DNA from: Xanthobacteraceae bacterium
GTDB lineage: Bacteria; Pseudomonadota; Alphaproteobacteria; Rhizobiales; Xanthobacteraceae
DNA length: 64,000 nt
Assembly (NCBI GenBank): GCA_019750915.1
Contig: JAIENY010000004.1
Span: forward strand, 173,073-237,072
Direction of reading: 5' to 3'
The notes below the pieces were generated by a model. That model worked only from the letters and a program-made list of their open reading frames with translations, was not told the origin of the DNA and ran no database searches. A program made the position numbers and the translations under genes. Numbering within the stretch: position 1 is the first letter of the stretch; each line of letters starts with the position of its first letter. This document shows, piece by piece, positions 1-64,000 of this stretch.

Positions 1-99
1 CTGCTGGCTTCACATGAGATCACTTTTACGTATGCTGCACGAGACGGCAAACATGACAAAATCTATATCCTTCATCTACGTCATTCACGAGATTTATAG

Positions 100-975
100 T
101 TGAACCAGGATCTCGATATCTCGCTACTGCGAACGTTCGTTGCGATCGTCGATACCGGCGGCCTGACTTCGGCAGGAAAAAAGGTCGGCCGAACCCAGCC
201 CGCGATCACACATCAGATCAGGCGCCTCGAAGAAGCGGTTGGAAAACCCTTGTTCGGCGACAAGCGCAAGCATCTTAACCTTACGCCCGACGGCGAGGTC
301 CTGCTCGAATTTGCGCGGTCCATCCTGCGCCTGAACGATGAGGCCCGCGGCCGGTTCTCAACACCCGATATCTCCGGGCATGTGATCATGGGCACTCCCG
401 ATCTCTATGCCTCCTATATCCTGCCTGAGGTTCTCGATAATTTTTCACGCGCCCACCCGCAGGTCGAAATCCAGTTGCGGTGCACCAGAAGCATTCATCT
501 CAACTCCGCGTTGGAGCGGGATGAACTGGACATAGCGCTCATGACCAACCAGCCCGAGTTTCGACGGCGCGGCCAATTGGTACGGCGAGAACCTTTGGTG
601 TGGGTCGCCGGAGTTCGAAGCCAGCCGGAGTTGAGAAAACCGTTGCCTCTGGCGTTACTGCCGGAGGGGAGCGTCTATCGGCATCACGCGCTGGAGGCTC
701 TTGGCACGGCTGGCATCAAGTGGTCGATCCGCTCGATGTCCGACAGCATTGCAGGACTACAAGCGGCGGTGTTTGCCGGGCTCGCTGTGTCCATCTTTCC
801 ACAATGCGCGGTAGTGCCGGGGCTGCGCTGCCTCAACGAGGACGACGGATTTCCGAAACTGCCGCCGATCGAGCTCGTTTTGCATCGCAAGAGCCACGAC
901 CTCTCGGACGCCGCCGAGCAGCTCGCGCAATATGTCGCACGTGAACTGGGAGATCCCGAGCTGACGGCATTTTAG
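100..975 (+). CDS. LysR-family transcriptional regulator
   Basis: A full-length (291 aa) LysR-type regulator. The N-terminal winged helix-turn-helix (about residues 5-65, with the typical TQPAITHQIRRLE recognition helix) is followed by a periplasmic-binding-protein-like effector domain. The start is TTG at 100: the codon just upstream is an in-frame TAG, so no longer protein is possible, and the N-terminus aligns well with the family. It converges on xsc and is separated from it by a hairpin. It could regulate genes to the left of the window or the sulfonate cluster; nothing in the sequence decides this. The effector is unknown. Confidence 0.9.
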   Translation: MNQDLDISLLRTFVAIVDTGGLTSAGKKVGRTQPAITHQIRRLEEAVGKPLFGDKRKHLNLTPDGEVLLEFARSILRLNDEARGRFSTPDISGHVIMGTPDLYASYILPEVLDNFSRAHPQVEIQLRCTRSIHLNSALERDELDIALMTNQPEFRRRGQLVRREPLVWVAGVRSQPELRKPLPLALLPEGSVYRHHALEALGTAGIKWSIRSMSDSIAGLQAAVFAGLAVSIFPQCAVVPGLRCLNEDDGFPKLPPIELVLHRKSHDLSDAAEQLAQYVARELGDPELTAF

Positions 976-989
976 AACGGTAAAAGAAA

Positions 990-1016
990 AAGCGGCTGCG
1001 TTGAACGCAGCCGCTT
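990..1016 (-). terminator. Intrinsic terminator of xsc
   Basis: A perfect 12-bp stem (AAGCGGCTGCGT paired with ACGCAGCCGCTT) with a 3-nt loop. Read on the minus strand it follows the xsc stop by about 25 nt and runs into a T-rich tract. On the plus strand no U-tract follows, so it mainly serves the minus-strand transcript. Confidence 0.8.
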
Positions 1017-1039
1017 GCGACATTGTCTATTGCGCCTTG

Positions 1040-2815
1040 TCAGGCGACCTTTTGCGGACGCATGTCGCCGCGTTCAATGCCCGCAACGACAACAGGCTTC
1101 TTCATTGCATCGCGGCGGAACGGTTCACCGAGTTCCTGATTTAGCAGAATTTCGATGAAGGTTGTCTTGCCCTGCTTCTGCGCTTCGCACGACTCGCGCA
1201 GCGCACTGGTAAGTTCTTCCTGGGTCTTCACCACCACGCCCTTGAGGCCGCAAGCCTCGGCCACCTTCGCGTAGCTGAGGTGACGGTCGAGCTCGGTGCC
1301 GACGAAATTATTGTCGTACCAGAGTGTCGTGTTGCGCTTCTCCGCGCCCCACTGATAGTTGCGGAAGATCACCATGGTGACGCCCGGCCACTCTTCACGG
1401 CCGATCGAGCTCATTTCGTTCATCGAGATACCAAACGCACCATCGCCCGCGAATCCGATGCAGGGAATATCGGGGTTGCCGATTTTCGCGCCGATGATCG
1501 CAGGGAATCCGTAACCACATGGGCCAAATAGACCGGGCGCAAGATACTTTCGGCCTTCTTCGAATGAAGGATAGGCGTTTCCGATAGCGCAATTGTTGCC
1601 GATATCGCTCGAAATAATCGCGTTGCGCGGCAGACCCGCCTGGATCGCGCGCCATGCCTGACGCGGCGACATCAGGTCGCTGTCGCGAATCCGTGCGTCG
1701 TGGTTCCAGCTTGTGCCCGGATCATCATCCTCGTGATCCATGCTGGACAATGTCTGCAACCAGCGCGACTTGGTTTGATGAATAAGCGCCTTGCGCTCTT
1801 CGCGGCCCGGATCGCCGGCAGTCTTTGACAACTGCGACAGGATACTGCGCGCGACGAGCTTGGCGTCGCCGCAGATGCCGACGGCGACCGGCTTGGTCAG
1901 ACCGATGCGATCTGCGTTGATATCGACTTGAATGATCTTTGCGTTCTTTGGCCAATAGTCGATGCCGTACCCGGGCAAAGTCGAGAATGGGTTCAGACGC
2001 GTGCCGAGCGCGAGTACAACATCCGCCTTCGCCACGAGCTCCATCGCGGCCTTCGATCCGTTGTAGCCAAGAGGCCCCACCGCCAACGGATGATTACCTG
2101 GGAAGGAATCGTTGTGCTGATAATTGTTGCAAACCGGCGCATCGAGCTTTTCCGCAAGTGCGACACAATCCGCAATCGCATCACCGATGACGACGCCGGC
2201 GCCCGAAAGGATGACAGGGAATTTTGCTTCCGACAAAAGCTTCGCGGCTTCAGTAATCGCGTGCGCACCACCGGCTGGACGCTCGAACTCGACGATTGCC
2301 GGTAGATTGATGTCGATGACCTGGGTCCAGAAGTCGCGAGGGATGTTCAACTGCGCGGGCGCCGACAGACGCTTGGCTTTCAGTATCACCCGGTTCAACG
2401 TCTCGGCAACGCGCGAGGGATCGCGGACTTCTTCCTGGTAGCAGACCATGTCGCGGAACAGTGCCATCTGCTCGACTTCCTGGAAGCCGCCCTGCCCGAT
2501 GGTCTTATTCGCCGCCTGAGGCGTCACCAAAAGCATCGGCGTGTGATTCCAGTAAGCAGTCTTGATCGGCGTCACGAAGCCCGTGATGCCCGGACCGTTT
2601 TGTGCGATCGCCATCGCCATCTTGCCTGTGGCACGGGTATAACCGTCACAAATCAGGCCACCGTTGGCCTCGTGTGCCACGTCCCAAAACGTGATGCCCG
2701 CTTTCGGAAACAAATCCGAAATCGGCATGAACGCCGAACCAATGATGCCGAACGCATGCTCGATGCCATGCATCTGCAGCACTTTCACGAAAGCTTCTTC
2801 AGTGGTCATTTTCAT
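1040..2815 (-). CDS. xsc: Sulfoacetaldehyde acetyltransferase
   Basis: A thiamine-diphosphate enzyme of 591 aa, the usual length for Xsc. Xsc converts sulfoacetaldehyde plus phosphate to acetyl phosphate and sulfite, the desulfonating step shared by taurine, isethionate and sulfoacetate catabolism. The order is N-terminal PYR domain with the catalytic glutamate in a HEANGG motif, central TPP-enzyme domain, and C-terminal PP domain with the GDGAFG metal/ThDP motif. The protein resembles acetolactate synthases, but a pta gene 0.9 kb away and a YeiH exporter support Xsc. It diverges from an IclR regulator and ends at a strong hairpin. It probably acts in the cytoplasm under inducible control. 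Confidence 0.93.
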   Translation of the reverse strand: MKMTTEEAFVKVLQMHGIEHAFGIIGSAFMPISDLFPKAGITFWDVAHEANGGLICDGYTRATGKMAMAIAQNGPGITGFVTPIKTAYWNHTPMLLVTPQAANKTIGQGGFQEVEQMALFRDMVCYQEEVRDPSRVAETLNRVILKAKRLSAPAQLNIPRDFWTQVIDINLPAIVEFERPAGGAHAITEAAKLLSEAKFPVILSGAGVVIGDAIADCVALAEKLDAPVCNNYQHNDSFPGNHPLAVGPLGYNGSKAAMELVAKADVVLALGTRLNPFSTLPGYGIDYWPKNAKIIQVDINADRIGLTKPVAVGICGDAKLVARSILSQLSKTAGDPGREERKALIHQTKSRWLQTLSSMDHEDDDPGTSWNHDARIRDSDLMSPRQAWRAIQAGLPRNAIISSDIGNNCAIGNAYPSFEEGRKYLAPGLFGPCGYGFPAIIGAKIGNPDIPCIGFAGDGAFGISMNEMSSIGREEWPGVTMVIFRNYQWGAEKRNTTLWYDNNFVGTELDRHLSYAKVAEACGLKGVVVKTQEELTSALRESCEAQKQGKTTFIEILLNQELGEPFRRDAMKKPVVVAGIERGDMRPQKVA

Positions 2816-2957
2816 CGCGAGTTACTCCATTCCTCGTGCGGCCCAAGGCGCTCCTTTTTTCGGATCGAAGGAATGCCACGCAGCTTGACGAATGGCAATG
2901 AATATCTCAGATTACGCCTCTTATCGTTCCATTTTTCGAAATTATTTGGAATTCGAC

Positions 2958-3734
2958 ATGAACGAACTGTTTGGCCACATGAAACCGCTCGGGCTTCTGG
3001 AAGCCGTGGCCGCGATGCAGCACCCGGCGAGTCTGGCGGAGCTTTCGATCAATGTCGGCGTGCCCAAACCGACGATGCACCGCTGGCTGGGCTCGCTTGA
3101 AGATGCCGGCCTGATCCAGCGCACTCCCGATGGTCGGCGTTACGAACTGGCCGCGCGCGCAGCGCAACTGGCATTTTCAATTCTGTCGAACAGGCCCGGC
3201 GGCGCTATTCGCCACGAAATCCTGAAGCGCGTCGTTCAGGAAGTCGGCGAGTCCTGCAATCTCACCATTCTCGATGGAACGGAAGTCACCTATCTCGATC
3301 GCGTAGAATCAAAGTGGCCCTTGCGCATTACGTTCCAGCGCGGCTCCCGAGTGCCCGCTTACTGCTCCGCCAGTGGCAAGCTGTTCCTTGCCCTGCTGCA
3401 ACCGGCTAAACGAGATCTCATTCTGTCAGAGATGAAATACGAGCGACTCACCGACAATACGATTGTTGACAGGGCTTCCCTTTTAAAGGAGCTGTCCGAC
3501 ATCCGCCGCGACGGCTATGCGCTGGATCGGGAAGAATATCTTTCTGGGCTCATCTGTCTCGCCGTGCCGATTTTTCACCGCAAAGCGAAATCTCGCGTCT
3601 GCGCGGCAGCTCTCGCCATTCAGGCGCCAGTAGCGCGACTGTCACGCGATGATATGCTGACCAAACTTCCTGTCCTGCAAAGCGCGGCAAAATCGCTCGG
3701 TGCAACCATCGACGAAGGCAAGGAAACTGAGTGA
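2958..3734 (+). CDS. IclR-family regulator of the sulfonate genes
   Basis: An IclR-type regulator with an N-terminal winged HTH (PKPTMHRWL recognition helix) and a C-terminal IclR effector-binding domain. I prefer ATG 2958 (258 aa) because a GGA lies 7 nt upstream and the HTH begins where it normally does. ATG 2892 would add 22 residues with no visible ribosome site and leave only 76 nt to xsc. Its stop overlaps the pta start (TGATG), so the two are translationally coupled. It lies divergent from xsc, suggesting that it controls xsc and pta. It is clearly related to the second IclR protein at 7819, pointing to duplication or two-step control. Confidence 0.88.
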   Translation: MNELFGHMKPLGLLEAVAAMQHPASLAELSINVGVPKPTMHRWLGSLEDAGLIQRTPDGRRYELAARAAQLAFSILSNRPGGAIRHEILKRVVQEVGESCNLTILDGTEVTYLDRVESKWPLRITFQRGSRVPAYCSASGKLFLALLQPAKRDLILSEMKYERLTDNTIVDRASLLKELSDIRRDGYALDREEYLSGLICLAVPIFHRKAKSRVCAAALAIQAPVARLSRDDMLTKLPVLQSAAKSLGATIDEGKETE

Positions 3735-4654
3735 TGAACGAAAGTCTGCGCACATTTCCAAGGCTCGACGCGATGGAGGCAACGGCACGTGGCAAGGGTG
3801 CCTTGACCGTCGCAGTCGCCTATCCGTGCTCGACCGATGCGCTCTCCGCCGCCCTGATCGCACGCGACGAGAAGCTGATCGAGCCTATCCTCGTCGGACC
3901 ACGAAAAAGAATTCAGGCCTGCGCCGATATCCTCAATGTCAGCCTGAATGGCTTGCGGTGCATCGACGCCGACGACGATCCGGTTGCGGCGTCGCGAATG
4001 GCCGTTTCCGTCGTAAGCGCGGGCGATGCCAAAGCCTTGATGAAGGGTTCACAACACACCGATGAGTTGCTCAGTGCCGTGGTGTCGCGCGATGCCAATT
4101 TGCGCACATCCAGGCGTATGAGCCACGTGTTCTGGTTCGACCTTCCCGCCTACCATAAGCCGCTGATGATCACGGATTGCGTGGTGAACATCGCACCCGG
4201 CATGAAGGAAAAAACCGATATTCTTGCCAATGCTATCGACTTCGCGCATGCGATCGGCCTTTCCGCTCCCAAAATCGCCCTGCTGTCATCGATTGAAACC
4301 GTCAATCCGGATCTTCCTTCAACCATGGACGCGGCGGCCCTTTCCAAGATGGCGGATCGCGGCCAGTTCAAAGGTGCCATCGTCGATGGTCCTCTGGCCT
4401 TCGACAACGCGGTATCGACCGCTTCGGCCGCCACGAAAGGCATTAAATCACCTGTAGCGGGAGATCCGGACCTGCTGATGGTGCCGGGTCTCGATGTCGG
4501 CAACATTCTCTACAAGTCCTTCATCTACATGGGTCGCGGCGAATGTGCCGGCATCGTCCTCGGTGCAAAAGCGCCTATTATTTTGACCAGCCGCGCCGAC
4601 TCGCGCCGCGCCCGAATTGCATCTTGTGCGCTGGCGCAGCTGAGTCTCGCTTAA
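3734..4654 (+). CDS. pta: Phosphate acetyltransferase
   Basis: A protein of about 306 aa made of a single PTA_PTB phosphotransacylase domain. It converts acetyl phosphate and CoA to acetyl-CoA and phosphate, so it takes up the product of Xsc. A short Pta of this size next to xsc is the standard arrangement in bacterial C2-sulfonate pathways. The start is ATG 3734 overlapping the IclR stop; GTG 3731 directly before it is possible. A hairpin follows, shared with the converging permease gene. A phosphate butyryltransferase role cannot be excluded from the sequence, but the context argues for Pta. Confidence 0.92.
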   Translation: MNESLRTFPRLDAMEATARGKGALTVAVAYPCSTDALSAALIARDEKLIEPILVGPRKRIQACADILNVSLNGLRCIDADDDPVAASRMAVSVVSAGDAKALMKGSQHTDELLSAVVSRDANLRTSRRMSHVFWFDLPAYHKPLMITDCVVNIAPGMKEKTDILANAIDFAHAIGLSAPKIALLSSIETVNPDLPSTMDAAALSKMADRGQFKGAIVDGPLAFDNAVSTASAATKGIKSPVAGDPDLLMVPGLDVGNILYKSFIYMGRGECAGIVLGAKAPIILTSRADSRRARIASCALAQLSLA

Positions 4655-4677
4655 ATAAAATCAACTGCCAAAAAAAA

Positions 4678-4700
4678 CGGCCCGGAGCGTGTCCGGGCCG
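4678..4700 (-). terminator. Terminator between pta and the iseU-like permease
   Basis: A 9-bp GC-rich perfect stem (CGGCCCGGA / TCCGGGCCG) with a 5-nt loop. On the minus strand it is followed by a run of eight T, making a strong intrinsic terminator for the permease gene. It sits between two converging genes and may also stop pta transcripts. Confidence 0.85.
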
Positions 4701-4724
4701 CACTTCGTTTGAGCGTGGATGACC

Positions 4725-6047
4725 TTAGACCGTGATGGCTTTCGCCACCGGAAGCCCCTCTTCCTTTCGACTCTTTGCGAGCGAATTGATCCAGAGCGCC
4801 GATAGCGCACTCACGATTCCGGCGAATGCGCAGTAACCGGCAATCGCCCAACCCGCATTGCCACCGTAGGCCTGCACCAGATAGGTCGCGATAATCGGCG
4901 TGAGGCCGCTCGCGAAGATTCCCGAGAACTGATACACGAACGAAATGCCCGTATAGCGCACTTGTGGCCCGAACAGATCGCAAAACAGCGCTGCTTCTGG
5001 ACCGTAGACCGAGGCGTAGAAGATCGCGAACGGGATGATCAACGCAGCCCAAACCAGCATCGGCTGTCCCGGAAAAGTCATCCAGATATAAAACGCTGGA
5101 AGGGCCGAAAGGCCGGTGATCAGCGAGCCCCAGAAGTATGTCTTCGTGCGGCCAACGCGGTCCGACACGCCGCCGAAGTACGGAATGAAGACACACATCA
5201 GCAGCGCAGCCGCACAGACACCGAGCAGAGCTTCCGTGCGTGGAATTTTCAGCTGCGACGTCAGATACGAGATCGAATACACACCGAAAATATTGAAGAA
5301 CACACCGTCGATGTAGCGTGCGCCCATGCCAGCGACAATCTCCTTTGGATATTGGCTAAGCATGGTGGCAAACGGAACTTTCACTTCCTCGCGACTCTCC
5401 TTCAGCTTTGCGAATTCCGGCGTCTCCATAATGTTGAGCCGGATATAAAGGCCGATCAGCACGAGAACAAAGCTCAGAATGAAAGCAAGGCGCCAGCCCC
5501 ATGACAGGAACTGCTCGTTTGTCAGCGAGTAGGAGAGCAACGCGACGACGCCCGAGGCCAGACAGAGCCCGACCGCCAAACCAATCTGTGGCAGACTCGC
5601 GTAAAAGCCGCGCTTCTCCGGCGCCGCATATTCGTACGTCATGAGAACCGCACCACCCCACTCACCGCCAAGGCCGATGCCTTGCAGAATACGCAAGGCC
5701 AACAGAAGAATCGGCGCCCAAACACCGATCTGAGCATAGGTCGGGACCAGACCGATCAGGAACGTCGACACGCCCATGATCATCAATGTCAGCACCAACA
5801 TGCTCTTGCGGCCGATACGGTCGCCGAAATGCCCGAAGATTACGCCGCCGAGAGGCCGGGTCACAAATCCGACGGCGAAGGTGGAGTAGGCAAGCAGCGT
5901 GGCAACAACCGGGTCACTTGTCGGAAAATAAAGATGGTTGAAAACGATACCCGCCACCACACCATATAAGAAAAAGTCGTACCACTCGACCGTTGCTCCG
6001 ATCAACGAAGCGACGACAACGCGTTTTAGCAATTTGCTCTGGTTCAT
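4725..6047 (-). CDS. iseU: MHS-family permease, probable isethionate importer
   Basis: A 440-aa major-facilitator protein of the metabolite:H+ symporter (MHS) group, with the characteristic ATVEWYDFFLYG start of helix 1 and the GDRIGRKS loop between helices 2 and 3; twelve hydrophobic segments are apparent. It lies 40 nt downstream of the GMC dehydrogenase gene on the same strand, so the two form an operon. In known isethionate-degrading bacteria an MFS permease (IseU) accompanies the dehydrogenase IseJ and an IclR regulator, which matches this layout. The substrate is inferred from neighbours only; other small organic anions are possible. Confidence 0.75.
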   Translation of the reverse strand: MNQSKLLKRVVVASLIGATVEWYDFFLYGVVAGIVFNHLYFPTSDPVVATLLAYSTFAVGFVTRPLGGVIFGHFGDRIGRKSMLVLTLMIMGVSTFLIGLVPTYAQIGVWAPILLLALRILQGIGLGGEWGGAVLMTYEYAAPEKRGFYASLPQIGLAVGLCLASGVVALLSYSLTNEQFLSWGWRLAFILSFVLVLIGLYIRLNIMETPEFAKLKESREEVKVPFATMLSQYPKEIVAGMGARYIDGVFFNIFGVYSISYLTSQLKIPRTEALLGVCAAALLMCVFIPYFGGVSDRVGRTKTYFWGSLITGLSALPAFYIWMTFPGQPMLVWAALIIPFAIFYASVYGPEAALFCDLFGPQVRYTGISFVYQFSGIFASGLTPIIATYLVQAYGGNAGWAIAGYCAFAGIVSALSALWINSLAKSRKEEGLPVAKAITV

Positions 6048-6087
6048 TTTTCCTCTCCCATAGATTCTGTATTTTTATTTCCCTCGT

Positions 6088-7704
6088 TCAGGCCGCGATC
6101 GAACCCTCCTTGGTGTCAGCAAGGATCATGTCCGAGGCCTTTTCTGCGATCATCACGGCGGGTGCGTGCGTGTTACCGGAGACAAGCGTCGGCATGATCG
6201 AACAATCGACGACGCGCAGGCCCCCAATGCCATGCACGCGAAGGCTCGCATCCGTCACCGCCATGGAGTCCATTCCCATCTTGCAGGTCCCGCTCGGATG
6301 GAAGATGGTCGCGCCGTTGCCACGCGCGAAATCCAGAATATCCTCGTCGGACATGACGGAAGACCCCGGCTTGTATTCACTTGAGATGTAAGGCTTTAAC
6401 GCATCAGACGATGCCAGCTTTCGCGCATACTTAATGGATTCGACAGCGCAAATCCGGTCGGTTTCCGCAGCAAGATAATTCGGTCGCATGGATGGCGGCT
6501 GAAATGGATCGTCCGACTGAATGTTGACGGCTCCGCGTGACTCGGGCCGCAACTGACAGACCGAAAAAGTGCAGCCGGACCAATCGTGCGGCTTGCCGCC
6601 GGCCTGATCCGCCGACAGGGTAGCGAAGTGAAACTGGATGTCCGGCGTTTTTGATCCGGGAAGAATACGGGTGAACAAGCCCCCCTGATTGATTCCTATT
6701 CCAAGCGGACCCGTTCCCTTCAACAGCCACTTTAAGCCAACCTTGGCTTGGCCCGTGAGCGTTCGCAGATCGTCGTTGGTGGTGATCGGCTTGGACACGC
6801 GGTACATCAGGCGAAACTGCAGGTGGTCCTGCAGGTTCTGACCAACGCCGGGCAGATGATGGATGACATCGATGCCGTGGCTTTGCAGAAGGTTCGCCGG
6901 ACCTATCCCTGAGAGCTGGAGCAATTGCGGCGACTGAAGTGCGCCAGAAGACAAGATCACCTCGCGCGCGGCACGTGCTTCACGTTCGACGCCGTTCTGA
7001 CGATACTTCACACCAACCGCGCGTTTGCCTTCAAGGATAATCCCCGTCGCCTGCGCGTCGGTTTCGATTCGCAAATTGGTACGGTTACGTGCCGGCTTGA
7101 GATAAGCCACCGCAGAACTGATCCGCCAGCCGTTATGGGTGAAGAGCTGATAATAACCCACGCCCTCCTGATTGCCGCTGTTGAAATCATGCGTTCGTGG
7201 CACACCAAGCTCTTGTGCACCGCGAATAATCGCTTCCATCAATTCATTTTTTTCGACGATGTCCGATGACCATAACGGGCCATCGCCGCCGTGGGTCTGG
7301 CTTGCGCCGCGGCTGTTGTGCTCTGACTTGATGAAATAAGGCAGGACGCTATTCCAGTCCCACCCGGCGTTGCCGAGTTGCGCCCAGTGATCGTAATCCT
7401 CCCGCTGTCCGCGGATGAAGATCAAACCGTTGATCGAACTTGATCCGCCGAGGCCACGTCCACGCGGCCAGTAGATCTTTCGATCTTTCATATTGGCCTC
7501 TGGGTCGGTGTAAAAACCCCAGTTGTAGGCCTTGTGAAACATCGTCTTCCCATAACCGATGGGAATGTGAATCCAGAGGTAATTGTCCTTGGGGCCGGCC
7601 TCCAGAAGCAGAACCTTGTGACGACCGTTCGCGCTCAACCGATTGGCAAGCACACAGCCGGCTGAACCAGCACCCACGACGATGTAATCGAATTGCTCGT
7701 GCAT
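6088..7704 (-). CDS. iseJ: GMC-family flavoprotein, probable isethionate dehydrogenase
   Basis: A 538-aa glucose-methanol-choline oxidoreductase. It shows an N-terminal FAD-binding GAGSAGCVLA motif, GMC signature 1 around WPRGRGLGGSSS, signature 2 around SSGALQSPQLL, and the C-terminal catalytic HPSGTCKMG histidine region. Such proteins are usually annotated as choline or alcohol dehydrogenase. Between xsc/pta, an MHS permease and an IclR regulator, the likely reaction is oxidation of isethionate to sulfoacetaldehyde, the substrate of Xsc. It is divergent from the IclR gene at 7819 with a 114-nt intergenic region. No signal peptide is visible. An ordinary alcohol dehydrogenase remains possible. 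Confidence 0.78.
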   Translation of the reverse strand: MHEQFDYIVVGAGSAGCVLANRLSANGRHKVLLLEAGPKDNYLWIHIPIGYGKTMFHKAYNWGFYTDPEANMKDRKIYWPRGRGLGGSSSINGLIFIRGQREDYDHWAQLGNAGWDWNSVLPYFIKSEHNSRGASQTHGGDGPLWSSDIVEKNELMEAIIRGAQELGVPRTHDFNSGNQEGVGYYQLFTHNGWRISSAVAYLKPARNRTNLRIETDAQATGIILEGKRAVGVKYRQNGVEREARAAREVILSSGALQSPQLLQLSGIGPANLLQSHGIDVIHHLPGVGQNLQDHLQFRLMYRVSKPITTNDDLRTLTGQAKVGLKWLLKGTGPLGIGINQGGLFTRILPGSKTPDIQFHFATLSADQAGGKPHDWSGCTFSVCQLRPESRGAVNIQSDDPFQPPSMRPNYLAAETDRICAVESIKYARKLASSDALKPYISSEYKPGSSVMSDEDILDFARGNGATIFHPSGTCKMGMDSMAVTDASLRVHGIGGLRVVDCSIMPTLVSGNTHAPAVMIAEKASDMILADTKEGSIAA

Positions 7705-7818
7705 TCCATCCCCGAATATTTCATTTATTGAGACGATTTATCTTGAAGGTTGAGCCCGAGGTAAAAATTTGTCAACGTACTGAAATCGCTTCCAACCCAT
7801 TTATCGGGACGGTCACAT

Positions 7819-8640
7819 ATGTCGGTGCAGGAAACGTCGTCAGTCTCAGAGCGCGCACTGCTGCTCCTTGAGATTATCGCCAAGGCTGAAGAGCCACCGA
7901 ACCTCAATGAGTTGATGACGGCAATTCAATTGCCGAAGGCGACGACGCATCGCTTCGTTTCGCTGCTTGAACAATTGGGGTTTGTGCAAAGAGCCGCCGA
8001 CGGACGACGATATGAAATCGGCCACCGTCTGACGGCGCTTGCTCTCGACGCAATGCGTCATTCATTTCAGGTGGCGCCAAGGCGGGCCATTCTCTCCGCA
8101 CTCGTCAATGAAACGGGAGAAACGTGCAACATCACTATGCTCGATGGAGATCGCCTTGTGTATCTCGATCGCGTCGAGTCGGATTGGCCGCTGCAGTTCC
8201 GCCTGAAGATCGGATCTCATGTGCCCTTGCATTGCACCGCCAGCGGCAAGCTGTTCTTGGCTTTCGCCTCGCCCTCGCTGCGGAAAGCTGTGTTTCGCAC
8301 GCACCCACTGCCTCGGCACACGCCCCGAACGCTGACCACTGCGGTGGAAATTGAACACGCTCTGGACGAGATCCGCAGAACAGGGGTCGGTACCGACAAT
8401 GAGGAATTCATCGAAGGCATGTCTGCCGCTGCCGTACCCGTTTATGATTCCAAAGGGCGCATATTCGCGACGGTCGCCGTCCACGGGCCCGTCTCGCGGC
8501 TTCCCCTCTCGCGCGCGCTGTCGTTCGTGCCGGCCTTAAAGCGCGCGGCGCGCGCAATCGAGAACACGATGCTTGAACAAAAGTCACCCACCTATCACAA
8601 CGGTCAACGCTCCGCTCACGAAATCCCAACCTCGGTCTGA
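7819..8640 (+). CDS. iseR: IclR-family regulator, probable iseR
   Basis: A 273-aa IclR regulator: N-terminal winged HTH (LPKATTHRFVSLLEQ) and an IclR effector domain. It diverges from the dehydrogenase/permease operon and is followed after 37 nt by the yeiH-like exporter gene, so it probably regulates both. A divergent IclR regulator matches IseR of known isethionate clusters. It resembles the IclR protein at 2958 throughout (for example the LDGxxxxYLDRVESxWPL segment in both), suggesting paralogues. Isethionate as the inducer is an inference. Confidence 0.8.
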   Translation: MSVQETSSVSERALLLLEIIAKAEEPPNLNELMTAIQLPKATTHRFVSLLEQLGFVQRAADGRRYEIGHRLTALALDAMRHSFQVAPRRAILSALVNETGETCNITMLDGDRLVYLDRVESDWPLQFRLKIGSHVPLHCTASGKLFLAFASPSLRKAVFRTHPLPRHTPRTLTTAVEIEHALDEIRRTGVGTDNEEFIEGMSAAAVPVYDSKGRIFATVAVHGPVSRLPLSRALSFVPALKRAARAIENTMLEQKSPTYHNGQRSAHEIPTSV

Positions 8641-8677
8641 ACGATTGGACCGCAAAAAACGTAATTCAGGAAACGTC

Positions 8678-9742
8678 ATGCACGCTAAAATATCTTCGGC
8701 AACAAGCCTTCCCCAGAAGATGGGCCAGTTTCTCTTGTCGGTCATTCCCGGCACTCTTGTTTGCGCGGCAATCACTCTTGTCGCGATGGGAGCACAGCAC
8801 ATCGAAGAGCTGACGTTTGCTCATCCCTATGTCGAGGCATTGGTTCTCGCGATCCTCATCGGGATCATCATTCGCAGCCTTTGGCAACCGGATGCAAAAT
8901 GGAAACCCGGCATCAACTTCTGCGCCAAATTTCTGCTCGAGGTTGCGGTCATGCTTCTGGGCGCATCCATCAGCTTTGGGGCGATCATGGCATCCGGCCC
9001 GGCCCTGTTGGCGGGTATCGTTTTCGCGGTGATCCTGGCGCTTTTGGCGAGCTACATGATCGGCCGCATGCTCGGACTGTCGCAGCACATTTCAATTCTG
9101 ATCGCCTGCGGCAATTCGATCTGCGGCAATTCCGCGATCGCTGCAGTCGCGCCGGTGATTGGCGCCAGCAGTGACGACATTGCATCGTCGATTGCCTTCA
9201 CCGCCGTGCTCGGCGTCGTCATCGTGCTCGGGCTTCCGCTCGCATTCCCTCTGCTTCATTTGAATGAAACGCAATACGGGACGCTCGCCGGCCTTTCCGT
9301 TTACGCCGTCCCTCAGGTGCTGGCGGCGACTATTCCGATCGGTCTGGTTGCGACGCAGGTCGGAACGCTGGTCAAGCTGGTCCGCGTTCTGATGCTTGGC
9401 CCAGTGGTTGTCGTGCTGTCGCTTCTGCGCAGCAAGATTACGGACGATCAAGGCAACCTGCCGAAGAAACCCGGACTGCTTCAGCTTGTGCCGTGGTTCA
9501 TCATCGGCTTCCTCATTCTGGCCGCGGTCAGATCACTCGGCTTTGTGCCCGATTCGGCTCTGAAACCGCTAACTGTCACGGCGGGTGTCCTCACCATCCT
9601 CTCGATGGCCGCATTGGGTCTTGGCGTCGATGTCAGGGTCATTGGCAAACTCGGCGGCCGGGTCACAACGGCCGTTACGGGCTCATTGATCGTGCTGCTG
9701 GCCATCAGCCTGTTGCTGATTCATCTGCTGGACATCCATTGA
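8678..9742 (+). CDS. YeiH-family putative sulfate/sulfite exporter
   Basis: An inner-membrane protein of about 354 aa with roughly ten hydrophobic helices and the conserved CGNSICGNSAIAA segment of the YeiH (UPF0324) family. Start ATG 8678 has an AGGAAA site 4 nt upstream; longer in-frame starts would overlap iseR. Xsc releases sulfite in the cytoplasm and sulfonate degraders need an anion exporter. A YeiH protein co-directional with iseR fills the role that TauZ- or SuyZ-type exporters play elsewhere. The family is only putatively assigned to sulfate export, so the substrate is an inference. Confidence 0.85.
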   Translation: MHAKISSATSLPQKMGQFLLSVIPGTLVCAAITLVAMGAQHIEELTFAHPYVEALVLAILIGIIIRSLWQPDAKWKPGINFCAKFLLEVAVMLLGASISFGAIMASGPALLAGIVFAVILALLASYMIGRMLGLSQHISILIACGNSICGNSAIAAVAPVIGASSDDIASSIAFTAVLGVVIVLGLPLAFPLLHLNETQYGTLAGLSVYAVPQVLAATIPIGLVATQVGTLVKLVRVLMLGPVVVVLSLLRSKITDDQGNLPKKPGLLQLVPWFIIGFLILAAVRSLGFVPDSALKPLTVTAGVLTILSMAALGLGVDVRVIGKLGGRVTTAVTGSLIVLLAISLLLIHLLDIH

Positions 9743-9813
9743 ACCGGCCAGTCTGGCGAATATAGGTCTGGCCGGAGGGGTAAAGAAAAAGAATCCTCCG
9801 CCAGGGCTTCCCG

Positions 9814-9842
9814 GCGACAGCTTTGTGCTCCGAAGCTGTCGC
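9814..9842. terminator. Possible terminator hairpin after the yeiH-like gene
   Basis: A 10-bp perfect stem (GCGACAGCTT / AAGCTGTCGC) around a 9-nt loop, about 70 nt past the exporter stop. No clear U-tract follows on either strand, so it may instead be an RNA-stability element. Confidence 0.35.
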
Positions 9843-9916
9843 ATTATGCAGCTTCCTTTCCTTGAAACCATTGATTTAACGATACAAATTGACGTCACCA
9901 ATACAAGGTGACTGTC

Positions 9917-10195
9917 ATGACCAAGCACGCCAGCCTCTCCGAATTTTTCGATAAGTATCCGAGCGTCGGCCACCGTGCACCGCTGGGCGTTAACGAGCAG
10001 GAATTGTCGAACTGGGCCGGACAATCGGTTTCGGCCAAGCACAAGTCCGGCGTCGGGCGCCTCGGCACGTTGGCCTTTTGGACGGTCATCGCGGGCCTGC
10101 TGATCGCCCGCTTCTTCGTCATCGACCCTGCGAAATTGCGTCCCGTCGAGACCTCAAATCCGGTTACCGTTTCGCAGTCTGCGCTGAGCCGTTGA
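9917..10195 (+). CDS. Small membrane protein of unknown function
   Basis: A 92-aa ORF with an AAGGTG ribosome site 6-7 nt before ATG 9917 (a GTG 9 nt upstream is the alternative). One hydrophobic helix lies near the C-terminal third (about residues 50-70), with a basic, hydrophilic N-terminal part; a single-pass protein is likely. It is followed within 30 nt by a strong terminator, which supports a stand-alone transcription unit. I recognise no family or function. Confidence 0.6.
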   Translation: MTKHASLSEFFDKYPSVGHRAPLGVNEQELSNWAGQSVSAKHKSGVGRLGTLAFWTVIAGLLIARFFVIDPAKLRPVETSNPVTVSQSALSR

Positions 10196-10224
10196 CAAGT
10201 CATCGCCCGCTTTGAATTAAATTA

Positions 10225-10259
10225 AAACGGCCCTGCGAGATCATCTCGCAGGGCCGTTT
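10225..10259. terminator. Bidirectional intrinsic terminator
   Basis: A 16-bp perfect stem (AAACGGCCCTGCGAGA with its complement) and a 3-nt loop, with A/T-rich ends on both sides. It separates the small ORF from the converging RND transporter gene and can end both transcripts. Confidence 0.88.
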
Positions 10260-10281
10260 CCTTGATACGACGTCCTTGACG

Positions 10282-13200
10282 TCAGTGCGGCTTCGTCTCC
10301 AGCTTCTTGTAAGACCGGCCGTTTCTGGCTGAAAAGGCGGCCCGCACTTTCTTTCCGGCCGTCTGCACGACGACATAGAAAGCAGGCGTAAACAGCAATC
10401 CGAACACTGTCACTCCGAGCATCCCGAAGAACACCGCCGTTCCGAGAGACTGGCGCATTTCCGAACCTGCGCCAGTGGCGACGACAAGCGGAGCGACGCC
10501 GAGAATAAAGGCGAACGAGGTCATCAGGATCGGACGCAATCTGGTGCGCGCCGCGCGTACGGCCGCATCCACCGGGGATGCCCCCTCCTCTTCTGCCTGA
10601 CGTGCAAACTCAACGATCAGAATCGCGTTCTTCGCAGCTAGGCCTACCAAAACGACGAACCCAATCTGGGCCAGAACGTCGATCGGCATGTTGCGGGTCA
10701 GAAGACCCGTCACCGACGCCAGCAGACACATTGGAACGATCATCACGACCGCCAGCGGCAACTTCCAGCTCTCATACTGGGCGGCCAGAACGAGGAACAC
10801 GAACAACGCGGCTGCGCCGAAGATGAGGATCGTCGGCGTGCCCCGCTGTTGCTGCTGAAACGCAAGCTCGGTCCACTCGAAACCGATGCCCGGCGGAAGA
10901 ACCTCATGCGCGAGCTCTTCCATCCGATGCAGTGCCGACCCCGTTGCAACGTCAGGCGCAGCAACTCCCATCACCTCCGCCGCGGGGAACAGGTTGTACC
11001 GCGGCACTCGGTAAGGTGCGTTCTCATAGTTCAACTTCGCGACCGTACCGACCGGAACCATTTCCCCTGACGTATTGCGCGCTTTCAAACGCCCGATGTC
11101 AGAAGGATCCATCCTGAACTTTCCGTCGGCCTGCGCGATGACCTGATAGGTCCTGCCGAGAAAATTGAAGTCATTGACGTATTGCGAGCCGAGATAAACC
11201 TGCAGCGTCGAGAATACGTCGGTCGGAGTAAGACCAACCTTCTCCGCTTTCTCGCGGTCGATATCGGCGTAGACCGACGGAGAGCGTGTACTAAATAGCG
11301 TGAACACGCCGGCGAAATGCGGATCCTTGTTGGCGGCAGCCACCATTTCCTGGCTGGCTTTGGCAAGAGCGGCGGAGCCCAGGCCTGCCCTGTCCTGCAA
11401 CATCATTTTGAATCCGCCTGCGTTGCCGATGCCCTGCACCGGCGGCGGAGGAATCGTCAACACATAAGCATCCTTGATCACCGACAGCCGCTTGCGCAAG
11501 TCAGCCAGCACGGTGGCGGCGGTGACACCCTCGACATCGTGGTTGTAGAGGGACGGCAGCGCCGAGAAGATCGTTCCGGCGTTCGACGATATTGTGAACG
11601 TGGTTGCGTCCAGACCCGCAAATGGCGCCACATGCTCGACGCCACGTGTCGACAGGATGATCTCGATTGCCTGCTTGACCACGGCCTCCGTTCTCTGAAG
11701 CGTCGCACCCGCCGGAAGCTGGACAACCGTGATAAGATATCCCTGATCCTGCTCCGGAATAAATCCCGTCGGCGCGCGCGCAAACTGCACGCCTGTCGCT
11801 CCAATCAGCAATACATACGCGGCGAGCACCACACCCAGCGTCTGGACCAATCGCCGCGTCATGCGACCGTACGCCGTCGACAGCCACTCAAAGCCGAAAT
11901 TGAAGCGATCGAAACCACTCTTGATAATCCGCGCAATCCAGGTGCTCTGATCGTTGTGCTCGGATTGATGTGCGCGAAACAAAACAGCGCAGAGAGCTGG
12001 GCTGAGCGTCAGCGAAACAAAGCACGAGATGATGGTCGATGCCGCGATCGTCACCGCGAATTGCCGAAAGAATTCGCCGGTGATTCCAGACAGGAAGGCG
12101 GAAGGTACAAACACGGCACACAAGGTCAGCGCGATGGAGATCAATGCACCACCGACCTCGTCCATCGTGACTTGAGCAGCTTCTTTCGGAGACAAACCCC
12201 GTTCGAGGTTGCGCTCGACGTTCTCCACCACGACGATAGCATCGTCGACGACGATTCCGACCGCCAGCACGAGCCCGAACAACGAGAGGTTGTTGAGCGA
12301 AATTCCGACCGCGTAGAGAATCGTGAATGTTCCCACGAGCGAAACCGGAATCGCGATCACCGGAATAATCGCCGCGCGCCAGCTTTGCAGGAACAAAAAC
12401 ACCACGCCAACCACAAGAAGGATGGCGATGAAAATCGTCGTGATCACCTCATCGACCGATTTTCCGACGAAAACGGTCGGATCGTAAATAACCTTATATT
12501 CAACGCCGGGCGGGAAGTCCTTTGCCAGCGTTTTTACGGTCGCAAGAACTTCGTGCTCGACCGCAAGGGAGTTGGCGCCAGGCTGCGCGAATATCAGCAA
12601 CGGAAGACCGGGACCTCTATCCATAAAGGCTGTCGAGCCGTAGTCGGCCGCACCGATTTCAACACGTCCGACATCCTTCAGGCGTGTGACACGCCCCTCG
12701 GAGTCTGATTTGAGCAGCACGTCGGCGAACTGTTCCGGTGTCGACAACCGGCCCAAGGTCTGAACATTCAACTGGTAGGCGTATTTCGACGCCGTCGGCG
12801 GCTGATTAAGTACGCCCGCGGAGACCTGGACGTTCTGTGCTCGCAGCGCGGCCAGCACTTCACCCGCGCTCAGATTATGCGCCGCCACCTTGTCAGGATC
12901 GAGCCAGATGCGCATGGCGTATTCGCGCGCGCCCTGAAAGGTCACGTCGCCAACGCCCGGCAAGCGAGCCAGAATATCCTTCACATGCAATGTGGCGTAG
13001 TTCGACAGATAAAGCAGATCTCTTGAACTGTCGGGCGAGTAAAGGTGGACGGCGAGCAGGATGTTCGGCGTTGCCTTGCGCACCTGAACCCCGAGCCGCT
13101 GCACGTCTTCCGGAAGCCGCGGCAGAGCATCCTGCACGCGGTTCTGCGTCAGCATTTGCGCGACGTTCAGGTCGGTTCCGATCCTGAAGGTCACAGTCAC

Positions 13201-13473
13201 CGTCAGCTTGCCGTCGCCCGTCGACTGGCTGTTCATATACAGCATGCTTTCCACGCCGTTGATCTGCTGTTCCAACGGAGTGGCAACCGTCTTGGAGACG
13301 GTTTCAGCGGATGCGCCAGGATACTGGGTCGTAATCTGAACTGTTGGCGGCACGATCTCGGGATACTGGGAGATCGGCAGGATCACCAACGCACCCAAAC
13401 CGATCAGCGTCACGAATGTACTGAGGACGGTCGCAAAAATCGGTCGGTCAATAAAGATTCGTGAGAGCGACAT
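10282..13473 (-). CDS. RND multidrug efflux permease (HAE1 family)
   Basis: An inner-membrane proton-driven pump of 1063 aa, the typical AcrB/MexF length. The N-terminus (RIFIDRPIFATVLS) and the helix-4 motif GIVVDDAIVVVENVER, with the paired aspartates of proton relay, are intact, and there are two large periplasmic loops in the repeated halves. It lies 14 nt downstream of its adaptor gene on the same strand. No outer-membrane channel is encoded here, so a TolC-like protein from elsewhere is presumably used. Expression is likely controlled by the divergent TetR repressor at 14888. Substrates cannot be told from the sequence. Confidence 0.95.
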   Translation of the reverse strand: MSLSRIFIDRPIFATVLSTFVTLIGLGALVILPISQYPEIVPPTVQITTQYPGASAETVSKTVATPLEQQINGVESMLYMNSQSTGDGKLTVTVTFRIGTDLNVAQMLTQNRVQDALPRLPEDVQRLGVQVRKATPNILLAVHLYSPDSSRDLLYLSNYATLHVKDILARLPGVGDVTFQGAREYAMRIWLDPDKVAAHNLSAGEVLAALRAQNVQVSAGVLNQPPTASKYAYQLNVQTLGRLSTPEQFADVLLKSDSEGRVTRLKDVGRVEIGAADYGSTAFMDRGPGLPLLIFAQPGANSLAVEHEVLATVKTLAKDFPPGVEYKVIYDPTVFVGKSVDEVITTIFIAILLVVGVVFLFLQSWRAAIIPVIAIPVSLVGTFTILYAVGISLNNLSLFGLVLAVGIVVDDAIVVVENVERNLERGLSPKEAAQVTMDEVGGALISIALTLCAVFVPSAFLSGITGEFFRQFAVTIAASTIISCFVSLTLSPALCAVLFRAHQSEHNDQSTWIARIIKSGFDRFNFGFEWLSTAYGRMTRRLVQTLGVVLAAYVLLIGATGVQFARAPTGFIPEQDQGYLITVVQLPAGATLQRTEAVVKQAIEIILSTRGVEHVAPFAGLDATTFTISSNAGTIFSALPSLYNHDVEGVTAATVLADLRKRLSVIKDAYVLTIPPPPVQGIGNAGGFKMMLQDRAGLGSAALAKASQEMVAAANKDPHFAGVFTLFSTRSPSVYADIDREKAEKVGLTPTDVFSTLQVYLGSQYVNDFNFLGRTYQVIAQADGKFRMDPSDIGRLKARNTSGEMVPVGTVAKLNYENAPYRVPRYNLFPAAEVMGVAAPDVATGSALHRMEELAHEVLPPGIGFEWTELAFQQQQRGTPTILIFGAAALFVFLVLAAQYESWKLPLAVVMIVPMCLLASVTGLLTRNMPIDVLAQIGFVVLVGLAAKNAILIVEFARQAEEEGASPVDAAVRAARTRLRPILMTSFAFILGVAPLVVATGAGSEMRQSLGTAVFFGMLGVTVFGLLFTPAFYVVVQTAGKKVRAAFSARNGRSYKKLETKPH

Positions 13474-13487
13474 GTGAAATCCCTCCC

Positions 13488-14732
13488 CTAGCCGTCAACC
13501 GCGTGATCGAAGGTGATCGAACCCTCGTCCGGGGCGACCTTGGTTCCCGGTATCGCGCGCCCGAAGCCGCCGACCACGACATTATCGTTCGTATTCAATC
13601 CCGAACGAACGATTCGAAGGCCACCACGCAAATCACCAATCTCAACAATTTTAGGGGTTACCGTTCCGTCCGGAGCGACCGTCATGACGATATGCTGGGA
13701 CTGATCGAGGATCACGGCCGCATCCGGAATCATCAGCACGGAGGCCGGAGGAGACACCGCCAGTTGCAACCGCGCAAACTGACCCGGAGCAAGAAAAAGA
13801 TCAGAATTCTGCAGCGTTGCGCGCGCGTGGATCGTTCCACTGGAGCGGTCCAGTGCGTTGTCGACAAAGTCCAACGTACCTTCGCGCCCGAGCTTGTTCT
13901 CGTCACTCAGACCAACAACCACACGGTTCGCGAGGTTGGCGGACGCGTGCTCCCGTGCCCGAGTGAAAGCGAGATAGTCCGATTCGCTCATATCGAAATC
14001 GAGATAAATCGGATCGAGCGACACCAGAGTCGCCAACAAGGTTGTCGGACTGACCGCCGCACGGCTGCCGGCGATCAGGCTGCCCAGCGAGACCTGACGT
14101 GCGCCAATGCGCCCCGTGAATGGCGCCGTCACACGGCAATATTCGAGGTCGAGTTCAGCGTCCTTGATCCTCGCCTTGGCATCTTCAACGGCAGCCAGTG
14201 CCGAGTCGGTGTCATTTGTCCGCTGGTCGACCGTCTCTTGCGACGCAAACTCGTTACGGCGCAGCGATTGAGCCCGCGACAACTGGGTGTTCGCAAGCGC
14301 CACGCGCGCGTTGGCGGCCTGCAACTGTGCCCGCGCCTCAGCCAGCTTGATTTCGTAAGGTCGCGGATCGATCACAAAAAGAAGATCGCCCTTGTGGACG
14401 ATCTGGCCATCCCGAAAATGAATCTCGGTCAGCGTGCCGCCGACCTGTGCACGCAACTCCACCCGGTCGATTGCCGAAAACTGGCCAAGAAAACCGAGAC
14501 GGCGATCAACATCTCGCTGAAGCGGCTTGCTGACGGTGACATGGGCCAAAGGCGCTGCCGGGGTGGCCGTCTGTGGCCGCTGGAAATACCGGAACCCGCC
14601 CCAGACCGCGCCAAGAGCAACGACCGCGATGCCGACAAACAGAAGCTTGCGACCCAGCCCCGAGGGTTGATCCGCTCCTGCTACCTGGGAGTCGGCAGCC
14701 TCGATCTCCGAGCGTTTGGTAAAATCGTCCAT
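13488..14732 (-). CDS. RND periplasmic adaptor (membrane fusion protein)
   Basis: A 414-aa HlyD/AcrA-type adaptor. A hydrophilic N-terminal segment of about 25 residues precedes one membrane anchor (about residues 28-46). Then come a lipoyl half (VSKPLQRDV onward), a long alpha-helical hairpin rich in Ala, Gln and Arg (about residues 130-200), and beta-barrel and proximal domains. It bridges the RND pump to an outer-membrane channel and is first in the adaptor-pump operon. The N-terminal anchor without a lipobox cysteine indicates a membrane-tethered rather than lipoprotein adaptor. Confidence 0.93.
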   Translation of the reverse strand: MDDFTKRSEIEAADSQVAGADQPSGLGRKLLFVGIAVVALGAVWGGFRYFQRPQTATPAAPLAHVTVSKPLQRDVDRRLGFLGQFSAIDRVELRAQVGGTLTEIHFRDGQIVHKGDLLFVIDPRPYEIKLAEARAQLQAANARVALANTQLSRAQSLRRNEFASQETVDQRTNDTDSALAAVEDAKARIKDAELDLEYCRVTAPFTGRIGARQVSLGSLIAGSRAAVSPTTLLATLVSLDPIYLDFDMSESDYLAFTRAREHASANLANRVVVGLSDENKLGREGTLDFVDNALDRSSGTIHARATLQNSDLFLAPGQFARLQLAVSPPASVLMIPDAAVILDQSQHIVMTVAPDGTVTPKIVEIGDLRGGLRIVRSGLNTNDNVVVGGFGRAIPGTKVAPDEGSITFDHAVDG

Positions 14733-14786
14733 GACGGGGCCTCACCACTTCAATTAATTTTGTGAATGTCCCCGAGCGTTCCCCAC

Positions 14787-14823
14787 TCATTCCAACGAGT
14801 TTTTCTCTTTATTTCTGGAATGA
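14787..14823. promoter_or_regulatory. Inverted repeat in the pump/TetR intergenic region
   Basis: Arms TCATTCCA (14787-14794) and TGGAATGA (14816-14823) form an 8-bp inverted repeat separated by 21 nt, between the divergent adaptor and TetR genes. It is a candidate operator for the TetR protein, although the spacing is wider than typical TetR sites. Confidence 0.35.
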
Positions 14824-14887
14824 TCGTTCTATATGTTCACCGCAACTACAATGAAAGAGCACTGACGTCAATAATTTTGGATCGATC

Positions 14888-15526
14888 ATGCCAAAAATAG
14901 CGAAGCCCGTAAAACGCGGCCGCGGTCGGCCGAAGACATTCGATCGTGACCAAGCCCTTGATGTCGCGATGAAAATGTTTTGGGATCGAGGTTTCGAGGG
15001 CACCAATCTCGACGATCTGATCGGCGCCATGGGGATAAGTTGCTCGAGCTTCTATAATACCTTCGAGAGCAAGGAGCAGCTCTACCATGAGGCCACGGAG
15101 ACTTATCTGACTTCAGCGAGTGACTGGTTTTTGGGCGAGTTAAACGGGCCGGGCAAAGACACCAGGACCGCGATCGAAGACGTGCTGCATGCCTCCGCCA
15201 AACAATACACATGCAAGGATGGCCCTTGCGGCTGCATGATCGCATTGGCCGGAACACACCTCGCCCCCGAGCTAAACTCCGTTCGCGAAATGATGTCGGG
15301 TCAGCGGAAACTGAGCCAATCGACATTCGCGGCACGGATTCGCAGAGGCATCAAGGAAGGCGACGTGCCCGTGGGCACAAAGGTTGACGCGCTCGCGACC
15401 TATTACAGCGCGGTGTCACAGGGTATGGCCGTTCAGGCCCGCGACGGAGCAACCCGAAAACAACTCCAAGAGATCGTTGATCTGGCCATGCAAGCGTGGC
15501 CGGTCGTCGCTGTTGCCGCCAAGTAA
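14888..15526 (+). CDS. TetR/AcrR-family transcriptional regulator
   Basis: A 212-aa regulator with a basic N-terminal tail, a TetR DNA-binding domain (about residues 15-60: helix pair followed by SCSSFYNTFESKEQLY) and a C-terminal ligand domain containing several cysteines (CKDGPCGC near residue 110). It is divergent from the RND adaptor gene, the usual position of a local efflux repressor, so it very likely represses the pump and itself. The cysteine cluster could suggest redox or electrophile sensing, but this is speculative. Confidence 0.9.
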   Translation: MPKIAKPVKRGRGRPKTFDRDQALDVAMKMFWDRGFEGTNLDDLIGAMGISCSSFYNTFESKEQLYHEATETYLTSASDWFLGELNGPGKDTRTAIEDVLHASAKQYTCKDGPCGCMIALAGTHLAPELNSVREMMSGQRKLSQSTFAARIRRGIKEGDVPVGTKVDALATYYSAVSQGMAVQARDGATRKQLQEIVDLAMQAWPVVAVAAK

Positions 15527-15785
15527 AGATAGCATTCCGCAAAAGTGCGCGCGCCGCATCACGCGCCGTTGGTTCGCGCTGCATCGCGAGGCACCCGCTA
15601 CCGGAAAAAAACGGCCTATAAGACACATTGTTATAAGCATCACGATTCATATCGAATCAAATTGCTGATGCCTTTGGAATTGGCTGCGATTGGCGCATGG
15701 AGCCTGCCCGCACCGGCACCTAACAGGCAACATCACTGATGATGTAAGGTTACGCGAATTCACCGTTTACCGATCAGGAATTGAA

Positions 15786-16979
15786 ATGACGTCTGCGCAA
15801 TCCCCGGTTCGCCCGGCGCTCGCTATCTTCGCGCTGGCCATCGGCGCTTTTGCTATTGGCACAACGGAATTTGCGACGATGACGTTGTTGCCGTTGTTTG
15901 CGGCGGATTTACACATCGATGCACCGACCGCGGGGCACGTCATCAGTGCGTATGCGCTTGGTGTCGTTGTCGGCGCCCCTATTATCGCCTCGATCTCGGC
16001 CAGAATGGAAAAGCGGCGCGTGCTGATCCTGCTCATGGCAGTGTTTGCCCTTGCCAACGGCCTGACGGCATTTGCGCCGACTTATGGCTCGATGATGTTG
16101 TTTCGATTCATTAGCGGATTGCCTCACGGCGCTTATTTTGGAGCCGCCGCCATCGTCGCTTCGGCGCTCGTGCCACGATCGAAACGCACACAGGCGGTTG
16201 GGCGGATGTTTCTCGGCCTGACCGTTGCGACGATCTTCGGCGTGCCAGCGGCGAACTGGCTGGGACAGGCCGTCGGCTGGCGTTGGAGTTTCTCCGTCGT
16301 CGCCACCATTGCCGTGACAGCGATGGTCATGATCAGCCGATTCGCGCCGATCCATCCTGCCGATCCGGAGACCAATCCAATACGCGAGCTGAGTGCACTT
16401 CGCCGCGGTCAGGTCTGGCTCACGCTGGCGACCGGCGCGATCGGGTTCGGCGGCTTGTTCGCCGTCTACACCTACACTGCATCCGCGCTTCTCGATGTGA
16501 CACACGTGTCAGCATATTTCATACCGGTCGTCATGGCGGCGTTCGGGGTCGGCTTCACCGCCGGCAACATTGTGGTGCCCTACTTCGCCGATCGTGCATT
16601 GATGCCAACAGCCGGTGCGCTGTTGATCTGGAGTGCGGCAGCGCTTGCGTGGTTTCCATCCGCTCTTCAGCATCCCGCTACGATGGCGCTCGACGCATTC
16701 CTGATCGGAATCGGCGGTGCGCTCGGCACGGTTCTTCAGATTCGACTGATGGATGTATCCGGCCACGCGCAGGCCTTGTCCGCCGCGCTGAACCACTCGG
16801 CGTTCAATACCGCAAATGCGCTTGGCCCCTGGCTTGCTGGAATAACGATCGCCGCGGGCTACGGCTGGGCCTCTGCCGGATGGGTCGGCTGCGCCCTGGC
16901 GCTTGCCGGCCTTGTTTTCTGGGCAATCTCCGTGCTCGCTGAAAACATGAGCGATGCCGCACAGGCCGTAAAAAAATAA
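15786..16979 (+). CDS. MFS transporter, arabinose-efflux-permease (AraJ/YdhP) type
   Basis: A major-facilitator exporter of about 397 aa with twelve hydrophobic segments. The N-terminal helix carries the IGTTEFATMTLLP motif typical of the DHA1 AraJ/YdhP/NepI-like exporters. I place the start at ATG 15786; the in-frame extension to 15690 adds 32 residues that do not look like a transporter N-terminus. It follows the TetR gene by 260 nt on the same strand and may belong to the same drug-resistance neighbourhood. The substrate is unknown. Confidence 0.88.
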   Translation: MTSAQSPVRPALAIFALAIGAFAIGTTEFATMTLLPLFAADLHIDAPTAGHVISAYALGVVVGAPIIASISARMEKRRVLILLMAVFALANGLTAFAPTYGSMMLFRFISGLPHGAYFGAAAIVASALVPRSKRTQAVGRMFLGLTVATIFGVPAANWLGQAVGWRWSFSVVATIAVTAMVMISRFAPIHPADPETNPIRELSALRRGQVWLTLATGAIGFGGLFAVYTYTASALLDVTHVSAYFIPVVMAAFGVGFTAGNIVVPYFADRALMPTAGALLIWSAAALAWFPSALQHPATMALDAFLIGIGGALGTVLQIRLMDVSGHAQALSAALNHSAFNTANALGPWLAGITIAAGYGWASAGWVGCALALAGLVFWAISVLAENMSDAAQAVKK

Positions 16980-16983
16980 CATC

Positions 16984-17010
16984 GCAGCAAAGCAAAAGTC
17001 GTCTTGCTGC
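16984..17010. terminator. Weak hairpin between the converging MFS and tonB genes
   Basis: A 7-bp stem (GCAGCAA / TTGCTGC) with a 13-nt loop between converging stop codons. On the minus strand a T-rich run follows a few bases later. A plausible but weak shared terminator. Confidence 0.35.
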
Positions 17011-17029
17011 AATGCCGCCCTGGTATTTT

Positions 17030-17863
17030 TTACCTCACTGAAAATCTGATCGGCACGGTGAAACTCATCGAGCCAACTGTGATCTCCGGCGGAAATGACG
17101 GCATCGGTTGGGCCCGCCGGATCATGGCCATGGTTTCAGCATCGAGGGCGGCATTGCCGGACGAGCGCACCAGCCGGCTGGTGAGAACCTGACCCGCGCG
17201 GCTAATGGTGAAACTGACGATCGGCGTTCCCTGAACACCCGCCGCTCTCTCCGCCGACGGATATTGTTTGTAGCGCTGAAGATGTGCGGCAAGCCGGTCG
17301 CGATAGGATGGAAGAACACTCGCCGCCTCGAGCCCTGATTGCACCGATGCCAATGCCATTGCGCGGTGTTTGGCTTTGGGAGCCGCCGCCGTTCGCGGCG
17401 CCGGCTTTTGTTCAGCCTCTCTCCTTTTCCTGTCGTCGACCTGCTGCTGTCTTTCCTCGGGCTTTGGCTGTTCTTTATGGTGCTCGGCCTTTGCGTCGAA
17501 GGGCTTTGGTTGGCGCTCCTTCTGTGACGACAGAACCACCTCGGCATCCGGCCGCGAGGGTACCTGTTCAACCGTCTGTTCTGCGCGAGCTTCCGACTTA
17601 TCCGGCGGCGCGGACGCCGCATCCGCCCGCTGCATCTGCGGTCCGGGTGAAAGGTCGAGCTGGGTATCGGTGGGGGATACCGGGACCGGCGCTATATCGA
17701 GCACGATCGTCGGACTCGTTGCGCCGGCTGGCGGGGCATCATCCGGCCAATTAATCCAGACCGCGAATAAAGCGCCGTGCAGCGCCAGGACGATCAGCGC
17801 CGACGTGAACCAGCGGCGCAGATCGCCCTGATACTCATCATCAAAAGCGCTCACGGCACTCAT
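17030..17863 (-). CDS. tonB: TonB-family energy transducer
   Basis: A 277-aa protein with one N-terminal membrane anchor (about residues 17-35). A long proline-, lysine- and glutamate-rich periplasmic linker (about residues 45-165) leads to a C-terminal TonB domain (about residues 190-277) containing the YPSxAxxxGxQGTPxVSF signature. It passes proton-motive energy from ExbBD to TonB-dependent receptors. It is the last gene of the minus-strand operon hmuR, haem oxygenase, hutX, tonB, so haem uptake is its likely task. No exbBD genes are in the window. Confidence 0.92.
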   Translation of the reverse strand: MSAVSAFDDEYQGDLRRWFTSALIVLALHGALFAVWINWPDDAPPAGATSPTIVLDIAPVPVSPTDTQLDLSPGPQMQRADAASAPPDKSEARAEQTVEQVPSRPDAEVVLSSQKERQPKPFDAKAEHHKEQPKPEERQQQVDDRKRREAEQKPAPRTAAAPKAKHRAMALASVQSGLEAASVLPSYRDRLAAHLQRYKQYPSAERAAGVQGTPIVSFTISRAGQVLTSRLVRSSGNAALDAETMAMIRRAQPMPSFPPEITVGSMSFTVPIRFSVR

Positions 17864-17875
17864 CGCCGTGTTGAC

Positions 17876-18379
17876 TCAGTTTGAGTGATAAGCCGCGAGA
17901 GCACGAAACCGCGCCATCTGATGGGAATGTAGTGCGCCGCTCTCGTCGCGTCCGACGAATACCTTGTACATGATGCCTCCATCGATATTGATGAACGCAA
18001 CGAACGCCGATGACTTGTTTCTGAAAATCCGTTCGACAAACGCAATCGTCCCGCAACGCTGCGGACGAAAATGACCATGTAAGCCTTTCGGTTGCATCAG
18101 ATTAAAGTAGCCGTGACCCATCTGACCCTTCGGCACGATGCCGGTGAATTCGAAGATCGCGTCGTCGGTGTGGACAATGAATGTTACCTCGCCCCATGCC
18201 GCGATATCCTGCATCACCGCCTCGAACCGGTCGCCAGACACAAAGTGGCGCATCGCGTCCGGCAGCGCTTCGACGATTGCGCGAGGCGTAACACCGCGTT
18301 CACGAGCGGCGTCCTCGATCACAACGCCGGGATTCTCGGCCATATCCTTTCGCAGATCGGCAAGGTCAGCGCTCAGCAT
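17876..18379 (-). CDS. hutX: HutX-type cytoplasmic haem carrier
   Basis: A 167-aa protein of the HutX/HuvX haem-utilisation family (HemS/ChuX-like fold). The HTH-like N-terminal segment (ARERGVTPRAIVEALPD) and the central beta-sheet core with conserved GHFRP and Phe/His residues are recognisable. Members bind haem in the cytoplasm and pass it on for storage or degradation. It lies 12 nt upstream of tonB and 15 nt after the haem-oxygenase gene, all on the minus strand. Confidence 0.88.
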   Translation of the reverse strand: MLSADLADLRKDMAENPGVVIEDAARERGVTPRAIVEALPDAMRHFVSGDRFEAVMQDIAAWGEVTFIVHTDDAIFEFTGIVPKGQMGHGYFNLMQPKGLHGHFRPQRCGTIAFVERIFRNKSSAFVAFINIDGGIMYKVFVGRDESGALHSHQMARFRALAAYHSN

Positions 18380-18394
18380 GATGTCCTCCCCCCT

Positions 18395-18730
18395 TCAAGC
18401 GGCGGCGCTTGCCTTGCGCTCGACCTGGATAACTTCAAATCCCTCGAATTTTGGATGCCCAAGATAGAGGCTGTCGCCGGTTTGGTTGCCTGCGCGTGCG
18501 TGCGCCTTGCGAAATTGCTCGGACTTGGTCCATGCCTCGAAGGAGGCTTTGTCCGCCCACATGGTGTGGGTCGCATAAAGCTGGTGATCATCAGCTGCGG
18601 GTCCGCGCAGCAGATGGAATTCGACGAATCCATCAAGTTCGTTGAGATAAGACTCGCGGGTCGCCCAAAGCGTCTCGAATGCCTCTTCGGAACCCTTCTT
18701 CACCTGAAATCTGTTCATCGCGATAAACAT
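18395..18730 (-). CDS. IsdG-type haem-degrading monooxygenase (HmuD/HmuQ-like)
   Basis: A 111-aa ABM-domain protein. It carries the IsdG catalytic triad at matching positions: Asn6, Trp67 and His77. This family opens the haem ring and releases iron without a classical haem oxygenase fold; rhizobial HmuD and HmuQ are of this kind. It stands between the receptor gene (91 nt upstream) and hutX, giving a logical order of uptake, degradation and carriage. An unrelated antibiotic-biosynthesis monooxygenase is unlikely in this context. Confidence 0.88.
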   Translation of the reverse strand: MFIAMNRFQVKKGSEEAFETLWATRESYLNELDGFVEFHLLRGPAADDHQLYATHTMWADKASFEAWTKSEQFRKAHARAGNQTGDSLYLGHPKFEGFEVIQVERKASAAA

Positions 18731-18821
18731 AATTGTCTCCGTGGCTGGCTGCCTGCTTGCTTATAACAAACGCCTCAACTCAGAGCACAGAAGCGTTTGT
18801 GGATTGGGACGCGCGTTGACG

Positions 18822-21188
18822 TCACGCGCCCCCGAAATGAATTCTCACACCGCCCTTGACCGTCAGGCCCGGACCCGGAGATGTCCAAAGGACGTCGTTC
18901 TGTGTTGTGCCGTCGGTGGACGATCCGGGAATGGCATAAGGACGGTAGTATTGATCCAGAAGGTTATCCACCGTGAGGTTGAACACTATATCGCGCGTCG
19001 CCTGATAGGTCGCGTAGAGGTTGATCAGGTTATACGACGTCGATGGGACATAACCCGTCGGGATATTGTCGTTTCCGGTCACTGCGGCCCATTGACCGCC
19101 GATGACGAGTTTCCTGTCGAGGAATCGCACGCCACCGGTCGTCGTTATTTTTTGTGGTGCGATGCTGGCGAGTCCGACATTCGTGGCTGTATTCTTGCCT
19201 CGCTGCAGCGTGGCTGTAACGCCTGCAAACCAATCGCCCGCGTCGTAGGCGAGTTCTGCCTCGAAGCCTTCGATCTTCGCTGCGGGAATGTTCTGATACT
19301 GATAAAACTCGCTGAACGAGCCGAACGGTGGCACCGGCGTCGGCGCAGACGCGACGAGATCGATATAATTATCGATATCGTTACGGAAGACATTGATCTT
19401 GCCGCGAAAGCTGTCGGTCGCCGAAAAGACGCCGTCATATTTCAGATTGATACCGACTTCCTTGTTTTTGCCGACCTCCGGCCTGAGATTTGGGTTCGGC
19501 AGGAAACAAAACAGGCCGGTTGTCCCATCCGGACAAACGAAGAAAGCCGGGCCGCCACCGGTCGCGTGCGCACCGGCGATCAGCGTTTCAGTGATCGAAG
19601 GTGCACGATAGCCTTCGGCATAGCTGATGTATGGTTGAAAGCCTGAAAATGGCGTGATGCCGACGCTAACCTTGGGCGAGAACCTGTCGCCCTCAGACTT
19701 TGTCGAAGCCGAGCTCAACTCATAATGATCATAGCGAACCGCACTGACGACTTCGAGCCATGTCGAATAGTTGCTCTTCAGCTGAACGAAAGCACCAGAC
19801 ACGGTTCTCACGCCGCCCGGCGTCGTAATGTTCGAATTGCCGCGCGTGTCCGAGGTCGATACATCGTCGCGGAACAGATCGCCGCCATAGGTCAACGCAT
19901 TTCGCAAGCCGGCAAATCCAAATCGCGTGGTGTTGTGAACGTCAAAGCCAAACGTATTCAGCGTATAGCCGCGCGGATCGCCCACGCATCCGGAGATGTT
20001 GTTACCCGCACTTCCGGGACCGCAAAGCGCCGCACCCGACGTGCTGTAATGGTAAGTCTTGGTTTGGTCGTTGATCGTCTGATTGCCATAGAGCTTGGCG
20101 TCCCAATCGAACAAGTCGTCGTCCGGCCGCGAGTACTTCCAGCCCAGTGTCGCCATGGTGTTCTTCACATGCGAGTCGTAAACCGAAGACCCCTGATTAA
20201 GCGCTCGCAGCGCAGCGGTCGTGGTCGCCCCCCGGTTTAATTGACCAATCGTGTAGTTGTCGCCCTGATAGACGACGCCGAGCTTGACCTCATGGCCTTC
20301 AGCCGGCCGAATCGTCGTCTTGATCAAACCGCTTGTCGCCTCGTTCGCCGTGTTGCCGATCTCGGTACCATCGCCGTCCTTGTAATTCGACTGGTTGCGA
20401 TAAACTGCGCCGCCGAACACATCAACATTTGGCGTGGCGTGGATGCCGCCGAAGATCGAGCCGACACCGCTCAACTGGTTCGATCCTACTGTGCCGCTGA
20501 GATCGACACCCCAACGCTCGCCCGTTCGTACCACATCCTCAATGTCCTTGGTACGGAAGGACGCAACGCCGCCGATCGCGCCGGATCCATAAATGTTAGC
20601 GGCTGGACCGCGCACGATATCGATGCCACCGATCAGTTCAGGATCCAGAAAAAAGGAGCCGTTCGCGTTGTGGCCCGTCCGTTGATAATTCTGGCGTGCG
20701 CCATCGACGACAACGGCAACGCGTCCGAAATCCTGCAGACCTCGAATATTGATCGAGGTGGACGGATCGTCGCCGCGATCCTGAAACCACACACCCGGCA
20801 CATTATAGAACAGATCTGAAATGCGCTTCGGCTGCTGCTCCTGAATTTGCTGTAAAGTGACAATGCTGACCGGCGCAAGCGCTTCGATTGCGCGCTCCTC
20901 GGTCTTTGACGCCGTGACCGTGATCGTATCGAGCGATTGTGGAGAGCGCGGATCGACAGCCTGGGCCTGTGCGTTGCGCACCGCGGACGTTATTTCCGCG
21001 CTGCCCTTTTTTCGCGTCTGAGGATTTGTCGGTTGCTGCGATGACGGCGTTGACTGACCAACTGCCATCTGTTTCTCCGTCGGCTCAGCGCGACCGTTTG
21101 TCACACCGCCAGCTCCTATTGACACAAAGGATACGCTCCACAGAAGCGCGCGCGCACTCCTGGCAAAAATCGCCATGACAGCCCCCAC
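18822..21188 (-). CDS. hmuR: TonB-dependent haem/haemoglobin outer-membrane receptor
   Basis: A 788-aa outer-membrane receptor: signal peptide (about residues 1-34), a spacer, a TonB box near DTITVTASK (about residues 87-95), a plug domain, and a 22-strand barrel ending in phenylalanine near the C-terminus (GVRIHFGGA). The haem-receptor signature motifs are present: a YRAP box and an NPNL box with a histidine between them. It is the promoter-proximal gene of the minus-strand haem operon and diverges from hmuP over about 200 nt. Iron-dependent control (Irr/HmuP) is known for relatives, but I could not see a convincing control element here. Confidence 0.93.
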   Translation of the reverse strand: MGAVMAIFARSARALLWSVSFVSIGAGGVTNGRAEPTEKQMAVGQSTPSSQQPTNPQTRKKGSAEITSAVRNAQAQAVDPRSPQSLDTITVTASKTEERAIEALAPVSIVTLQQIQEQQPKRISDLFYNVPGVWFQDRGDDPSTSINIRGLQDFGRVAVVVDGARQNYQRTGHNANGSFFLDPELIGGIDIVRGPAANIYGSGAIGGVASFRTKDIEDVVRTGERWGVDLSGTVGSNQLSGVGSIFGGIHATPNVDVFGGAVYRNQSNYKDGDGTEIGNTANEATSGLIKTTIRPAEGHEVKLGVVYQGDNYTIGQLNRGATTTAALRALNQGSSVYDSHVKNTMATLGWKYSRPDDDLFDWDAKLYGNQTINDQTKTYHYSTSGAALCGPGSAGNNISGCVGDPRGYTLNTFGFDVHNTTRFGFAGLRNALTYGGDLFRDDVSTSDTRGNSNITTPGGVRTVSGAFVQLKSNYSTWLEVVSAVRYDHYELSSASTKSEGDRFSPKVSVGITPFSGFQPYISYAEGYRAPSITETLIAGAHATGGGPAFFVCPDGTTGLFCFLPNPNLRPEVGKNKEVGINLKYDGVFSATDSFRGKINVFRNDIDNYIDLVASAPTPVPPFGSFSEFYQYQNIPAAKIEGFEAELAYDAGDWFAGVTATLQRGKNTATNVGLASIAPQKITTTGGVRFLDRKLVIGGQWAAVTGNDNIPTGYVPSTSYNLINLYATYQATRDIVFNLTVDNLLDQYYRPYAIPGSSTDGTTQNDVLWTSPGPGLTVKGGVRIHFGGA

Positions 21189-21416
21189 ATCGACTCTAAT
21201 TGTCTGGATTGCTGGCTAGCGAATGCCCTCAGGCAACGGCTTGCTGGCTAATGCTGCAGCGATACACGCTGCTATTCCCCGTGCATGTTGGCTAAAGGCG
21301 GACGCCTGCCAGGTCAAGCCAAGACGGCACGCCTTATAGGGATTGTAAAGTAGCGGGTCTTGGAAGCGCGCGAGCGACCTCTATAAACCGAGGTGAATTC
21401 TTGCTTGGTTGAAACG

Positions 21417-21614
21417 ATGACTTCTTCTTCAGATGGACCGCCTCACCCTGTGGACGCAGTGCCGCCCGATTCTTCACGACAGATTTCAATTCACGGCAAT
21501 CGCCTCAACAGCGGTGACTTGTTTCAAACGGCACGCGAACTAATCATCGCGCACGGCGAGGAAACCTATCGCCTGCGCCTCACCTCGCAAAACAAGCTGA
21601 TTCTAACGAAATGA
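21417..21614 (+). CDS. hmuP: Haem-uptake protein HmuP/HemP
   Basis: A small protein (65 aa from ATG 21417; 73 aa from GTG 21393) with the HemP core: ISIHGNRLNSGDLF, then HGEETYRLRLTSQNKLILTK at the C-terminus. In Bradyrhizobium-like bacteria HmuP is a coactivator needed with Irr for expression of the haem receptor. It heads the plus-strand operon and its stop overlaps hmuT (ATGA). Neither start has a strong ribosome site, so the N-terminus is uncertain. Confidence 0.88.
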   Translation: MTSSSDGPPHPVDAVPPDSSRQISIHGNRLNSGDLFQTARELIIAHGEETYRLRLTSQNKLILTK

Positions 21615-22576
21615 ACGGGATTGGTGCTGTGTTTCGACGTTTCATTTTTGTTGTCAGCCGGTTCGAATCTGCTCCGGTACTCGCGGCTGCGGCATTCTTC
21701 GTTCTCTGCTGCGTGACACAGACAAACGCTGCGGAGGCGGATGCCAAGAGGATCGTTTCAGTTGGCGGCGCCGTTACGGAAATTCTTTATGCGCTGGGTC
21801 TCGACGACCGGATTGTCGGCGTGGATAGCACCAGTCTCTACCCGCCAACCGCGCTGAAGCAGAAATCGAATATCGGGTACATGCGCCAGCTTTCTCCAGA
21901 AGGCGTGCTCGGTCTTAATCCTGACCTCGTGATTGCAATTGAGGGATCCGGTCCGCCCGCGACGCTGAGCGTTTTGAGGGAGGCAAAGGTACCTCTTGTG
22001 AGAATACCTGAGAAATTTTCCGAGGATGGCTTGACTGAAAAAATCAGATTGATCGCGCATGTCATGAACGTCGATGTGCGGGGTGAGTGTCTCGCCTCCG
22101 CAGTGGAAAAAGACCTCATGGCAATCCGTGAGCTGAGATCGCACATCAATCGTAAATCCAGAATCATGTTTGTGATGTCGCTGGTCGACGGTCGCGCGAT
22201 GGCGGCCGGACGCAACACCGCCGCCGACGAAATCATCACCCTCGCCGGCGGAATCAACGCGGTGGATGGCTATGAGGGTTATAAAACGATTGGGGAGGAA
22301 GCCATCGTCGCGGCCAAACCAGATGTCATCTTGGCGATGCAACGCGGCGAGGACTCGCTAAACGCCGATATCGTTTTTGCCAACGCCGCATTCAAGCTCA
22401 CGCCGGCCTCCGACAAGAAGTCATTCATTGCGATGGATGGGCTCTATCTATTGGGCTTCGGGCCCCGAACCGCCGCTGCCGCACACGATCTGGCAAGCGA
22501 CCTCTATCCGTCCGTCGCTCGTGAAACGGGTCGATGGACATCGCGCGTATCAGCGGCGGAGTGCAGAACAAAATGA
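21611..22576 (+). CDS. hmuT: Haem ABC transporter, periplasmic binding protein
   Basis: A 321-aa class III periplasmic binding protein (HmuT/PhuT type). A hydrophobic secretion signal ends near residue 40 (TNAAEADA). The mature part starts with IVSVGGAVTEILYALG, the usual HmuT opening, and has two lobes joined by a long helix. It accepts haem from the receptor and delivers it to HmuUV. The start overlaps hmuP and the stop overlaps hmuU (ATGA at both junctions), so translation of the operon is coupled. Confidence 0.93.
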   Translation: MNGIGAVFRRFIFVVSRFESAPVLAAAAFFVLCCVTQTNAAEADAKRIVSVGGAVTEILYALGLDDRIVGVDSTSLYPPTALKQKSNIGYMRQLSPEGVLGLNPDLVIAIEGSGPPATLSVLREAKVPLVRIPEKFSEDGLTEKIRLIAHVMNVDVRGECLASAVEKDLMAIRELRSHINRKSRIMFVMSLVDGRAMAAGRNTAADEIITLAGGINAVDGYEGYKTIGEEAIVAAKPDVILAMQRGEDSLNADIVFANAAFKLTPASDKKSFIAMDGLYLLGFGPRTAAAAHDLASDLYPSVARETGRWTSRVSAAECRTK

Positions 22577-23661
22577 ACGCCGATACAGTTGCCGATCTCG
22601 GCAGGAAAGTGAGGCATCGGCCTCGCCGTCCCTCGGCATTTTTCGTTTTTGGCGGACTCACCGCTCTCCTCGTGCTTGCGGCTATTCTGTTCGCGACGAC
22701 GGGCGCGGCGAATATTCCACTGAGCCGGCTATGGCCGGCGCTCGGGCTAGGGCGGATAGATTCGCCAGCACAGTTGGCGCGCGACCAACTCGTCCTCAAT
22801 TCCATCCGGCTGCCGCGACTTGCCTGCGCCGCGATGATCGGCGCGTTACTGGCCATGTCCGGCGCCCTGATGCAGGGGCTGTTTCGCAATCCCCTCGCCG
22901 ATCCAGCGCTGGTTGGCGTATCAAGCGGCGGCGCATTCGCTGCGGCGTCCGCCATCGTCTCGATTGATACATTCCCGATCATTCAATCCAGCTTCGGTCT
23001 GGACATCCTCCCGCTTGCGGCGTTTTTCGGCTCCCTTCTGACCACCTTTATTCTTTATAGAATCGCCAGCATCGGCGGGCGAACCTCGGTGGCGATGTTT
23101 CTTCTGGCCGGCCTCGCCATCGCGGCGCTCGCAAATGCGGGTATCGGCCTTCTGGTGTTTGTCGCCGACGATAGACAACTCCGCGACATCACGTTCTGGC
23201 TGCTGGGATCCCTGAGCGGCTCAACTTGGGGTAAAGCCGCAATAATCGCACCGGTTCTGATCGGCGCTTTGGCAATGCATCCGTTTATGGCCCGCTCGCT
23301 TGATCTTCTCGTCTTGGGTGAAGCGGAGGCCTTTCATGCCGGGGTTTTCGTTCAACGGCTCAAGATCACTGCGATTGTGCTAATATCGGCAATGACGGGC
23401 GCTGCTGTTGCAACCTGCGGCGTTGTTGGATTTGTCGGCATTGTAATTCCGCATCTGCTGCGCCTTGTCATCGGTCCGGGCCACCGGCTCTTGCTGCCAG
23501 CATCTGCCATGTTCGGCGCGGCCCTGATGCTCTTAGCTGATACATTCGCCCGGATTCTTGCGGCCCCCGCGGAAGTCCCGATCGGAATCCTAACTGCCGC
23601 GGTCGGGGCGCCGTTCTTCCTGATGTTGCTCCTGCGCCAGCGCTTGACGGTATCGCTCTGA
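22573..23661 (+). CDS. hmuU: Haem ABC transporter permease
   Basis: A FecCD-family permease of about 362 aa with roughly ten membrane helices and the conserved GALMQGLFRNPLADPALVGVS segment of iron/haem importers. The start is ATG 22573, overlapping the hmuT stop; the upstream ATG at 22534 lies inside hmuT and adds 13 unlikely residues. It forms the inner-membrane channel of the HmuTUV importer. Confidence 0.93.
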   Translation: MNADTVADLGRKVRHRPRRPSAFFVFGGLTALLVLAAILFATTGAANIPLSRLWPALGLGRIDSPAQLARDQLVLNSIRLPRLACAAMIGALLAMSGALMQGLFRNPLADPALVGVSSGGAFAAASAIVSIDTFPIIQSSFGLDILPLAAFFGSLLTTFILYRIASIGGRTSVAMFLLAGLAIAALANAGIGLLVFVADDRQLRDITFWLLGSLSGSTWGKAAIIAPVLIGALAMHPFMARSLDLLVLGEAEAFHAGVFVQRLKITAIVLISAMTGAAVATCGVVGFVGIVIPHLLRLVIGPGHRLLLPASAMFGAALMLLADTFARILAAPAEVPIGILTAAVGAPFFLMLLLRQRLTVSL

Positions 23662-24449
23662 TGATAGCGCTCGATGTTAGATCCGTCTCGTTTAAGACCC
23701 GTAACACCACATTGCTCGACGGGATCGATTTGCGATTCGACCGCGGAGAAGCTGTTGCGATCGTCGGTCCGAACGGGGCTGGTAAGTCGACCCTGATGAA
23801 GGTGTTATCCGGGGATCTCCGGCCGAGTACCGGCCGTGTCCTGCTGCAAAACCTCGAACTCTCCTCCTACGCCCCTCGCAATCTCGCCGCCCGCCGCGCG
23901 ATCCTTTCGCAACATATCAACGTGAGCTTCCCATTCACGGTCGAAGAGATTGTCCTAATGGGTGCGGCCAACCATCGGCGGGCCGCCGCTGACAAGCTTA
24001 TTGGTCCCTTGCTCGAGGAAGTCGAACTCTCGGGATTACGCGGCCGGGATTTTCCAACCTTATCGGGCGGAGAGCAGCAGCGCACGCACTTTGCCCGTAC
24101 GCTTCTGCAGCTCACCCTTGGCGAAGAACTTTACGGGCCCGGAATTCTTCTCCTGGATGAGCCGACTTCAAGCCTCGACCTGCGGCATCAGATTCAGTTG
24201 GTTGATGCCGCCAAAAAACGGGCAATGCGCGGGACCACCGTCATCGCAGTCTTGCATGACATTAACCTGACGGTCCGGTTTTCCGATCGAATCGTCGTTA
24301 TGAATCGAGGCAAAATAGCGAGCGATGGAGATGCCGAAGCGAGCATTTCGCGGCAAACCATGTCCGACGTCTTTTCAGTCACCGCACATGTCCATCGGAC
24401 ATCGACTGCGCAGCCCTTTATCCTCCAACAGGAAATGAACGTCCTTTAG
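23661..24449 (+). CDS. hmuV: Haem ABC transporter ATP-binding protein
   Basis: A 262-aa ABC ATPase with Walker A GPNGAGKST, signature LSGGEQQR, Walker B ILLLDEPTSSLD and the H-loop histidine in AVLHDINLT. A two-residue insert region between signature and Walker B (LGEELYGPG) is typical of HmuV. It starts on the last base of the hmuU stop codon. It converges on kdpE, 38 nt away. Confidence 0.94.
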   Translation: MIALDVRSVSFKTRNTTLLDGIDLRFDRGEAVAIVGPNGAGKSTLMKVLSGDLRPSTGRVLLQNLELSSYAPRNLAARRAILSQHINVSFPFTVEEIVLMGAANHRRAAADKLIGPLLEEVELSGLRGRDFPTLSGGEQQRTHFARTLLQLTLGEELYGPGILLLDEPTSSLDLRHQIQLVDAAKKRAMRGTTVIAVLHDINLTVRFSDRIVVMNRGKIASDGDAEASISRQTMSDVFSVTAHVHRTSTAQPFILQQEMNVL

Positions 24450-24487
24450 CTGCGACGGCTCTCCGCAGAAAGGTGCGGTTGCTCCGC

Positions 24488-25177
24488 TCAATCCGGCGCG
24501 CGTAGCCGATAGCCGATGCCGGTTTCGGTCAACACATAACGCGGGCGCTCGGCATCCGCTTCGATCTTCTGCCGCAACTGACGTACGTAGACACGCAGAT
24601 ATTGGGCATCTGTCAGTTCGTCCCAAAGCTCGTGCAGCAGAAACTTATGCGTCAAAACCTTACCTGCGTGCTGCACCAGAACGCGCAGCAAATCATATTC
24701 CTTCGGCGACAATTTAACGTCCTTGTCACCCACTTTCACAATACGACGAACGAGATCAACTGAGAGATCGCCGGTTTTAAAAACCGGCCGTTCGCCCTGA
24801 ACCTGCAATTGGTGACGAAGTGCAGCGCGAATACGCGCGAGCAGTTCATCCATCCCGAACGGTTTGGTGATGTAGTCGTCCGCACCAAGATCGAGAGCTT
24901 GAACTTTTCCGGCCTCATCGCCGCGGCTCGAGAGAACCACGATCGGCACGCTCTCGTTTCGGGCGCGAATTAGACGCAGCAATTCATGCCCTTGAATATC
25001 AGGCAGGCCAAGATCCAAAATCACAAGGTCCGGCTTTTCTTCTAACAGTTGAAGCGCCGTCTTTCCGTTTGGAGCTTCGAGGATGCCATAGCCTTGGGTA
25101 CTCAGCCCCATTCGTAATAGCTTGCGAATGGGCGGCTCATCGTCGATCACCAGAATTTTCAGCAAAGCTCCGCTCAT
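24488..25177 (-). CDS. kdpE: Response regulator of the Kdp potassium system
   Basis: A 229-aa OmpR/PhoB-type regulator: receiver domain with acidic pocket (IDDE), phospho-aspartate in VILDLGLPD and conserved lysine (TKPF), then a C-terminal winged helix (about residues 130-225). It activates kdpFABC when phosphorylated by KdpD. Its start codon overlaps the kdpD stop (ATGA). Confidence 0.95.
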   Translation of the reverse strand: MSGALLKILVIDDEPPIRKLLRMGLSTQGYGILEAPNGKTALQLLEEKPDLVILDLGLPDIQGHELLRLIRARNESVPIVVLSSRGDEAGKVQALDLGADDYITKPFGMDELLARIRAALRHQLQVQGERPVFKTGDLSVDLVRRIVKVGDKDVKLSPKEYDLLRVLVQHAGKVLTHKFLLHELWDELTDAQYLRVYVRQLRQKIEADAERPRYVLTETGIGYRLRAPD

Positions 25178-27897
25178 GCCGCAGTATCCAGTTTTTCGAC
25201 CTGCTTTGGAATTGGCAGCGTGACCGACAGCACCGCGCCGGACCTGTCGGCTCGATTGGCTGCTGATATCGTGCCATGCATCGCTTCGACAAACCCACGC
25301 GAAATCGCAAGGCCAAGACCCGTGCCGGCGCGCACGTGATCGACCTTCTGGGCCCTGTAAAACTTATCGAACACGCTATCGAGGTCGGCGGGCGGTATTC
25401 CATCGCCTTCATCGAGTATCTGTATCGTCACGGTAGCTGCGTTGCGCCACCCTCGAATCTCAATCAGGCTGCCTTCCGGCGCATACTTAGCGGCGTTATC
25501 GAGAAGATTGAACAGAACCTGCTCGAAAAGCACGGCATCGAGTTCCAGCATCGGCAGATTGGGCTGCAAATTCAATTCAATGCGGTGTGAATTCAGTATT
25601 TTACTCGCCCGTTGCAAGGCAGCCCCGACGATTTCACCAAGGTCGTGCAGCGCAGTGTTCGGCACGATCGCCCCCGATTCCAGCTTGGTCATGTCGAGAA
25701 GATTCGCGATGAAGCGATTCAAACGCTCGGACTCGTCGATGATCGTGGTCAACAGATCAGCGCGCTCCGCGTCCGACAGGCCCTCCGAAAGATTTCGCAG
25801 CGCGGTTGCCGAGCCGAGAACGGATGCCAGCGGCGTTTTCAGATCGTGCGAAATCGATGTCAGCAGCGCCGACCGCAGACGATCCGTCTCAACCACCCGC
25901 TTGGCGGCCTCTACGTCCTCGACAAGCCGCACCCGCTCGATTGCAAGTGCGCCCTGGTCCATCAAGGCGTCGAGCAGGCGTGTCTGCTCGGGCGTCAGCA
26001 TCGGTCCGGTACGATCGTCGTCAATGCCCATAACGCCGATAATCCCGCGGCCTGTTCGCATCGGAAGGAAAAGCCGCTTTGCACCGTGGAGCGTATCTGA
26101 ACCACGACCCGCCGGGCGATCGTTGCTCCATGCCCAGTTCGCGGCGGCGAGATCGGCATCATCAAGTTCGTCTTCCGGAGGGTAGCCGGTTTTGACGACC
26201 AGGCGACCCTGCTCCGGCAATAGAACCACCACACGCACCTTGAGCATCAGAGCCGTCTGGTACGCTGTCGCCCACAGCACGTCGTCGAGTGTTGCTGTGC
26301 TCGCGAGCTTGCGACTGAACGAATAGAGGTACTCTGTCGTTCGCACGCGCTCTGTTGCCGCAACGGCCTGGGTACGGACTCGCGCCGCTACGTTGGATAC
26401 CACGACAGCAATCAGCATAAAGAAGAAGAACGCCGCAATATTGGTAGGATCCGTGATCGTGAACGTGAAAGTCGGAGGCAGAAAGAAAAAATTATAGCAA
26501 AGCGATCCTGCAACGCTGGCAAACAGGGACGGCAGCAATCCGAACCGGACCGCGACTGCCACCACCGCCGTCAGGAAAACAAGATCGACGTTTTCGATAC
26601 CGAACCAAGGCTCGATCGCCGCACTGACGCCAAGTGCAATCGCGATAGCCGCCAACGCCGCGATGTAAGGTAGCGGTTCGAATACCTCACGGCGATCCGC
26701 GGTTTTGACACCGCTGCGTGCAGCGGGTTCTGCGGCAAGCTGGTCGCCGGCCATGACATGCACGCTGATATTGCCGGCTCTGCGGACAAGATCGTGAACC
26801 ACCGAGCCTCGCACCAGTTCAAACCACCACGGGCGGCTCGATTTTCCGACAACGATATGGGTGACGTTGTTGGAACGGGCGAAACCCAGAATGTCGTCGG
26901 CCACGCGCCGCTGCACAGAGGGAATGGTGAGCGTATCGGAGCCGAGCGTCGCGGCGAGCCGAAGCGACGCGGCAACACGATCGCGCTGTTCGTCGCTGAA
27001 CTGAAGACTGCGGCTCGTTTCGATGCAAATCGCTGTCCAGGGCGCGTGCAGACGGTCCGCAAGCCGCTTTGTGTAACGCACCAGCCCCGTCGAACGAGGA
27101 TCCTCGCTGACGCAGACCAGAATTCGATCACCCGCAGCCCAAGGACCGGAAATGGCGTTGGCCTGCATATGGGTAAGCAGCTGCTCATCGACACGTTCGG
27201 CGGTGCGGCGCAGTGCCAGCTCGCGCAGCGCGGTCAAATTTCCAGACGAGAAGTAATGCTCCAGAGCCCGCTCAGCCTGATGCGGGACGTAGACCTTCCC
27301 CTCCTTCAGACGCTGTATCAGATCGTTCGGCGTCAGATCGATCAGCTCGATATCATCAGCCCTGTCGATAATCGCGTCCGGAACCGTCTCGCGAACACGA
27401 ACGCGCGTGATCTGCGCAACAATATCGTTCAGGCTTTCGATGTGTTGAATGTTGACAGCCGTATAGACGTCGATGCCGGCATCCAGCAGTTCCTCGACAT
27501 CCAGATAGCGCTTCGGATGGCGACTTCCGGGCGCGTTGGTATGGGCGAGTTCATCGACAATCGCCAACTGCGGCTTGCTCGCGAGGAGACCGTCAAGATC
27601 CATTTCCTCCAGCGTCTGCCCCTTGTATGTGACCTTCTTGCGCGGAAGGACTTCCAGCCCGTGCAGCAAGGCCTGCGTCTCAAGCCGACCATGGGTTTCG
27701 ACGATCCCGACCAAGACGTCGACACCGGCTTTCATTTTAGCCTGCGCGCTTTGCAGCATCTCGTAGGTCTTGCCAACGCCAGGGGCCGCCCCAAGAAAAA
27801 TCTTGAGACGGCCACTCGCGGTATCTTCCCTTCGCGCTGCTTCAAGCAGGGCTTCAGGGGATGGTCGCTGATCTGGCTCGCGGTCGGGTGTTGGCAT
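25174..27897 (-). CDS. kdpD: Kdp sensor histidine kinase
   Basis: A 907-aa sensor kinase with the full KdpD order: N-terminal KdpD domain with Walker A GAAPGVGKT (about residues 32-40), a universal-stress-protein-like domain (about 255-375), four close membrane helices (DUF4118, about 410-505), a GAF region, the HisKA box ISHDLKTPLAS and a HATPase domain with GTGLGLAIS. It senses potassium limitation or turgor and phosphorylates KdpE. It lies 42 nt downstream of kdpC in the same operon. Confidence 0.95.
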   Translation of the reverse strand: MPTPDREPDQRPSPEALLEAARREDTASGRLKIFLGAAPGVGKTYEMLQSAQAKMKAGVDVLVGIVETHGRLETQALLHGLEVLPRKKVTYKGQTLEEMDLDGLLASKPQLAIVDELAHTNAPGSRHPKRYLDVEELLDAGIDVYTAVNIQHIESLNDIVAQITRVRVRETVPDAIIDRADDIELIDLTPNDLIQRLKEGKVYVPHQAERALEHYFSSGNLTALRELALRRTAERVDEQLLTHMQANAISGPWAAGDRILVCVSEDPRSTGLVRYTKRLADRLHAPWTAICIETSRSLQFSDEQRDRVAASLRLAATLGSDTLTIPSVQRRVADDILGFARSNNVTHIVVGKSSRPWWFELVRGSVVHDLVRRAGNISVHVMAGDQLAAEPAARSGVKTADRREVFEPLPYIAALAAIAIALGVSAAIEPWFGIENVDLVFLTAVVAVAVRFGLLPSLFASVAGSLCYNFFFLPPTFTFTITDPTNIAAFFFFMLIAVVVSNVAARVRTQAVAATERVRTTEYLYSFSRKLASTATLDDVLWATAYQTALMLKVRVVVLLPEQGRLVVKTGYPPEDELDDADLAAANWAWSNDRPAGRGSDTLHGAKRLFLPMRTGRGIIGVMGIDDDRTGPMLTPEQTRLLDALMDQGALAIERVRLVEDVEAAKRVVETDRLRSALLTSISHDLKTPLASVLGSATALRNLSEGLSDAERADLLTTIIDESERLNRFIANLLDMTKLESGAIVPNTALHDLGEIVGAALQRASKILNSHRIELNLQPNLPMLELDAVLFEQVLFNLLDNAAKYAPEGSLIEIRGWRNAATVTIQILDEGDGIPPADLDSVFDKFYRAQKVDHVRAGTGLGLAISRGFVEAMHGTISAANRADRSGAVLSVTLPIPKQVEKLDTAA

Positions 27898-27939
27898 TAC
27901 CCCATTGTAGTCCTCGGCTCGCTTGAAGTCTTGTCGGAC

Positions 27940-28542
27940 TTATTTCGCAGCCGCATCCAGCGCCATGTTCAGTGCAAGAACGTTAACTTTTGGCTCGCCC
28001 AACACGCCCGCAAACCGGCTCTCCGTATGGTCATCGACAAGCTTGCGCACCTCTGCCTCCGGCATGTTGCGAGTCTTTGCAACACGGGGCACCTGAAACA
28101 GCGCCCCTTCCGGAGATATATCGGGATCAAGCCCGCTCGCGCTCGTCGTTACAAGGTCCGCCGGCACCTTGACCGACGGATTTTCCGCCTGCAATTTTTC
28201 GACGTCTGCCTTAACTCGGTCGTTCAGAGCCTGGCTCGTCGGACCGAGATTCGAACCACCGGAATTAGCGGCGTTATAGGGCGCCGAGATGCTCTTGGTC
28301 GAGTCATTCGGATCGGCGGCGGTCGTCGCGGATGGGCGGCCGTGGAAATATTTGTCTTCGGTGAACGACTGTCCAATCAGACTCGAACCGACAACCTGAC
28401 CGTCTCTTGTAATCAAACTGCCCTGCGCCTGCCTTGGAAACAGAACACCGGCGACTCCGGTCATGGCAAGCGGATAGGCAAGACCCGTAATGATCGTCAT
28501 CGCGACCAGCACGACGATAGCAGGACGAAATTCCTTCAACAT
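27940..28542 (-). CDS. kdpC: Potassium-transporting ATPase subunit C
   Basis: A 200-aa KdpC with one N-terminal membrane helix and a periplasmic domain carrying [12 protein letters not shown], the KdpC signature. It stabilises ATP binding by KdpB in the KdpFABC complex. It is 11 nt from kdpB. Confidence 0.95.
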
Positions 28543-28553
28543 GAGCCTTCTCC

Positions 28554-30665
28554 TCAGGCAAGATGCAGGGCGGTGACGACCACGTCGATCGCCTTGATAC
28601 CGATAAATGGAACAATGATGCCGCCGAGGCCGTAGATCAGCAGATTACGGCCGAGCAGTGCGCCCGCTCCGATCGGCTTGTAGGCGACGCCTTTCAGCGC
28701 CAATGGAATGAGCGCGATGATAATGAGTGCGTTGAAAATGATCGCCGACAGGATCGCGCTCTGCGGACTGGTCAAATGCATCACGTTCAGCACACCGAGT
28801 TGCGGATAGAACGCAAGAAACATCGCCGGGATGATGGCAAAATATTTCGCGACGTCGTTGGCGATCGAGAACGTTGTCAGTGCGCCGCGCGTCATCAGCA
28901 GCTGCTTGCCGATCTCGACAACCTCGATCAGCTTGGTCGGATTGGAATCGAGATCGACCATGTTGCCGGCCTCTCGCGCGGCCTGCGTTCCGGTGTTCAT
29001 GGCAACACCGACGTCGGCCTGAGCGAGCGCTGGCGCGTCGTTCGTGCCGTCACCGCACATCGCCACCAGCTTGCCTTTTGCCTGCTCGTCCCGGATCAAC
29101 TTCAGCTTGTCCTCCGGGGTCGCCTGCGCAAGGAAGTCATCGACGCCTGCTTCCGCCGCAATTGCCGCAGCCGTCATTGGGTTATCACCTGTGATCATCA
29201 CAGTGCGAATGCCCATACGTCGCAACTCGGCAAACCGCTCGCGAATGCCGCCCTTGACGATATCTTTCAGATGGATGACACCGAGGAGCTTTCCATCTCG
29301 CGCGACGGCGAGTGGTGTGCCGCCTGATTTCGCGATCTCGTCCGAGATAGTCTGGATTTCGCGCTCAGCCCCAGACTCGCTCACAGCCAACGAACGAACC
29401 ACGTTGCCTGTCGCCATGGTGCGCGATGCACCGCCATTCACATAATTCAGAATCGCATCGACCGCTCCCTTACGCACCGATGAGCCTCCAGCGTCCACGC
29501 CGCTCATGCGGGTTTGTGCCGTGAACGGTACGAAAGTCGCGCCGAGCTCGGCCATGTCGCGACCACGAATCCCGTACTTTTCTTTGGCCAGTACCACGAT
29601 CGAACGTCCTTCAGGCGTCTCGTCCGCCAGCGAGGCAAGCTGCGCGGCGTCCGCCAGCTCCTGCTCCGTCACACCGTTGATTGGACGCAGCGCAGTTGCC
29701 TGACGGTTCCCCAGCGTGATCGTGCCAGTCTTGTCGAGCAGCAGCGTATCGACATCACCCGCGGCCTCCACCGCACGGCCCGACATCGCGAGCACGTTGA
29801 ACCGAACAAGCCGATCCATTCCTGCGATACCGATCGCCGACAACAGTGCACCGATTGTCGTCGGGATCAATGTCACAAACAACGCCACCAACACGACAAT
29901 GGAAACGCTGCCACCAGCATAAGCGGCGTAGCTCGGGATCGTCACCGTCGCAAAAATGAAAATGATCGTCAGTCCCGCCAACAGGATATTGAGCGCGATC
30001 TCATTCGGTGTCTTTTGGCGCTCTGCGCCTTCCACCAGCTTGATCATGCGATCGATAAAAGTTGAACCCTGGGCCGCCGTAATCCTCACCCGAATCCAGT
30101 CCGAGAGCACCTGCGTGCCGCCGGTTACCGCTGATCGGTCGCCACCTGACTCACGAATCACAGGAGCGGACTCGCCGGTAATCGCGGCCTCGTTGACGGA
30201 GGCCACTCCTTCAATCACCTCGCCATCGGAGGGAATCGTGTCGCCGGCTTCGACGAGGACTACATCTCCGACTTTCAGGCTTACGCCTGGAACGAGGCGA
30301 AAAGTCCGGTCGGACCCGGTCGTCAGCTTGGCCTGTGTCTCGGTACGGGTCTTCTTTAGCGTTTCCGCCTGTGCCTTGCCGCGGCCCTCAGCTACAGCCT
30401 CCGCGAAGTTCGCAAAAAGAACCGTGAACCAGAGCCATAGGATGATTTGAAAGGCAAAGCCGGAATCAGCTCCGCCCGACACAAGGTTCCGTATGAAGAT
30501 CACCGTGGTGAGCGCCGCAACGACCTCGACCACAAACATCACCGGATTTTTCACCATCGCTCGCGGATTGAGCTTACCGAAAGCAGCTCCGATTGCCGGC
30601 AACACAATCTTGGGATCCAGCAAAGCCGAACCGGTTGTGCGGTTTTTTATATTCAACGTATCCAT
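28554..30665 (-). CDS. kdpB: Potassium-transporting ATPase subunit B (P-type)
   Basis: A 703-aa P-type ATPase subunit with the phosphorylation motif DKTGTIT, the TGES actuator loop (as ITGESAPV) and the [10 protein letters not shown] hinge. It hydrolyses ATP to drive high-affinity K+ uptake through KdpA. It sits between kdpA (24 nt) and kdpC (11 nt). Confidence 0.96.
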
Positions 30666-30689
30666 GGAACTAACTCCAAAGTGGAATTG

Positions 30690-32393
30690 TCAGTAGAGCG
30701 TGTTCGCGTTCGATGCGAGCTGCTCGACAATCGGTCCAAGCGACAGCGCCGGAAAGAACGTCAACCCGCCCACGATGAGGATCACACCGACGACAAGGCC
30801 AACGAACAGGCCGCCCGTGGTCGGCAGCGTGCCGGCCGAAGGTGGGATCGATTTCTTTCCGGCCAGTGAACCCGCCAAGGCCATCGCGGGGATGATCATG
30901 AAGAACCGGCCGACGAACATGGCCGTCGCCAGCGTCAAGTTATAAAACAACGTATTGGCGCTCAGTCCGGCAAATGCCGATCCGTTGTTCCCGGTCGCTG
31001 ACGTAAAGGCATAAAGCACTTCCGAAAAGCCGTGCGGTCCAGCATTCGCCATCGAGGCAACCGCCGGCGGCAATACGACGGCGACCGCGGTCCAACCGAG
31101 GATCATGAGTGGCAGGACCAGAATGGCGAGCATCGCCATCTTCACTTCGCGCGCCTCGATTTTCTTTCCGGCATACTCCGGCGTGCGGCCCACCATCAGT
31201 CCCGCGACAAAGATCGCGAGCACGACGAACAACAGCATACCGTAAAGGCCGGCGCCAACTCCGCCGACGATGATCTCGCCGAGCTCGATATTGATCAGCG
31301 GAATCATGCCGCCGATCGCCGTAAACGAGTCATGCATAGCGTTGACCGCTCCGCACGACGCCGCCGTGGTGATGACAGCGAACAGCGACGATGCAACGAC
31401 GCCGAAGCGGACCTCTTTGCCTTCCATGTTGCCGCCTTCGACGCCCAAAGTATGCATCAAGCTCGTCCCGTTGGCTTCGGCCCAATAAGTGATCGTCACG
31501 CCCGCGACAAACAAAACGCCCATCACCGCGAAGATTGCCCAGCCCTGCCGCTCGTTACCGACCATGCGGCCAAATACATTTGTCAGTGCCGCGCCGAGCG
31601 AGAAGATCGAAATCATCTGGACGAAATTCGAAAGCGCCGTGGGGTTCTCGAAAGGATGCGCCGCGTTGGCATTGAAGAAACCACCTCCGTTGGTGCCAAG
31701 CATCTTGATAGCAACCTGCGAGGCGACGGGGCCAAGCGCGATGGTCTGCTTACCGCCTTCGAGGGTAGTCGCGTCAACGTATGCGCCGAGCGTCTGCGGT
31801 ATACCCTGCCAGACCAGGAACAGCGTATAAACCACACAGATCGGTAACAGCACGTAGAGTGTGACGCGGGTGATATCGACCCAGAAATTTCCAACAGTCT
31901 TCGCGGAGGAGCGCGAAAAACCCCGAATCAACGCCATTGCCAGAGCGATGCCAGTGGCGGCCGAAAGAAAGTTCTGGTGCGCCAGCGCGAGCATCTGGCT
32001 CAGATACGACATCGTGCTTTCGCCGCCGTAGTTTTGCCAGTTGGTATTGGTGATGAAGCTAATTGCCGTATTAAACGACAAATCTGGAGCAACCGCTGAC
32101 TGATCTGCCGGATTGAACGGCAAAAGGCCCTGGAGGCGCAGAACCAGATAGATAATCAGGAAGCCGCCAATATGAAACAGCAGCATCGCAATGGTGTAGA
32201 CGAGCCAGTGCTGTTCCCGCTTTTCATCGACGCCAGCTGCCCAATAGATTCCGGTTTCGACCGGACGCAGCAGGAAAGACAAAAAGGTCGGTTTCCCATT
32301 AAAGACCTTGGTCATGTAGCCGCCAAGCGGCTTCACCAGCGCTGTTACGATCGCGCAGAATAGAAGAATCTGAATCCATCCATTGAGGGTCAT
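30690..32393 (-). CDS. kdpA: Potassium-transporting ATPase subunit A (K+ channel subunit)
   Basis: A 567-aa membrane protein of the superfamily of K+ transporters, with four selectivity-filter-like P-loops (for example [18 protein letters not shown]) and about ten helices. It binds and translocates K+ in the KdpFABC complex. It is 12 nt downstream of kdpF. Confidence 0.96.
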
Positions 32394-32405
32394 GGTCGTT
32401 GCCTC

Positions 32406-32495
32406 TCAAAAGCGCTCGGGGCGCAGCAGAGCGTATGTCAGGTAAAACAGGAGACCAGCCGACACAAAGCCGGCAAGCGCGTAATCAAAAATCAT
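32406..32495 (-). CDS. kdpF: Potassium-transporting ATPase subunit F
   Basis: A 29-codon ORF: Met-Ile-Phe-Asp-Tyr, a single hydrophobic helix (ALAGFVSAGLLFYLTYALL) and a basic tail RPERF. This is the size, composition and place of KdpF, the small stabilising subunit. A GGGGAGG ribosome site lies 6 nt before its ATG at 32495. It is read between a second tiny ORF and kdpA, 12 nt from each. Confidence 0.88.
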   Translation of the reverse strand: MIFDYALAGFVSAGLLFYLTYALLRPERF

Positions 32496-32507
32496 GACGA
32501 CCTCCCC

Positions 32508-32591
32508 TCAGAGCCAGTCGCAGGCATAGGCGTAGCCAATCGACAACGCGAAAAAGCCGAGCCCCATAACCAGCATGATGACGTCCAACAT
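32508..32591 (-). CDS. 27-aa membrane ORF leading the kdp operon
   Basis: A short ORF starting at ATG 32591 with a GAAGAGG site about 6 nt upstream. The product is almost one hydrophobic helix (DVIMLVMGLGFFALSIGYAYA) followed by Cys-Asp-Trp-Leu. The 12-nt gap to kdpF equals the kdpF-kdpA gap, arguing for a translated operon member rather than chance. I know of no assigned function. It could be an extra KdpF-like subunit, a regulator of the complex or a leader peptide. Confidence 0.6.
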   Translation of the reverse strand: MLDVIMLVMGLGFFALSIGYAYACDWL

Positions 32592-32881
32592 CGGATGCCT
32601 CTTCCATAACCTTATGCAGCGCGACTCTTAAGTGCCGCACTTCGACATGCAGGGAAGCGGGATGAAGCCCCGCTTTCATCGTGATGGATTGGCACTCGCG
32701 CCGTAGGTTTTCGAGACGTCGCCGGGGGCAACGTTATAGGAATTCCATAAAGACGCCGTACCGCCCGGCGTTTACACGGCATTTATAACGTTATGCCGCA
32801 CGCAATCTCGAATTCAAATGCACAGCCGCCCAATCTGAACCTACGACCACAAACCGGTCGCGGATAATTGAGGAGCGGTAG
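32592..32881. promoter_or_regulatory. Divergent control region of kdp and the unknown gene at 32882
   Basis: A 290-nt non-coding stretch. It holds an inverted repeat AACGTTATA (32730-32738) / TATAACGTT (32784-32792) and, inside it, a shorter GC-rich inverted repeat ACGCCG...CGGCGT. The kdp promoter and KdpE site must lie here, but I cannot assign them by eye. The 32882 gene has AGGAGCGG 4 nt before its ATG. Confidence 0.4.
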
Positions 32882-33343
32882 ATGTTGTACCAACTGGAAC
32901 ATAGCGAGCGGCTTGCTGCGCTCGTTAATCGGCTGAACAGCGCGGCGCAGCCCACCGAGGCAGCGTTTATCGAAGTTCTTGAAACATCTGAACGTGTCGC
33001 CCACGCCGGACAGGGGCGCGCTGCCGCAAACCTGAAAAGGCTTATCAGTTGCGAGGCCTGGACAGAAGCCGCGCTTGCATCGATCGAGGTTCTTACACCA
33101 CGCTGGAAGCTTTGCCGTTTGATTTATGACGGTGGAGAATGGTTCTGTTCACTTTCTTCTCATCGCGATCTGCCGGATTGGCTCGATCAGGTCATCGAAA
33201 GCCATCACCGGGACATCGGCCTGTCAATTCTGACGGCCGTCGTTGAGGCGATGCGCAACGACGACGCCAACCGCACTCCCCAGACGCACAAGCGTTTGCG
33301 CGTCATGCCAGAGGCGCTCGTCCTGTGTGAGAATTTCTTCTGA
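32882..33343 (+). CDS. Hypothetical protein, 153 aa
   Basis: A soluble ORF with a good ribosome site (AGGAGCGG). The protein is acidic, has no signal peptide or membrane segment and is rich in Leu, Ala and Glu in its first 60 residues, suggesting a helical N-terminal part. The central WKLCRLIYDGGEWFCSLSSHRDLPDWL stretch is compositionally coherent. I recognise no domain. It diverges from kdp and is followed by two further small genes in the same direction. Confidence 0.7.
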   Translation: MLYQLEHSERLAALVNRLNSAAQPTEAAFIEVLETSERVAHAGQGRAAANLKRLISCEAWTEAALASIEVLTPRWKLCRLIYDGGEWFCSLSSHRDLPDWLDQVIESHHRDIGLSILTAVVEAMRNDDANRTPQTHKRLRVMPEALVLCENFF

Positions 33344-33373
33344 CACTTTTTACGACTTGTTCCGGGACTCCCG

Positions 33374-33643
33374 ATGACAATTGAGCCACACGATCTGCCG
33401 AACGACCTGCGATCGGCACACGTCTTCATCCGCTTCGGGATGAGGATCATTCTGCTCGCGCTGTTCACTGCATTCATCGGCGCTCGTTTTGGTCAAGCGA
33501 TGCTGTGGATTTCCGCGGTCCTTTGCCTCATCAGCGCCATTGTAAGACGAGAGCGGCCCTTCGGCGGAGATCTAACGCACTGGGACGAGGGAGCCGCCTA
33601 CGGTGCGCTCTACTGCGCCGCGTCTGCCATTAGCGTCGCCTGA
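33374..33643 (+). CDS. Small membrane protein, 89 aa
   Basis: Two adjacent hydrophobic helices (about residues 21-39 and 42-58) are followed by a short polar segment and a C-terminal WDEGAAYGALYCAASAISVA tail. It starts 30 nt after the previous gene. No family recognised; an inner-membrane protein is likely. Confidence 0.6.
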   Translation: MTIEPHDLPNDLRSAHVFIRFGMRIILLALFTAFIGARFGQAMLWISAVLCLISAIVRRERPFGGDLTHWDEGAAYGALYCAASAISVA

Positions 33644-33715
33644 TGATTACCTCTCCACGTCACACTGGCGTTCCTTCGAACGCTATTCGTTTCCAATTTC
33701 CCGCAAGAGTTCATC

Positions 33716-33931
33716 ATGTATACGAACAACGAACCTCCGTTGCCCTCCTCTCCAACCGTCTTTGTCGGACAGAATGACCGGGGCGACTGGGTGGCCTGTG
33801 AACAACATGGTCTGTTTGGTGGACTTTTTATCAATTATGCGGAGGCGCTGCGTTACGCCCTTTTTGAGAATGGCCATCATGAGGAGACCATCATCAGAGT
33901 CTCAGGTCGTTCGCTCGAGCTTAACATCTGA
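33716..33931 (+). CDS. Hypothetical protein, 71 aa
   Basis: A small soluble ORF with the pattern TVFVGQNDRGDWVACEQHG, then LFGGLFINYAEALRYALFENGHH. This looks like a compact domain conserved in rhizobial hypothetical proteins (my recollection, not checked). A purine-rich stretch (GCAAGAG) lies about 10 nt upstream. Function unknown. Confidence 0.6.
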   Translation: MYTNNEPPLPSSPTVFVGQNDRGDWVACEQHGLFGGLFINYAEALRYALFENGHHEETIIRVSGRSLELNI

Positions 33932-34208
33932 AACAAGTCGCAGGTGCTCTCGATGTCGCTCAGATGTAGATCTGACGATCTCGTGAGATTCCTTTGCGCT
34001 GCAATGCAAGAAGTCGTGGGCATTGTTGGTATCTGGCTTCAACAATGAACGCCGATGATCTTTAACCTTGCGGCATCGCAGCAAGTGGAATCCGCGTCGT
34101 AGCGTCGCATCTCCCGAAACTTTCTTGCGATTGTTCCCAACAAGCCCTTGTCTTGAAGCCAAGTAAAAGAGTCCGCTTGAAAAGCGGAAGGCTCAACGGG
34201 AGGACGCA

Positions 34209-35348
34209 ATGACGATACGTAGAAAAGACGCTACGACGACACGCCGCCGTTTCCTTAAAGGTGCTGCGGCCACCGCGGCGGCGACGGTAGTGACCGCGCC
34301 AGCCATCGCGCAGAGTCAAGGGCCCATCAATATGCGTTGGCAGAGCACCTGGCCTGCCAAGGACATCTTCCACGAATATGCTTTGGATTATGCCAAGAAG
34401 GTCAACGACATGACTGGCGGCGAACTCAAGATCGAAGTTTTGCCGGCGGGCGCCGTCGTACCTGCCTTTGGCCTGCTCGACGCCGTTTCAAAAGGTACCC
34501 TCGATGGCGGCCACGGCGTCATGGTCTATCACTACGGCAAACAGACAGCCCTGGCCTTGTGGGGCTCCGGTCCGGCCTATGCCATGGACGCCAACATGCT
34601 GCTTGCCTGGCATAAATATGGCGGCGGCAAGGAGCTGCTGGCCAAGCTTTACAACTCGATCGGCGCGAACGTCGTGTCGTTTCCGTATGGGCCGATGCCA
34701 ACTCAGCCGCTCGGCTGGTTCAAGAAACCGGTTTCCAAAGCTGAGGATCTGCAGGGCGTGAAGTTCAGAACCGTCGGAATTTCGATCGACGTGTTCACCG
34801 GCCTCGGCGCAGCGGTCAATGCCCTGCCCGGCGGGGAGATCGTCTCGGCGATGGATCGCGGACTGCTCGATGCGGCGGAGTTCAACAATGCGTCTTCGGA
34901 TCGCCTGCTCGGCTTCCCGGACGTCTCCAAGATCTGCATGTTGCAGAGTTATCATCAGAACGCCGAGCAATTCGAGGTTCTGTTTAACAAAACAAAATAT
35001 GACTCTCTGCCCGAGAAGATGCGGGCAATCATCGCCGCCGCTTCGGAAGCAGCGGGCCAGGATATGTCCTGGAAGGCAATCGACCGCTATTCGCAGGACT
35101 ACGCGGAGATGCAGAGCAAGGACAAAGTCAAATTCTACAAGACCCCGGACTCTGTTCTTCAGAAGCAGCTCGACATCTACGACGACGTCGTTGCCAAGAA
35201 GTCCGCTGAGAACGCCCTGTTCAAGGAAATTGTCGAGTCGCAAATGGCGTTCGCCAAACGGGCGACGCAATGGGAACAGGACACGGTGGTTAGCAGGCGA
35301 ATGGCCTACAATCACTACTTCGGTCCAAACGCGAAACGGCGAAGCTGA
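34209..35348 (+). CDS. dctP: TRAP transporter substrate-binding protein (DctP/TakP type)
   Basis: A 379-aa periplasmic binding protein with a twin-arginine signal (RRRFLKGAAA, cleavage near AIAQSQ) and a GGGAGG ribosome site. The mature protein resembles the TakP branch that binds 2-oxo acids, lactate or similar carboxylates, for example around the GGEIVSAMDRGLLDAAEF segment. It is first in the dctPQM operon. The ligand is not known; a C2-sulfonate or carboxylate are options, since TRAP systems also import isethionate in some bacteria. Confidence 0.92.
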   Translation: MTIRRKDATTTRRRFLKGAAATAAATVVTAPAIAQSQGPINMRWQSTWPAKDIFHEYALDYAKKVNDMTGGELKIEVLPAGAVVPAFGLLDAVSKGTLDGGHGVMVYHYGKQTALALWGSGPAYAMDANMLLAWHKYGGGKELLAKLYNSIGANVVSFPYGPMPTQPLGWFKKPVSKAEDLQGVKFRTVGISIDVFTGLGAAVNALPGGEIVSAMDRGLLDAAEFNNASSDRLLGFPDVSKICMLQSYHQNAEQFEVLFNKTKYDSLPEKMRAIIAAASEAAGQDMSWKAIDRYSQDYAEMQSKDKVKFYKTPDSVLQKQLDIYDDVVAKKSAENALFKEIVESQMAFAKRATQWEQDTVVSRRMAYNHYFGPNAKRRS

Positions 35349-35359
35349 ATCTTCCCTAT

Positions 35360-35398
35360 TGCGCTCATCATCCGGCCAGAGTCCGGATGATGAGCGCA
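35360..35398 (+). promoter_or_regulatory. Strong hairpin between dctP and dctQ
   Basis: A perfect 16-bp stem (TGCGCTCATCATCCGG with its complement) and a 7-nt loop, starting 11 nt after the dctP stop. No U-tract follows, so it more likely stabilises the dctP mRNA or partly attenuates than fully terminates. This would give more binding protein than membrane subunits. Confidence 0.7.
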
Positions 35399-35435
35399 CG
35401 GCAAAGTCGTTCACCCAGCTTTGGGCCGGATTTTG

Positions 35436-36104
35436 ATGAACATTCAGCGTGCGCTTTATACGATCGACCGGATCAGTACGTTTACCGGCAAAGCCGCGTC
35501 ATGGCTGATCGTCGGACTGATGACGCTCGTTTGTGTCGAGGTTTTCAAGCGCTACATCATGAACATGCCGACGGCATGGATTTTCGATGCCTCGAACATG
35601 TTCTACGGCACGTTATTCATGGTGTGCGGAGCCTATACGTTGGCACAAAATGGCCACGTCCGCGGAGACTTTCTTTACAGTTCGATGAGGCCACGAACGC
35701 AGGCGACACTCGATCTCGTTCTTTATATCACTTTCTTCCTGCCCGGCATCATGGCGCTCTGCTACGCCGGGCTGGACTACGCAGCCGATTCATGGCGCAT
35801 CAATGAACACTCCAATGTCACAGCCGATGGGCCGCCCGTTTATCATTTCAAGACGGTGATTCCGATCGCCGGTGCACTTCTGTTGCTGCAAGGAATCGCG
35901 GAGATCATCCGCTGCATCATTTGCCTCAGGACGGGCGCATGGCCGGATCGCTTGAGAGATGTCTCCGAGATCGATGTTGTCGAAGAGCAGCTCGCGAACA
36001 GCCAATATGTGGATGAGGACGCGCGCGCAAAAGCTATTGCCAACGCACAGAATATTGAGGAAAGCGCGCGCCAGCGCGGCATGGGTGGGAATCAGCAGAC
36101 ATGA
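35436..36104 (+). CDS. dctQ: TRAP transporter small permease
   Basis: A 222-aa DctQ with four hydrophobic helices (about residues 20-180) and a hydrophilic C-terminal tail of roughly 45 residues rich in Glu, Ala and Arg. The start is ATG 35436; TTG 35421 would add five residues. The stop overlaps the dctM start (ATGA). Confidence 0.88.
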   Translation: MNIQRALYTIDRISTFTGKAASWLIVGLMTLVCVEVFKRYIMNMPTAWIFDASNMFYGTLFMVCGAYTLAQNGHVRGDFLYSSMRPRTQATLDLVLYITFFLPGIMALCYAGLDYAADSWRINEHSNVTADGPPVYHFKTVIPIAGALLLLQGIAEIIRCIICLRTGAWPDRLRDVSEIDVVEEQLANSQYVDEDARAKAIANAQNIEESARQRGMGGNQQT

Positions 36105-37960
36105 GCGATCCAGCCCTCGGCCTGATGATGCTCGCTTTGATCGTGGTCGTCATCATGATGGGTTTTCCAACAGCGTTCACGCTGATGGGGCTTGGCATGA
36201 TGTTCGGTTTCTTCGCCTATCATCGTACAGGCGAAGGCTGGGCGGATAACCACATTTTCGATCTGATGGTTCAGCGCACGTACGGTGCGATGACCAACGA
36301 CGTTCTGATCTCGATCCCATTGTTCGTTCTGATGGGGTACGTGATGGAGCGCGGCGCGCTGGTGGATAAAATGTTCTATTCCATTCAGCTTGCGTTTCGC
36401 CGCGTTCCGGCATCCCTCGCGGTCGCGACGCTGTTTGTCTGCACATTCTGGGGAATCGCGAGCGGACTGGTCGGCGCCGTTGTGGTGCTGATGGGCGTGA
36501 TCGCCTTCAATCCGATGCTGAAGGCAGGCTACGACGTAAGACTGGCGTCCGGTGTCATCACGGCTGGCGGAACACTGGGAATCCTGATTCCGCCGTCGAT
36601 CATGATCATCGTGTATGCCGCGGTTGCCGGTCAGTCCGTCGTGAAGCTTTATGCGGCTTCGATGTTTCCGGGCTTTTTCCTGGCGCTGCTTTATCTTGTC
36701 TACATCATCGGCTGGGCTCTTTTGAACCCGAAGATCGCGCCGAAACTGCCGGAAAGCGAGACGCGCGTTCCGGTCACGCCATGGGTCGATGAACTGCGAC
36801 GAGCCTATTCAGAGCGGATGTTCCCTGCTCTCGTCATGGCAACGGTCATGCCGGCGAAAGCTCTCTCGATCACAGTTGATGGGGCAAAGAAGGGCTATCT
36901 CTTCATTCTGAAAAGCCTCTGCTATGCCCTAGTGCCGCTCGTCCTCACGGTGGCGACACTCTGGGGTGTATGGTGGTACGTCGTCATCCACCAACAAGCC
37001 GAAGCGCCACCGCAAGTGACCATCACGGAACGGATCGGCGCAACGCCGCCCTCTTCAACGCCGCCTGAAGAGACGCTTCAGGAACTTGGCAGCGGCGCCG
37101 ACGCCTCGCAAGCCGCAAGAGAGCCGGAAGTGCTGCAGCAAATGGGCAACGCCGAATTGCAGAATCAAAGATTGGCGATACCAGCCGATGAAGGCCCGCC
37201 GCAGGAATTCTACACTTACTTCGCCATCACGGCCGCCCTGCTCGGTCTTCTTCTACTCTACTACTATTGGTCCATGCGGGCAGAACAGTTCGAGGTGCTG
37301 CGCCTGCTGACGGCTTCCGTCATGCCGCTCGGCATTCTCACTGTCGTCGTCCTTGCAGTGATCCTGTTTGGCATCACGACGGCTACGGAATCCGCTGCAG
37401 TTGGCGCCGCAGGCGCCTTTCTGCTCGCGATACAGGCCCGCACGCTCGATTGGAAACGCACAAAGGAAGCTGTCTTTCTCACGGCAAAAACCACTGCGAT
37501 GGTTTGCTGGCTTTTCGTCGGATCGGCCCTGTTTTCAGCCGTTTTTGCCATTCTCGGCGGCCAGGCTCTGCTTGAAAGCTGGGTTCTTTCGCTCAATCTC
37601 ACGCCCATCCAGTTTATGATCTTGTCGCAGGCCATCATCTTCGTCCTCGGTTGGCCGCTCGAATGGACCGAGATCATCGTGATTTTCGTACCGATCTTCC
37701 TGCCCATGCTCAAACACTTTGGCATCGATCCGGTCCTCTGGGGCACGCTGGTATTCGTTAATCTGCAGGCCGCTTTTCTTTCGCCGCCTGTCGCAATGTC
37801 TGCGTTCTATCTGAAAGGCGTTGCTCCAAGTCATGTCACGCTCAACCAGATCTTTTCAGGGATGATGCCTTATATGCTGATTGTCATCCTCTGCATGGTG
37901 TTGATGTATCTGTGGCCGGGCATGACACTTTGGCTGCCGAATTATCTTTACGGAAATTAG
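36101..37960 (+). CDS. dctM: TRAP transporter large permease with a central insert
   Basis: A 619-aa DctM; typical DctM proteins are about 430 aa. The N-terminal half (to about residue 215) and the C-terminal half (from about residue 405) match the usual transport core, including the SGGTLGILIPPSI-like segment after helix 4 and FLSPPVAMSAFY near the end. Between them lies an insert with two extra predicted helices (about residues 262-300 and 372-390) around a Pro/Glu/Gln-rich linker. Large DctM proteins of this kind occur with TakP-type binding proteins. It uses an ion gradient to import the ligand held by DctP. Confidence 0.9.
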   Translation: MSDPALGLMMLALIVVVIMMGFPTAFTLMGLGMMFGFFAYHRTGEGWADNHIFDLMVQRTYGAMTNDVLISIPLFVLMGYVMERGALVDKMFYSIQLAFRRVPASLAVATLFVCTFWGIASGLVGAVVVLMGVIAFNPMLKAGYDVRLASGVITAGGTLGILIPPSIMIIVYAAVAGQSVVKLYAASMFPGFFLALLYLVYIIGWALLNPKIAPKLPESETRVPVTPWVDELRRAYSERMFPALVMATVMPAKALSITVDGAKKGYLFILKSLCYALVPLVLTVATLWGVWWYVVIHQQAEAPPQVTITERIGATPPSSTPPEETLQELGSGADASQAAREPEVLQQMGNAELQNQRLAIPADEGPPQEFYTYFAITAALLGLLLLYYYWSMRAEQFEVLRLLTASVMPLGILTVVVLAVILFGITTATESAAVGAAGAFLLAIQARTLDWKRTKEAVFLTAKTTAMVCWLFVGSALFSAVFAILGGQALLESWVLSLNLTPIQFMILSQAIIFVLGWPLEWTEIIVIFVPIFLPMLKHFGIDPVLWGTLVFVNLQAAFLSPPVAMSAFYLKGVAPSHVTLNQIFSGMMPYMLIVILCMVLMYLWPGMTLWLPNYLYGN

Positions 37961-38009
37961 CGTTGTTCCCAAACAAGGTACGATTTTCGAACCGGAAAAA
38001 CCGGCGAGT

Positions 38010-38852
38010 TCAGGTCAGAACCACGATCGGCGGATGCTCGGCAGCCGTGCGGGTGGGTTCTTTGAAACTCTTTGAACGAACTGTCAGAAAATCGAGCAGA
38101 TGATTTCGTAGCGGATAGTATTCAGCGCATTTGTGTAAACCCACGCCTGATCGATCCTCAGGCAGCGTATTTTGTACGATCTCGGCAATACAGGCGCCCG
38201 GACCATTCGTCATCAGGACAATCTTGTCGGCTAGCAATAGGGCTTCATCGACGTCGTGCGTGATCATGAAGACAGTCTGGCCCGTCGAACGGCAGATGTT
38301 ACGGACCTCGTCCTGCAGCGCCCCCCGCGTCAGCGCGTCAAGCGCGGAGAACGGCTCATCCATCAACAGCATCTTGGGCTCGATCGCCAAGGCCCGTGCA
38401 ATACCGACACGCTGCTTCATACCGCCGGACAACTCCGCGGGACGTTTCGTCTCATGTCCTCTCAATTGGACCAGATCGATGTAACGCTGACAATGCTGAT
38501 CTATCTGCGCACGCGGCAATGACCGAAAGCGGGACTCCGCCGCAAACGCGATGTTTTCCATCACCGTCATCCATGGCATCAACGCGTGGCTTTGAAAAAT
38601 CACGGCGCGATCCAGACTTGGGCCGGTGACCTCCTTGCCATTGACAATGATCACGCCCTCGTTCGGCCGCTCAAGGCCCGCCAATGCATTTAAAATCGTG
38701 GTCTTTCCGCAACCTGAGTGACCGATCACACAGATAAACTCTCCGCCTTCGATCGCGAGCCAGAGATTCTCGAACACGGTGACCGGCTTGCCATCGCGCT
38801 GGGCGTAACGCTTGGCGATGCCTTCAATCGAAATCAGACTTGAACTGCTCAT
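38010..38852 (-). CDS. NitT/TauT-family ABC transporter ATP-binding protein
   Basis: A 280-aa ATPase of the nitrate/sulfonate/taurine/cyanate class: Walker [10 protein letters not shown], signature [15 protein letters not shown], Walker [14 protein letters not shown]-loop in MITHDVDEA. It pairs with the permease 3 nt upstream and most likely with the NrtA-type binding protein at 42129, which lacks transport genes of its own. Thiocyanate, cyanate or a similar small anion would suit the neighbouring scnBAC-like genes; this is inference. Confidence 0.92.
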
Positions 38853-38855
38853 GAT

Positions 38856-39692
38856 TTATTCCGGATAGCTAACTTGACGCGCGGCGACGCCCAGAATCTG
38901 ATCGAGCAGCATTCCGATAACCCCGACGAACAAGATGGCCGTGATGATATTTGCGATGGAAAGATTGTTCCACTCGTTCCAGACGAAGTAACCGATGCCA
39001 ACGCCACCAACGATCATTTCCGCCGCCACGATCACAAGCCATGCGATGCCGATCGAAATCCGCATCCCTGTCAAAATCGCGGGCAGAGCCGCCGGCAAGA
39101 TAACCTTGCGCACCCGGCGGAACGTACTGACTTCAAGCGTCCGCGCAACGTTCAGCCATTCCTTGCGGACACCGGCTACACCGAACGCGGTGTTCAACAA
39201 CATTGGCCATATCGAACAGATGAAGATGACAAAGATCGCGGAACGACTGGCATCCTTGATCGTGTAAAGCGCCAGCGGCAACCACGCGAGGGGTGAGATC
39301 GGCTTGAGAACCTGGATGAACGGATCCAGCGTCCGATAAAACAGCGGCGACATTCCGATCGCGAAACCAAGCGGAATGCCAATGGCTACAGCAAGGAAAT
39401 AGCCGAGCATCACGCGCATCAGCGAATATCCAAGATGATATCCAATGCCGACGTCGTTGTTGGTATTGTAGTAAAACGGATTGCGGAGATCGGCCCAGAG
39501 CTGCCGGCCAACATCCAGCGGTGACGGCAATCCGCTTCCACCGCTCGACGCCGCTTTTCCCATCATCTTCGCATATTCGGAATCGACCGCGGCGACGTCC
39601 GGGCGGGCCGTGGCCAAGTACCAAAAACCCAAAATGGCGGCCAAAAGCAGCAATGACATGATGCCTGCTTTTAATTTGAGCCTGTCCTTCAT
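38856..39692 (-). CDS. NitT/TauT-family ABC transporter permease
   Basis: A BPD-type permease of about 278 aa with six helices and the EAA-loop pattern typical of NrtB/SsuC/TauC. I chose ATG 39692; the longer ORF to 39758 would overlap the start of the divergent LysR gene. The first hydrophobic helix starts right after (KAGIMSLLLLAAILGFWYL). Confidence 0.9.
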   Translation of the reverse strand: MKDRLKLKAGIMSLLLLAAILGFWYLATARPDVAAVDSEYAKMMGKAASSGGSGLPSPLDVGRQLWADLRNPFYYNTNNDVGIGYHLGYSLMRVMLGYFLAVAIGIPLGFAIGMSPLFYRTLDPFIQVLKPISPLAWLPLALYTIKDASRSAIFVIFICSIWPMLLNTAFGVAGVRKEWLNVARTLEVSTFRRVRKVILPAALPAILTGMRISIGIAWLVIVAAEMIVGGVGIGYFVWNEWNNLSIANIITAILFVGVIGMLLDQILGVAARQVSYPE

Positions 39693-39742
39693 TGTGATAC
39701 CCTGATCTGTCTTTCGTACTTTAAGATTGGCATGTGCAGCGG

Positions 39743-40720
39743 ATGGACGCTCTTTCACCGAAATCAGCAGCGAGCCTGTATCTCAGACAGCTGCAGTATC
39801 TCACCTCCCTCGCGCGACACATGCATTTCGGGCGCGCGGCGGACGAGTGCCAGATCAGCCAGCCGGCCCTCTCTCAGGCAATACAGCAGCTTGAGAAATT
39901 GTTCGGCGTTCCGATTGTTGATCGTGGTAGTCACGGCTTCCAGGGCTTCACCCCTCACGGCAATCGCGTACTCGATTGGGCGCGAACCGTGCTGTCCGGC
40001 TACGAGCATCTCAATCAAGAACTTTGCAGTCTCGACAGTCAGAACCTGCGCGGGCATATCCGGCTCGGCGTTATTCCGGTGGCCATGCCCGGAATTTCGA
40101 TCATCACCACCGCGTTCAACCGCCTCTATCCGAATGTCAGTGTTTCGGTCATCTCGCTCAACTTCACCGATCTGAAGAAGGGGCTGGACAATTTCGAGAT
40201 CGACATCGGCATCAATTATCTGGACTTCGGGGACGCAGTCGGATTTCGTCCTTACTTCCTCTATGATGAATCCTACTACCTCATCGCTCCGGCCGATCAT
40301 CCCGTTGCCCAAAAACCCTTCGTGTCGTGGTCGGAAGCCGGACGTCTGCCGCTGTGCATGCTGTCGTCCGATATGCAAAACCGACGAATTCTCGATTCCA
40401 TGTTTTCCAAAGTCGGCGTCACGCCCCGAACAGTCATCGAGACGAACTGCGCGCTGGCGCTGTGCTCGCATGTGCGTCCGGGTCATTGGTTCGCCGTGGT
40501 GCCGAACACGTTCTTTGTCATGACGGGAGACTGGAATCGCACGCGCGCAATCCGACTTTCCGAACCGACCGTTACCAACGCGATTGGCTTGTTGACGGTT
40601 GATCGAGAGCCCCAGCCGCCTGCGATCCGCGCCTTTGTCGATGTCGTTCAGGACATCGACATGACGCGGGAGCTTATGCACTATTCTCCAGCCTATCTCA
40701 CCTCGTCTGCGGGCGCGTAA
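39743..40720 (+). CDS. LysR-family regulator of the nitrile/thiocyanate region
   Basis: A LysR regulator of about 325 aa with HTH in LRQLQYLTSLARHMHFGRAADECQISQPALSQ (residues about 13-45) and a C-terminal effector domain. It diverges from the ABC permease and converges on the hydratase genes, so it sits in the middle of the pathway and probably activates it. ATG 39743 is preferred; ATG 39734 is also in frame. It has a CynR/CbbR-like overall layout, but the inducer cannot be read from the sequence. Confidence 0.88.
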   Translation: MDALSPKSAASLYLRQLQYLTSLARHMHFGRAADECQISQPALSQAIQQLEKLFGVPIVDRGSHGFQGFTPHGNRVLDWARTVLSGYEHLNQELCSLDSQNLRGHIRLGVIPVAMPGISIITTAFNRLYPNVSVSVISLNFTDLKKGLDNFEIDIGINYLDFGDAVGFRPYFLYDESYYLIAPADHPVAQKPFVSWSEAGRLPLCMLSSDMQNRRILDSMFSKVGVTPRTVIETNCALALCSHVRPGHWFAVVPNTFFVMTGDWNRTRAIRLSEPTVTNAIGLLTVDREPQPPAIRAFVDVVQDIDMTRELMHYSPAYLTSSAGA

Positions 40721-40770
40721 TCCAAGCGCTGGACCCACGCGCTCTGAAGCGATCCGGAACAACCCGATCG

Positions 40771-41433
40771 TCACGCTGCGACGTCTTCATCGACTACTGC
40801 GACTCCAATCATGCAATCGCGCGTCACCAGCTTGGCCAGATCGCTCTCTTTCATGCCGTCGGTGCCAGCAGGGCGTACCGGTAGCACGAGATAACGCATA
40901 TCCGCGTTGCTATCGTGTACATGCACGGCAACATCGCCGGGCAATTTAAGATCGAATTCCTCAAGAACCGCGCGAGGTTCCCGGACCGCGCGGGCTCTAT
41001 AGGCCTTACTGATGTACCAAGCGGGTGGCTGCCCTAATATCGACCGGGGATAACAGGAGCAAAGTGTGCAGCAGACCAGATTATGAATTTGATCGGTGTT
41101 TTCGACCACGATCAATTGTGCTTCGCCGATCGCGATACCAAGCTCCGCGGCAGCTGACTTTCCATCCACCAGCAGTCGAGATTTGTAAGCGTCGTCTGTC
41201 CAGGCTCGCGCAACGAGTTTTGCACCCAGATGTTCGCCCGGGGACTCGATCTTCTCGATCTCACGCCTGACTTCGCCCGGCGCGACAAGATTACGTCTCA
41301 TCAAGATATTCTGGAGCGCATCGACTATGATCTGTCCCTCGATATTCCCCACGTCGTCCTCGACCACAAGCGGTTCGTGCTTATCATGAGCATGGTGGTG
41401 TTCGTGATCGTGGTCGTGGCTATGGTCGCTCAT
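40771..41433 (-). CDS. Cobalt-type nitrile hydratase alpha / thiocyanate hydrolase gamma-like subunit
   Basis: A 220-aa catalytic subunit. The metal site CTLCSC lies at residues 122-127; threonine in second place is the cobalt type (serine marks iron enzymes). The C-terminal TRDCMIGVAV, with cysteine where nitrile hydratases usually have serine, and YPRSILGQ resemble thiocyanate hydrolase ScnC. The N-terminus is unusual: nine histidines within residues 4-19, a probable Co/Ni-binding tail. With the two small subunit genes upstream the order equals scnB-scnA-scnC. The product could hydrolyse thiocyanate to carbonyl sulfide and ammonia or hydrate a small nitrile or cyanide. Confidence 0.82.
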   Translation of the reverse strand: MSDHSHDHDHEHHHAHDKHEPLVVEDDVGNIEGQIIVDALQNILMRRNLVAPGEVRREIEKIESPGEHLGAKLVARAWTDDAYKSRLLVDGKSAAAELGIAIGEAQLIVVENTDQIHNLVCCTLCSCYPRSILGQPPAWYISKAYRARAVREPRAVLEEFDLKLPGDVAVHVHDSNADMRYLVLPVRPAGTDGMKESDLAKLVTRDCMIGVAVVDEDVAA

Positions 41434-41473
41434 GACAGTGTCCGCTCTTTTCTTTCAATGGAAGCGCTCGCCG

Positions 41474-41791
41474 CTAGACAGCCTTTAGCAAGGTCGCTGC
41501 ACCCGGGGGTGCAGGCGCCAGCCAGTGATCGTAAATTTCAAGGCACAGCAGATCGGCGCCCGGCCCTTCGTAATCCGGCCACAGATCTCTCAATGCAAAG
41601 CTGACGCGATAAAGCGGAACCACTGGCCCGCATACACGTCCAACAGCCAGATCCTCCGGATTAAGAAATGCCCCACACCGATGCATGACCGTTCCTACAT
41701 GCCCGCGCACATAGAACGGCGTTCTGATGTGGCCGGATTTTCCAAGATCGAGAACGACGACCTTGTCCCCGGCATCAAACCGCTGTTTCAT
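41474..41791 (-). CDS. Thiocyanate hydrolase alpha-like subunit (C-terminal half of nitrile hydratase beta)
   Basis: A protein of about 105 aa with the small-barrel fold signature of the nitrile hydratase beta C-terminal domain: GDKVVVLDLGKSGHIRTPFYVRG near the start, then LYRVSF and LWPDY. In thiocyanate hydrolase this half is a separate subunit (ScnA). ATG 41791 overlaps the stop of the upstream gene (TGATG). Stand-alone proteins of this fold also act as nitrile hydratase activators, so a chaperone role is the alternative. Confidence 0.78.
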   Translation of the reverse strand: MKQRFDAGDKVVVLDLGKSGHIRTPFYVRGHVGTVMHRCGAFLNPEDLAVGRVCGPVVPLYRVSFALRDLWPDYEGPGADLLCLEIYDHWLAPAPPGAATLLKAV

Positions 41792-42117
41792 CAATCACAC
41801 GAAACCGGCGCCTCCCACCTGGCGCGCACGAGAGCAATCTCCTGTTCCAGCTCTTCGCGGCTGAACACATCTTTTTCGACGAGAATATCGATCACAGCCT
41901 CAAGCCTTCGCCGGTAGAACGAATACTTCTTGTATTTGTCGAGACCGAACGATTCGAAACCACGGCGCATTTCGTCGAGCGACATCATGCGCCGTGTTCC
42001 ATCACCCAGAAGGTTACGGATCGCCTCGACCTGTTTCTCCCACTGCAGCCAAGGCAATTCCACAATTGGAATAGCCCCCGCCGGCTCACCACCAATGTCG
42101 TGATATCCACGGGTCAT
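41791..42117 (-). CDS. Thiocyanate hydrolase beta-like subunit (N-terminal half of nitrile hydratase beta)
   Basis: A protein of about 108 aa beginning with a YHDIGG motif, the conserved opening of nitrile hydratase beta chains, followed by helical segments (LPWLQWEKQVEAIRNLL, FGLDKYKKYSFYRRRLEAV) as in ScnB. I chose ATG 42117 because AGGAG lies 7 nt upstream; the longer start at 42132 would precede that site. Its stop overlaps the next gene. Confidence 0.78.
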   Translation of the reverse strand: MTRGYHDIGGEPAGAIPIVELPWLQWEKQVEAIRNLLGDGTRRMMSLDEMRRGFESFGLDKYKKYSFYRRRLEAVIDILVEKDVFSREELEQEIALVRARWEAPVSCD

Positions 42118-42128
42118 CGTTTCACTCC

Positions 42129-43502
42129 TCAAGTCCGCCTGATCGCAAAGCTATCCACGTAAGCCTGCGGTTTTGTTGGGTCGAACGTCTTGCCAAGGAT
42201 GGTGTGGGTCGTCATGGCCGATGCGGGCGGTGTCATCCCCATTTCCTTCATCCGCTTTTCTGCGTCCGTGGACAGGAACACCTTGTCCGCCATCGCCTGA
42301 TAATCGATATCGGCTGGCACCAGATTCCAGCGCCTGAGCTGCGTGAGAAGCCACACCCCCGTCGATTCGTATGGGAAGGCCTTAAACCCGATCCTGTCCG
42401 GTCGATCGACAACCGAGCCGAGGCCGTCGGCGTAGTGACCGAGCAACACCTGTTCGAGCACCGTCTGAGGTTGATTCAGGTATCCGGCTGGCGCCAGCAG
42501 TTCGGCGACCTTCTTTCGGTTCTCATATTTGTCAGCGAACTCCGTCGCCCTCACAACGGCGCGGAACATCGCGCTATAGCTATTGGGAGCCTCCTTTACG
42601 AACTTGTCAGTGACAGACAGGACGCAGCACGGATGATCGGGGAAGATGTCCCGAGTCAGAAGATGCAGGAATCCGACGCCCTCAAACACGGCCCGTTGGC
42701 CCCACGGCTCGGCGAATAACATGCCATCGAGGTTCCCTGAGGCCATGTTGGCGACCGAATCCGGCGGCGCATAAACGCGCAGTTCGATATCCTTGTCCGG
42801 GTCAAGGCCGTGCTCGGCCACGTAATAGCGAAGCAGCATCGCATGCATCGATTGCTCATGCGGAATACCGAACTTGAAACCTTTCCAATCCTTCGGATTG
42901 CGGCGATCCTTGTGCTTGACATGTAAGGTGATGGCGTTGCCATTCACATTCTGCACGGTCGACACGTACGTGTTGATCGGCTTTGATCCAACACCCATCG
43001 TCATGGTCAGCGGCATCGCCAGAACGAGATGGGTGGCGTCATATTCGGCGTTCACCAGTTTGTCGCGCACGATCGCCCATCCAGGCGTCCGGACAAGATT
43101 GAGATCGAGTCCTTCTTTTTGATATTCGCCCATCGCATGCGCCAGCAAAAGCGGCGTTGTGCAGGTGATCGGGACATAGCCGACGGTGAGCTTGGTTTTC
43201 TCTAAACCCGCGGCTTCGTTCGCGATCGCTTTTGATGTCGCAAGCGGAAAAAGATCCGCGATGGCCGCAAGCGCCGTTGACGCACCTACCGCCTTAAGAA
43301 ATGAGCGCCGCGCCAGCCCGTTCGGAAACATCGCCTTGAGGATCGTCGTCTCGACAATGCGATTGGTATAGTTTTCGACGCCGGAATAGTCCGCCTCGGA
43401 CATCGCCGAGCCGAATGCTTTCCTATGCTCATCGATGTCACCGTTGCATCCACAAGAGCATGTCGCGGACATTCGCAGGCCGGGCTCCACAGGTTCAGAC
43501 AT
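42129..43502 (-). CDS. NrtA/CmpA-family ABC substrate-binding protein with Tat signal
   Basis: A binding protein of about 457 aa from ATG 43502 (GGAGATGG upstream; the longer ORF begins at 43547). Residues about 12-16 form a CSCGC cluster, followed by a hydrophilic segment and a twin-arginine motif (ARRSFLKAVGAS, about residue 64), so the Tat signal is preceded by an unusually long tail. The mature part is of the nitrate/bicarbonate/sulfonate class. It is the first gene of the operon with scnBAC-like genes, so it likely supplies their substrate through the ABC proteins at 38010-39692. Confidence 0.88.
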   Translation of the reverse strand: MSEPVEPGLRMSATCSCGCNGDIDEHRKAFGSAMSEADYSGVENYTNRIVETTILKAMFPNGLARRSFLKAVGASTALAAIADLFPLATSKAIANEAAGLEKTKLTVGYVPITCTTPLLLAHAMGEYQKEGLDLNLVRTPGWAIVRDKLVNAEYDATHLVLAMPLTMTMGVGSKPINTYVSTVQNVNGNAITLHVKHKDRRNPKDWKGFKFGIPHEQSMHAMLLRYYVAEHGLDPDKDIELRVYAPPDSVANMASGNLDGMLFAEPWGQRAVFEGVGFLHLLTRDIFPDHPCCVLSVTDKFVKEAPNSYSAMFRAVVRATEFADKYENRKKVAELLAPAGYLNQPQTVLEQVLLGHYADGLGSVVDRPDRIGFKAFPYESTGVWLLTQLRRWNLVPADIDYQAMADKVFLSTDAEKRMKEMGMTPPASAMTTHTILGKTFDPTKPQAYVDSFAIRRT

Positions 43503-43797
43503 TACGACCCATCTCCATTTTCCAGATAAGCTTCCGTCCTCTGGCAATCACCGTGCCAACGACGGGTCGAGATCGGCAGTGCCGGTTTTTCAGGCGTTTT
43601 TTCCGGCCTGCGGAGCTTTTGCGAAGCACAGACACAGGATGTAAGGGCGCATAAGCGGCTCTTATCACCCTATAGGTGACGACTGCCCGCGAATGGACCG
43701 CAGCCCGGCTTAAATATGAACTGTTTCAACGCGTCGAAATGCAGTTAGGTTCTCGTACATCATCTCGCCCTGCGAGAGCTATCTGCGGAGTGCAATC

Positions 43798-44814
43798 ATG
43801 AACGGTCTCGGCGGCCTCAACAAATCACCGAACGGCGTTGTCATTGGACTGGTGCAATTGCAGTTACCGGTCGTCGTCACGAAGGACCATCTTGCCGCGC
43901 AGACGCAACGCATCGTCGATATGGTTGGTAAGGCGCGACGAAACCTCGGCACGATGGATCTTGTGGTATTCCCGGAATACTCGCTTCACGGGCTCTCAAT
44001 GGATACCAATCCGGATATCATGTGCCGGCTGGACGGTCCCGAAGTCGCAGCGTTCAAGCAGGCCTGCATCGACAACAGGATCTGGGGTTGCTTCTCGATC
44101 ATGGAGTTTAATCCGAACGGCAATCCCTACAATTCCGGATTGATCATCGACGACAAAGGCGAGCTTAAGCTTTACTATCGGAAGCTCCATCCCTGGATCC
44201 CGGTCGAACCGTGGGAGCCGGGCGATATCGGCATTCCGGTGATCGACGGCCCCAAGGGCGCAAAGCTTGCTCTGATCATCTGCCACGACGGCATGTTTCC
44301 GGAGATGGCGCGTGAATGCGCCTATAAGGGCGCCGAGATCATGCTTCGCACCGCGGGCTACACGGCGCCCATCCGTGAAAGCTGGCGCTTCACCAATCAG
44401 GCCAATTCATTTCAGAACCTCATGGTCACCGCCAACGTCTGCATGTGCGGCACGGACGGCAGCTTCGATTCCATGGGCGAAGGCATGATTGTGAATTTCG
44501 ATGGCACTGTTCTCGCGCATGGCGCCACGGGCCGGCCAGATGAGATCATTACTGCTGAAGTCCGGCCTGATCTGGTGCGCGAGGCGCGACTGAACTGGGG
44601 CGTCGAAAACAATATCTATCAGCTCTGGCATCGCGGCTACGTTGCCGTGAAGGGCGGCGCGATGGACTGTCCCTACACCTTCATGCAGGACATGGTGGCA
44701 GGAACATTTCGTCTTCCGTGGGAAGATGACGTCAAGATCACGGACGGCAGCTCCTGCGGCTTCGAGGCGCCGACGCGCAACTTCAAACCGAAAACCCTGC
44801 GCGCCGCCGAATAA
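43798..44814 (+). CDS. amiF: Formamidase
   Basis: A 338-aa carbon-nitrogen hydrolase (nitrilase superfamily) with the Glu-Lys-Cys triad: FPEYS (Glu), YRKLHPW (Lys) and ICHDGMFPE (Cys). It matches the AmiF/AmiE aliphatic amidase branch over its length (for example CSIME-like FSIMEFNPNGNPYN and NIYQLWHRGYVAVKGG), and is closer to formamidase AmiF. It converts formamide to formate and ammonia. GGAG lies 7 nt upstream of ATG. It is divergent from the binding-protein/hydratase operon with 295 nt between, suggesting shared control. Formamide would be the product of cyanide hydration by the neighbouring enzyme. Confidence 0.9.
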   Translation: MNGLGGLNKSPNGVVIGLVQLQLPVVVTKDHLAAQTQRIVDMVGKARRNLGTMDLVVFPEYSLHGLSMDTNPDIMCRLDGPEVAAFKQACIDNRIWGCFSIMEFNPNGNPYNSGLIIDDKGELKLYYRKLHPWIPVEPWEPGDIGIPVIDGPKGAKLALIICHDGMFPEMARECAYKGAEIMLRTAGYTAPIRESWRFTNQANSFQNLMVTANVCMCGTDGSFDSMGEGMIVNFDGTVLAHGATGRPDEIITAEVRPDLVREARLNWGVENNIYQLWHRGYVAVKGGAMDCPYTFMQDMVAGTFRLPWEDDVKITDGSSCGFEAPTRNFKPKTLRAAE

Positions 44815-44823
44815 CTCGACGCG

Positions 44824-45846
44824 ATGCCGGCTTCGCACATCATCGATCGCGTCCGGCGAGATCGCTTTCGCGACAGGCTTGCAGCTGTATTTTCAGGCCT
44901 GTTGATTGCGAACGCCCTGACATGGGCCTGGGCGCTGTACGCCTTCCTGGAGCAGCCAGTCCTGCTCGGGATGGCCGCACTGGCGTACAGCCTGGGCCTG
45001 AGGCACGCGCTGGACGCTGACCATATCGCTGCGATCGACAACGTGACGCGAAAACTCATGCAGGAGGGCAAGCGGCCCGTTGCGGTCGGACTGTTTTTCG
45101 CACTGGGACACTCCACGGTCGTGGTGGCCGCATCGATCCTGATTGCGATGATCGCAAGCTCATACGCCGAAGATATCGCCAAATACCGCGAAATCACCGG
45201 AACAGTCGGCACATTTGCTTCCGCCATGTTCCTGTTCATCATCGCGCTGGCAAATCTTGCCGTTCTCGGCGGAGTATATCAGGCGTACCGCCAATCCAAA
45301 TCAGGAAAGATCTTCCGGGACGAGGACATTGATGCGTTGTTGAGAAAACGCGGATGGCTCACGCGCTATCTCACGCCGCTCTTTGGCCTTATCTCGAAAA
45401 GCTGGCATCTTTTTCCGATCGGTCTCCTGTTTGCTCTCGGTTTTGAGACCGCAAGTGAAATCAGCCTGTTCGGACTCTCGGCAAGCGCATCGGGAAAGCT
45501 TTCTTCAATGTCCGTCATGATTTTCCCGGCGCTCTTCACCGCCGGCATGACCCTTGTCGATACGGCCGACGGCATATTGATGCTCGGCGCCTACGGCTGG
45601 GCCTACCGTAGTCCTTCGCGTAAGCTTCTCTATAACCTGATCATTACGCTTGTTTCGATTCTTGTCGCCGTCGTCATCGGCGGGATCGAAACCCTTGGTC
45701 TGATCAGCGACCGGTTGGATCTCCAGACCCCATTCTGGTCGAGCGTTTCAATGCTCAATTCCAACTTCGGCCTGCTGGGCTATGGGGTTGTCAGCCTCTT
45801 TATCCTGTGTTGGAGCATTTCGTGGGTTGTCTACAGAACACGGTAA
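44824..45846 (+). CDS. NiCoT-family nickel/cobalt permease
   Basis: A 340-aa membrane permease with the NiCoT signature RHALDADHIAAIDN in helix 2, about eight helices and the LGFETASEISLF motif. It imports Co2+ or Ni2+. It starts 9 nt after amiF, so the two are co-transcribed. The nearby CTLCSC hydratase needs cobalt, and NhlF-type cobalt permeases are known companions of such enzymes. It therefore probably supplies the cofactor. Confidence 0.93.
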   Translation: MPASHIIDRVRRDRFRDRLAAVFSGLLIANALTWAWALYAFLEQPVLLGMAALAYSLGLRHALDADHIAAIDNVTRKLMQEGKRPVAVGLFFALGHSTVVVAASILIAMIASSYAEDIAKYREITGTVGTFASAMFLFIIALANLAVLGGVYQAYRQSKSGKIFRDEDIDALLRKRGWLTRYLTPLFGLISKSWHLFPIGLLFALGFETASEISLFGLSASASGKLSSMSVMIFPALFTAGMTLVDTADGILMLGAYGWAYRSPSRKLLYNLIITLVSILVAVVIGGIETLGLISDRLDLQTPFWSSVSMLNSNFGLLGYGVVSLFILCWSISWVVYRTR

Positions 45847-45857
45847 GACCCCGTCGA

Positions 45858-46913
45858 TCAGACAGCCTCGGAAACACCCTTTCGTCCCGGCATGCAGAGA
45901 TCTGGCGTAGAGGCAGCGTCAATCTCCTCGTCGTACAGACGATCATAAGCAGCGAGCCACCTCGCAAGTACCTTGGACTGATAATTCGCCGCCCTCATTT
46001 GCCGCAGCGCAATCCGAATGCTGGCACGATCAAAACGACTTTGCGCAAAGCATTTTACCGGTGGCCCGCACTCAGCCATCACGGACGCAATGACCCTGTT
46101 CTTGATCGCAATGGCCCGTTCGTCCCCAAACAACCGCAGAACAGCCTGAAAATATCTATGCTGCGCGGCGTCGAATAAGGGTGTCTTGCCGAGAGAAACG
46201 TCCGCCGGGTGCCATGGGTATACATGGGCGCATGGGATCAACCCATCGGGCACCGGTTCCGTGGCAGAATGTGTTCGGCCCTGCTTCAGCAGTTGCGGCA
46301 AAACATGCGTGTGCGGCCCCTCCGGACTTTTCTCACCATGCCTCGGAATCGTCTGGAAGACTTCGATTCTCCCCAGACGGCTTATAAAAACGCGGTGGGG
46401 CCCGGACTCCAGAATTGCGGACAATGCCGGATTCCCGGTTTCATAAAGCGGCTTTCCGACATATCTCCTGAGGTAATCGCCAAGGCGCCCATCCTTCACC
46501 CGGATACAGAAATCGACATGCGGCGCAGCTAATCCCAGATCGAACAGGATATCGCCGCGATCTTCCGGACGTAACGCGTTCCCATCCGCAGACAATTCCG
46601 TGAGCACGGATCGACCGTTCATCGCGGCTTCGGCGCCGCTCAAGCAAAGTGACAACCGATGGCTCCAGCCCTGCCAAGCAACGCTTTCGGAGGCAAGCGG
46701 CCTAAACCCTTCGAAGGTTTCGATCGATATACCTCCGCGCTTTGTCACCGCGGAGATCGTTTCGCGCCGCTGGCTGATCACAATTTCTTCTTCACCGACA
46801 CGGGAGAATTCGGCGATCGCGCCGAATGTTCCGATACTCCAGCACGACCTCGAATCGTTCAATTGCTGGAAAAGAAAATCTTCAATGTTCAGAGGAGCAA
46901 TCTGAAAGCTCAT
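45858..46913 (-). CDS. Hypothetical protein, 351 aa
   Basis: A soluble ORF with GAGGA 5 nt before ATG 46913 (an in-frame ATG at 46955 adds 14 residues). No signal peptide, membrane helix or metal motif is apparent. The C-terminal third is rich in Arg/Ala (for example FDRASIRIALRQMRAANYQSKVLARWLAAYD). It converges on the NiCoT gene with 11 nt between stops. I recognise no family; its place beside the hydratase genes makes an accessory role possible but unproven. Confidence 0.7.
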   Translation of the reverse strand: MSFQIAPLNIEDFLFQQLNDSRSCWSIGTFGAIAEFSRVGEEEIVISQRRETISAVTKRGGISIETFEGFRPLASESVAWQGWSHRLSLCLSGAEAAMNGRSVLTELSADGNALRPEDRGDILFDLGLAAPHVDFCIRVKDGRLGDYLRRYVGKPLYETGNPALSAILESGPHRVFISRLGRIEVFQTIPRHGEKSPEGPHTHVLPQLLKQGRTHSATEPVPDGLIPCAHVYPWHPADVSLGKTPLFDAAQHRYFQAVLRLFGDERAIAIKNRVIASVMAECGPPVKCFAQSRFDRASIRIALRQMRAANYQSKVLARWLAAYDRLYDEEIDAASTPDLCMPGRKGVSEAV

Positions 46914-47129
46914 CAAATCCTCGGCAAGTCTGTCGCGCATAAACCATGCGTTCACAGAACTGACTCAAACATGAGCCCGATGAATTTGCGTGCTGATAGT
47001 TCAGTGCGCCGATGCCCACATCGCGAACAGCAGGGACTAATCTGCCAATCAGCGCAACTTATCGGTTTACAACAGTGATTTTCCCCATACGGACCGGTCG
47101 AAAGTCATGGGATACAGAATTTCCCTCGC

Positions 47130-47533
47130 TCACAAATCCGGGCGCCGGACAATCAGTTCGATTTCGATCAGCCCGTCTCGATTTCGATCAGCGCGTCATA
47201 AGCCAATCCAGTCAGCCCGACACAGGTTCGAGCAGGCAAACGCCTCTCCGTAAAAAATGCCGATAGGTTTCATTCATCTGCGTATAATGTTCCTTGAAGC
47301 GCGTCAGATAAATCCGCGCCATCACGACGTGTTCGAATCCGAGTTCCCGCAAGCACCTTCCGAAGGTTTTCCATCACAGCCTTGGTCTGGGCGACGATCC
47401 CGTCAGGAAGTTGTCCAGGCGCCTCTGGAGTGTCGGGCATCTGACCGGTCACCAACACAAATCCGTCGGTTTCGACAGCGTGGCTGAATGGCGCCACAGG
47501 TTTCGGGCCGCCCGGAATCATGTGAAATTGCAC
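47130..47533 (-). pseudogene. ridA-family gene remnant with two frameshifts
   Basis: The intact N-terminal part starts at GTG 47533 (AAGGAAG upstream) with the RidA pattern SHAVETDGFVLVTGQMP. An extra G in a GGG run near 47348 shifts the frame. The correct continuation (ELGFEHVVMARIYLTRFKEH) is then read in another frame until a missing T near 47252 shifts it again to RRLPARTCVG. The 3' end also contains a duplicated GATCGAAATCGA unit. Both shifts lie in homopolymer runs, so sequencing error is conceivable, but the damaged neighbour supports real decay. Confidence 0.8.
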
Positions 47534-47552
47534 GGAGGCTTCCTTGTAATGA

Positions 47553-48000
47553 CTAATCTTGCGACGACGATGAGAACAGACGCTTGCTGAGAAGGGCGTG
47601 AACACCCCAATTGCTATCGACGACCTGCGTGACGCCGAAATCAACGGCAGCTGACATCAGCGCGATGGCTTCATCTTCACTCAGGCCCCGTACATTCATC
47701 CGAAAGCGGCGGACTTTTCGGAGGGCATCCTTCATCGCAAAATCAAGTGAGGATTTGGCTTAAACTCACTTTGCCCTTTGGCGCCAAACTCCGCCACGTA
47801 ATTCGGGTGACTGAAGCCGGTGAGCACCTAATGCGTTTCTGTTTCGATCAAGGGATACGTCAAATCCGCATAGGGCTGCGCGTTCAAATCCGCCTTCTTG
47901 TGCAAGATAACCTGAAACGTCCCGGTCATTGAACATTCGATCGCCGTTCCACTCAATTCTCCGTCGCCCTGAGCCGCATGCGCGGCTATTCAGTAGGGCG
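47553..48000 (-). pseudogene. Acetamidase/formamidase (FmdA/AmdA) C-terminal remnant
   Basis: Minus-strand translation gives AHAAQGDGELSGTAIECSM, the signature of the FmdA/AmdA acetamidase-formamidase family, then a TAG where tyrosine is expected (ETETH*VLTGF). One frameshift follows, then the intact C-terminus GLSEDEAIALMSAAVDFG with VTQVVDSNWGVHALL. The N-terminal three quarters are missing. Just upstream (48000-48100) a different frame reads IFERAAHPYTAALL, like the end of a peptide ABC ATPase, which may mark a deletion junction. It lies 20 nt before the ridA remnant on the same strand. Confidence 0.78.
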
Positions 48001-48123
48001 GCGGTGTATGGATGCGCCGCTCGCTCGAATATCTTCTGCGCGTCGCTTTCCTCAAGATCGATCGGCGATTTGAACCTGCGGCCGGTCCAGCATCAATCCC
48101 GTCACCATACTTCAAGCGGCCGT

Positions 48124-48408
48124 TCAAAGTTGCCGCCGGAAGTCGATGCTTCGCAGAATGATGCCAGCCGGCTGTCCTTCGAACTCGGCATCTATGATTT
48201 TTTGTTCCGCTCGCGCTTCGATCTTGCTGCGCAATCGCATGAACTGCTCCTCGCGCTGGGCCAGTGTCACGCGTTTGGCGCCTTCGATATGGTCCATCGC
48301 ATCAGTGCTGACGGCGCAATTGATTTTCACGTCATCGTTCATCATCGTAAAGCGCATAACCATCCGATCAGCGTCGAAAACGTGAGAATCACCTGGGCTC
48401 AGGGACAT
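48124..48408 (-). CDS. Small DUF1488-like protein
   Basis: A 94-aa ORF: a VFDADRMVMRFTMMNDDVKINCAVS beta-rich start, then FMRLRSKIEARAEQKI, then a short tail. This pattern recalls the DUF1488 family of small soluble proteins. Function unknown. It lies among decayed genes but seems intact. Confidence 0.5.
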   Translation of the reverse strand: MSLSPGDSHVFDADRMVMRFTMMNDDVKINCAVSTDAMDHIEGAKRVTLAQREEQFMRLRSKIEARAEQKIIDAEFEGQPAGIILRSIDFRRQL

Positions 48409-48882
48409 GGGCCGCGTTCCATTGCGTAAGAGACAATCGCGCGTTATCGCCAGATCAGGTTTTCAATGCGCCGAACAAAAGAACGAACGGCAATCTTCCG
48501 CCACGGCGGAAAACCTGATCTGCAGCCGTTGCCAAGGGGTGGCGTAACGCCTGCAGACTTCCTTCACACAGCGCGCCCGTCCGGGCTCGGCATCACCGTG
48601 CGCTCTTTAACGGCGAATAGCCATGACTTTCTGGTTATCGCCACCCTGGCGAGGCAAAAGCCAACCGGGAACTCTGGCCGAGATAACGGGACGACACTTT
48701 CACGCGTCAGTTTCTTCGCGAATAAATTTCGCAAGCTGAGATTCATCAGCTACAATAGCGAGATTGGAGTTCACCACTCGCTTCTGCATGCGTCGTCATA
48801 CGACAAGCCGCGATTGAAGGCGAAGAACTTCCCGGGCGTCGTCGAAATTCGGCGCCGTATCTCATGCACCACAGGAACCGAC
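48409..48882. other. Non-coding stretch
   Basis: A 474-nt stretch. An open frame crosses it on the plus strand, but its translation lacks protein character, so I do not call it. No repeat or RNA recognised. Confidence 0.4.
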
Positions 48883-49107
48883 ATGAAAAAGCCGCTCACG
48901 CTTGCAGACGAAGAACCGCGGAAGATCATGCGCGCAGATCGGGCACCTTCCGAAGGTTTCACCTTGGTCGTCGATGGTCACTACAAAAATGAATATCCAG
49001 ACGAACAGGCCGCGCAGGCCGCCGGAGCGGGACTGCTCGGCCGCTATCCTATGCTGCTGATCGAAATTTACGATGCCGGGACACAGACGCGATCCAAACT
49101 TTCGTAA
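48883..49107 (+). CDS. Hypothetical protein, 74 aa
   Basis: A short ORF from ATG 48883 (AGGA 6 nt upstream) with a compact pattern: GFTLVVDGHYKNEYPDEQAA then LLGRYPMLLIEIYDA. It looks like a small alpha/beta domain. The longer open frame starting at 48466 is rejected because its first 139 residues lack protein-like composition. Function unknown. It is the last recognisable chromosomal gene before the tRNA remnant. Confidence 0.55.
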   Translation: MKKPLTLADEEPRKIMRADRAPSEGFTLVVDGHYKNEYPDEQAAQAAGAGLLGRYPMLLIEIYDAGTQTRSKLS

Positions 49108-49311
49108 GCTGGCATCTTCGATTCATCGACCGGAAACCCGCCGCCATCTATTTCCGCGGGACTTGGCTGCATCGATGATCGGACACAAATCACCGGCCAC
49201 CAGCCGTAACGATCATTCGGATCATTCAGCCTGAAACAGCCCGATGATGCCAGTCTTCAAGGCGACTTCGTTGCGACGAAACGCCTGCGAATCGCTCATG
49301 ATTTGAGTTGA

Positions 49312-49360
49312 TGGTCGGAGTGGCAGGATTTGAACCTGCGACCCCTGCGTCCCGAACGCA
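49312..49360 (-). tRNA. 3' fragment of tRNA-Pro(CGG), probable attachment site
   Basis: On the minus strand this reads from the anticodon loop TTCGGGA (anticodon CGG) through the variable region, T-arm GCAGGTTCAAATCCTGC and acceptor strand CACTCCG to ACCA. The 5' half is not a tRNA: 12 nt instead of 19 lie between an acceptor-like GGAGTG (about 49373-49379) and the anticodon stem, whose first base pair is broken. This is what an integration into the 3' half of a tRNA gene leaves on one side. The intact tRNA would be expected at the far end of the element. Confidence 0.65.
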
Positions 49361-49416
49361 CCGACCAGACCACCACTCCCAGCACTATCAGCGACTTAGC
49401 ACTACTAAGCACAACC

Positions 49417-49442
49417 CGAGACTCCCGGAAAATCGGGTCTCG
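49417..49442. repeat. Imperfect hairpin near the island end
   Basis: CGAGA and CCCG pair with CGGG and TCTCG around a GAAAAT loop with a 2-nt bulge. It lies 60 nt inside the presumed island end. It may be a terminator or a recombinase/IHF-type site; no further support. Confidence 0.3.
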
Positions 49443-49543
49443 AGAGCCCCTGCGTGCAGAATGCGTGCAAAATCGGATCATGGGGGCCGGTGCCCTCATT
49501 CCGCAGGGCACGCGTCGACGTATCGCTTCTGTGGGGTCAGGTC

Positions 49544-50122
49544 ATGACTGCGCTGGAGCTTCGGGAATGCCTGGACGCCCTCCCCATGGACATTCGGCGG
49601 GAGCTCGATGAGATTCGAGAGATCGGCCGCGGTCCCTTCGGCCGCGCTCAAACCCAGCAGATCGTCGACCATCACCTAGTCCTGCTGCTTCGGCTCCGGC
49701 ACGAGTACCATGCCACCCACGCCGACCTGGTCGAGGTGCTCGGCCTTTACGGCATCACCGGACCGGACGGCGCCGCGCTGACTGCAGCCACGCTGTCGTC
49801 GGCGATCAGCCGGGCCCGCGCCCGGGCCGATGTCCGCTCCCGCTCCTCCATGCGCCGCGCCCGGACTGCGCTCCCTGCTCGTACCGACACCCCCTCCTCC
49901 GTATCCAGGCTCCATCGCCGGCATGCCGATGCGGGCGATCCGGAGCCCGACCTCATCTTTGCGAGCCGAGCCTCGCCGCCGCGGACCGCCGCGCCGAGCG
50001 ATATCGACCCGGTCTTCGGCACGCAGGCGTCCCCTTCCGGCCAAGAGGCCCCCGAACTCCGCCGCTCCGACCACAAGGAGCGTCTGATCGACCTTCTCGC
50101 TCAAGCATCCATGGAGGACTAG
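49544..50122 (+). CDS. Mobile-element protein of unknown function
   Basis: A 192-aa ORF with GGGGTCAGG 3 nt before ATG 49544. The N-terminal half is helical and contains HATHADLVEVLGLYGI...LTAATLSSAISRARARA, the kind of HTH-like segment seen in small mobilisation or partition accessory proteins. The C-terminal half is Pro/Ser/Arg-rich and probably disordered. It is directly followed (0 nt) by the ParA-like gene, so the two are coupled. Function unknown. Confidence 0.6.
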   Translation: MTALELRECLDALPMDIRRELDEIREIGRGPFGRAQTQQIVDHHLVLLLRLRHEYHATHADLVEVLGLYGITGPDGAALTAATLSSAISRARARADVRSRSSMRRARTALPARTDTPSSVSRLHRRHADAGDPEPDLIFASRASPPRTAAPSDIDPVFGTQASPSGQEAPELRRSDHKERLIDLLAQASMED

Positions 50123-51004
50123 ATGACCGACACCACGATCGCCTACGCCAAAATTGCCGCCCCCAAGACGCATCCCGCTTCCGTCCCCGACGGATTTCTT
50201 CCCGCCTATCGCTTCATCGAGTTCTGCTCGGTCGCAAGCCACGTCGGCAAGTCCACGCTCGCGGACTTCACTGCGCAGCTGCTCCCCCAGTTCGGCATCC
50301 CCGTGAAGCACGTGCGGATCGAGTCCAAGGCGGCTCGCTCGCGGCACGCCGACATCGTCCAGATCGACACGGAGAATTTCGCAGCGGCGGCCCGCCTCCC
50401 CGGTGCGGAAGCGGCCGTGCTTCGGCCGCTCTTCGAGATCATCGAGGCAGCAGCTCTGGACGAGGCGCGTCCGGTGATCGTTCTGGACTGGGGCGGCGGC
50501 ATCTCGGCGCTCCGCGCCAAGATCTATGCGGCGACGCAATTCGGCGACCAGCTTTCGGAGCTGGGCATGCGCGGCCTCTCCGTGGTGATGACGACGAACC
50601 TGACCGACCGAATGGCTCAGGCGGGCGAACTGATCGAACAGACCCAGACGGTCGTGCCAGGGATCGACGTCGCGCTGCTGCTTAACCGCCGGAACGGTTC
50701 CTTCACCTTCGTGGACGGCACCGAGGAGAAGCGGGTCTTTCAGGGTCTCCTTAAGGCGGCCAAGAACCTGCCGATCATCAAGATCCCGGCGGTCGCCGGC
50801 GAGAGCTGGCAGGCCTGCCAGGCTGCCGGTCTGACCATGCAGGAGGTGGTCGACATGAAGGCGGCCGCGCTCAGGCAACGGTTCGGCAGCGAGAACCGCT
50901 ATCTGGTATCGGCCTTTCAGATGCACGTGGCGGCGTTCTGGAGAGCCGCCGAGACCGAAATGCTGCGGGTTATGGCGGGCACCGATGCGGACCCGACGCG
51001 ATAG
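50123..51004 (+). CDS. ParA/MinD-like P-loop ATPase
   Basis: A 293-aa protein with a deviant Walker A SVASHVGKST (Lys43, about residues 36-45). A Walker B-like hydrophobic strand ends in VIVLDWGGG, and a conserved DVALLLNRRNGS-like guanine/adenine-recognition strand follows. It resembles ParA/TraL-type ATPases that act in partition or transfer of mobile DNA, but the first signature lysine of ParA is absent. It is the second gene of the island's first operon. Confidence 0.6.
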   Translation: MTDTTIAYAKIAAPKTHPASVPDGFLPAYRFIEFCSVASHVGKSTLADFTAQLLPQFGIPVKHVRIESKAARSRHADIVQIDTENFAAAARLPGAEAAVLRPLFEIIEAAALDEARPVIVLDWGGGISALRAKIYAATQFGDQLSELGMRGLSVVMTTNLTDRMAQAGELIEQTQTVVPGIDVALLLNRRNGSFTFVDGTEEKRVFQGLLKAAKNLPIIKIPAVAGESWQACQAAGLTMQEVVDMKAAALRQRFGSENRYLVSAFQMHVAAFWRAAETEMLRVMAGTDADPTR

Positions 51005-51263
51005 CTTCCTGAAGCGCCTGGCCGCGATAGAATCCCAGGCGCCGACACTGCGGCGCCAGGCCGAAGAGCGGATCCGCGGCCACTACCGCCTCCATCGCCG
51101 CCCGCCGCACGCCGCGGTGACCAGCCTGCTTCCGCGGCGGCGCGTCTACGCACTGATCTTCCTGTGCGAACTCGAGCATCGGCTCGGGCTTACGCCGCTT
51201 CTGCTGCGCCTTGGTGCGCTCCGTCGTCGTGCTGCGGCCGTGCGCGACCGGCTTCACAGATAG
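50985..51263 (+). CDS. Small arginine-rich protein
   Basis: A 92-aa ORF overlapping the end of the ParA-like gene by 20 nt and abutting the recombinase gene. It is very basic (Arg-rich) with a helical central part (VYALIFLCELEHRLGLTPLLLRLGALRRRAAAV). The tight spacing supports it; the biased composition makes a chance frame in GC-rich DNA possible. No family recognised. Confidence 0.4.
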   Translation: MRTRRDSFLKRLAAIESQAPTLRRQAEERIRGHYRLHRRPPHAAVTSLLPRRRVYALIFLCELEHRLGLTPLLLRLGALRRRAAAVRDRLHR

Positions 51264-52322
51264 GTGAACATGTTAAGGTCGAAAGGTTCTATGATGCCGA
51301 CGCAGTCTCCCCGCACCAGGAAGGACTACGCACGTCGCTGCCGACAGCTCGCGAAGGCTGCGCAACGCGAACTCGCGAAGGCTACGGGGCAGCGGGCGGA
51401 CACCATCGACCTGACGCCAGCCATGCTCGTCGACTTCGTCATCAGCAAGAAAAGCGACTATCTTGCAAATTCCTGGCGCGTCGTCCGCAGCGCCGTGATT
51501 GGCACCTTGATGAAGACCGCGCCTCTCGTCGACGAGACCGTCGCCAAGGAAATCGAGACCGCAATCGAGCGGCTCAAGCAGGAGAAACCGGCTCCCGAGA
51601 AGGAAAAGCAGCCAGCGACGTCGCGCACCAAGGACAAGTCGCCGACCGAGAAGGACCTGACCCGGATCAGGCACGCGGCGTTGGCCAAGCAGACGCAGAG
51701 CGCGACCGATCTGGTACAATACCTGAAGGCAAGCCTGTCTACTGGCTTGAGACCCTGCGAATGGCCTCGCGCTCGCTTTGGCAAGTCCACTCGCGACGGT
51801 TATCGCTGGATGCTCGTCATCGAAAATGCCAAGGCCACAAACGGCCGTGCCAACGGATCGATCCGGACCTTGTATTGGGAAGAACTGGCGCCGGAAGTCG
51901 TGCAGGACATCCTCACCTGGATCGCGAGGGCGCAGGACGGCGATTACGATCGCCGCCTCAACACGATCGGGCATCAGCTGTGGGAAATTACGCGGGAACT
52001 ATGGCCTCGCCGCAAGGAATGGCCGACCCTGTACTCGGCCCGCCACGTCGCCATCGCCGGCTGGAAGGCGTTCTACGTGCGCAATGGTCAAGGCCCTGCC
52101 GAACGGCTGGAGGCCTTGGCGGTCGTCGCCGCGCTCTGTGGGCACGGAAGCGACGAAACGGCGAGCAAGCATTACGCCCGTGCCAATGCGGCTTCCGGCA
52201 AGAGCCCGGTGCCGGCGGCCGACCCCGCAGAGGTTCAGAACGTCCGACGGGTCATCAAGCTGGATTGGCTGGAAAGCCTGCGGGAGGCAAAGGCCAACAA
52301 ACAAGCACGACCGCCGGGCTAG
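51264..52322 (+). CDS. Tyrosine recombinase-like protein
   Basis: A protein of about 352 aa (GTG 51264; ATG 51270 or 51291 are alternatives) with an N-terminal SAM-like DNA-binding half and a C-terminal catalytic half. It has Arg163 in TGLRPCEW, Arg260-His261 in YSARHVA, His294 in CGHGSDETA and the presumed nucleophile Tyr304 in SKHYA. The first histidine of the usual HxLRH box is replaced by tyrosine. A Lys/Glu-rich linker joins the halves (about residues 100-132). It is probably the integrase, or an accessory recombinase, of the island whose end is the tRNA-Pro fragment 2 kb away. Confidence 0.75.
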   Translation: MNMLRSKGSMMPTQSPRTRKDYARRCRQLAKAAQRELAKATGQRADTIDLTPAMLVDFVISKKSDYLANSWRVVRSAVIGTLMKTAPLVDETVAKEIETAIERLKQEKPAPEKEKQPATSRTKDKSPTEKDLTRIRHAALAKQTQSATDLVQYLKASLSTGLRPCEWPRARFGKSTRDGYRWMLVIENAKATNGRANGSIRTLYWEELAPEVVQDILTWIARAQDGDYDRRLNTIGHQLWEITRELWPRRKEWPTLYSARHVAIAGWKAFYVRNGQGPAERLEALAVVAALCGHGSDETASKHYARANAASGKSPVPAADPAEVQNVRRVIKLDWLESLREAKANKQARPPG

Positions 52323-52333
52323 TGGGCCAGGGT

Positions 52334-52454
52334 TCAATTCTTCAGGGTCACGCCTTCGCAGTGCGCCTTGTGCGGATAGAGGAATACGATGCCGCGATCC
52401 TTGAGCGGCGCGCACCGTTTCGTAGGTCCAGCCCGCAGCAGGCATCGCGATCAT
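52334..52454 (-). pseudogene. Remnant of an XRE regulator related to the one at 52773
   Basis: Minus-strand translation ends LKDRGIVFLYPHKAHCEGVTLKN, parallel to LERHGVVFLYGGKNHGKGVALKD at the end of the XRE gene at 52773. Upstream a TYETVRAA stretch continues the similarity in another frame, indicating a frameshift. The HTH part is gone. It shows that a second copy of the same regulator type once stood here. Confidence 0.6.
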
Positions 52455-52772
52455 AAACTGTCGCGAAAGCCTCGGACCGGTAATAATTCAGAGCCAGCGC
52501 AAGTCCAACACTTGGCGAACTAGGAGTCCACGCTGCTGCTTCCTCAGCCTCGTGAAGTCGACGTTCGAAGCGCGAGGCTGGATGCTCGCAGAAGCACGCC
52601 AGTTTGTGAGGCATGCCTACGCGCCGCCGCGGTGCATTCACGCCGACGAGCCGATGATCGACTTAAACTGACGCAAGCCGATCCCGACGAGGTCGCGCGT
52701 GAGGCAGGTCATCGATTTGCACTGGATCGAGAGGCTAATCGAATGCGCTAAGCCGAGCCCCGACGACGGCGT
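52455..52772. other. Non-coding stretch between XRE remnant and XRE gene
   Basis: A 318-nt stretch with no convincing frame; probably eroded DNA from the older copy of the module. Confidence 0.35.
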
Positions 52773-53030
52773 TCAGTCCTTGAGCGCAACTCCTTTTCCA
52801 TGATTCTTGCCCCCATAAAGAAACACGACGCCATGTCGCTCGAGAGCGTCGCGCATCCGCCTATACGTCGCGATCTTCAGCGGATTGACCGGGATTTCCT
52901 CGTCGGCCTCCAGTCGCGACACGGTGCGGCGATCGACGCCGATCTCGTGCGCGAGATCTAGCTGCTCCATCCCGACCAGCGCACGGCCGGCCCTGATCAT
53001 GCGCCCGGAAGGCAATTTGTCGACGGCCAT
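52773..53030 (-). CDS. XRE-family regulator of module A
   Basis: A regulator of about 85 aa from ATG 53030 (GGAG 6 nt upstream; ATG 53075 is in frame). The HTH is RAGRALVGMEQLDLAHEIGVDRRTVSRLEADEE (about residues 14-46). The short tail MRDALERHGVVFLYGGKN is typical of stand-alone XRE regulators in alphaproteobacteria. It diverges from the GIY-YIG/AAA-M41/exonuclease operon, and a perfect 34-bp palindrome lies in between, so it is the obvious candidate repressor. Confidence 0.85.
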   Translation of the reverse strand: MAVDKLPSGRMIRAGRALVGMEQLDLAHEIGVDRRTVSRLEADEEIPVNPLKIATYRRMRDALERHGVVFLYGGKNHGKGVALKD

Positions 53031-53096
53031 CGCAGGCTCCGAATCGGTATCGATTAACCATACACCGGAGCGCATCGAGCGCGACAGTGCCGGCCC

Positions 53097-53124
53097 TTGT
53101 TTAATGCGTCATATGGGATATATA
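53097..53124 (+). promoter_or_regulatory. Candidate promoter of the module A operon
   Basis: TTGTTT (53097-53102) and TATATA (53119-53124) are separated by 16 nt. Transcription would begin near 53131, at or next to the ATG, so the mRNA may be leaderless; no ribosome site is visible. The -10 box is the exact centre of the palindrome. Confidence 0.5.
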
Positions 53125-53138
53125 TCCCATATGACGCA
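53105..53138. promoter_or_regulatory. Perfect 34-bp palindrome, probable operator
   Basis: The half-site TGCGTCATATGGGATAT (53105-53121) is followed directly by its exact reverse complement (53122-53138), with no spacer. It covers the presumed -10 box and the ATG at 53131. Such symmetry fits a dimeric or tetrameric XRE repressor site; in RNA it could also form a 5' hairpin. Confidence 0.8.
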
Positions 53139-54123
53139 CATCAAATCCGAGACCTGCAGGTTGACCCAATCCGACCTCATCGGCGCTTCCATAAGCTCTC
53201 CCGGGCGCGGCTTCACGGCCGCAACCGTGTTCATCGATGGCACCGCGAGCGGGATGCGGCTGGTCAAATCGAGCGGTTCGAGATTGTCCATCCTCGTACT
53301 GCCGTTCGCCGAGCTTGCGCGCCTCAAGGAGCGTCTGTCGCCCTGGGACTACGTAGTCTACGTGATCGACGACCCCTCACTCGACAACGGCCAGAAGACC
53401 TATATCGGTCACGGCGACGGCGAGCGGAAGTTTGGAGATCGGCTCGGCAACGCTATCAGTGCAACCACACTGATCTATGTCATCATCGGCGCCGGCGACA
53501 CCTTCGACAAAGTCACGTCGCCCTACGTGGAAGCCAGGCTGATCGGCATCTGCACCGATCTCAATATCCCGCTCGCCAATTCTGGACGCCCCTTCGGCCG
53601 AGGTCTTGGCATCATAGATGATCTCGAACAGCTGGTCGGCCACGCCGAGACGCTTCTCTCGGTCGCTGGCTTCACGCGGATCGAGATGGCGCGTCGAAAT
53701 CCGCCTGCATTGCGCCAGCGGCTCTCGGTGACCTCGGACCGCGATGAACTGGTCGCAATGACCGAACAGGAGCAAGGCTTCGTTCCTCAGAATGGCCTAG
53801 CGTACCGACTTGATTGTCGTGATTTGCACGCCGTCGGCTACGCTTGGAACGATCGCTTCTACGTGATGGCAGGCTCCGACTATGCACGGCGCACGCGCAG
53901 CGATCTGTCCTACGATCATCAGCGACGCCGTGACTTGCTGAAGGCCGAGAAGTGGGTCGTCTCGGGCACCGGCATGCGGGACAAGATGGCGCTGAAGGTC
54001 GGCTTCCACTGCCGCAGCGGGGCGTTCGCCGCCAAGCTGCTGTCCGGCGAACACATCGACGAGAGCAGCTGGCTCGCCGTCGAGACCACGGCGGCGGCGC
54101 CTACCGGCGAGGCGCCCGAATGA
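53131..54123 (+). CDS. GIY-YIG-like nuclease with C-terminal DUF4357
   Basis: A protein of about 330 aa from ATG 53131. A GIY-YIG-like core spans about residues 74-190: VYV (76-78) and YIG (91-93) stand for the two halves of the motif, with Arg104 in GDRL as the expected catalytic arginine. A DUF4357-like domain (about residues 255-320, FYVMAGSDYARRTRSDL...WLAV) closes the protein. GIY-YIG domains cut DNA or RNA; DUF4357 often accompanies restriction-type nucleases. It is first in an operon and overlaps the AAA/M41 gene (ATGA). Open frame continues upstream to 52885 only by overlapping the XRE gene in antisense. Confidence 0.7.
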   Translation: MTHIKSETCRLTQSDLIGASISSPGRGFTAATVFIDGTASGMRLVKSSGSRLSILVLPFAELARLKERLSPWDYVVYVIDDPSLDNGQKTYIGHGDGERKFGDRLGNAISATTLIYVIIGAGDTFDKVTSPYVEARLIGICTDLNIPLANSGRPFGRGLGIIDDLEQLVGHAETLLSVAGFTRIEMARRNPPALRQRLSVTSDRDELVAMTEQEQGFVPQNGLAYRLDCRDLHAVGYAWNDRFYVMAGSDYARRTRSDLSYDHQRRRDLLKAEKWVVSGTGMRDKMALKVGFHCRSGAFAAKLLSGEHIDESSWLAVETTAAAPTGEAPE

Positions 54124-56225
54124 ACCTGCGTGCCCTTGCCACGTCGACCAGGCCCCTGCACGAAGTGTTCGTCGACCATGCTCGCCGTGGCGCGGGGTTT
54201 TCGCGGCTGCCGCGGCCCATCCTGGACGAGGACGACGAACTCGTCTCCGATGACAGCGGCAATCCCCCTCCGCCCGTAAGGTCTTGCGCTCCCGAGGTCG
54301 TCACGGTTGCCGTCCTCCTTGGCCGTGCATTCGAGACCTCGCGCGACGTGCTCGCCGCGATGCTGGACCCGGACGCCGTCATCGTCATCCAGGTGCCCTA
54401 CCCCGATCTGGTGAAGCCGGTGCGGCGCTTCTTGCGACTTCTGCTCGCGAGCGATGCGCCCCTGATCGACGGCGACGACCTCGACGACCGTAGCCACGTG
54501 ACGAGATCGGACAACTCAGTCGTGGTCTTCATGGAGCAGACCAAGTCAAAGTCGTCCCCCGAAGGGGACGACGAAGCCGTCGCCATTGCTATGCGCTTCC
54601 GCTGCGCGATCATCGGCATCGTGACACCGCTTGGCCGATTGCCGAAGACCTTGGTCCGGCTCGCCGATCATCGCGTCGTCGTCCCACCGATCGACGCCAC
54701 GGTCGTGGCCGACGTGATCGAAGCGGTCACCGCTGCGAGGCCCGCGGTCGACACCTCGATGGCGAGCCGCGTCGGCATCAACGACCTTGCGATCGCGGTG
54801 CGCGACGATATCGGCGCCGAACGGTCGCTCGAACGGCTGCGCCGCCTCGTGGAGCCCGAGCTCACATACGACGTACCGCCGCTCTCCGAGCTTTCCGGCC
54901 TGGGCGAGGCGAAGACGTACTGTTTGGAGGTGGTCGAGTCCCTACGGGCGTATCTCGCAGGGACGCGTCCTTGGAGTGAATGTCCGCACGGCCTGCTGGT
55001 GTCCGGGCCTCCCGGCACCGGGAAGACCTCGCTGATGCGCTCGCTGGCCCGCGAATTGCCCGGCGTTCACTTCATCGCCACGAGCTACGCTCAATGGCAG
55101 TCACATAAAACTGGCCATCTCGGGGACGTGACGTCATGCATTCGTGCAACGTTTACGGAGGCGTATCAACGTCGCCCCGCCATCATCTACATCGATGAGT
55201 GTGATGCCATACCTGCGCGAGGGTCGATCTCAAAAGACAGCTCTTGGTGGAATTCGATCGTCGCGACGCTGCTCGAGTGCATGCAGGGTTTCGATCAAAT
55301 CGAGGGCGTATTCGTATGTGCCTCCTGCAACGATCCCGATGGCCTCGATCCCGCGCTTATCCGCGCCGGGCGCCTCGATCACCATGTCAGGGTCGAGCTG
55401 CCCGACATCGCAGGGTTGATGGGTATCTTCCGGACGCACCTTCGCTCCGATTGCGCGGGCGCCGACCTGCGCGAAGCCGCGCTCGTCGCCCGCGGTCACA
55501 CCGGCGCCGACGTCGAAAAGTGGGTCCGCATGGCTCGCCAGGCGGCGCGCAAGACCGGAAGGAACTTGACCGTGGAGGATCTCGTTCGCGTGGTCCGCGG
55601 TGGCAAGCCCGACTTTCCCAGAGATCTCCGCCTCTGCATCGCCTACCACGAAGCCGGACACGCGATCTCGCACCTGGTGCTCGGCACCGCCATGCCGAAA
55701 TCGCTCTCGGTCGGCGGCGACGGTGGCTTTGCGCAGAGCGCGCCGGGACGGCTTCAGCTCCCCACGCGCGACTATCTTGAGAGGCTCCTCATGACGATGT
55801 TGGCCGGGCGGGCAGCAGAGCAACTGAAGTTCGGCGAGGCGACGACCGGCGCCGGCGGAACGTCCACGGATTGCGATCTGGTCCGCGCGACAAGCTTGGC
55901 GCTGCGGATCGAAAGTGCATATGGATACGGACAGACAGGTCTCGTGACGCTCAGCGAGGATCAAGTCACCGACAGCCATCTGCTCATGAACGGGCCGCTC
56001 CGCTCGGCCACCAACGAAACACTGAAACGCTCCTACGACAAATCGCTGGCTCTCCTCAAGCAGAACGACCGGTCACTGGACGCACTCGCGGAAGCCCTGT
56101 TCGTGGCCGGCTATCTCGATCAGGCTGAGATCGCCGCGGTCATCGCGACGAACCCCCTGGTCGTGGCGGCGCCCGCCCACGTCCGCGAGGCGGCCTCTCC
56201 CTGTCCTGACCAGCCCGCCAGCTAG
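54120..56225 (+). CDS. Soluble FtsH-like AAA+ ATPase/M41 metalloprotease
   Basis: A protein of about 701 aa. The N-terminal 260 residues are unlike known domains and contain no membrane helix. The AAA+ module follows: Walker A GPPGTGKT (about 296-303), Walker B IIYIDECDAI, and the LDPALIRAGRLDH arginine-finger region. The C-terminal peptidase M41 domain has zinc motif HEAGH (about 510-514) and GAGGTSTDCDL supplying the third ligand. FtsH proteins are normally membrane-anchored; this one is not, so it is a dedicated cytosolic protease. It is coupled to the GIY-YIG gene upstream and 28 nt before the exonuclease gene. Role unknown; a triggered protease or effector-activating enzyme in defence is plausible. 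Confidence 0.82.
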   Translation: MNLRALATSTRPLHEVFVDHARRGAGFSRLPRPILDEDDELVSDDSGNPPPPVRSCAPEVVTVAVLLGRAFETSRDVLAAMLDPDAVIVIQVPYPDLVKPVRRFLRLLLASDAPLIDGDDLDDRSHVTRSDNSVVVFMEQTKSKSSPEGDDEAVAIAMRFRCAIIGIVTPLGRLPKTLVRLADHRVVVPPIDATVVADVIEAVTAARPAVDTSMASRVGINDLAIAVRDDIGAERSLERLRRLVEPELTYDVPPLSELSGLGEAKTYCLEVVESLRAYLAGTRPWSECPHGLLVSGPPGTGKTSLMRSLARELPGVHFIATSYAQWQSHKTGHLGDVTSCIRATFTEAYQRRPAIIYIDECDAIPARGSISKDSSWWNSIVATLLECMQGFDQIEGVFVCASCNDPDGLDPALIRAGRLDHHVRVELPDIAGLMGIFRTHLRSDCAGADLREAALVARGHTGADVEKWVRMARQAARKTGRNLTVEDLVRVVRGGKPDFPRDLRLCIAYHEAGHAISHLVLGTAMPKSLSVGGDGGFAQSAPGRLQLPTRDYLERLLMTMLAGRAAEQLKFGEATTGAGGTSTDCDLVRATSLALRIESAYGYGQTGLVTLSEDQVTDSHLLMNGPLRSATNETLKRSYDKSLALLKQNDRSLDALAEALFVAGYLDQAEIAAVIATNPLVVAAPAHVREAASPCPDQPAS

Positions 56226-56253
56226 AGAGCAAGTTCGTTCGAATGTAAGTGGA

Positions 56254-57147
56254 ATGACCATGCAGAGCGAAATCAACGAAGCCTTGGCAAGGCAACTCGA
56301 GGCGAGCGGACAATACAGGGTGCTGCGCCGCATCATGCCGGCCACGCCAGGCTTCCGTTCCGAAATCGGCGCGAAGATCGGCATTGTGCTGGACGTCGAG
56401 ACCACGGGTCTCGATACCGTTCGCGACGAGGTCATCGAACTGGCCATGGTCAAGTTTGCCTATTCGGCCGACGATCGGATTTTGGGAGTGATCGATGTCT
56501 TTCAGGCTCTGCAGGAGCCGTCGTTCCCGATCACCCCCGAGATCACGGCGCTGACCCGGATCACTAACGAAATTCTTGCCGGCCGAGAAATCGAACCGCT
56601 GGCAGTCGATCGTTTCACAGCCGACGCCAACATCATCGTGGCGCACAACTCCGCGTTCGATCGAAAATTCGCTGAGAGATTTTGGCCGGCCTTCGTGCAC
56701 AAACCATGGGCTTGCTCGTTCAGCGGCATCACCTGGAAGCAGCATGGTTTCGCAAGCGGCAAGCTGGAGCACCTCTTGGCCTCATGCGGACTTTTCTATG
56801 ATGCCCACCGGGCAGCCGACGATTGCCACGCCTTGCTCGCATTGATGGACCAGGAATTGCCGCCATCTAACGCTACCGTCCTCGCCTGCCTTCTCGAACG
56901 CGCTCGGCGGAGGACTGTCCGGGTCTGGGCGCAGCATGCACCTTTCGAACTAAAGGATGTTCTGAAGCAGCGCGCCTATCGTTGGAATGACGGAACGGAT
57001 GGCCGGCCGAAGTCATGGTACCTGGACGTCGAGGAAGAGGCCCTGGACGCCGAATTGCGTTTCTTAGAGAACGAGATTTACCAGCGCGAAGTCGACGTTC
57101 ATCGACAGGTATTCACGGCGCGAGACCGATACTCGAACCGAGCATAA
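56254..57147 (+). CDS. DEDDh-family 3'-5' exonuclease
   Basis: A 297-aa protein with a DnaQ-like exonuclease domain at about residues 42-200: Asp47 and Glu49 in DVETTG, Asp136 in HNSAFD, and His185/Asp190 in HRAADD complete the DEDDh set. The remaining C-terminal 95 residues (containing WAQHAPFELKDVLKQRAYRWND) are seen in exonucleases paired with a TerD/MAEBL-like tail, but I cannot name the domain. It degrades DNA or RNA from 3' ends. It is last in the module A operon. Confidence 0.85.
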   Translation: MTMQSEINEALARQLEASGQYRVLRRIMPATPGFRSEIGAKIGIVLDVETTGLDTVRDEVIELAMVKFAYSADDRILGVIDVFQALQEPSFPITPEITALTRITNEILAGREIEPLAVDRFTADANIIVAHNSAFDRKFAERFWPAFVHKPWACSFSGITWKQHGFASGKLEHLLASCGLFYDAHRAADDCHALLALMDQELPPSNATVLACLLERARRRTVRVWAQHAPFELKDVLKQRAYRWNDGTDGRPKSWYLDVEEEALDAELRFLENEIYQREVDVHRQVFTARDRYSNRA

Positions 57148-57586
57148 TGGTTAGACCTTGTCGCCCATAACAGCTTGGTTCGTGATTCGGGTTCTCACAT
57201 CCCCCTGACACGACTTACGTTGTGTGCGGACTACGAAAGAACGACTCGATTTCACTCTAAGAACGACTCGATCCGCACCTTTAAGAACGACTCGATTTTC
57301 GCATGGCTTTGAATTTGTTTGCTAATCTGTCCGCATTTTCAGTTATCTTGAATTCGAGCGTTCCAAAAATCGAGGGGGGTACTTTTGGCATGCCCCGCTC
57401 TTCGCGCTTGGTTCTAGAGCGCGAGAAACGATCACTCTAGATAACTGCCCGGCGTCTCCACCGGTGATCCCCTGTGGTCAAGATGAACTACAAAACGTCT
57501 ACCGGCTCCGCGACGAATCGTTGACCAACCTGCAAGGCACCTATGTGCCTATTCCCCCTACTGAGAAATCGGCTGCCTAGGCAGGC
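57148..57586. other. Intergenic region with three direct repeats
   Basis: A 439-nt stretch without a gene. It contains three exact copies of AAGAACGACTCGAT (57237-57250, 57259-57272, 57283-57296) and separates the converging module A and CBASS operons. No transposase frame is visible. Confidence 0.6.
57237..57296. repeat. Three 14-bp direct repeats at 22-24 nt spacing
   Basis: Copies of AAGAACGACTCGAT start at 57237, 57259 and 57283, about two helical turns apart. Multiple internal end repeats are typical of IS21-family termini, and iteron or regulator sites have similar layouts. Without a transposase gene the origin is open. Confidence 0.7.
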
Positions 57587-58483
57587 TCATGCCTTCGGCC
57601 CATTGAAATCCTTCAACAGTGCGGCGGCACCAGCTTCCATCTGCTTTTCCATCTCCGGACGCATGAACCTGTAGATCAACGGAAAAATCAGCGGATTTGC
57701 GACGCGCCGGCCGAAGATTGCATCTTGAAATTCGCGCGAGCGGCCTTCGCACTCAGCCTCCGAGCAAGCCCCGGATTTCACCTCGTCAAACAGTCGCTCG
57801 GCATCGCTCTTCAACGTGTCGCCCGCGTCCGCGGCATCCGATTGCCGGAACTGTTCCCGAACCACCCATAGTAACGCGGGAGCGACGGTCGCCGCGATGA
57901 CAACAAAATCAAGCATGGTCAATTTCATGGCGACCGAACCTACGATCAGCCCCAGAAACACCACGACCGCACAACAGATCAACAGATTGCGATAAGACCT
58001 GCGTAATGACATGTCGTACCAAAGATTGGTGCGCTGACACACCACTCGCGCCAGCGACAGCGGCGCCCCTTCTGGAATGGGCCCGTACCATCCTCGAAGC
58101 TTGGCTTCGTCGCCTGTCCAATTTCTAAAGGCGGCATCGATCTTCTCCTCATCGACCCGCTTTCCAGCCGAAAAGCTATTCCATGACATCTTGAGAACGC
58201 CGCAGTCGAACTCTTCGCTAACTCTGGCCGCCATCTTGAGCTTGCCGCGTAGTGACCGATCGAGCCACAGCACGTCGAGGGCGGTGACGATCAAACCATA
58301 AAGAGCAACATATGGGCGAGCGGGCGAATACAACGTCCCTAGAATGGCTCCCGCCACGGGAAACACGACGGTCGCCAGGAACTGGGTTACCTGCAGCGCC
58401 GTGGCGTCGGCGTAGATCTTTTGCCGCGCCTTCAACACGCGCTGAAAAGCTGGCAGGTCCTGATCCTTGGCGATGGTATTCAT
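57587..58483 (-). CDS. S-4TM-family putative pore-forming CBASS effector
   Basis: A 298-aa membrane protein with two pairs of hydrophobic helices (about residues 30-75 and 165-210) separated by a soluble domain, and a soluble C-terminal part. This is the layout of the S-4TM effector family. In CBASS such effectors bind the cyclic nucleotide made by the CD-NTase and permeabilise the inner membrane, killing the infected cell. It starts 15 nt after the CD-NTase gene and is the last gene of the operon. Confidence 0.8.
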   Translation of the reverse strand: MNTIAKDQDLPAFQRVLKARQKIYADATALQVTQFLATVVFPVAGAILGTLYSPARPYVALYGLIVTALDVLWLDRSLRGKLKMAARVSEEFDCGVLKMSWNSFSAGKRVDEEKIDAAFRNWTGDEAKLRGWYGPIPEGAPLSLARVVCQRTNLWYDMSLRRSYRNLLICCAVVVFLGLIVGSVAMKLTMLDFVVIAATVAPALLWVVREQFRQSDAADAGDTLKSDAERLFDEVKSGACSEAECEGRSREFQDAIFGRRVANPLIFPLIYRFMRPEMEKQMEAGAAALLKDFNGPKA

Positions 58484-58498
58484 CTAATCAAACCCACC

Positions 58499-59941
58499 CT
58501 ATTCGATGACGACGTAGAACGGCTCGCTCTTCGCCACAAGGACGTCGTCGCTTCGACGAATGACGAAGGCCTCGGCCATGTGGACACCCCGATACTGGAG
58601 GTCTTCCCAGTGTCCGCTAGATCTGTTCTCCGGGTAAAATCCGCCACGTCCCGCCCCCTTCGCCATCGCCACCGCACCCGTGTTGGTGATACGCCACTGG
58701 ACCTGAAAGTCGACGGGAACGGGGCTGCCGCCGTTGACGGAGGCGCGGAAGTAAAGCCCGCCGCGTGCAGGCAGCACTTCTCCCGCCCGCGCTGGACGCC
58801 CCTGGCTTGCGCCATTTGGGCGCCATTCGGCGGTCACCGAGGCCACCACCAACTCAGGAAGCTGCCGCCACGGCGGCTGCTTAATATGCGGTGGCCTGCT
58901 GAAGCCCGCCGGCAAAACCGAAAGGCCGAAGTTCTTCACGACGTCAACGATCTCGTTCAGATGCGCGGCAGTCGACGACATGAGGCTGCGGATTCTCGCT
59001 GCGCCCTCAGGCGCGCTGTCGGCAGCGGCCTTAACGACATCCCCCTTGCCGAATTCATCGCCGAAAACGCGCTGCCATGCGGTAATACTTTCCTGCCGAC
59101 CCTCCGTGTCGTAAGCCTCGTCGATCCAGCCACGATAACGGTGGATGACGTTCCGGAAATTCATGTACTGATCCTGAGTTTCCCACAACGTCGCGAAATC
59201 CTCGGTCGAGAGCTTCGGGTTGCGGACTTCCGGCTTGTACGGCCGCTGTTGGAGCCAGTCGTCCAGTCGTCCCATCAAGGTCCGGAGCGTCGTGGGGACG
59301 TCCGTGAAATCTGGGCTATCCTTCTCCATCCATTCGATCCTGTAGCCCACCAAAGTCGTCAACAGCACCGAGGGACAGGTGAAGGTCTCCTTGATGTCGC
59401 GCAGATACTTCAGCAGCCGCGTCACCTTCCGGAACGAGTTGGAACCTGAGTAGGCATTTCGCTCCTTCAGCCAGGTCGTGTACTCAACAGGCTCGCTCCG
59501 CTCGAAACCACCCTTGCGGTTGCAGACCTCGATGCTGCCTTCCCACTGGCGGCCCACGACGCAGGGGGCCAGGTCGATCCTGCGGTCGCCGGCGTAGGTG
59601 ATCGTCACGCAGTAGTCCCAGACCTTGGTCTTGTCGGCATAGGTCCCGCTCGCCGCGAACACGCGCCCGAGTTCCTCTACGTAATCGGCGGCCGTCCATC
59701 CCTCCACCGGATCGACCATCACCAGCAGGTCGGCGTCGAACTCGGCACCATCGACCGGCCGGATGATCGTGCGGTGAGCCCAGGATCCCTGCTCTTCGAA
59801 GCCCCTCTTGCGGGGCTTCCAATCGGATCCGCGGATGAACGTCTTCAACGCGTCGATACTGTCCTCGAGCAGATCGATGCGGGTCTGGTTGAGGTTCACG
59901 GTGTCCTTGAGAAAATCGTCGAAGAGACTAACCAACTTCAC
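58499..59941 (-). CDS. CBASS CD-NTase (cGAS-like nucleotidyltransferase) with AGS-C domain
   Basis: A 480-aa protein starting at GTG 59941. The nucleotidyltransferase motif is complete: GS at residues 52-53, Asp69-x-Asp71 in EFDADLLV, and the third aspartate Asp123 in RRIDLAP. The helical OAS-like half follows. The C-terminal about 110 residues form an AGS-C sensor domain (VQWRITNTG, RGVHMAEAFVIRR). On phage infection it would make a cyclic di- or trinucleotide signal. Its start overlaps the stop of the DUF2235 gene (GTGA). No Cap2/Cap3 genes are present, so it is a type I-like CBASS. Confidence 0.9.
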   Translation of the reverse strand: MKLVSLFDDFLKDTVNLNQTRIDLLEDSIDALKTFIRGSDWKPRKRGFEEQGSWAHRTIIRPVDGAEFDADLLVMVDPVEGWTAADYVEELGRVFAASGTYADKTKVWDYCVTITYAGDRRIDLAPCVVGRQWEGSIEVCNRKGGFERSEPVEYTTWLKERNAYSGSNSFRKVTRLLKYLRDIKETFTCPSVLLTTLVGYRIEWMEKDSPDFTDVPTTLRTLMGRLDDWLQQRPYKPEVRNPKLSTEDFATLWETQDQYMNFRNVIHRYRGWIDEAYDTEGRQESITAWQRVFGDEFGKGDVVKAAADSAPEGAARIRSLMSSTAAHLNEIVDVVKNFGLSVLPAGFSRPPHIKQPPWRQLPELVVASVTAEWRPNGASQGRPARAGEVLPARGGLYFRASVNGGSPVPVDFQVQWRITNTGAVAMAKGAGRGGFYPENRSSGHWEDLQYRGVHMAEAFVIRRSDDVLVAKSEPFYVVIE

Positions 59942-60852
59942 GTGGCAATTCCTTTCCGGTACTCATCACTTGTCGTGCTCTGCTTTGGGGCGGCGTCGGA
60001 TCCGGAGTAATACTTCGTGAGCTTTTCGTGGTCGGACAGGTTCGTCGGCCGGTACGGCGCGTGGCTGTAAAAATGCGGGACGCCGTTGGGAGCATCGAAG
60101 CGCTTATAGACGGACGAATGCAGGATGCCGCAGGGCTGGACCTTGCGGTGCCCTTCCGTCCACTTGAAGCGTCCGCCGAGGTACCCGGGCTCGCGTGCGT
60201 CGTGCTGCGGCCCTAGCGGGTCGGGGTTGAGTTGGAGGTAGCGTTCGTCGACCTTGATGCCGTTGCCGGTCGGCGTCTTGCTGTCGGGCAGGTTCACCGC
60301 GGCGTGCACCATCCAGCCAAGCGAGATGTCGGAGAGCCGCGCCTCGTTTTCGGGGTAGCTGCCGCCGATATCGGAATGGTTCCCGGCGAACCACACCTGT
60401 TGCAGCCAGTCGGGGTATTCGTCGGGGCGTTCGGGGCCCTTGTTGTGGGTGCCGCCCCAGATCACCCGGCCGAAGTCCGCGCGGTTCTCATCGATCGACA
60501 GCGCGTGCCGCGCGTACCAGACCTTGTTGTTGAGGTGCAGGTCGTAGAACTTCATCTTCGGCGAGGCGAGGTGCCACCGCGTCCACCATGGTCCCGGCAG
60601 GCCGGCGGCGAACTTGACGTGCGTGGCCGCGTAGCCGGTCGCCGCAGCGAGTAGGCCGAACCCGGCGAGCGTCAGGAAGGTCGCGAGGAACGGGAAGAGA
60701 AGGAGCGACTGCGCGAAGCTGATCGTAGCAAGCGCCAACGTTGCCCCGCCAAGGAGCGCCGCCGATAGCAGATAGCTTCCGAGCGACGCGACGGTGTCGA
60801 ACACACCGACGAAGAACGGCACCGTGTTGGGCTCGCCGTTGTCGTCGGCCCC
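59938..60852 (-). pseudogene. C-terminal part of DUF2235 hydrolase after an amber codon
   Basis: It continues the 60853 gene in the same frame after a TAG: GADDNGEPNTVPFFVGVFDTVASLGS, a typical DUF2235 catalytic-aspartate region, then two hydrophobic helices and FAGNHSDIGGSY, which carries the catalytic histidine. The frame stays open to 59938. Unless the TAG is read through, this half is made only by internal initiation (first ATG-type start at 60822). It lacks the nucleophile serine, so alone it should be inactive. Confidence 0.75.
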
Positions 60853-61407
60853 CTACTTCTGACGGAAATTCGCCGCCAGCGCCTTGCGCTGCTCAACGTA
60901 GGCCGTGTCCTTCGGCGAGCTGACGAACTGGTAGACCTTCTTCACGGCCTCCTTGGCGATGGCCGTCGAGGTGCCGACGTCGCGCCGCAGCGGCTTGCCA
61001 TCCGGCATCCGCGTGGGAACGCCGCAGAGCGAGAGCACCGCTGCGAGGCACCTGACGGTGTAGGCGCCGCGGCTGAAGCCGAACAGAAAGATGCGGTCGC
61101 CAGGCTGGTAGACCCGCACGATCCAAGCGTAGCAGTCGATGATGTTCGTGGTGATGCCGAGGCCCGTCGCCTGGCTGGCTACGTTGTGCAGCCATCGCCA
61201 GGCGCGCGTAACGAAGAAGGCACCGTGTGGCGGCTGGGAGCCGAGGCCGGCATCGTAGAAGGCGATCTGCTCGCCGGCGTTGATGTTGGTGTCCGGCCCG
61301 CAGCGCGTGGCGCGGAACATCTTGTAGATGTTGGACCGGTTCTCGTCGGGGGTGAGACCACCTGCCTGACCAGTGCCGTCTGAAAATACCAGGATGTTCT
61401 TCGACAT
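60853..61407 (-). CDS. DUF2235 alpha/beta hydrolase, N-terminal part ending at an in-frame TAG
   Basis: It starts at ATG 61407 (GAGGA 4 nt upstream) with SKNILVFSDGTGQ, the conserved DUF2235 opening, and carries the nucleophile elbow FGFSRGAYTVR. It stops at TAG 60853-60855 where the family usually continues with an aromatic or polar residue. Upstream in-frame codons to 61578 are not needed. DUF2235 proteins include Tle-type phospholipases. Here it is the first gene of the CBASS operon, so a second membrane-attacking effector is plausible. Confidence 0.8.
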   Translation of the reverse strand: MSKNILVFSDGTGQAGGLTPDENRSNIYKMFRATRCGPDTNINAGEQIAFYDAGLGSQPPHGAFFVTRAWRWLHNVASQATGLGITTNIIDCYAWIVRVYQPGDRIFLFGFSRGAYTVRCLAAVLSLCGVPTRMPDGKPLRRDVGTSTAIAKEAVKKVYQFVSSPKDTAYVEQRKALAANFRQK

Positions 61408-61556
61408 GGTGTCCTCGTCGCGTTCGTTGCGATCGAGGAAGCGGCGGTCTTGGCCGTCGGGGTAGCTGGCTCCAGCCATTGCCGCGCGCGCATGAAGAAT
61501 CGCTACGTTTCGATCTATCCAAATTGCTCCGTCCGGTAAGGACGGCGCTAACCATA

Positions 61557-61600
61557 CAGATATATCTGACGCTTGCACTTGTCAATATGTGCGCTATAAC
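61557..61600. promoter_or_regulatory. Overlapping divergent promoters with a 12-bp palindrome
   Basis: Plus strand: TTGCAC (61573-61578), 16 nt, TATAAC (61595-61600), driving the XRE/ImmA pair. Minus strand: TTGACA (complement of 61580-61585), 17 nt, TATCTG (complement of 61557-61562), driving the CBASS operon. The perfect palindrome CAGATATATCTG (61557-61568) overlaps the minus-strand -10 box and is a candidate repressor site. Confidence 0.55.
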
Positions 61601-61655
61601 TTCGTCCAACTAAATCTAACGATCTCGAAAAACGAGGTCTTTTGAGAGGCTTAGG

Positions 61656-61979
61656 ATGTCATTAGCCACCAAATTGAAGGAGTTACGGGTCCGTCAGAAG
61701 CAGTCGCTGCAGGATGTCGCCGACGCGGTCGGCGCCTCGAAGACCCACATCTGGGACCTGGAGAGGGGCCAAAGCAGCAATCCGTCGGTCGATCTGCTGA
61801 CCAAGCTCGCCGGCCACTTCCGGGTGAGGATTGCCGATCTTGTCGGCGAAAACCCGAACGCCACCGACGAGGACGAAAAGCACGTTGCCTTGTTTCGCGA
61901 GCTCAAGCAGTTATCTGACCCCGACCTCGAGACGATCCGAATACTAATGCAGCGGTTGAAGGGGCCCGAACGGAAGTAG
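61656..61979 (+). CDS. XRE-family repressor, CapH-like
   Basis: A 107-aa protein with an HTH_XRE domain (about residues 6-60, LQDVADAVGASKTHIWDLERG) and a short helical C-terminal part (LFRELKQLSDPDLETIRILMQRL). It diverges from the CBASS operon and is 6 nt before an ImmA/IrrE-type peptidase gene. Known CBASS loci carry the same pair, CapH repressor and CapP peptidase, where CapP cuts CapH on DNA damage and raises CBASS expression. That assignment here rests on order and domain type. Confidence 0.82.
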   Translation: MSLATKLKELRVRQKQSLQDVADAVGASKTHIWDLERGQSSNPSVDLLTKLAGHFRVRIADLVGENPNATDEDEKHVALFRELKQLSDPDLETIRILMQRLKGPERK

Positions 61980-61985
61980 CTCGCG

Positions 61986-62888
61986 ATGCAGATCACCCGC
62001 ATGGACCTGGCCGACAAGGGATCCCCCGAAGGGATCGTGATGGCCATCCTAAAGGCTGAGCCGAACCTGCCGATCCCCGTCCCGATCGAGGAGTTGTGTC
62101 GCCGGCTCGACATCATCGAGATCCAGGCGTTGACGACTGCGGGCTTCGAGGGCGGCCTGCTGACAGACCGCGAGCGGAGCAACGGGATCATCCTGGTCAA
62201 GAACGGAGTGTCGCCGCAGCGCCGCCGGTTCACGCTGGGCCATGAGCTCGGGCATTTCCTGATGCCCTCGCATTTGCCGGACAGCGAAGGCCGCTTCCTT
62301 TGCTCGGAAATGGACATGTTGCTTCTCAATCCGAAGGAAGGCGACCGCCGCGCGAAGATGGAAGTCGAGGCAAACCGCTTCTCGTCCCTGATCCTGATGC
62401 CGCCGCCCGCGTTGCGGGGCGAGTTCGGCAGGAAGTCGGTGCCAAGCCTCGAACATATGCTTGCGCTCTCGAAGAAGTTCGACGTCAGCAAGGATGCGAT
62501 GGCCAGGACCTATGCGGAACATCACCCGGAGCCGATTGCCTTCGTGGTGGTCCGCGATGGCAAGGTGCTGCGGAACTACCGCAACAAGATCAGATTTCCT
62601 TACATCACCGCGCTCCGCGGCAAGGCCGTACCCGAAAGGTCATTGTTCTATCGCAAAGGGCTTCAGATAGGTGTGCCAAGCGACGTGGATGCGCGTCTCC
62701 CAGACAACTGGATCTACGTCGAGCGCGGCCGCCAGGCTCCGAGGGTGAGCGAGCAGGTTTATCTGCAGGCCAACGGCTTCGCGCTGATTATGCTCTGGTA
62801 CGAGCCAGCGGACGATCCGGACTACGACGAAGATGGCGAGCGGACGGCGAAGGAACGGTTGAAGCACCGGCAGTCGCGGTTCACTTGA
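61986..62888 (+). CDS. ImmA/IrrE-family metallopeptidase, CapP-like
   Basis: A 300-aa protein with a zinc peptidase domain: HELGH (about residues 80-84) and the downstream glutamate in EVEANRFSS as third ligand. A C-terminal about 120-residue sensor-like domain (VVVRDGKVLRNYRNKIRFPY onward) follows. Such peptidases cleave a partner XRE repressor when triggered, for example by single-stranded DNA. The 6-nt gap to the XRE gene supports partnership and de-repression of the divergent CBASS operon. Confidence 0.85.
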   Translation: MQITRMDLADKGSPEGIVMAILKAEPNLPIPVPIEELCRRLDIIEIQALTTAGFEGGLLTDRERSNGIILVKNGVSPQRRRFTLGHELGHFLMPSHLPDSEGRFLCSEMDMLLLNPKEGDRRAKMEVEANRFSSLILMPPPALRGEFGRKSVPSLEHMLALSKKFDVSKDAMARTYAEHHPEPIAFVVVRDGKVLRNYRNKIRFPYITALRGKAVPERSLFYRKGLQIGVPSDVDARLPDNWIYVERGRQAPRVSEQVYLQANGFALIMLWYEPADDPDYDEDGERTAKERLKHRQSRFT

Positions 62889-63728
62889 TGCTTTCCAAGC
62901 GTCGACGGCGCTCGCGGCTTAATCACACTTCAACGCGTTCGCCCCGGCCACGCGACAGCCGCATCTTGACATCGTTCCGAGCCAGCACCCTCTCGCACAG
63001 CTGCCATCGTACGCCCTTCGGCACGACGTCGCCGGTCTAGTTCACACGAAAGAAGCCCGCGATTTTCCCCCAACGCCCGCGATCCCGGGGTTTTATCGTT
63101 AGAGGCGCCAGCGCGGGCCTAGAGCCGCTGTGGGCGCCGTCGGCCAAGTCATTTCGACTGCTTACGCAGGCGGCTTCGATGCCGATGGTCGGGAATGATC
63201 CGCGGTAGCCGGGTCGGCGGGAACGCCAGGACGACTAAACCCGCCCCCCTGAGCCAACCTTTTCTGGTTTGGCGTCGCCAGCCCCGTCCCTGCCGACGAC
63301 AACGGCATCGGCATGATGTCGGCGAGGGTCGTCAGATTTCGCGGACCGGGCGGCCAAGGCTTTAAGCACCGCTTTGACGCGTGGAACGCCGAGAGTGAGC
63401 ACTTCGAGGCCTATGCATGATTGAAGAAGATAACGCAGTGAATCTGTCGGTTACAGCTAGAAGGCGTAGGTGATGCCTTTGTAACGCTGTTGCGAAGCTA
63501 TAAAAACTATAGCGACAGGGTATTAGGGAATCAGAATGGCGTGGCGCTATATTCCATGTGCAATACTCACGACTCATTGTGAGCGAGATCATAGCTATTC
63601 TGATGGAGCCTTCGGTGTTTTAGGTTTCTATCAATCGGTCCGTTCGGCGGTCGCGCGTGCAAGGATTTTGCACGAGATTGTGAAATGAAGCTGGTTTCGG
63701 TCTATCGCGGGCAAGCAGGGGGGGCGCC
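62889..63728. other. Gene-free right flank of the island
   Basis: An 840-nt stretch without a convincing gene. The first half is GC-rich; one frame near 63310-63420 ends QGFKHRFDAWNAESEHFEAYA, possibly the tail of a lost gene. The second half (63420-63660) is clearly more AT-rich. I see no tRNA copy or integrase site here. Confidence 0.4.
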
Positions 63729-64000
63729 ATGGTCACCAGAGGATTCACCGGCCGCGGCTCGGGCGACGACCAGGCAAACCGGATTCCGCCAGGTCAGCAT
63801 CTCGTGGAGGATTTCCCCGTCCTGACAGCCGGGCCCACGCCGCACGTGGAGCCCTCCGATTGGAAATTTACCGTCAAGATCGGTCCGAAGCCCGTCAAAG
63901 TGTGGAATTGGAGCGAGTTCAACGCCCTGCCGAAGACCAAGGTCACCCGGGACATCCACTGCGTCACGTCCTGGTCCAAGCTGGATACCGCGTGGGAGGG
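63729..64000 (+). CDS. Sulfite-oxidase-like molybdopterin oxidoreductase (partial)
   Basis: The first about 90 codons of a gene cut by the window end. The sequence WKFTVKIGPKPVKVWNW, then LPKTKVTRDIHCVTSWSKLD, with the molybdenum-ligand cysteine in HCVTSWS, identifies the sulfite oxidase-like (YedY/MsrP-related) molybdopterin family. No signal peptide is visible, so it is probably cytoplasmic. The AT-rich upstream and the housekeeping character suggest the chromosome resumes here. A link with sulfite from the xsc pathway is conceivable but 60 kb away. Confidence 0.85.
   Translation, partial: MVTRGFTGRGSGDDQANRIPPGQHLVEDFPVLTAGPTPHVEPSDWKFTVKIGPKPVKVWNWSEFNALPKTKVTRDIHCVTSWSKLDTAWE

What the first reader, a model, noticed from the sequence alone, without database searches (positions are those of the whole stretch)
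52773..57147. Candidate new defence module: XRE regulator, GIY-YIG/DUF4357 protein, soluble AAA+/M41 protease and DEDDh exonuclease
Seen directly: three co-directional genes with 4-nt overlap and 28-nt spacing encode a GIY-YIG-like nuclease, an FtsH-like protease without membrane anchor and a 3'-5' exonuclease, under a divergent XRE gene. They lie in an island next to a CBASS. Known: nuclease plus ATPase/protease sets are common in phage defence. Inferred: the protease could sense or activate, with the two nucleases as effectors. I do not recognise this set as a named system.
Basis: partly seen in the sequence, partly recalled or inferred. Interest (0 to 1): 0.85.

Follow-up and report, generated by a model that had tools for sequence, protein, structure and literature searches.

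The report
Swappable AAA+ motor–nuclease defence cassette
Four neighbouring genes in a relative of Bradyrhizobium form a conserved cassette whose nuclease-like genes and whose AAA+ ATPase gene are both exchanged for unrelated or differently built ones in other genomes of the family; it is predicted to destroy invading virus or plasmid DNA, and would then be an undescribed bacterial immune system.

Summary
In detail: XRE (52773-53075, -), GIY-YIG-like nuclease (53131-54123), soluble AAA+/M41 protein (54120-56225) and DEDDh exonuclease (56254-57147). The set recurs in Bradyrhizobium with the same order, correlated divergence and related palindromes at the nuclease start. It is one version of a modular cassette: a divergent XRE; a first slot with GIY-YIG, PD-(D/E)XK-like or c5 (with or without HNH) genes, never two of these classes in 70 loci; often a small protein and a metallophosphoesterase; an AAA+ core; a last slot with DEDDh exonuclease, DUF2130 or a small protein. 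The core is swapped too: FtsH-type with M41 peptidase, or Lon-type AAA+ without a peptidase. Of 28 GIY sites in 391 genomes, 22 lie within 5 kb of such a core. Neighbours include restriction-modification and Argonaute genes; control regions showed only what I judge housekeeping cross-hits. No named system in PADLOC, NCBIfam, Pfam or my paper searches matches the set. Defence is likely but untested. Because Lon-type cores lack a peptidase, ATP-driven unfolding rather than proteolysis is probably the shared step.

The parts
52773..53075 (-). XRE-type HTH regulator, divergent from the operon (100 aa)
   Evidence: HTH_3 1.3e-5; homologue at the same place in six relatives, 60-83% identity; an XRE on the opposite strand within 5 kb in 24 of 46 FtsH-type and 7 of 24 Lon-type loci (the window's own was missed by that ORF caller, so this is a lower bound)
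53105..53138 (.). Perfect 34-bp palindrome (two 17-bp arms) covering the nuclease start codon; predicted operator
   Evidence: related palindromes (CATATGGGATATAT...) in L003, L004, L005 and, degraded, L105; different repeats in L006/L007, whose XRE is the most divergent. With perfect arms only, L003 and L105 do not beat shuffles (24 and 26 of 100), L007 does (1 of 100)
53131..54123 (+). GIY-YIG-like nuclease with DUF4357-like C-terminal part (330 aa)
   Evidence: PADLOC PDC-S14 1e-14; conserved residues; intermediates match Pfam GIY-YIG and DUF4357 below cut-off
54120..56225 (+). Soluble FtsH-type AAA+ ATPase with M41 zinc peptidase domain and a distinct N-terminal alpha/beta domain (701 aa)
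   Evidence: Pfam AAA 1.4e-26, M41 3.8e-18; FtsH_fam 181 bits vs cut-off 600; predicted model matches FtsH, E 6.7e-23
56254..57147 (+). DEDDh 3'-5' exonuclease, PRK09182 subfamily (297 aa)
   Evidence: NCBIfam 374 bits, cut-off 207; PolC-type exonuclease 2p1j at 1.2e-10; D47, E49, D136, H185, D190 read from that alignment
49454..50122 (+). c29: first gene of accompanying recombinase-type genes (likely mobile-island gene, not part of the cassette proper)
   Evidence: homologous cluster in L105 and L007
50123..51004 (+). INTa: protein conserved beside INTb; no Pfam match
   Evidence: also in L208 and L209 without the cassette
51264..52322 (+). INTb: tyrosine-recombinase-like by reading (TGLRPCEW, ARH, CGHGSDETASKHY)
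   Evidence: next to XRE in L007, L105 and the L006/L070 contig; the window protein has no integrase match, a distant relative in L211 matches Phage_integrase only weakly (0.071)

Best explanation
The four genes form one conserved cassette, an XRE gene divergent from a GIY-YIG-like nuclease gene, an AAA+/M41 gene and a DEDDh exonuclease gene, that likely works as an anti-phage or anti-plasmid system in which the ATPase is predicted to unfold proteins on invading DNA and the two nucleases would cut and degrade that DNA. Shown by calls: the gene set, its recurrence, the exchangeable nuclease and core slots, the palindrome and the mobile and defence-gene surroundings. Inferred: XRE represses the operon through the palindrome; on infection the AAA+ ring threads and, in the M41 version, digests a DNA-bound invader protein (or one that holds the nuclease off); GIY-YIG makes the entry cut and the exonuclease resects the 3' end.
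For: Same order XRE | GIY-AAA/M41-EXO in L003, L004, L005, L006, L007. pN 0.10-0.28 against pS 0.44-0.65 between the window and six relatives for the four genes; identities correlate between genes (r 0.77-0.92, 21 non-independent pairs). 22 of 28 GIY sites within 5 kb of a core. 38 of 46 FtsH-type and 23 of 24 Lon-type loci have a co-directional nuclease-type gene or metallophosphoesterase within 5 kb; 0 of 20 control regions match any of 13 module profiles. GIY, PD-(D/E)XK-like and c5/HNH never share a locus in 70, as expected for interchangeable parts. Lon-type core: Lon AAA domain at 3.4e-21, match ends at 557 of 564 profile positions; no peptidase in Pfam for four members. 122 neighbour proteins match 157 PADLOC families at 1e-15, including type I and III restriction-modification and pAgo; 110 control proteins match 31, of which the 25 shown I judge housekeeping cross-hits. 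Carriers: recombinase-type genes, TnsA/TnsB (8 of 46 FtsH-type loci), plasmids, contigs classed as viral.
Against: No functional test. The catalytic Glu of GIY-YIG is Gln in 18 of 31 aligned rows, 12 of 15 beside Lon-type cores, so GIY may not cut in that branch; the window clade keeps Glu. 8 of 46 FtsH-type loci and 1 of 24 Lon-type loci have no recognised co-directional partner. Of 12 class-level loci, L200-L207 (8) have none of the profiled partners within 5 kb; three of these (L201, L205, L207) are cut by a contig end. L007 on both sides and L003 upstream are flanked by what read as transporter genes. Of 10 long neighbours of other loci scanned singly, 5 had no PADLOC match at 1e-30 and one only a partial MkoA match. 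No GIY-YIG chain among the rows shown by Foldseek or VIA-align for the GIY model.
Confidence: 0.5

Rival explanations
1. Toxin-antitoxin-like abortive infection: the AAA+/M41 protein continually degrades or restrains the nuclease, XRE keeps expression low, and infection of the cell releases the nucleases onto host DNA.
For: GIY and AAA genes overlap by 4 nt, as translationally coupled pairs do; XRE divergent with a strong palindrome; defence genes near relatives.
Against: The core can lack a peptidase, so degradation of the nuclease cannot be general; 20 of 70 loci have the core with no recognised first-slot gene.
Confidence: 0.2
2. Mobile-element maintenance or transposition module, like Tsy transposons (tyrosine recombinase, HTH protein, TnsF, GIY-YIG nuclease): the nucleases and ATPase serve the element's own movement or stability.
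For: INTa and INTb lie directly upstream in the window, L007, L105 and the L006/L070 contig; Tsy includes a GIY-YIG nuclease that raises transposition without being essential (PMC10293859, passages read); TnsA/TnsB genes near 8 of 46 loci.
Against: INTa/INTb-type genes also occur without GIY or core (L208, L209), while GIY sits beside AAA+ cores in many loci with no such genes; carriers differ, so the cassette looks like cargo common to many vehicles.
Confidence: 0.15
3. Accessory DNA-repair or replication-fork processing module carried by mobile elements, acting on host or element DNA rather than on invaders.
For: The DEDDh exonuclease is related to PolC and DNA polymerase exonuclease subunits; metallophosphoesterases and AAA+ proteins are common in repair (recalled).
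Against: Patchy distribution (FtsH-type 39 of 391, Lon-type 49 of 391 genomes) and exchange of unrelated nucleases fit conflict systems better; restriction-modification and pAgo neighbours.
Confidence: 0.1
4. Independent defence genes that merely cluster in islands, with no joint function.
For: GIY matches a PADLOC single-gene candidate (PDC-S14) and the metallophosphoesterase another (PDC-S10).
Against: Fixed order, 4-nt overlap, correlated divergence and mutual exclusion within one slot.
Confidence: 0.05

Closest known systems
FtsH / m-AAA and i-AAA proteases
   Same: AAA+ plus M41 zinc peptidase with conserved motifs; predicted model matches FtsH
   Different: No N-terminal membrane anchor; an alpha/beta N-terminal domain of about 250 residues instead; 181 bits against the NCBIfam FtsH cut-off of 600
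ietAS defence system
   Same: AAA+ ATPase paired with a protease in defence (recalled); AAA domain similar to IetA (2e-15)
   Different: 61.5 bits against the IteA cut-off of 510; peptidase is M41 in the same chain; nucleases are part of the operon
PADLOC candidates PDC-S14 and PDC-S10
   Same: PDC-S14 matches the GIY proteins (1e-14 for the window, 1.9e-34 for L210); PDC-S10 matches the metallophosphoesterase
   Different: Single-gene candidates by their names (S; recalled meaning); the AAA+ cores matched no PDC model
SNIPE and CMoRE (PD-T4-3), GIY-YIG defence nucleases
   Same: GIY-YIG nucleases in anti-phage defence; a predicted catalytic residue, E414, is needed in SNIPE (passages read)
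   Different: SNIPE is a membrane-bound protein with DUF4041, CMoRE a single-component system; the passages seen name no AAA+/M41 partner
Tsy transposons
   Same: Tyrosine recombinase, HTH protein and GIY-YIG nuclease together (passages read)
   Different: TnsF was not looked for; here the nuclease sits beside AAA+ cores in loci with no recombinase genes
Lon protease
   Same: AAA domain of the alternative core matches Lon chains (3.4e-21)
   Different: No room for and no match to a peptidase domain

Membership tests
FtsH | AAA+ module with Walker A/B and arginine finger | tested here: met
   Pfam AAA 1.4e-26; invariant K302, T303, D359, E360, R415, R418
FtsH | M41 HEXXH site and third ligand | tested here: met
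   M41 3.8e-18; H510, E511, H514, D586 invariant in an alignment of 23
FtsH | N-terminal membrane anchor | tested here: not met
   no N-terminal hydrophobic stretch; maximum 1.73 at 153-171 within a predicted alpha/beta domain
FtsH | NCBIfam TIGR01241 cut-off | tested here: not met
   181 bits, cut-off 600
GIY-YIG nuclease | Tyr, Y-x-G, Arg and Glu of the active site | tested here: met
   Y77, Y91, G93, R99, E134 invariant in an alignment of 24; Glu is Gln in 18 of 31 wider rows
GIY-YIG nuclease | Pfam GIY-YIG or DUF4357 score above cut-off | tested here: not met
   no match for the window protein; relatives match below cut-off
GIY-YIG nuclease | GIY-YIG fold | tested here: inconclusive
   model pLDDT 79.5; no GIY-YIG chain among the listed Foldseek or VIA-align rows
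PRK09182 3'-5' exonuclease | NCBIfam cut-off and DEDDh residues | tested here: met
   374 bits, cut-off 207; D47, E49, D136, H185, D190 in the alignment to 2p1j
ietAS | IteA model score above cut-off | tested here: not met
   61.5 bits, cut-off 510
ietAS | separate S8 protease partner | not tested
   only selected window genes were scanned
PADLOC PDC-S14 | profile match of the GIY protein | tested here: met
   1e-14, 52 bits; no curated cut-off is given
CBASS | cyclase and effector as constant partners of the cassette | tested here: not met
   homologues of the window's cyclase and effector within 5 kb at 1 of 46 FtsH-type loci (the window's own) and 0 of 24 Lon-type loci
Tsy transposon | TnsF and transposon ends | not tested
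   no TnsF profile used; a direct-repeat search (13 bp or more) found none in window, L007 or L105 within the stretches searched
Lon protease (alternative core) | Lon peptidase domain | tested here: not met
   no peptidase among Pfam matches of four members; Lon match ends at position 557 of 564

The most novel reading that the evidence does not exclude
A plug-and-play immune cassette of alphaproteobacterial mobile DNA in which two differently built protease-type AAA+ motors (FtsH-type with M41, Lon-type stripped of its peptidase) drive interchangeable endonucleases and exonucleases behind one repressor; in the Lon-type branch a GIY-YIG protein that lost its catalytic glutamate has become the sensor or adaptor, while in the window's branch it still cuts.
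Probability: 0.4. Interest if true: 0.88.

Novelty: new variant of a known kind. Interest (0 to 1): 0.72.

Why it matters
If true, it adds an immune system family in which a soluble FtsH-like protease, and in its place a Lon-type motor without a peptidase, works with exchangeable nucleases. The natural swap of the core is a ready-made experiment on what AAA+ proteases contribute in defence: unfolding or digestion. It would also place two PADLOC candidates (PDC-S14, PDC-S10) in a common system.

Tried and rejected
GIY fold search: no PDB match at E<=0.001 and no GIY-YIG chain in the rows shown. The AAA model matches FtsH, and the N-terminal domain stays unassigned (its strand/helix order looks AAA-like to me, not tested). 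Direct repeats around the set: none of 13 bp or more in window, L007, L105; one 13-mer in L006, taken as chance. Palindromes between XRE and the first gene at other loci: 22 of 28 pairs no better than 5 or more of 100 shuffles. Phage records: no GIY match at E<=0.01, although phrog_12629 (unknown function) matches GIY at 8.9e-6 and phrog_30773 matches the AAA/M41 part at 3.7e-45; AAA matches 94 phage records, none over 80% of its length. c3 has no family match. The idea that the CBASS is part of the unit was dropped. Papers: the listings named no description of this gene set (one search found no paper; the rows shown do not hold DUF2130); passages only were seen of PMC12923530, PMC13190303, PMC11719660 and PMC10293859; a word search in the main text of Benler 2021 found none of FtsH, protease, GIY, phosphoesterase, Rhizobiales.

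Limits of counts: the 22-of-28 count used 16 of the 41 FtsH places and 33 of the 66 Lon places, typed by hand; omissions can only lower it. Of the six others, L236 has a more divergent FtsH-type core beside GIY, and L235 has such a core near its GIY site, where GIY was not called as an ORF of its own. The profiles of the partner genes were built from FtsH-type loci, so FtsH counts are partly circular. Lon-type loci: 20 of 66 places, taken from the top of the list, plus L115, L210 and L213 that came in through GIY hits and L212 through an INTb hit, so the share with GIY is biased upwards; the same holds for L004, L005, L007 among FtsH-type loci. L103 and L104 look alike by gene lengths. A4 = 122 of 364 neighbour ORFs of at least 180 aa and includes the L112 GIY-YIG gene; A5 = 110 of 111 chosen from 230 control ORFs, one 2781-aa ORF dropped. 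Families are not independent hits. ORFs were called by a GC-position heuristic.
Full report
1. The observation. All four genes are present at the stated coordinates. The GIY gene starts at 53131 and ends at 54123; the AAA gene starts at 54120 (ATGA overlap); the exonuclease gene follows after 28 nt. Family searches give HTH_3 for XRE; AAA plus Peptidase_M41; RNase_T, with PRK09182 above its cut-off, for the exonuclease, whose D47, E49, D136, H185 and D190 fit DEDDh (alignment). The GIY protein has no Pfam match of its own, but PADLOC PDC-S14 matches it (1e-14). Y77, Y91, G93, R99 and E134 are invariant in an alignment of 24, and wider homologues found with its profile carry a clear Y..Y(I/V)GETG motif and match Pfam GIY-YIG and DUF4357 below cut-off. 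I accept GIY-YIG/DUF4357-like, with fold not confirmed.

2. The window version is conserved as a set. The window's family includes Bradyrhizobium: genome G356 holds the contig length and gene set of the B. japonicum record L003. In Bradyrhizobium genomes L003 to L007 the nuclease, AAA/M41 and exonuclease genes follow one another and an XRE homologue lies divergent. L105 holds a decayed copy: one search reports one stop inside its GIY match, the AAA gene is homologous only up to residue 262, and a 30-residue stretch of the exonuclease lies on the other strand. Between the window and six relatives, nonsynonymous differences per site (0.10-0.28) are well below synonymous ones (0.44-0.65, partly saturated) for the four genes, and pairwise identities among seven loci correlate between genes (r 0.77-0.92 over 21 pairs, which are not independent; L105 enters with 263 AAA and 30 exonuclease residues). 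A perfect 34-bp palindrome (53105-53138) covers the nuclease start codon. Related palindromes sit before or at the nuclease start in L003, L004 and L005 and a degraded one in L105, while L006 and L007, whose XRE proteins are the most divergent, have different repeats. Judged by perfect arms alone, those of L003 and L105 do not beat shuffles (24 and 26 of 100), that of L007 does (1 of 100); the argument rests on the shared sequence. I read this as an XRE operator; binding is untested.

3. The wider family is modular. I searched 391 genomes of the family with the AAA/M41 alignment (39 of 391 at E<=1e-100) and fetched 40 of the 41 places. Neighbours cluster into recurring genes: a first-slot gene that is GIY-YIG, or c17 (no Pfam match; a D...ExK pattern by reading, hence PD-(D/E)XK-like), or c5 with or without an HNH gene (HNH 7.9e-5; c5 matches phrog_4652 of unknown function); then c3 (no match), a metallophosphoesterase (Metallophos 1.1e-10), the core, and a last gene that is the DEDDh exonuclease, DUF2130 (9e-76) or a small protein c20. 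In a class-wide sample 13 of 385 genomes have a match at 1e-80; of 12 loci fetched, four have partner genes and eight (three of them cut by a contig end) have none of the profiled ones.

4. The core is swapped too. In L210, L212, L213 and the plasmid locus L115 the same partners surround a different protein of 532-576 aa. Its alignment A3 matches the AAA domain of Lon proteases (3.4e-21) up to position 557 of 564, and Pfam finds no peptidase in four members. It occurs in 49 of 391 genomes at E<=1e-40; 41 of the 66 places, in 33 genomes, cover at least 430 of 564 positions. I fetched 20 more such loci. In 24 Lon-type loci, 23 have a co-directional nuclease-type gene or metallophosphoesterase within 5 kb; in 46 FtsH-type loci, 38 do. 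Across these 70 loci the first-slot classes are GIY 25, c5 alone 11, c5+HNH 5, PD-(D/E)XK-like 9, none 20, and no locus has two classes. None of 13 module profiles matches any of 20 arbitrary 19-kb regions, one from each of 20 cassette-bearing genomes.

5. Reverse test. The GIY profile finds 28 places in 23 of 391 genomes; 22 lie within 5 kb of a core, 7 FtsH-type and 15 Lon-type. A plasmid of Paracoccus alcaliphilus, from another order, has an annotated GIY-YIG gene outside the A1 family directly before an AAA gene that matches the AAA/M41 profile (9e-95) (its MUG113/T5orf172 matches are below cut-off). The plasmid of Methylorubrum extorquens CM4 has metallophosphoesterase, AAA and an annotated 3'-5' exonuclease in a row, with TIR-domain genes ending 3.4 kb before the AAA gene.

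6. Setting. The cassette rides on different vehicles: INTa and INTb genes in the window, L007, L105 and the L006/L070 contig, with c29 in the first three, which also exist without the cassette (L208, L209); TnsA/TnsB genes near 8 of 46 FtsH-type loci (domains); plasmids; and contigs classed as viral in IMG/VR with XRE, c15, metallophosphoesterase and AAA (L120, L122). Of 122 neighbour proteins with the profiled module genes left out, matches at 1e-15 cover 157 PADLOC families; the 25 shown include type I and type III restriction-modification, pAgo, Hhe/PDC-S37 and TRIP13. Of 110 control proteins, 31 families match; the 25 shown are GajB/RTasHel helicase, SspA/DndA and mads_3 models, which I judge housekeeping cross-hits from memory. 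Similar cross-hits occur in the neighbour set. This is a qualitative contrast. Ten long neighbours scanned singly: L232 type I restriction and methylation (two proteins), L082 type III methylation, L075 PDC-S37/Hhe, L224 a partial MkoA match, five without a match at 1e-30. In the window a CBASS (S_4TM, SMODS cyclase, capH, capP) starts about 440 bp past the exonuclease gene. Of other window-type loci, L007 on both sides and L003 upstream have what read as transporter genes.

7. Mechanism. Common to most loci are an AAA+ ATPase of protease type and at least one nuclease-type partner; a peptidase is not constant. The shared step is therefore most likely ATP-driven unfolding. I commit to this: XRE holds the operon low; the AAA+ ring removes (FtsH-type: digests) a protein from invading DNA or from the nuclease; the endonuclease cuts and the exonuclease degrades. 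Every step of this is inferred. A notable twist is that the GIY catalytic glutamate is glutamine in 12 of 15 Lon-associated rows but kept in all 8 window-type rows, two of which (L003, L069) are one contig. SNIPE with its predicted catalytic residue replaced (E414A) was tested for lost defence (passage read), so in the Lon branch GIY may bind rather than cut.

8. Known or new. The AAA protein is FtsH-like but not an FtsH by anchor or curated score; it is not IetA by score. PDC-S14 and PDC-S10 models match GIY and metallophosphoesterase relatives. My paper searches found no report of the set (calls listed under Tried and rejected; the library holds open-licence PMC papers only). I rate it a new variant of a known kind, ATPase-nuclease defence, with an unusually clear exchange of parts.

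Noticed in passing
59938-61578: The Tle1/DUF2235-like gene beside the CBASS lies in two ORFs matching model positions 1-125 and 188-286; it looks broken or misassembled.
   Followed up: partly
57587-62888: CBASS: S_4TM effector, SMODS cyclase with AGS_C, and capH/capP regulators, close to the end of the contig, which is the window's end.
   Followed up: no
L208:10437-14452, L209:5646-10045: INTa/INTb-type genes with a further 376- or 429-aa ORF between them, without the cassette; an undescribed-looking mobile element.
   Followed up: partly
GIY proteins beside Lon-type cores, e.g. L213:9490-10440: Catalytic Glu of GIY-YIG replaced by Gln (YLQxRL and similar) in 12 of 15.
   Followed up: partly
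L080:662-8622: One locus carries a diverged Lon-type core (2e-82), GIY, metallophosphoesterase, an FtsH-type core and the exonuclease in a row.
   Followed up: no
49001-57000: GC content is 60-67% here against 53-61% before 49 kb and 54% at 57-58 kb, as expected for acquired DNA.
   Followed up: no
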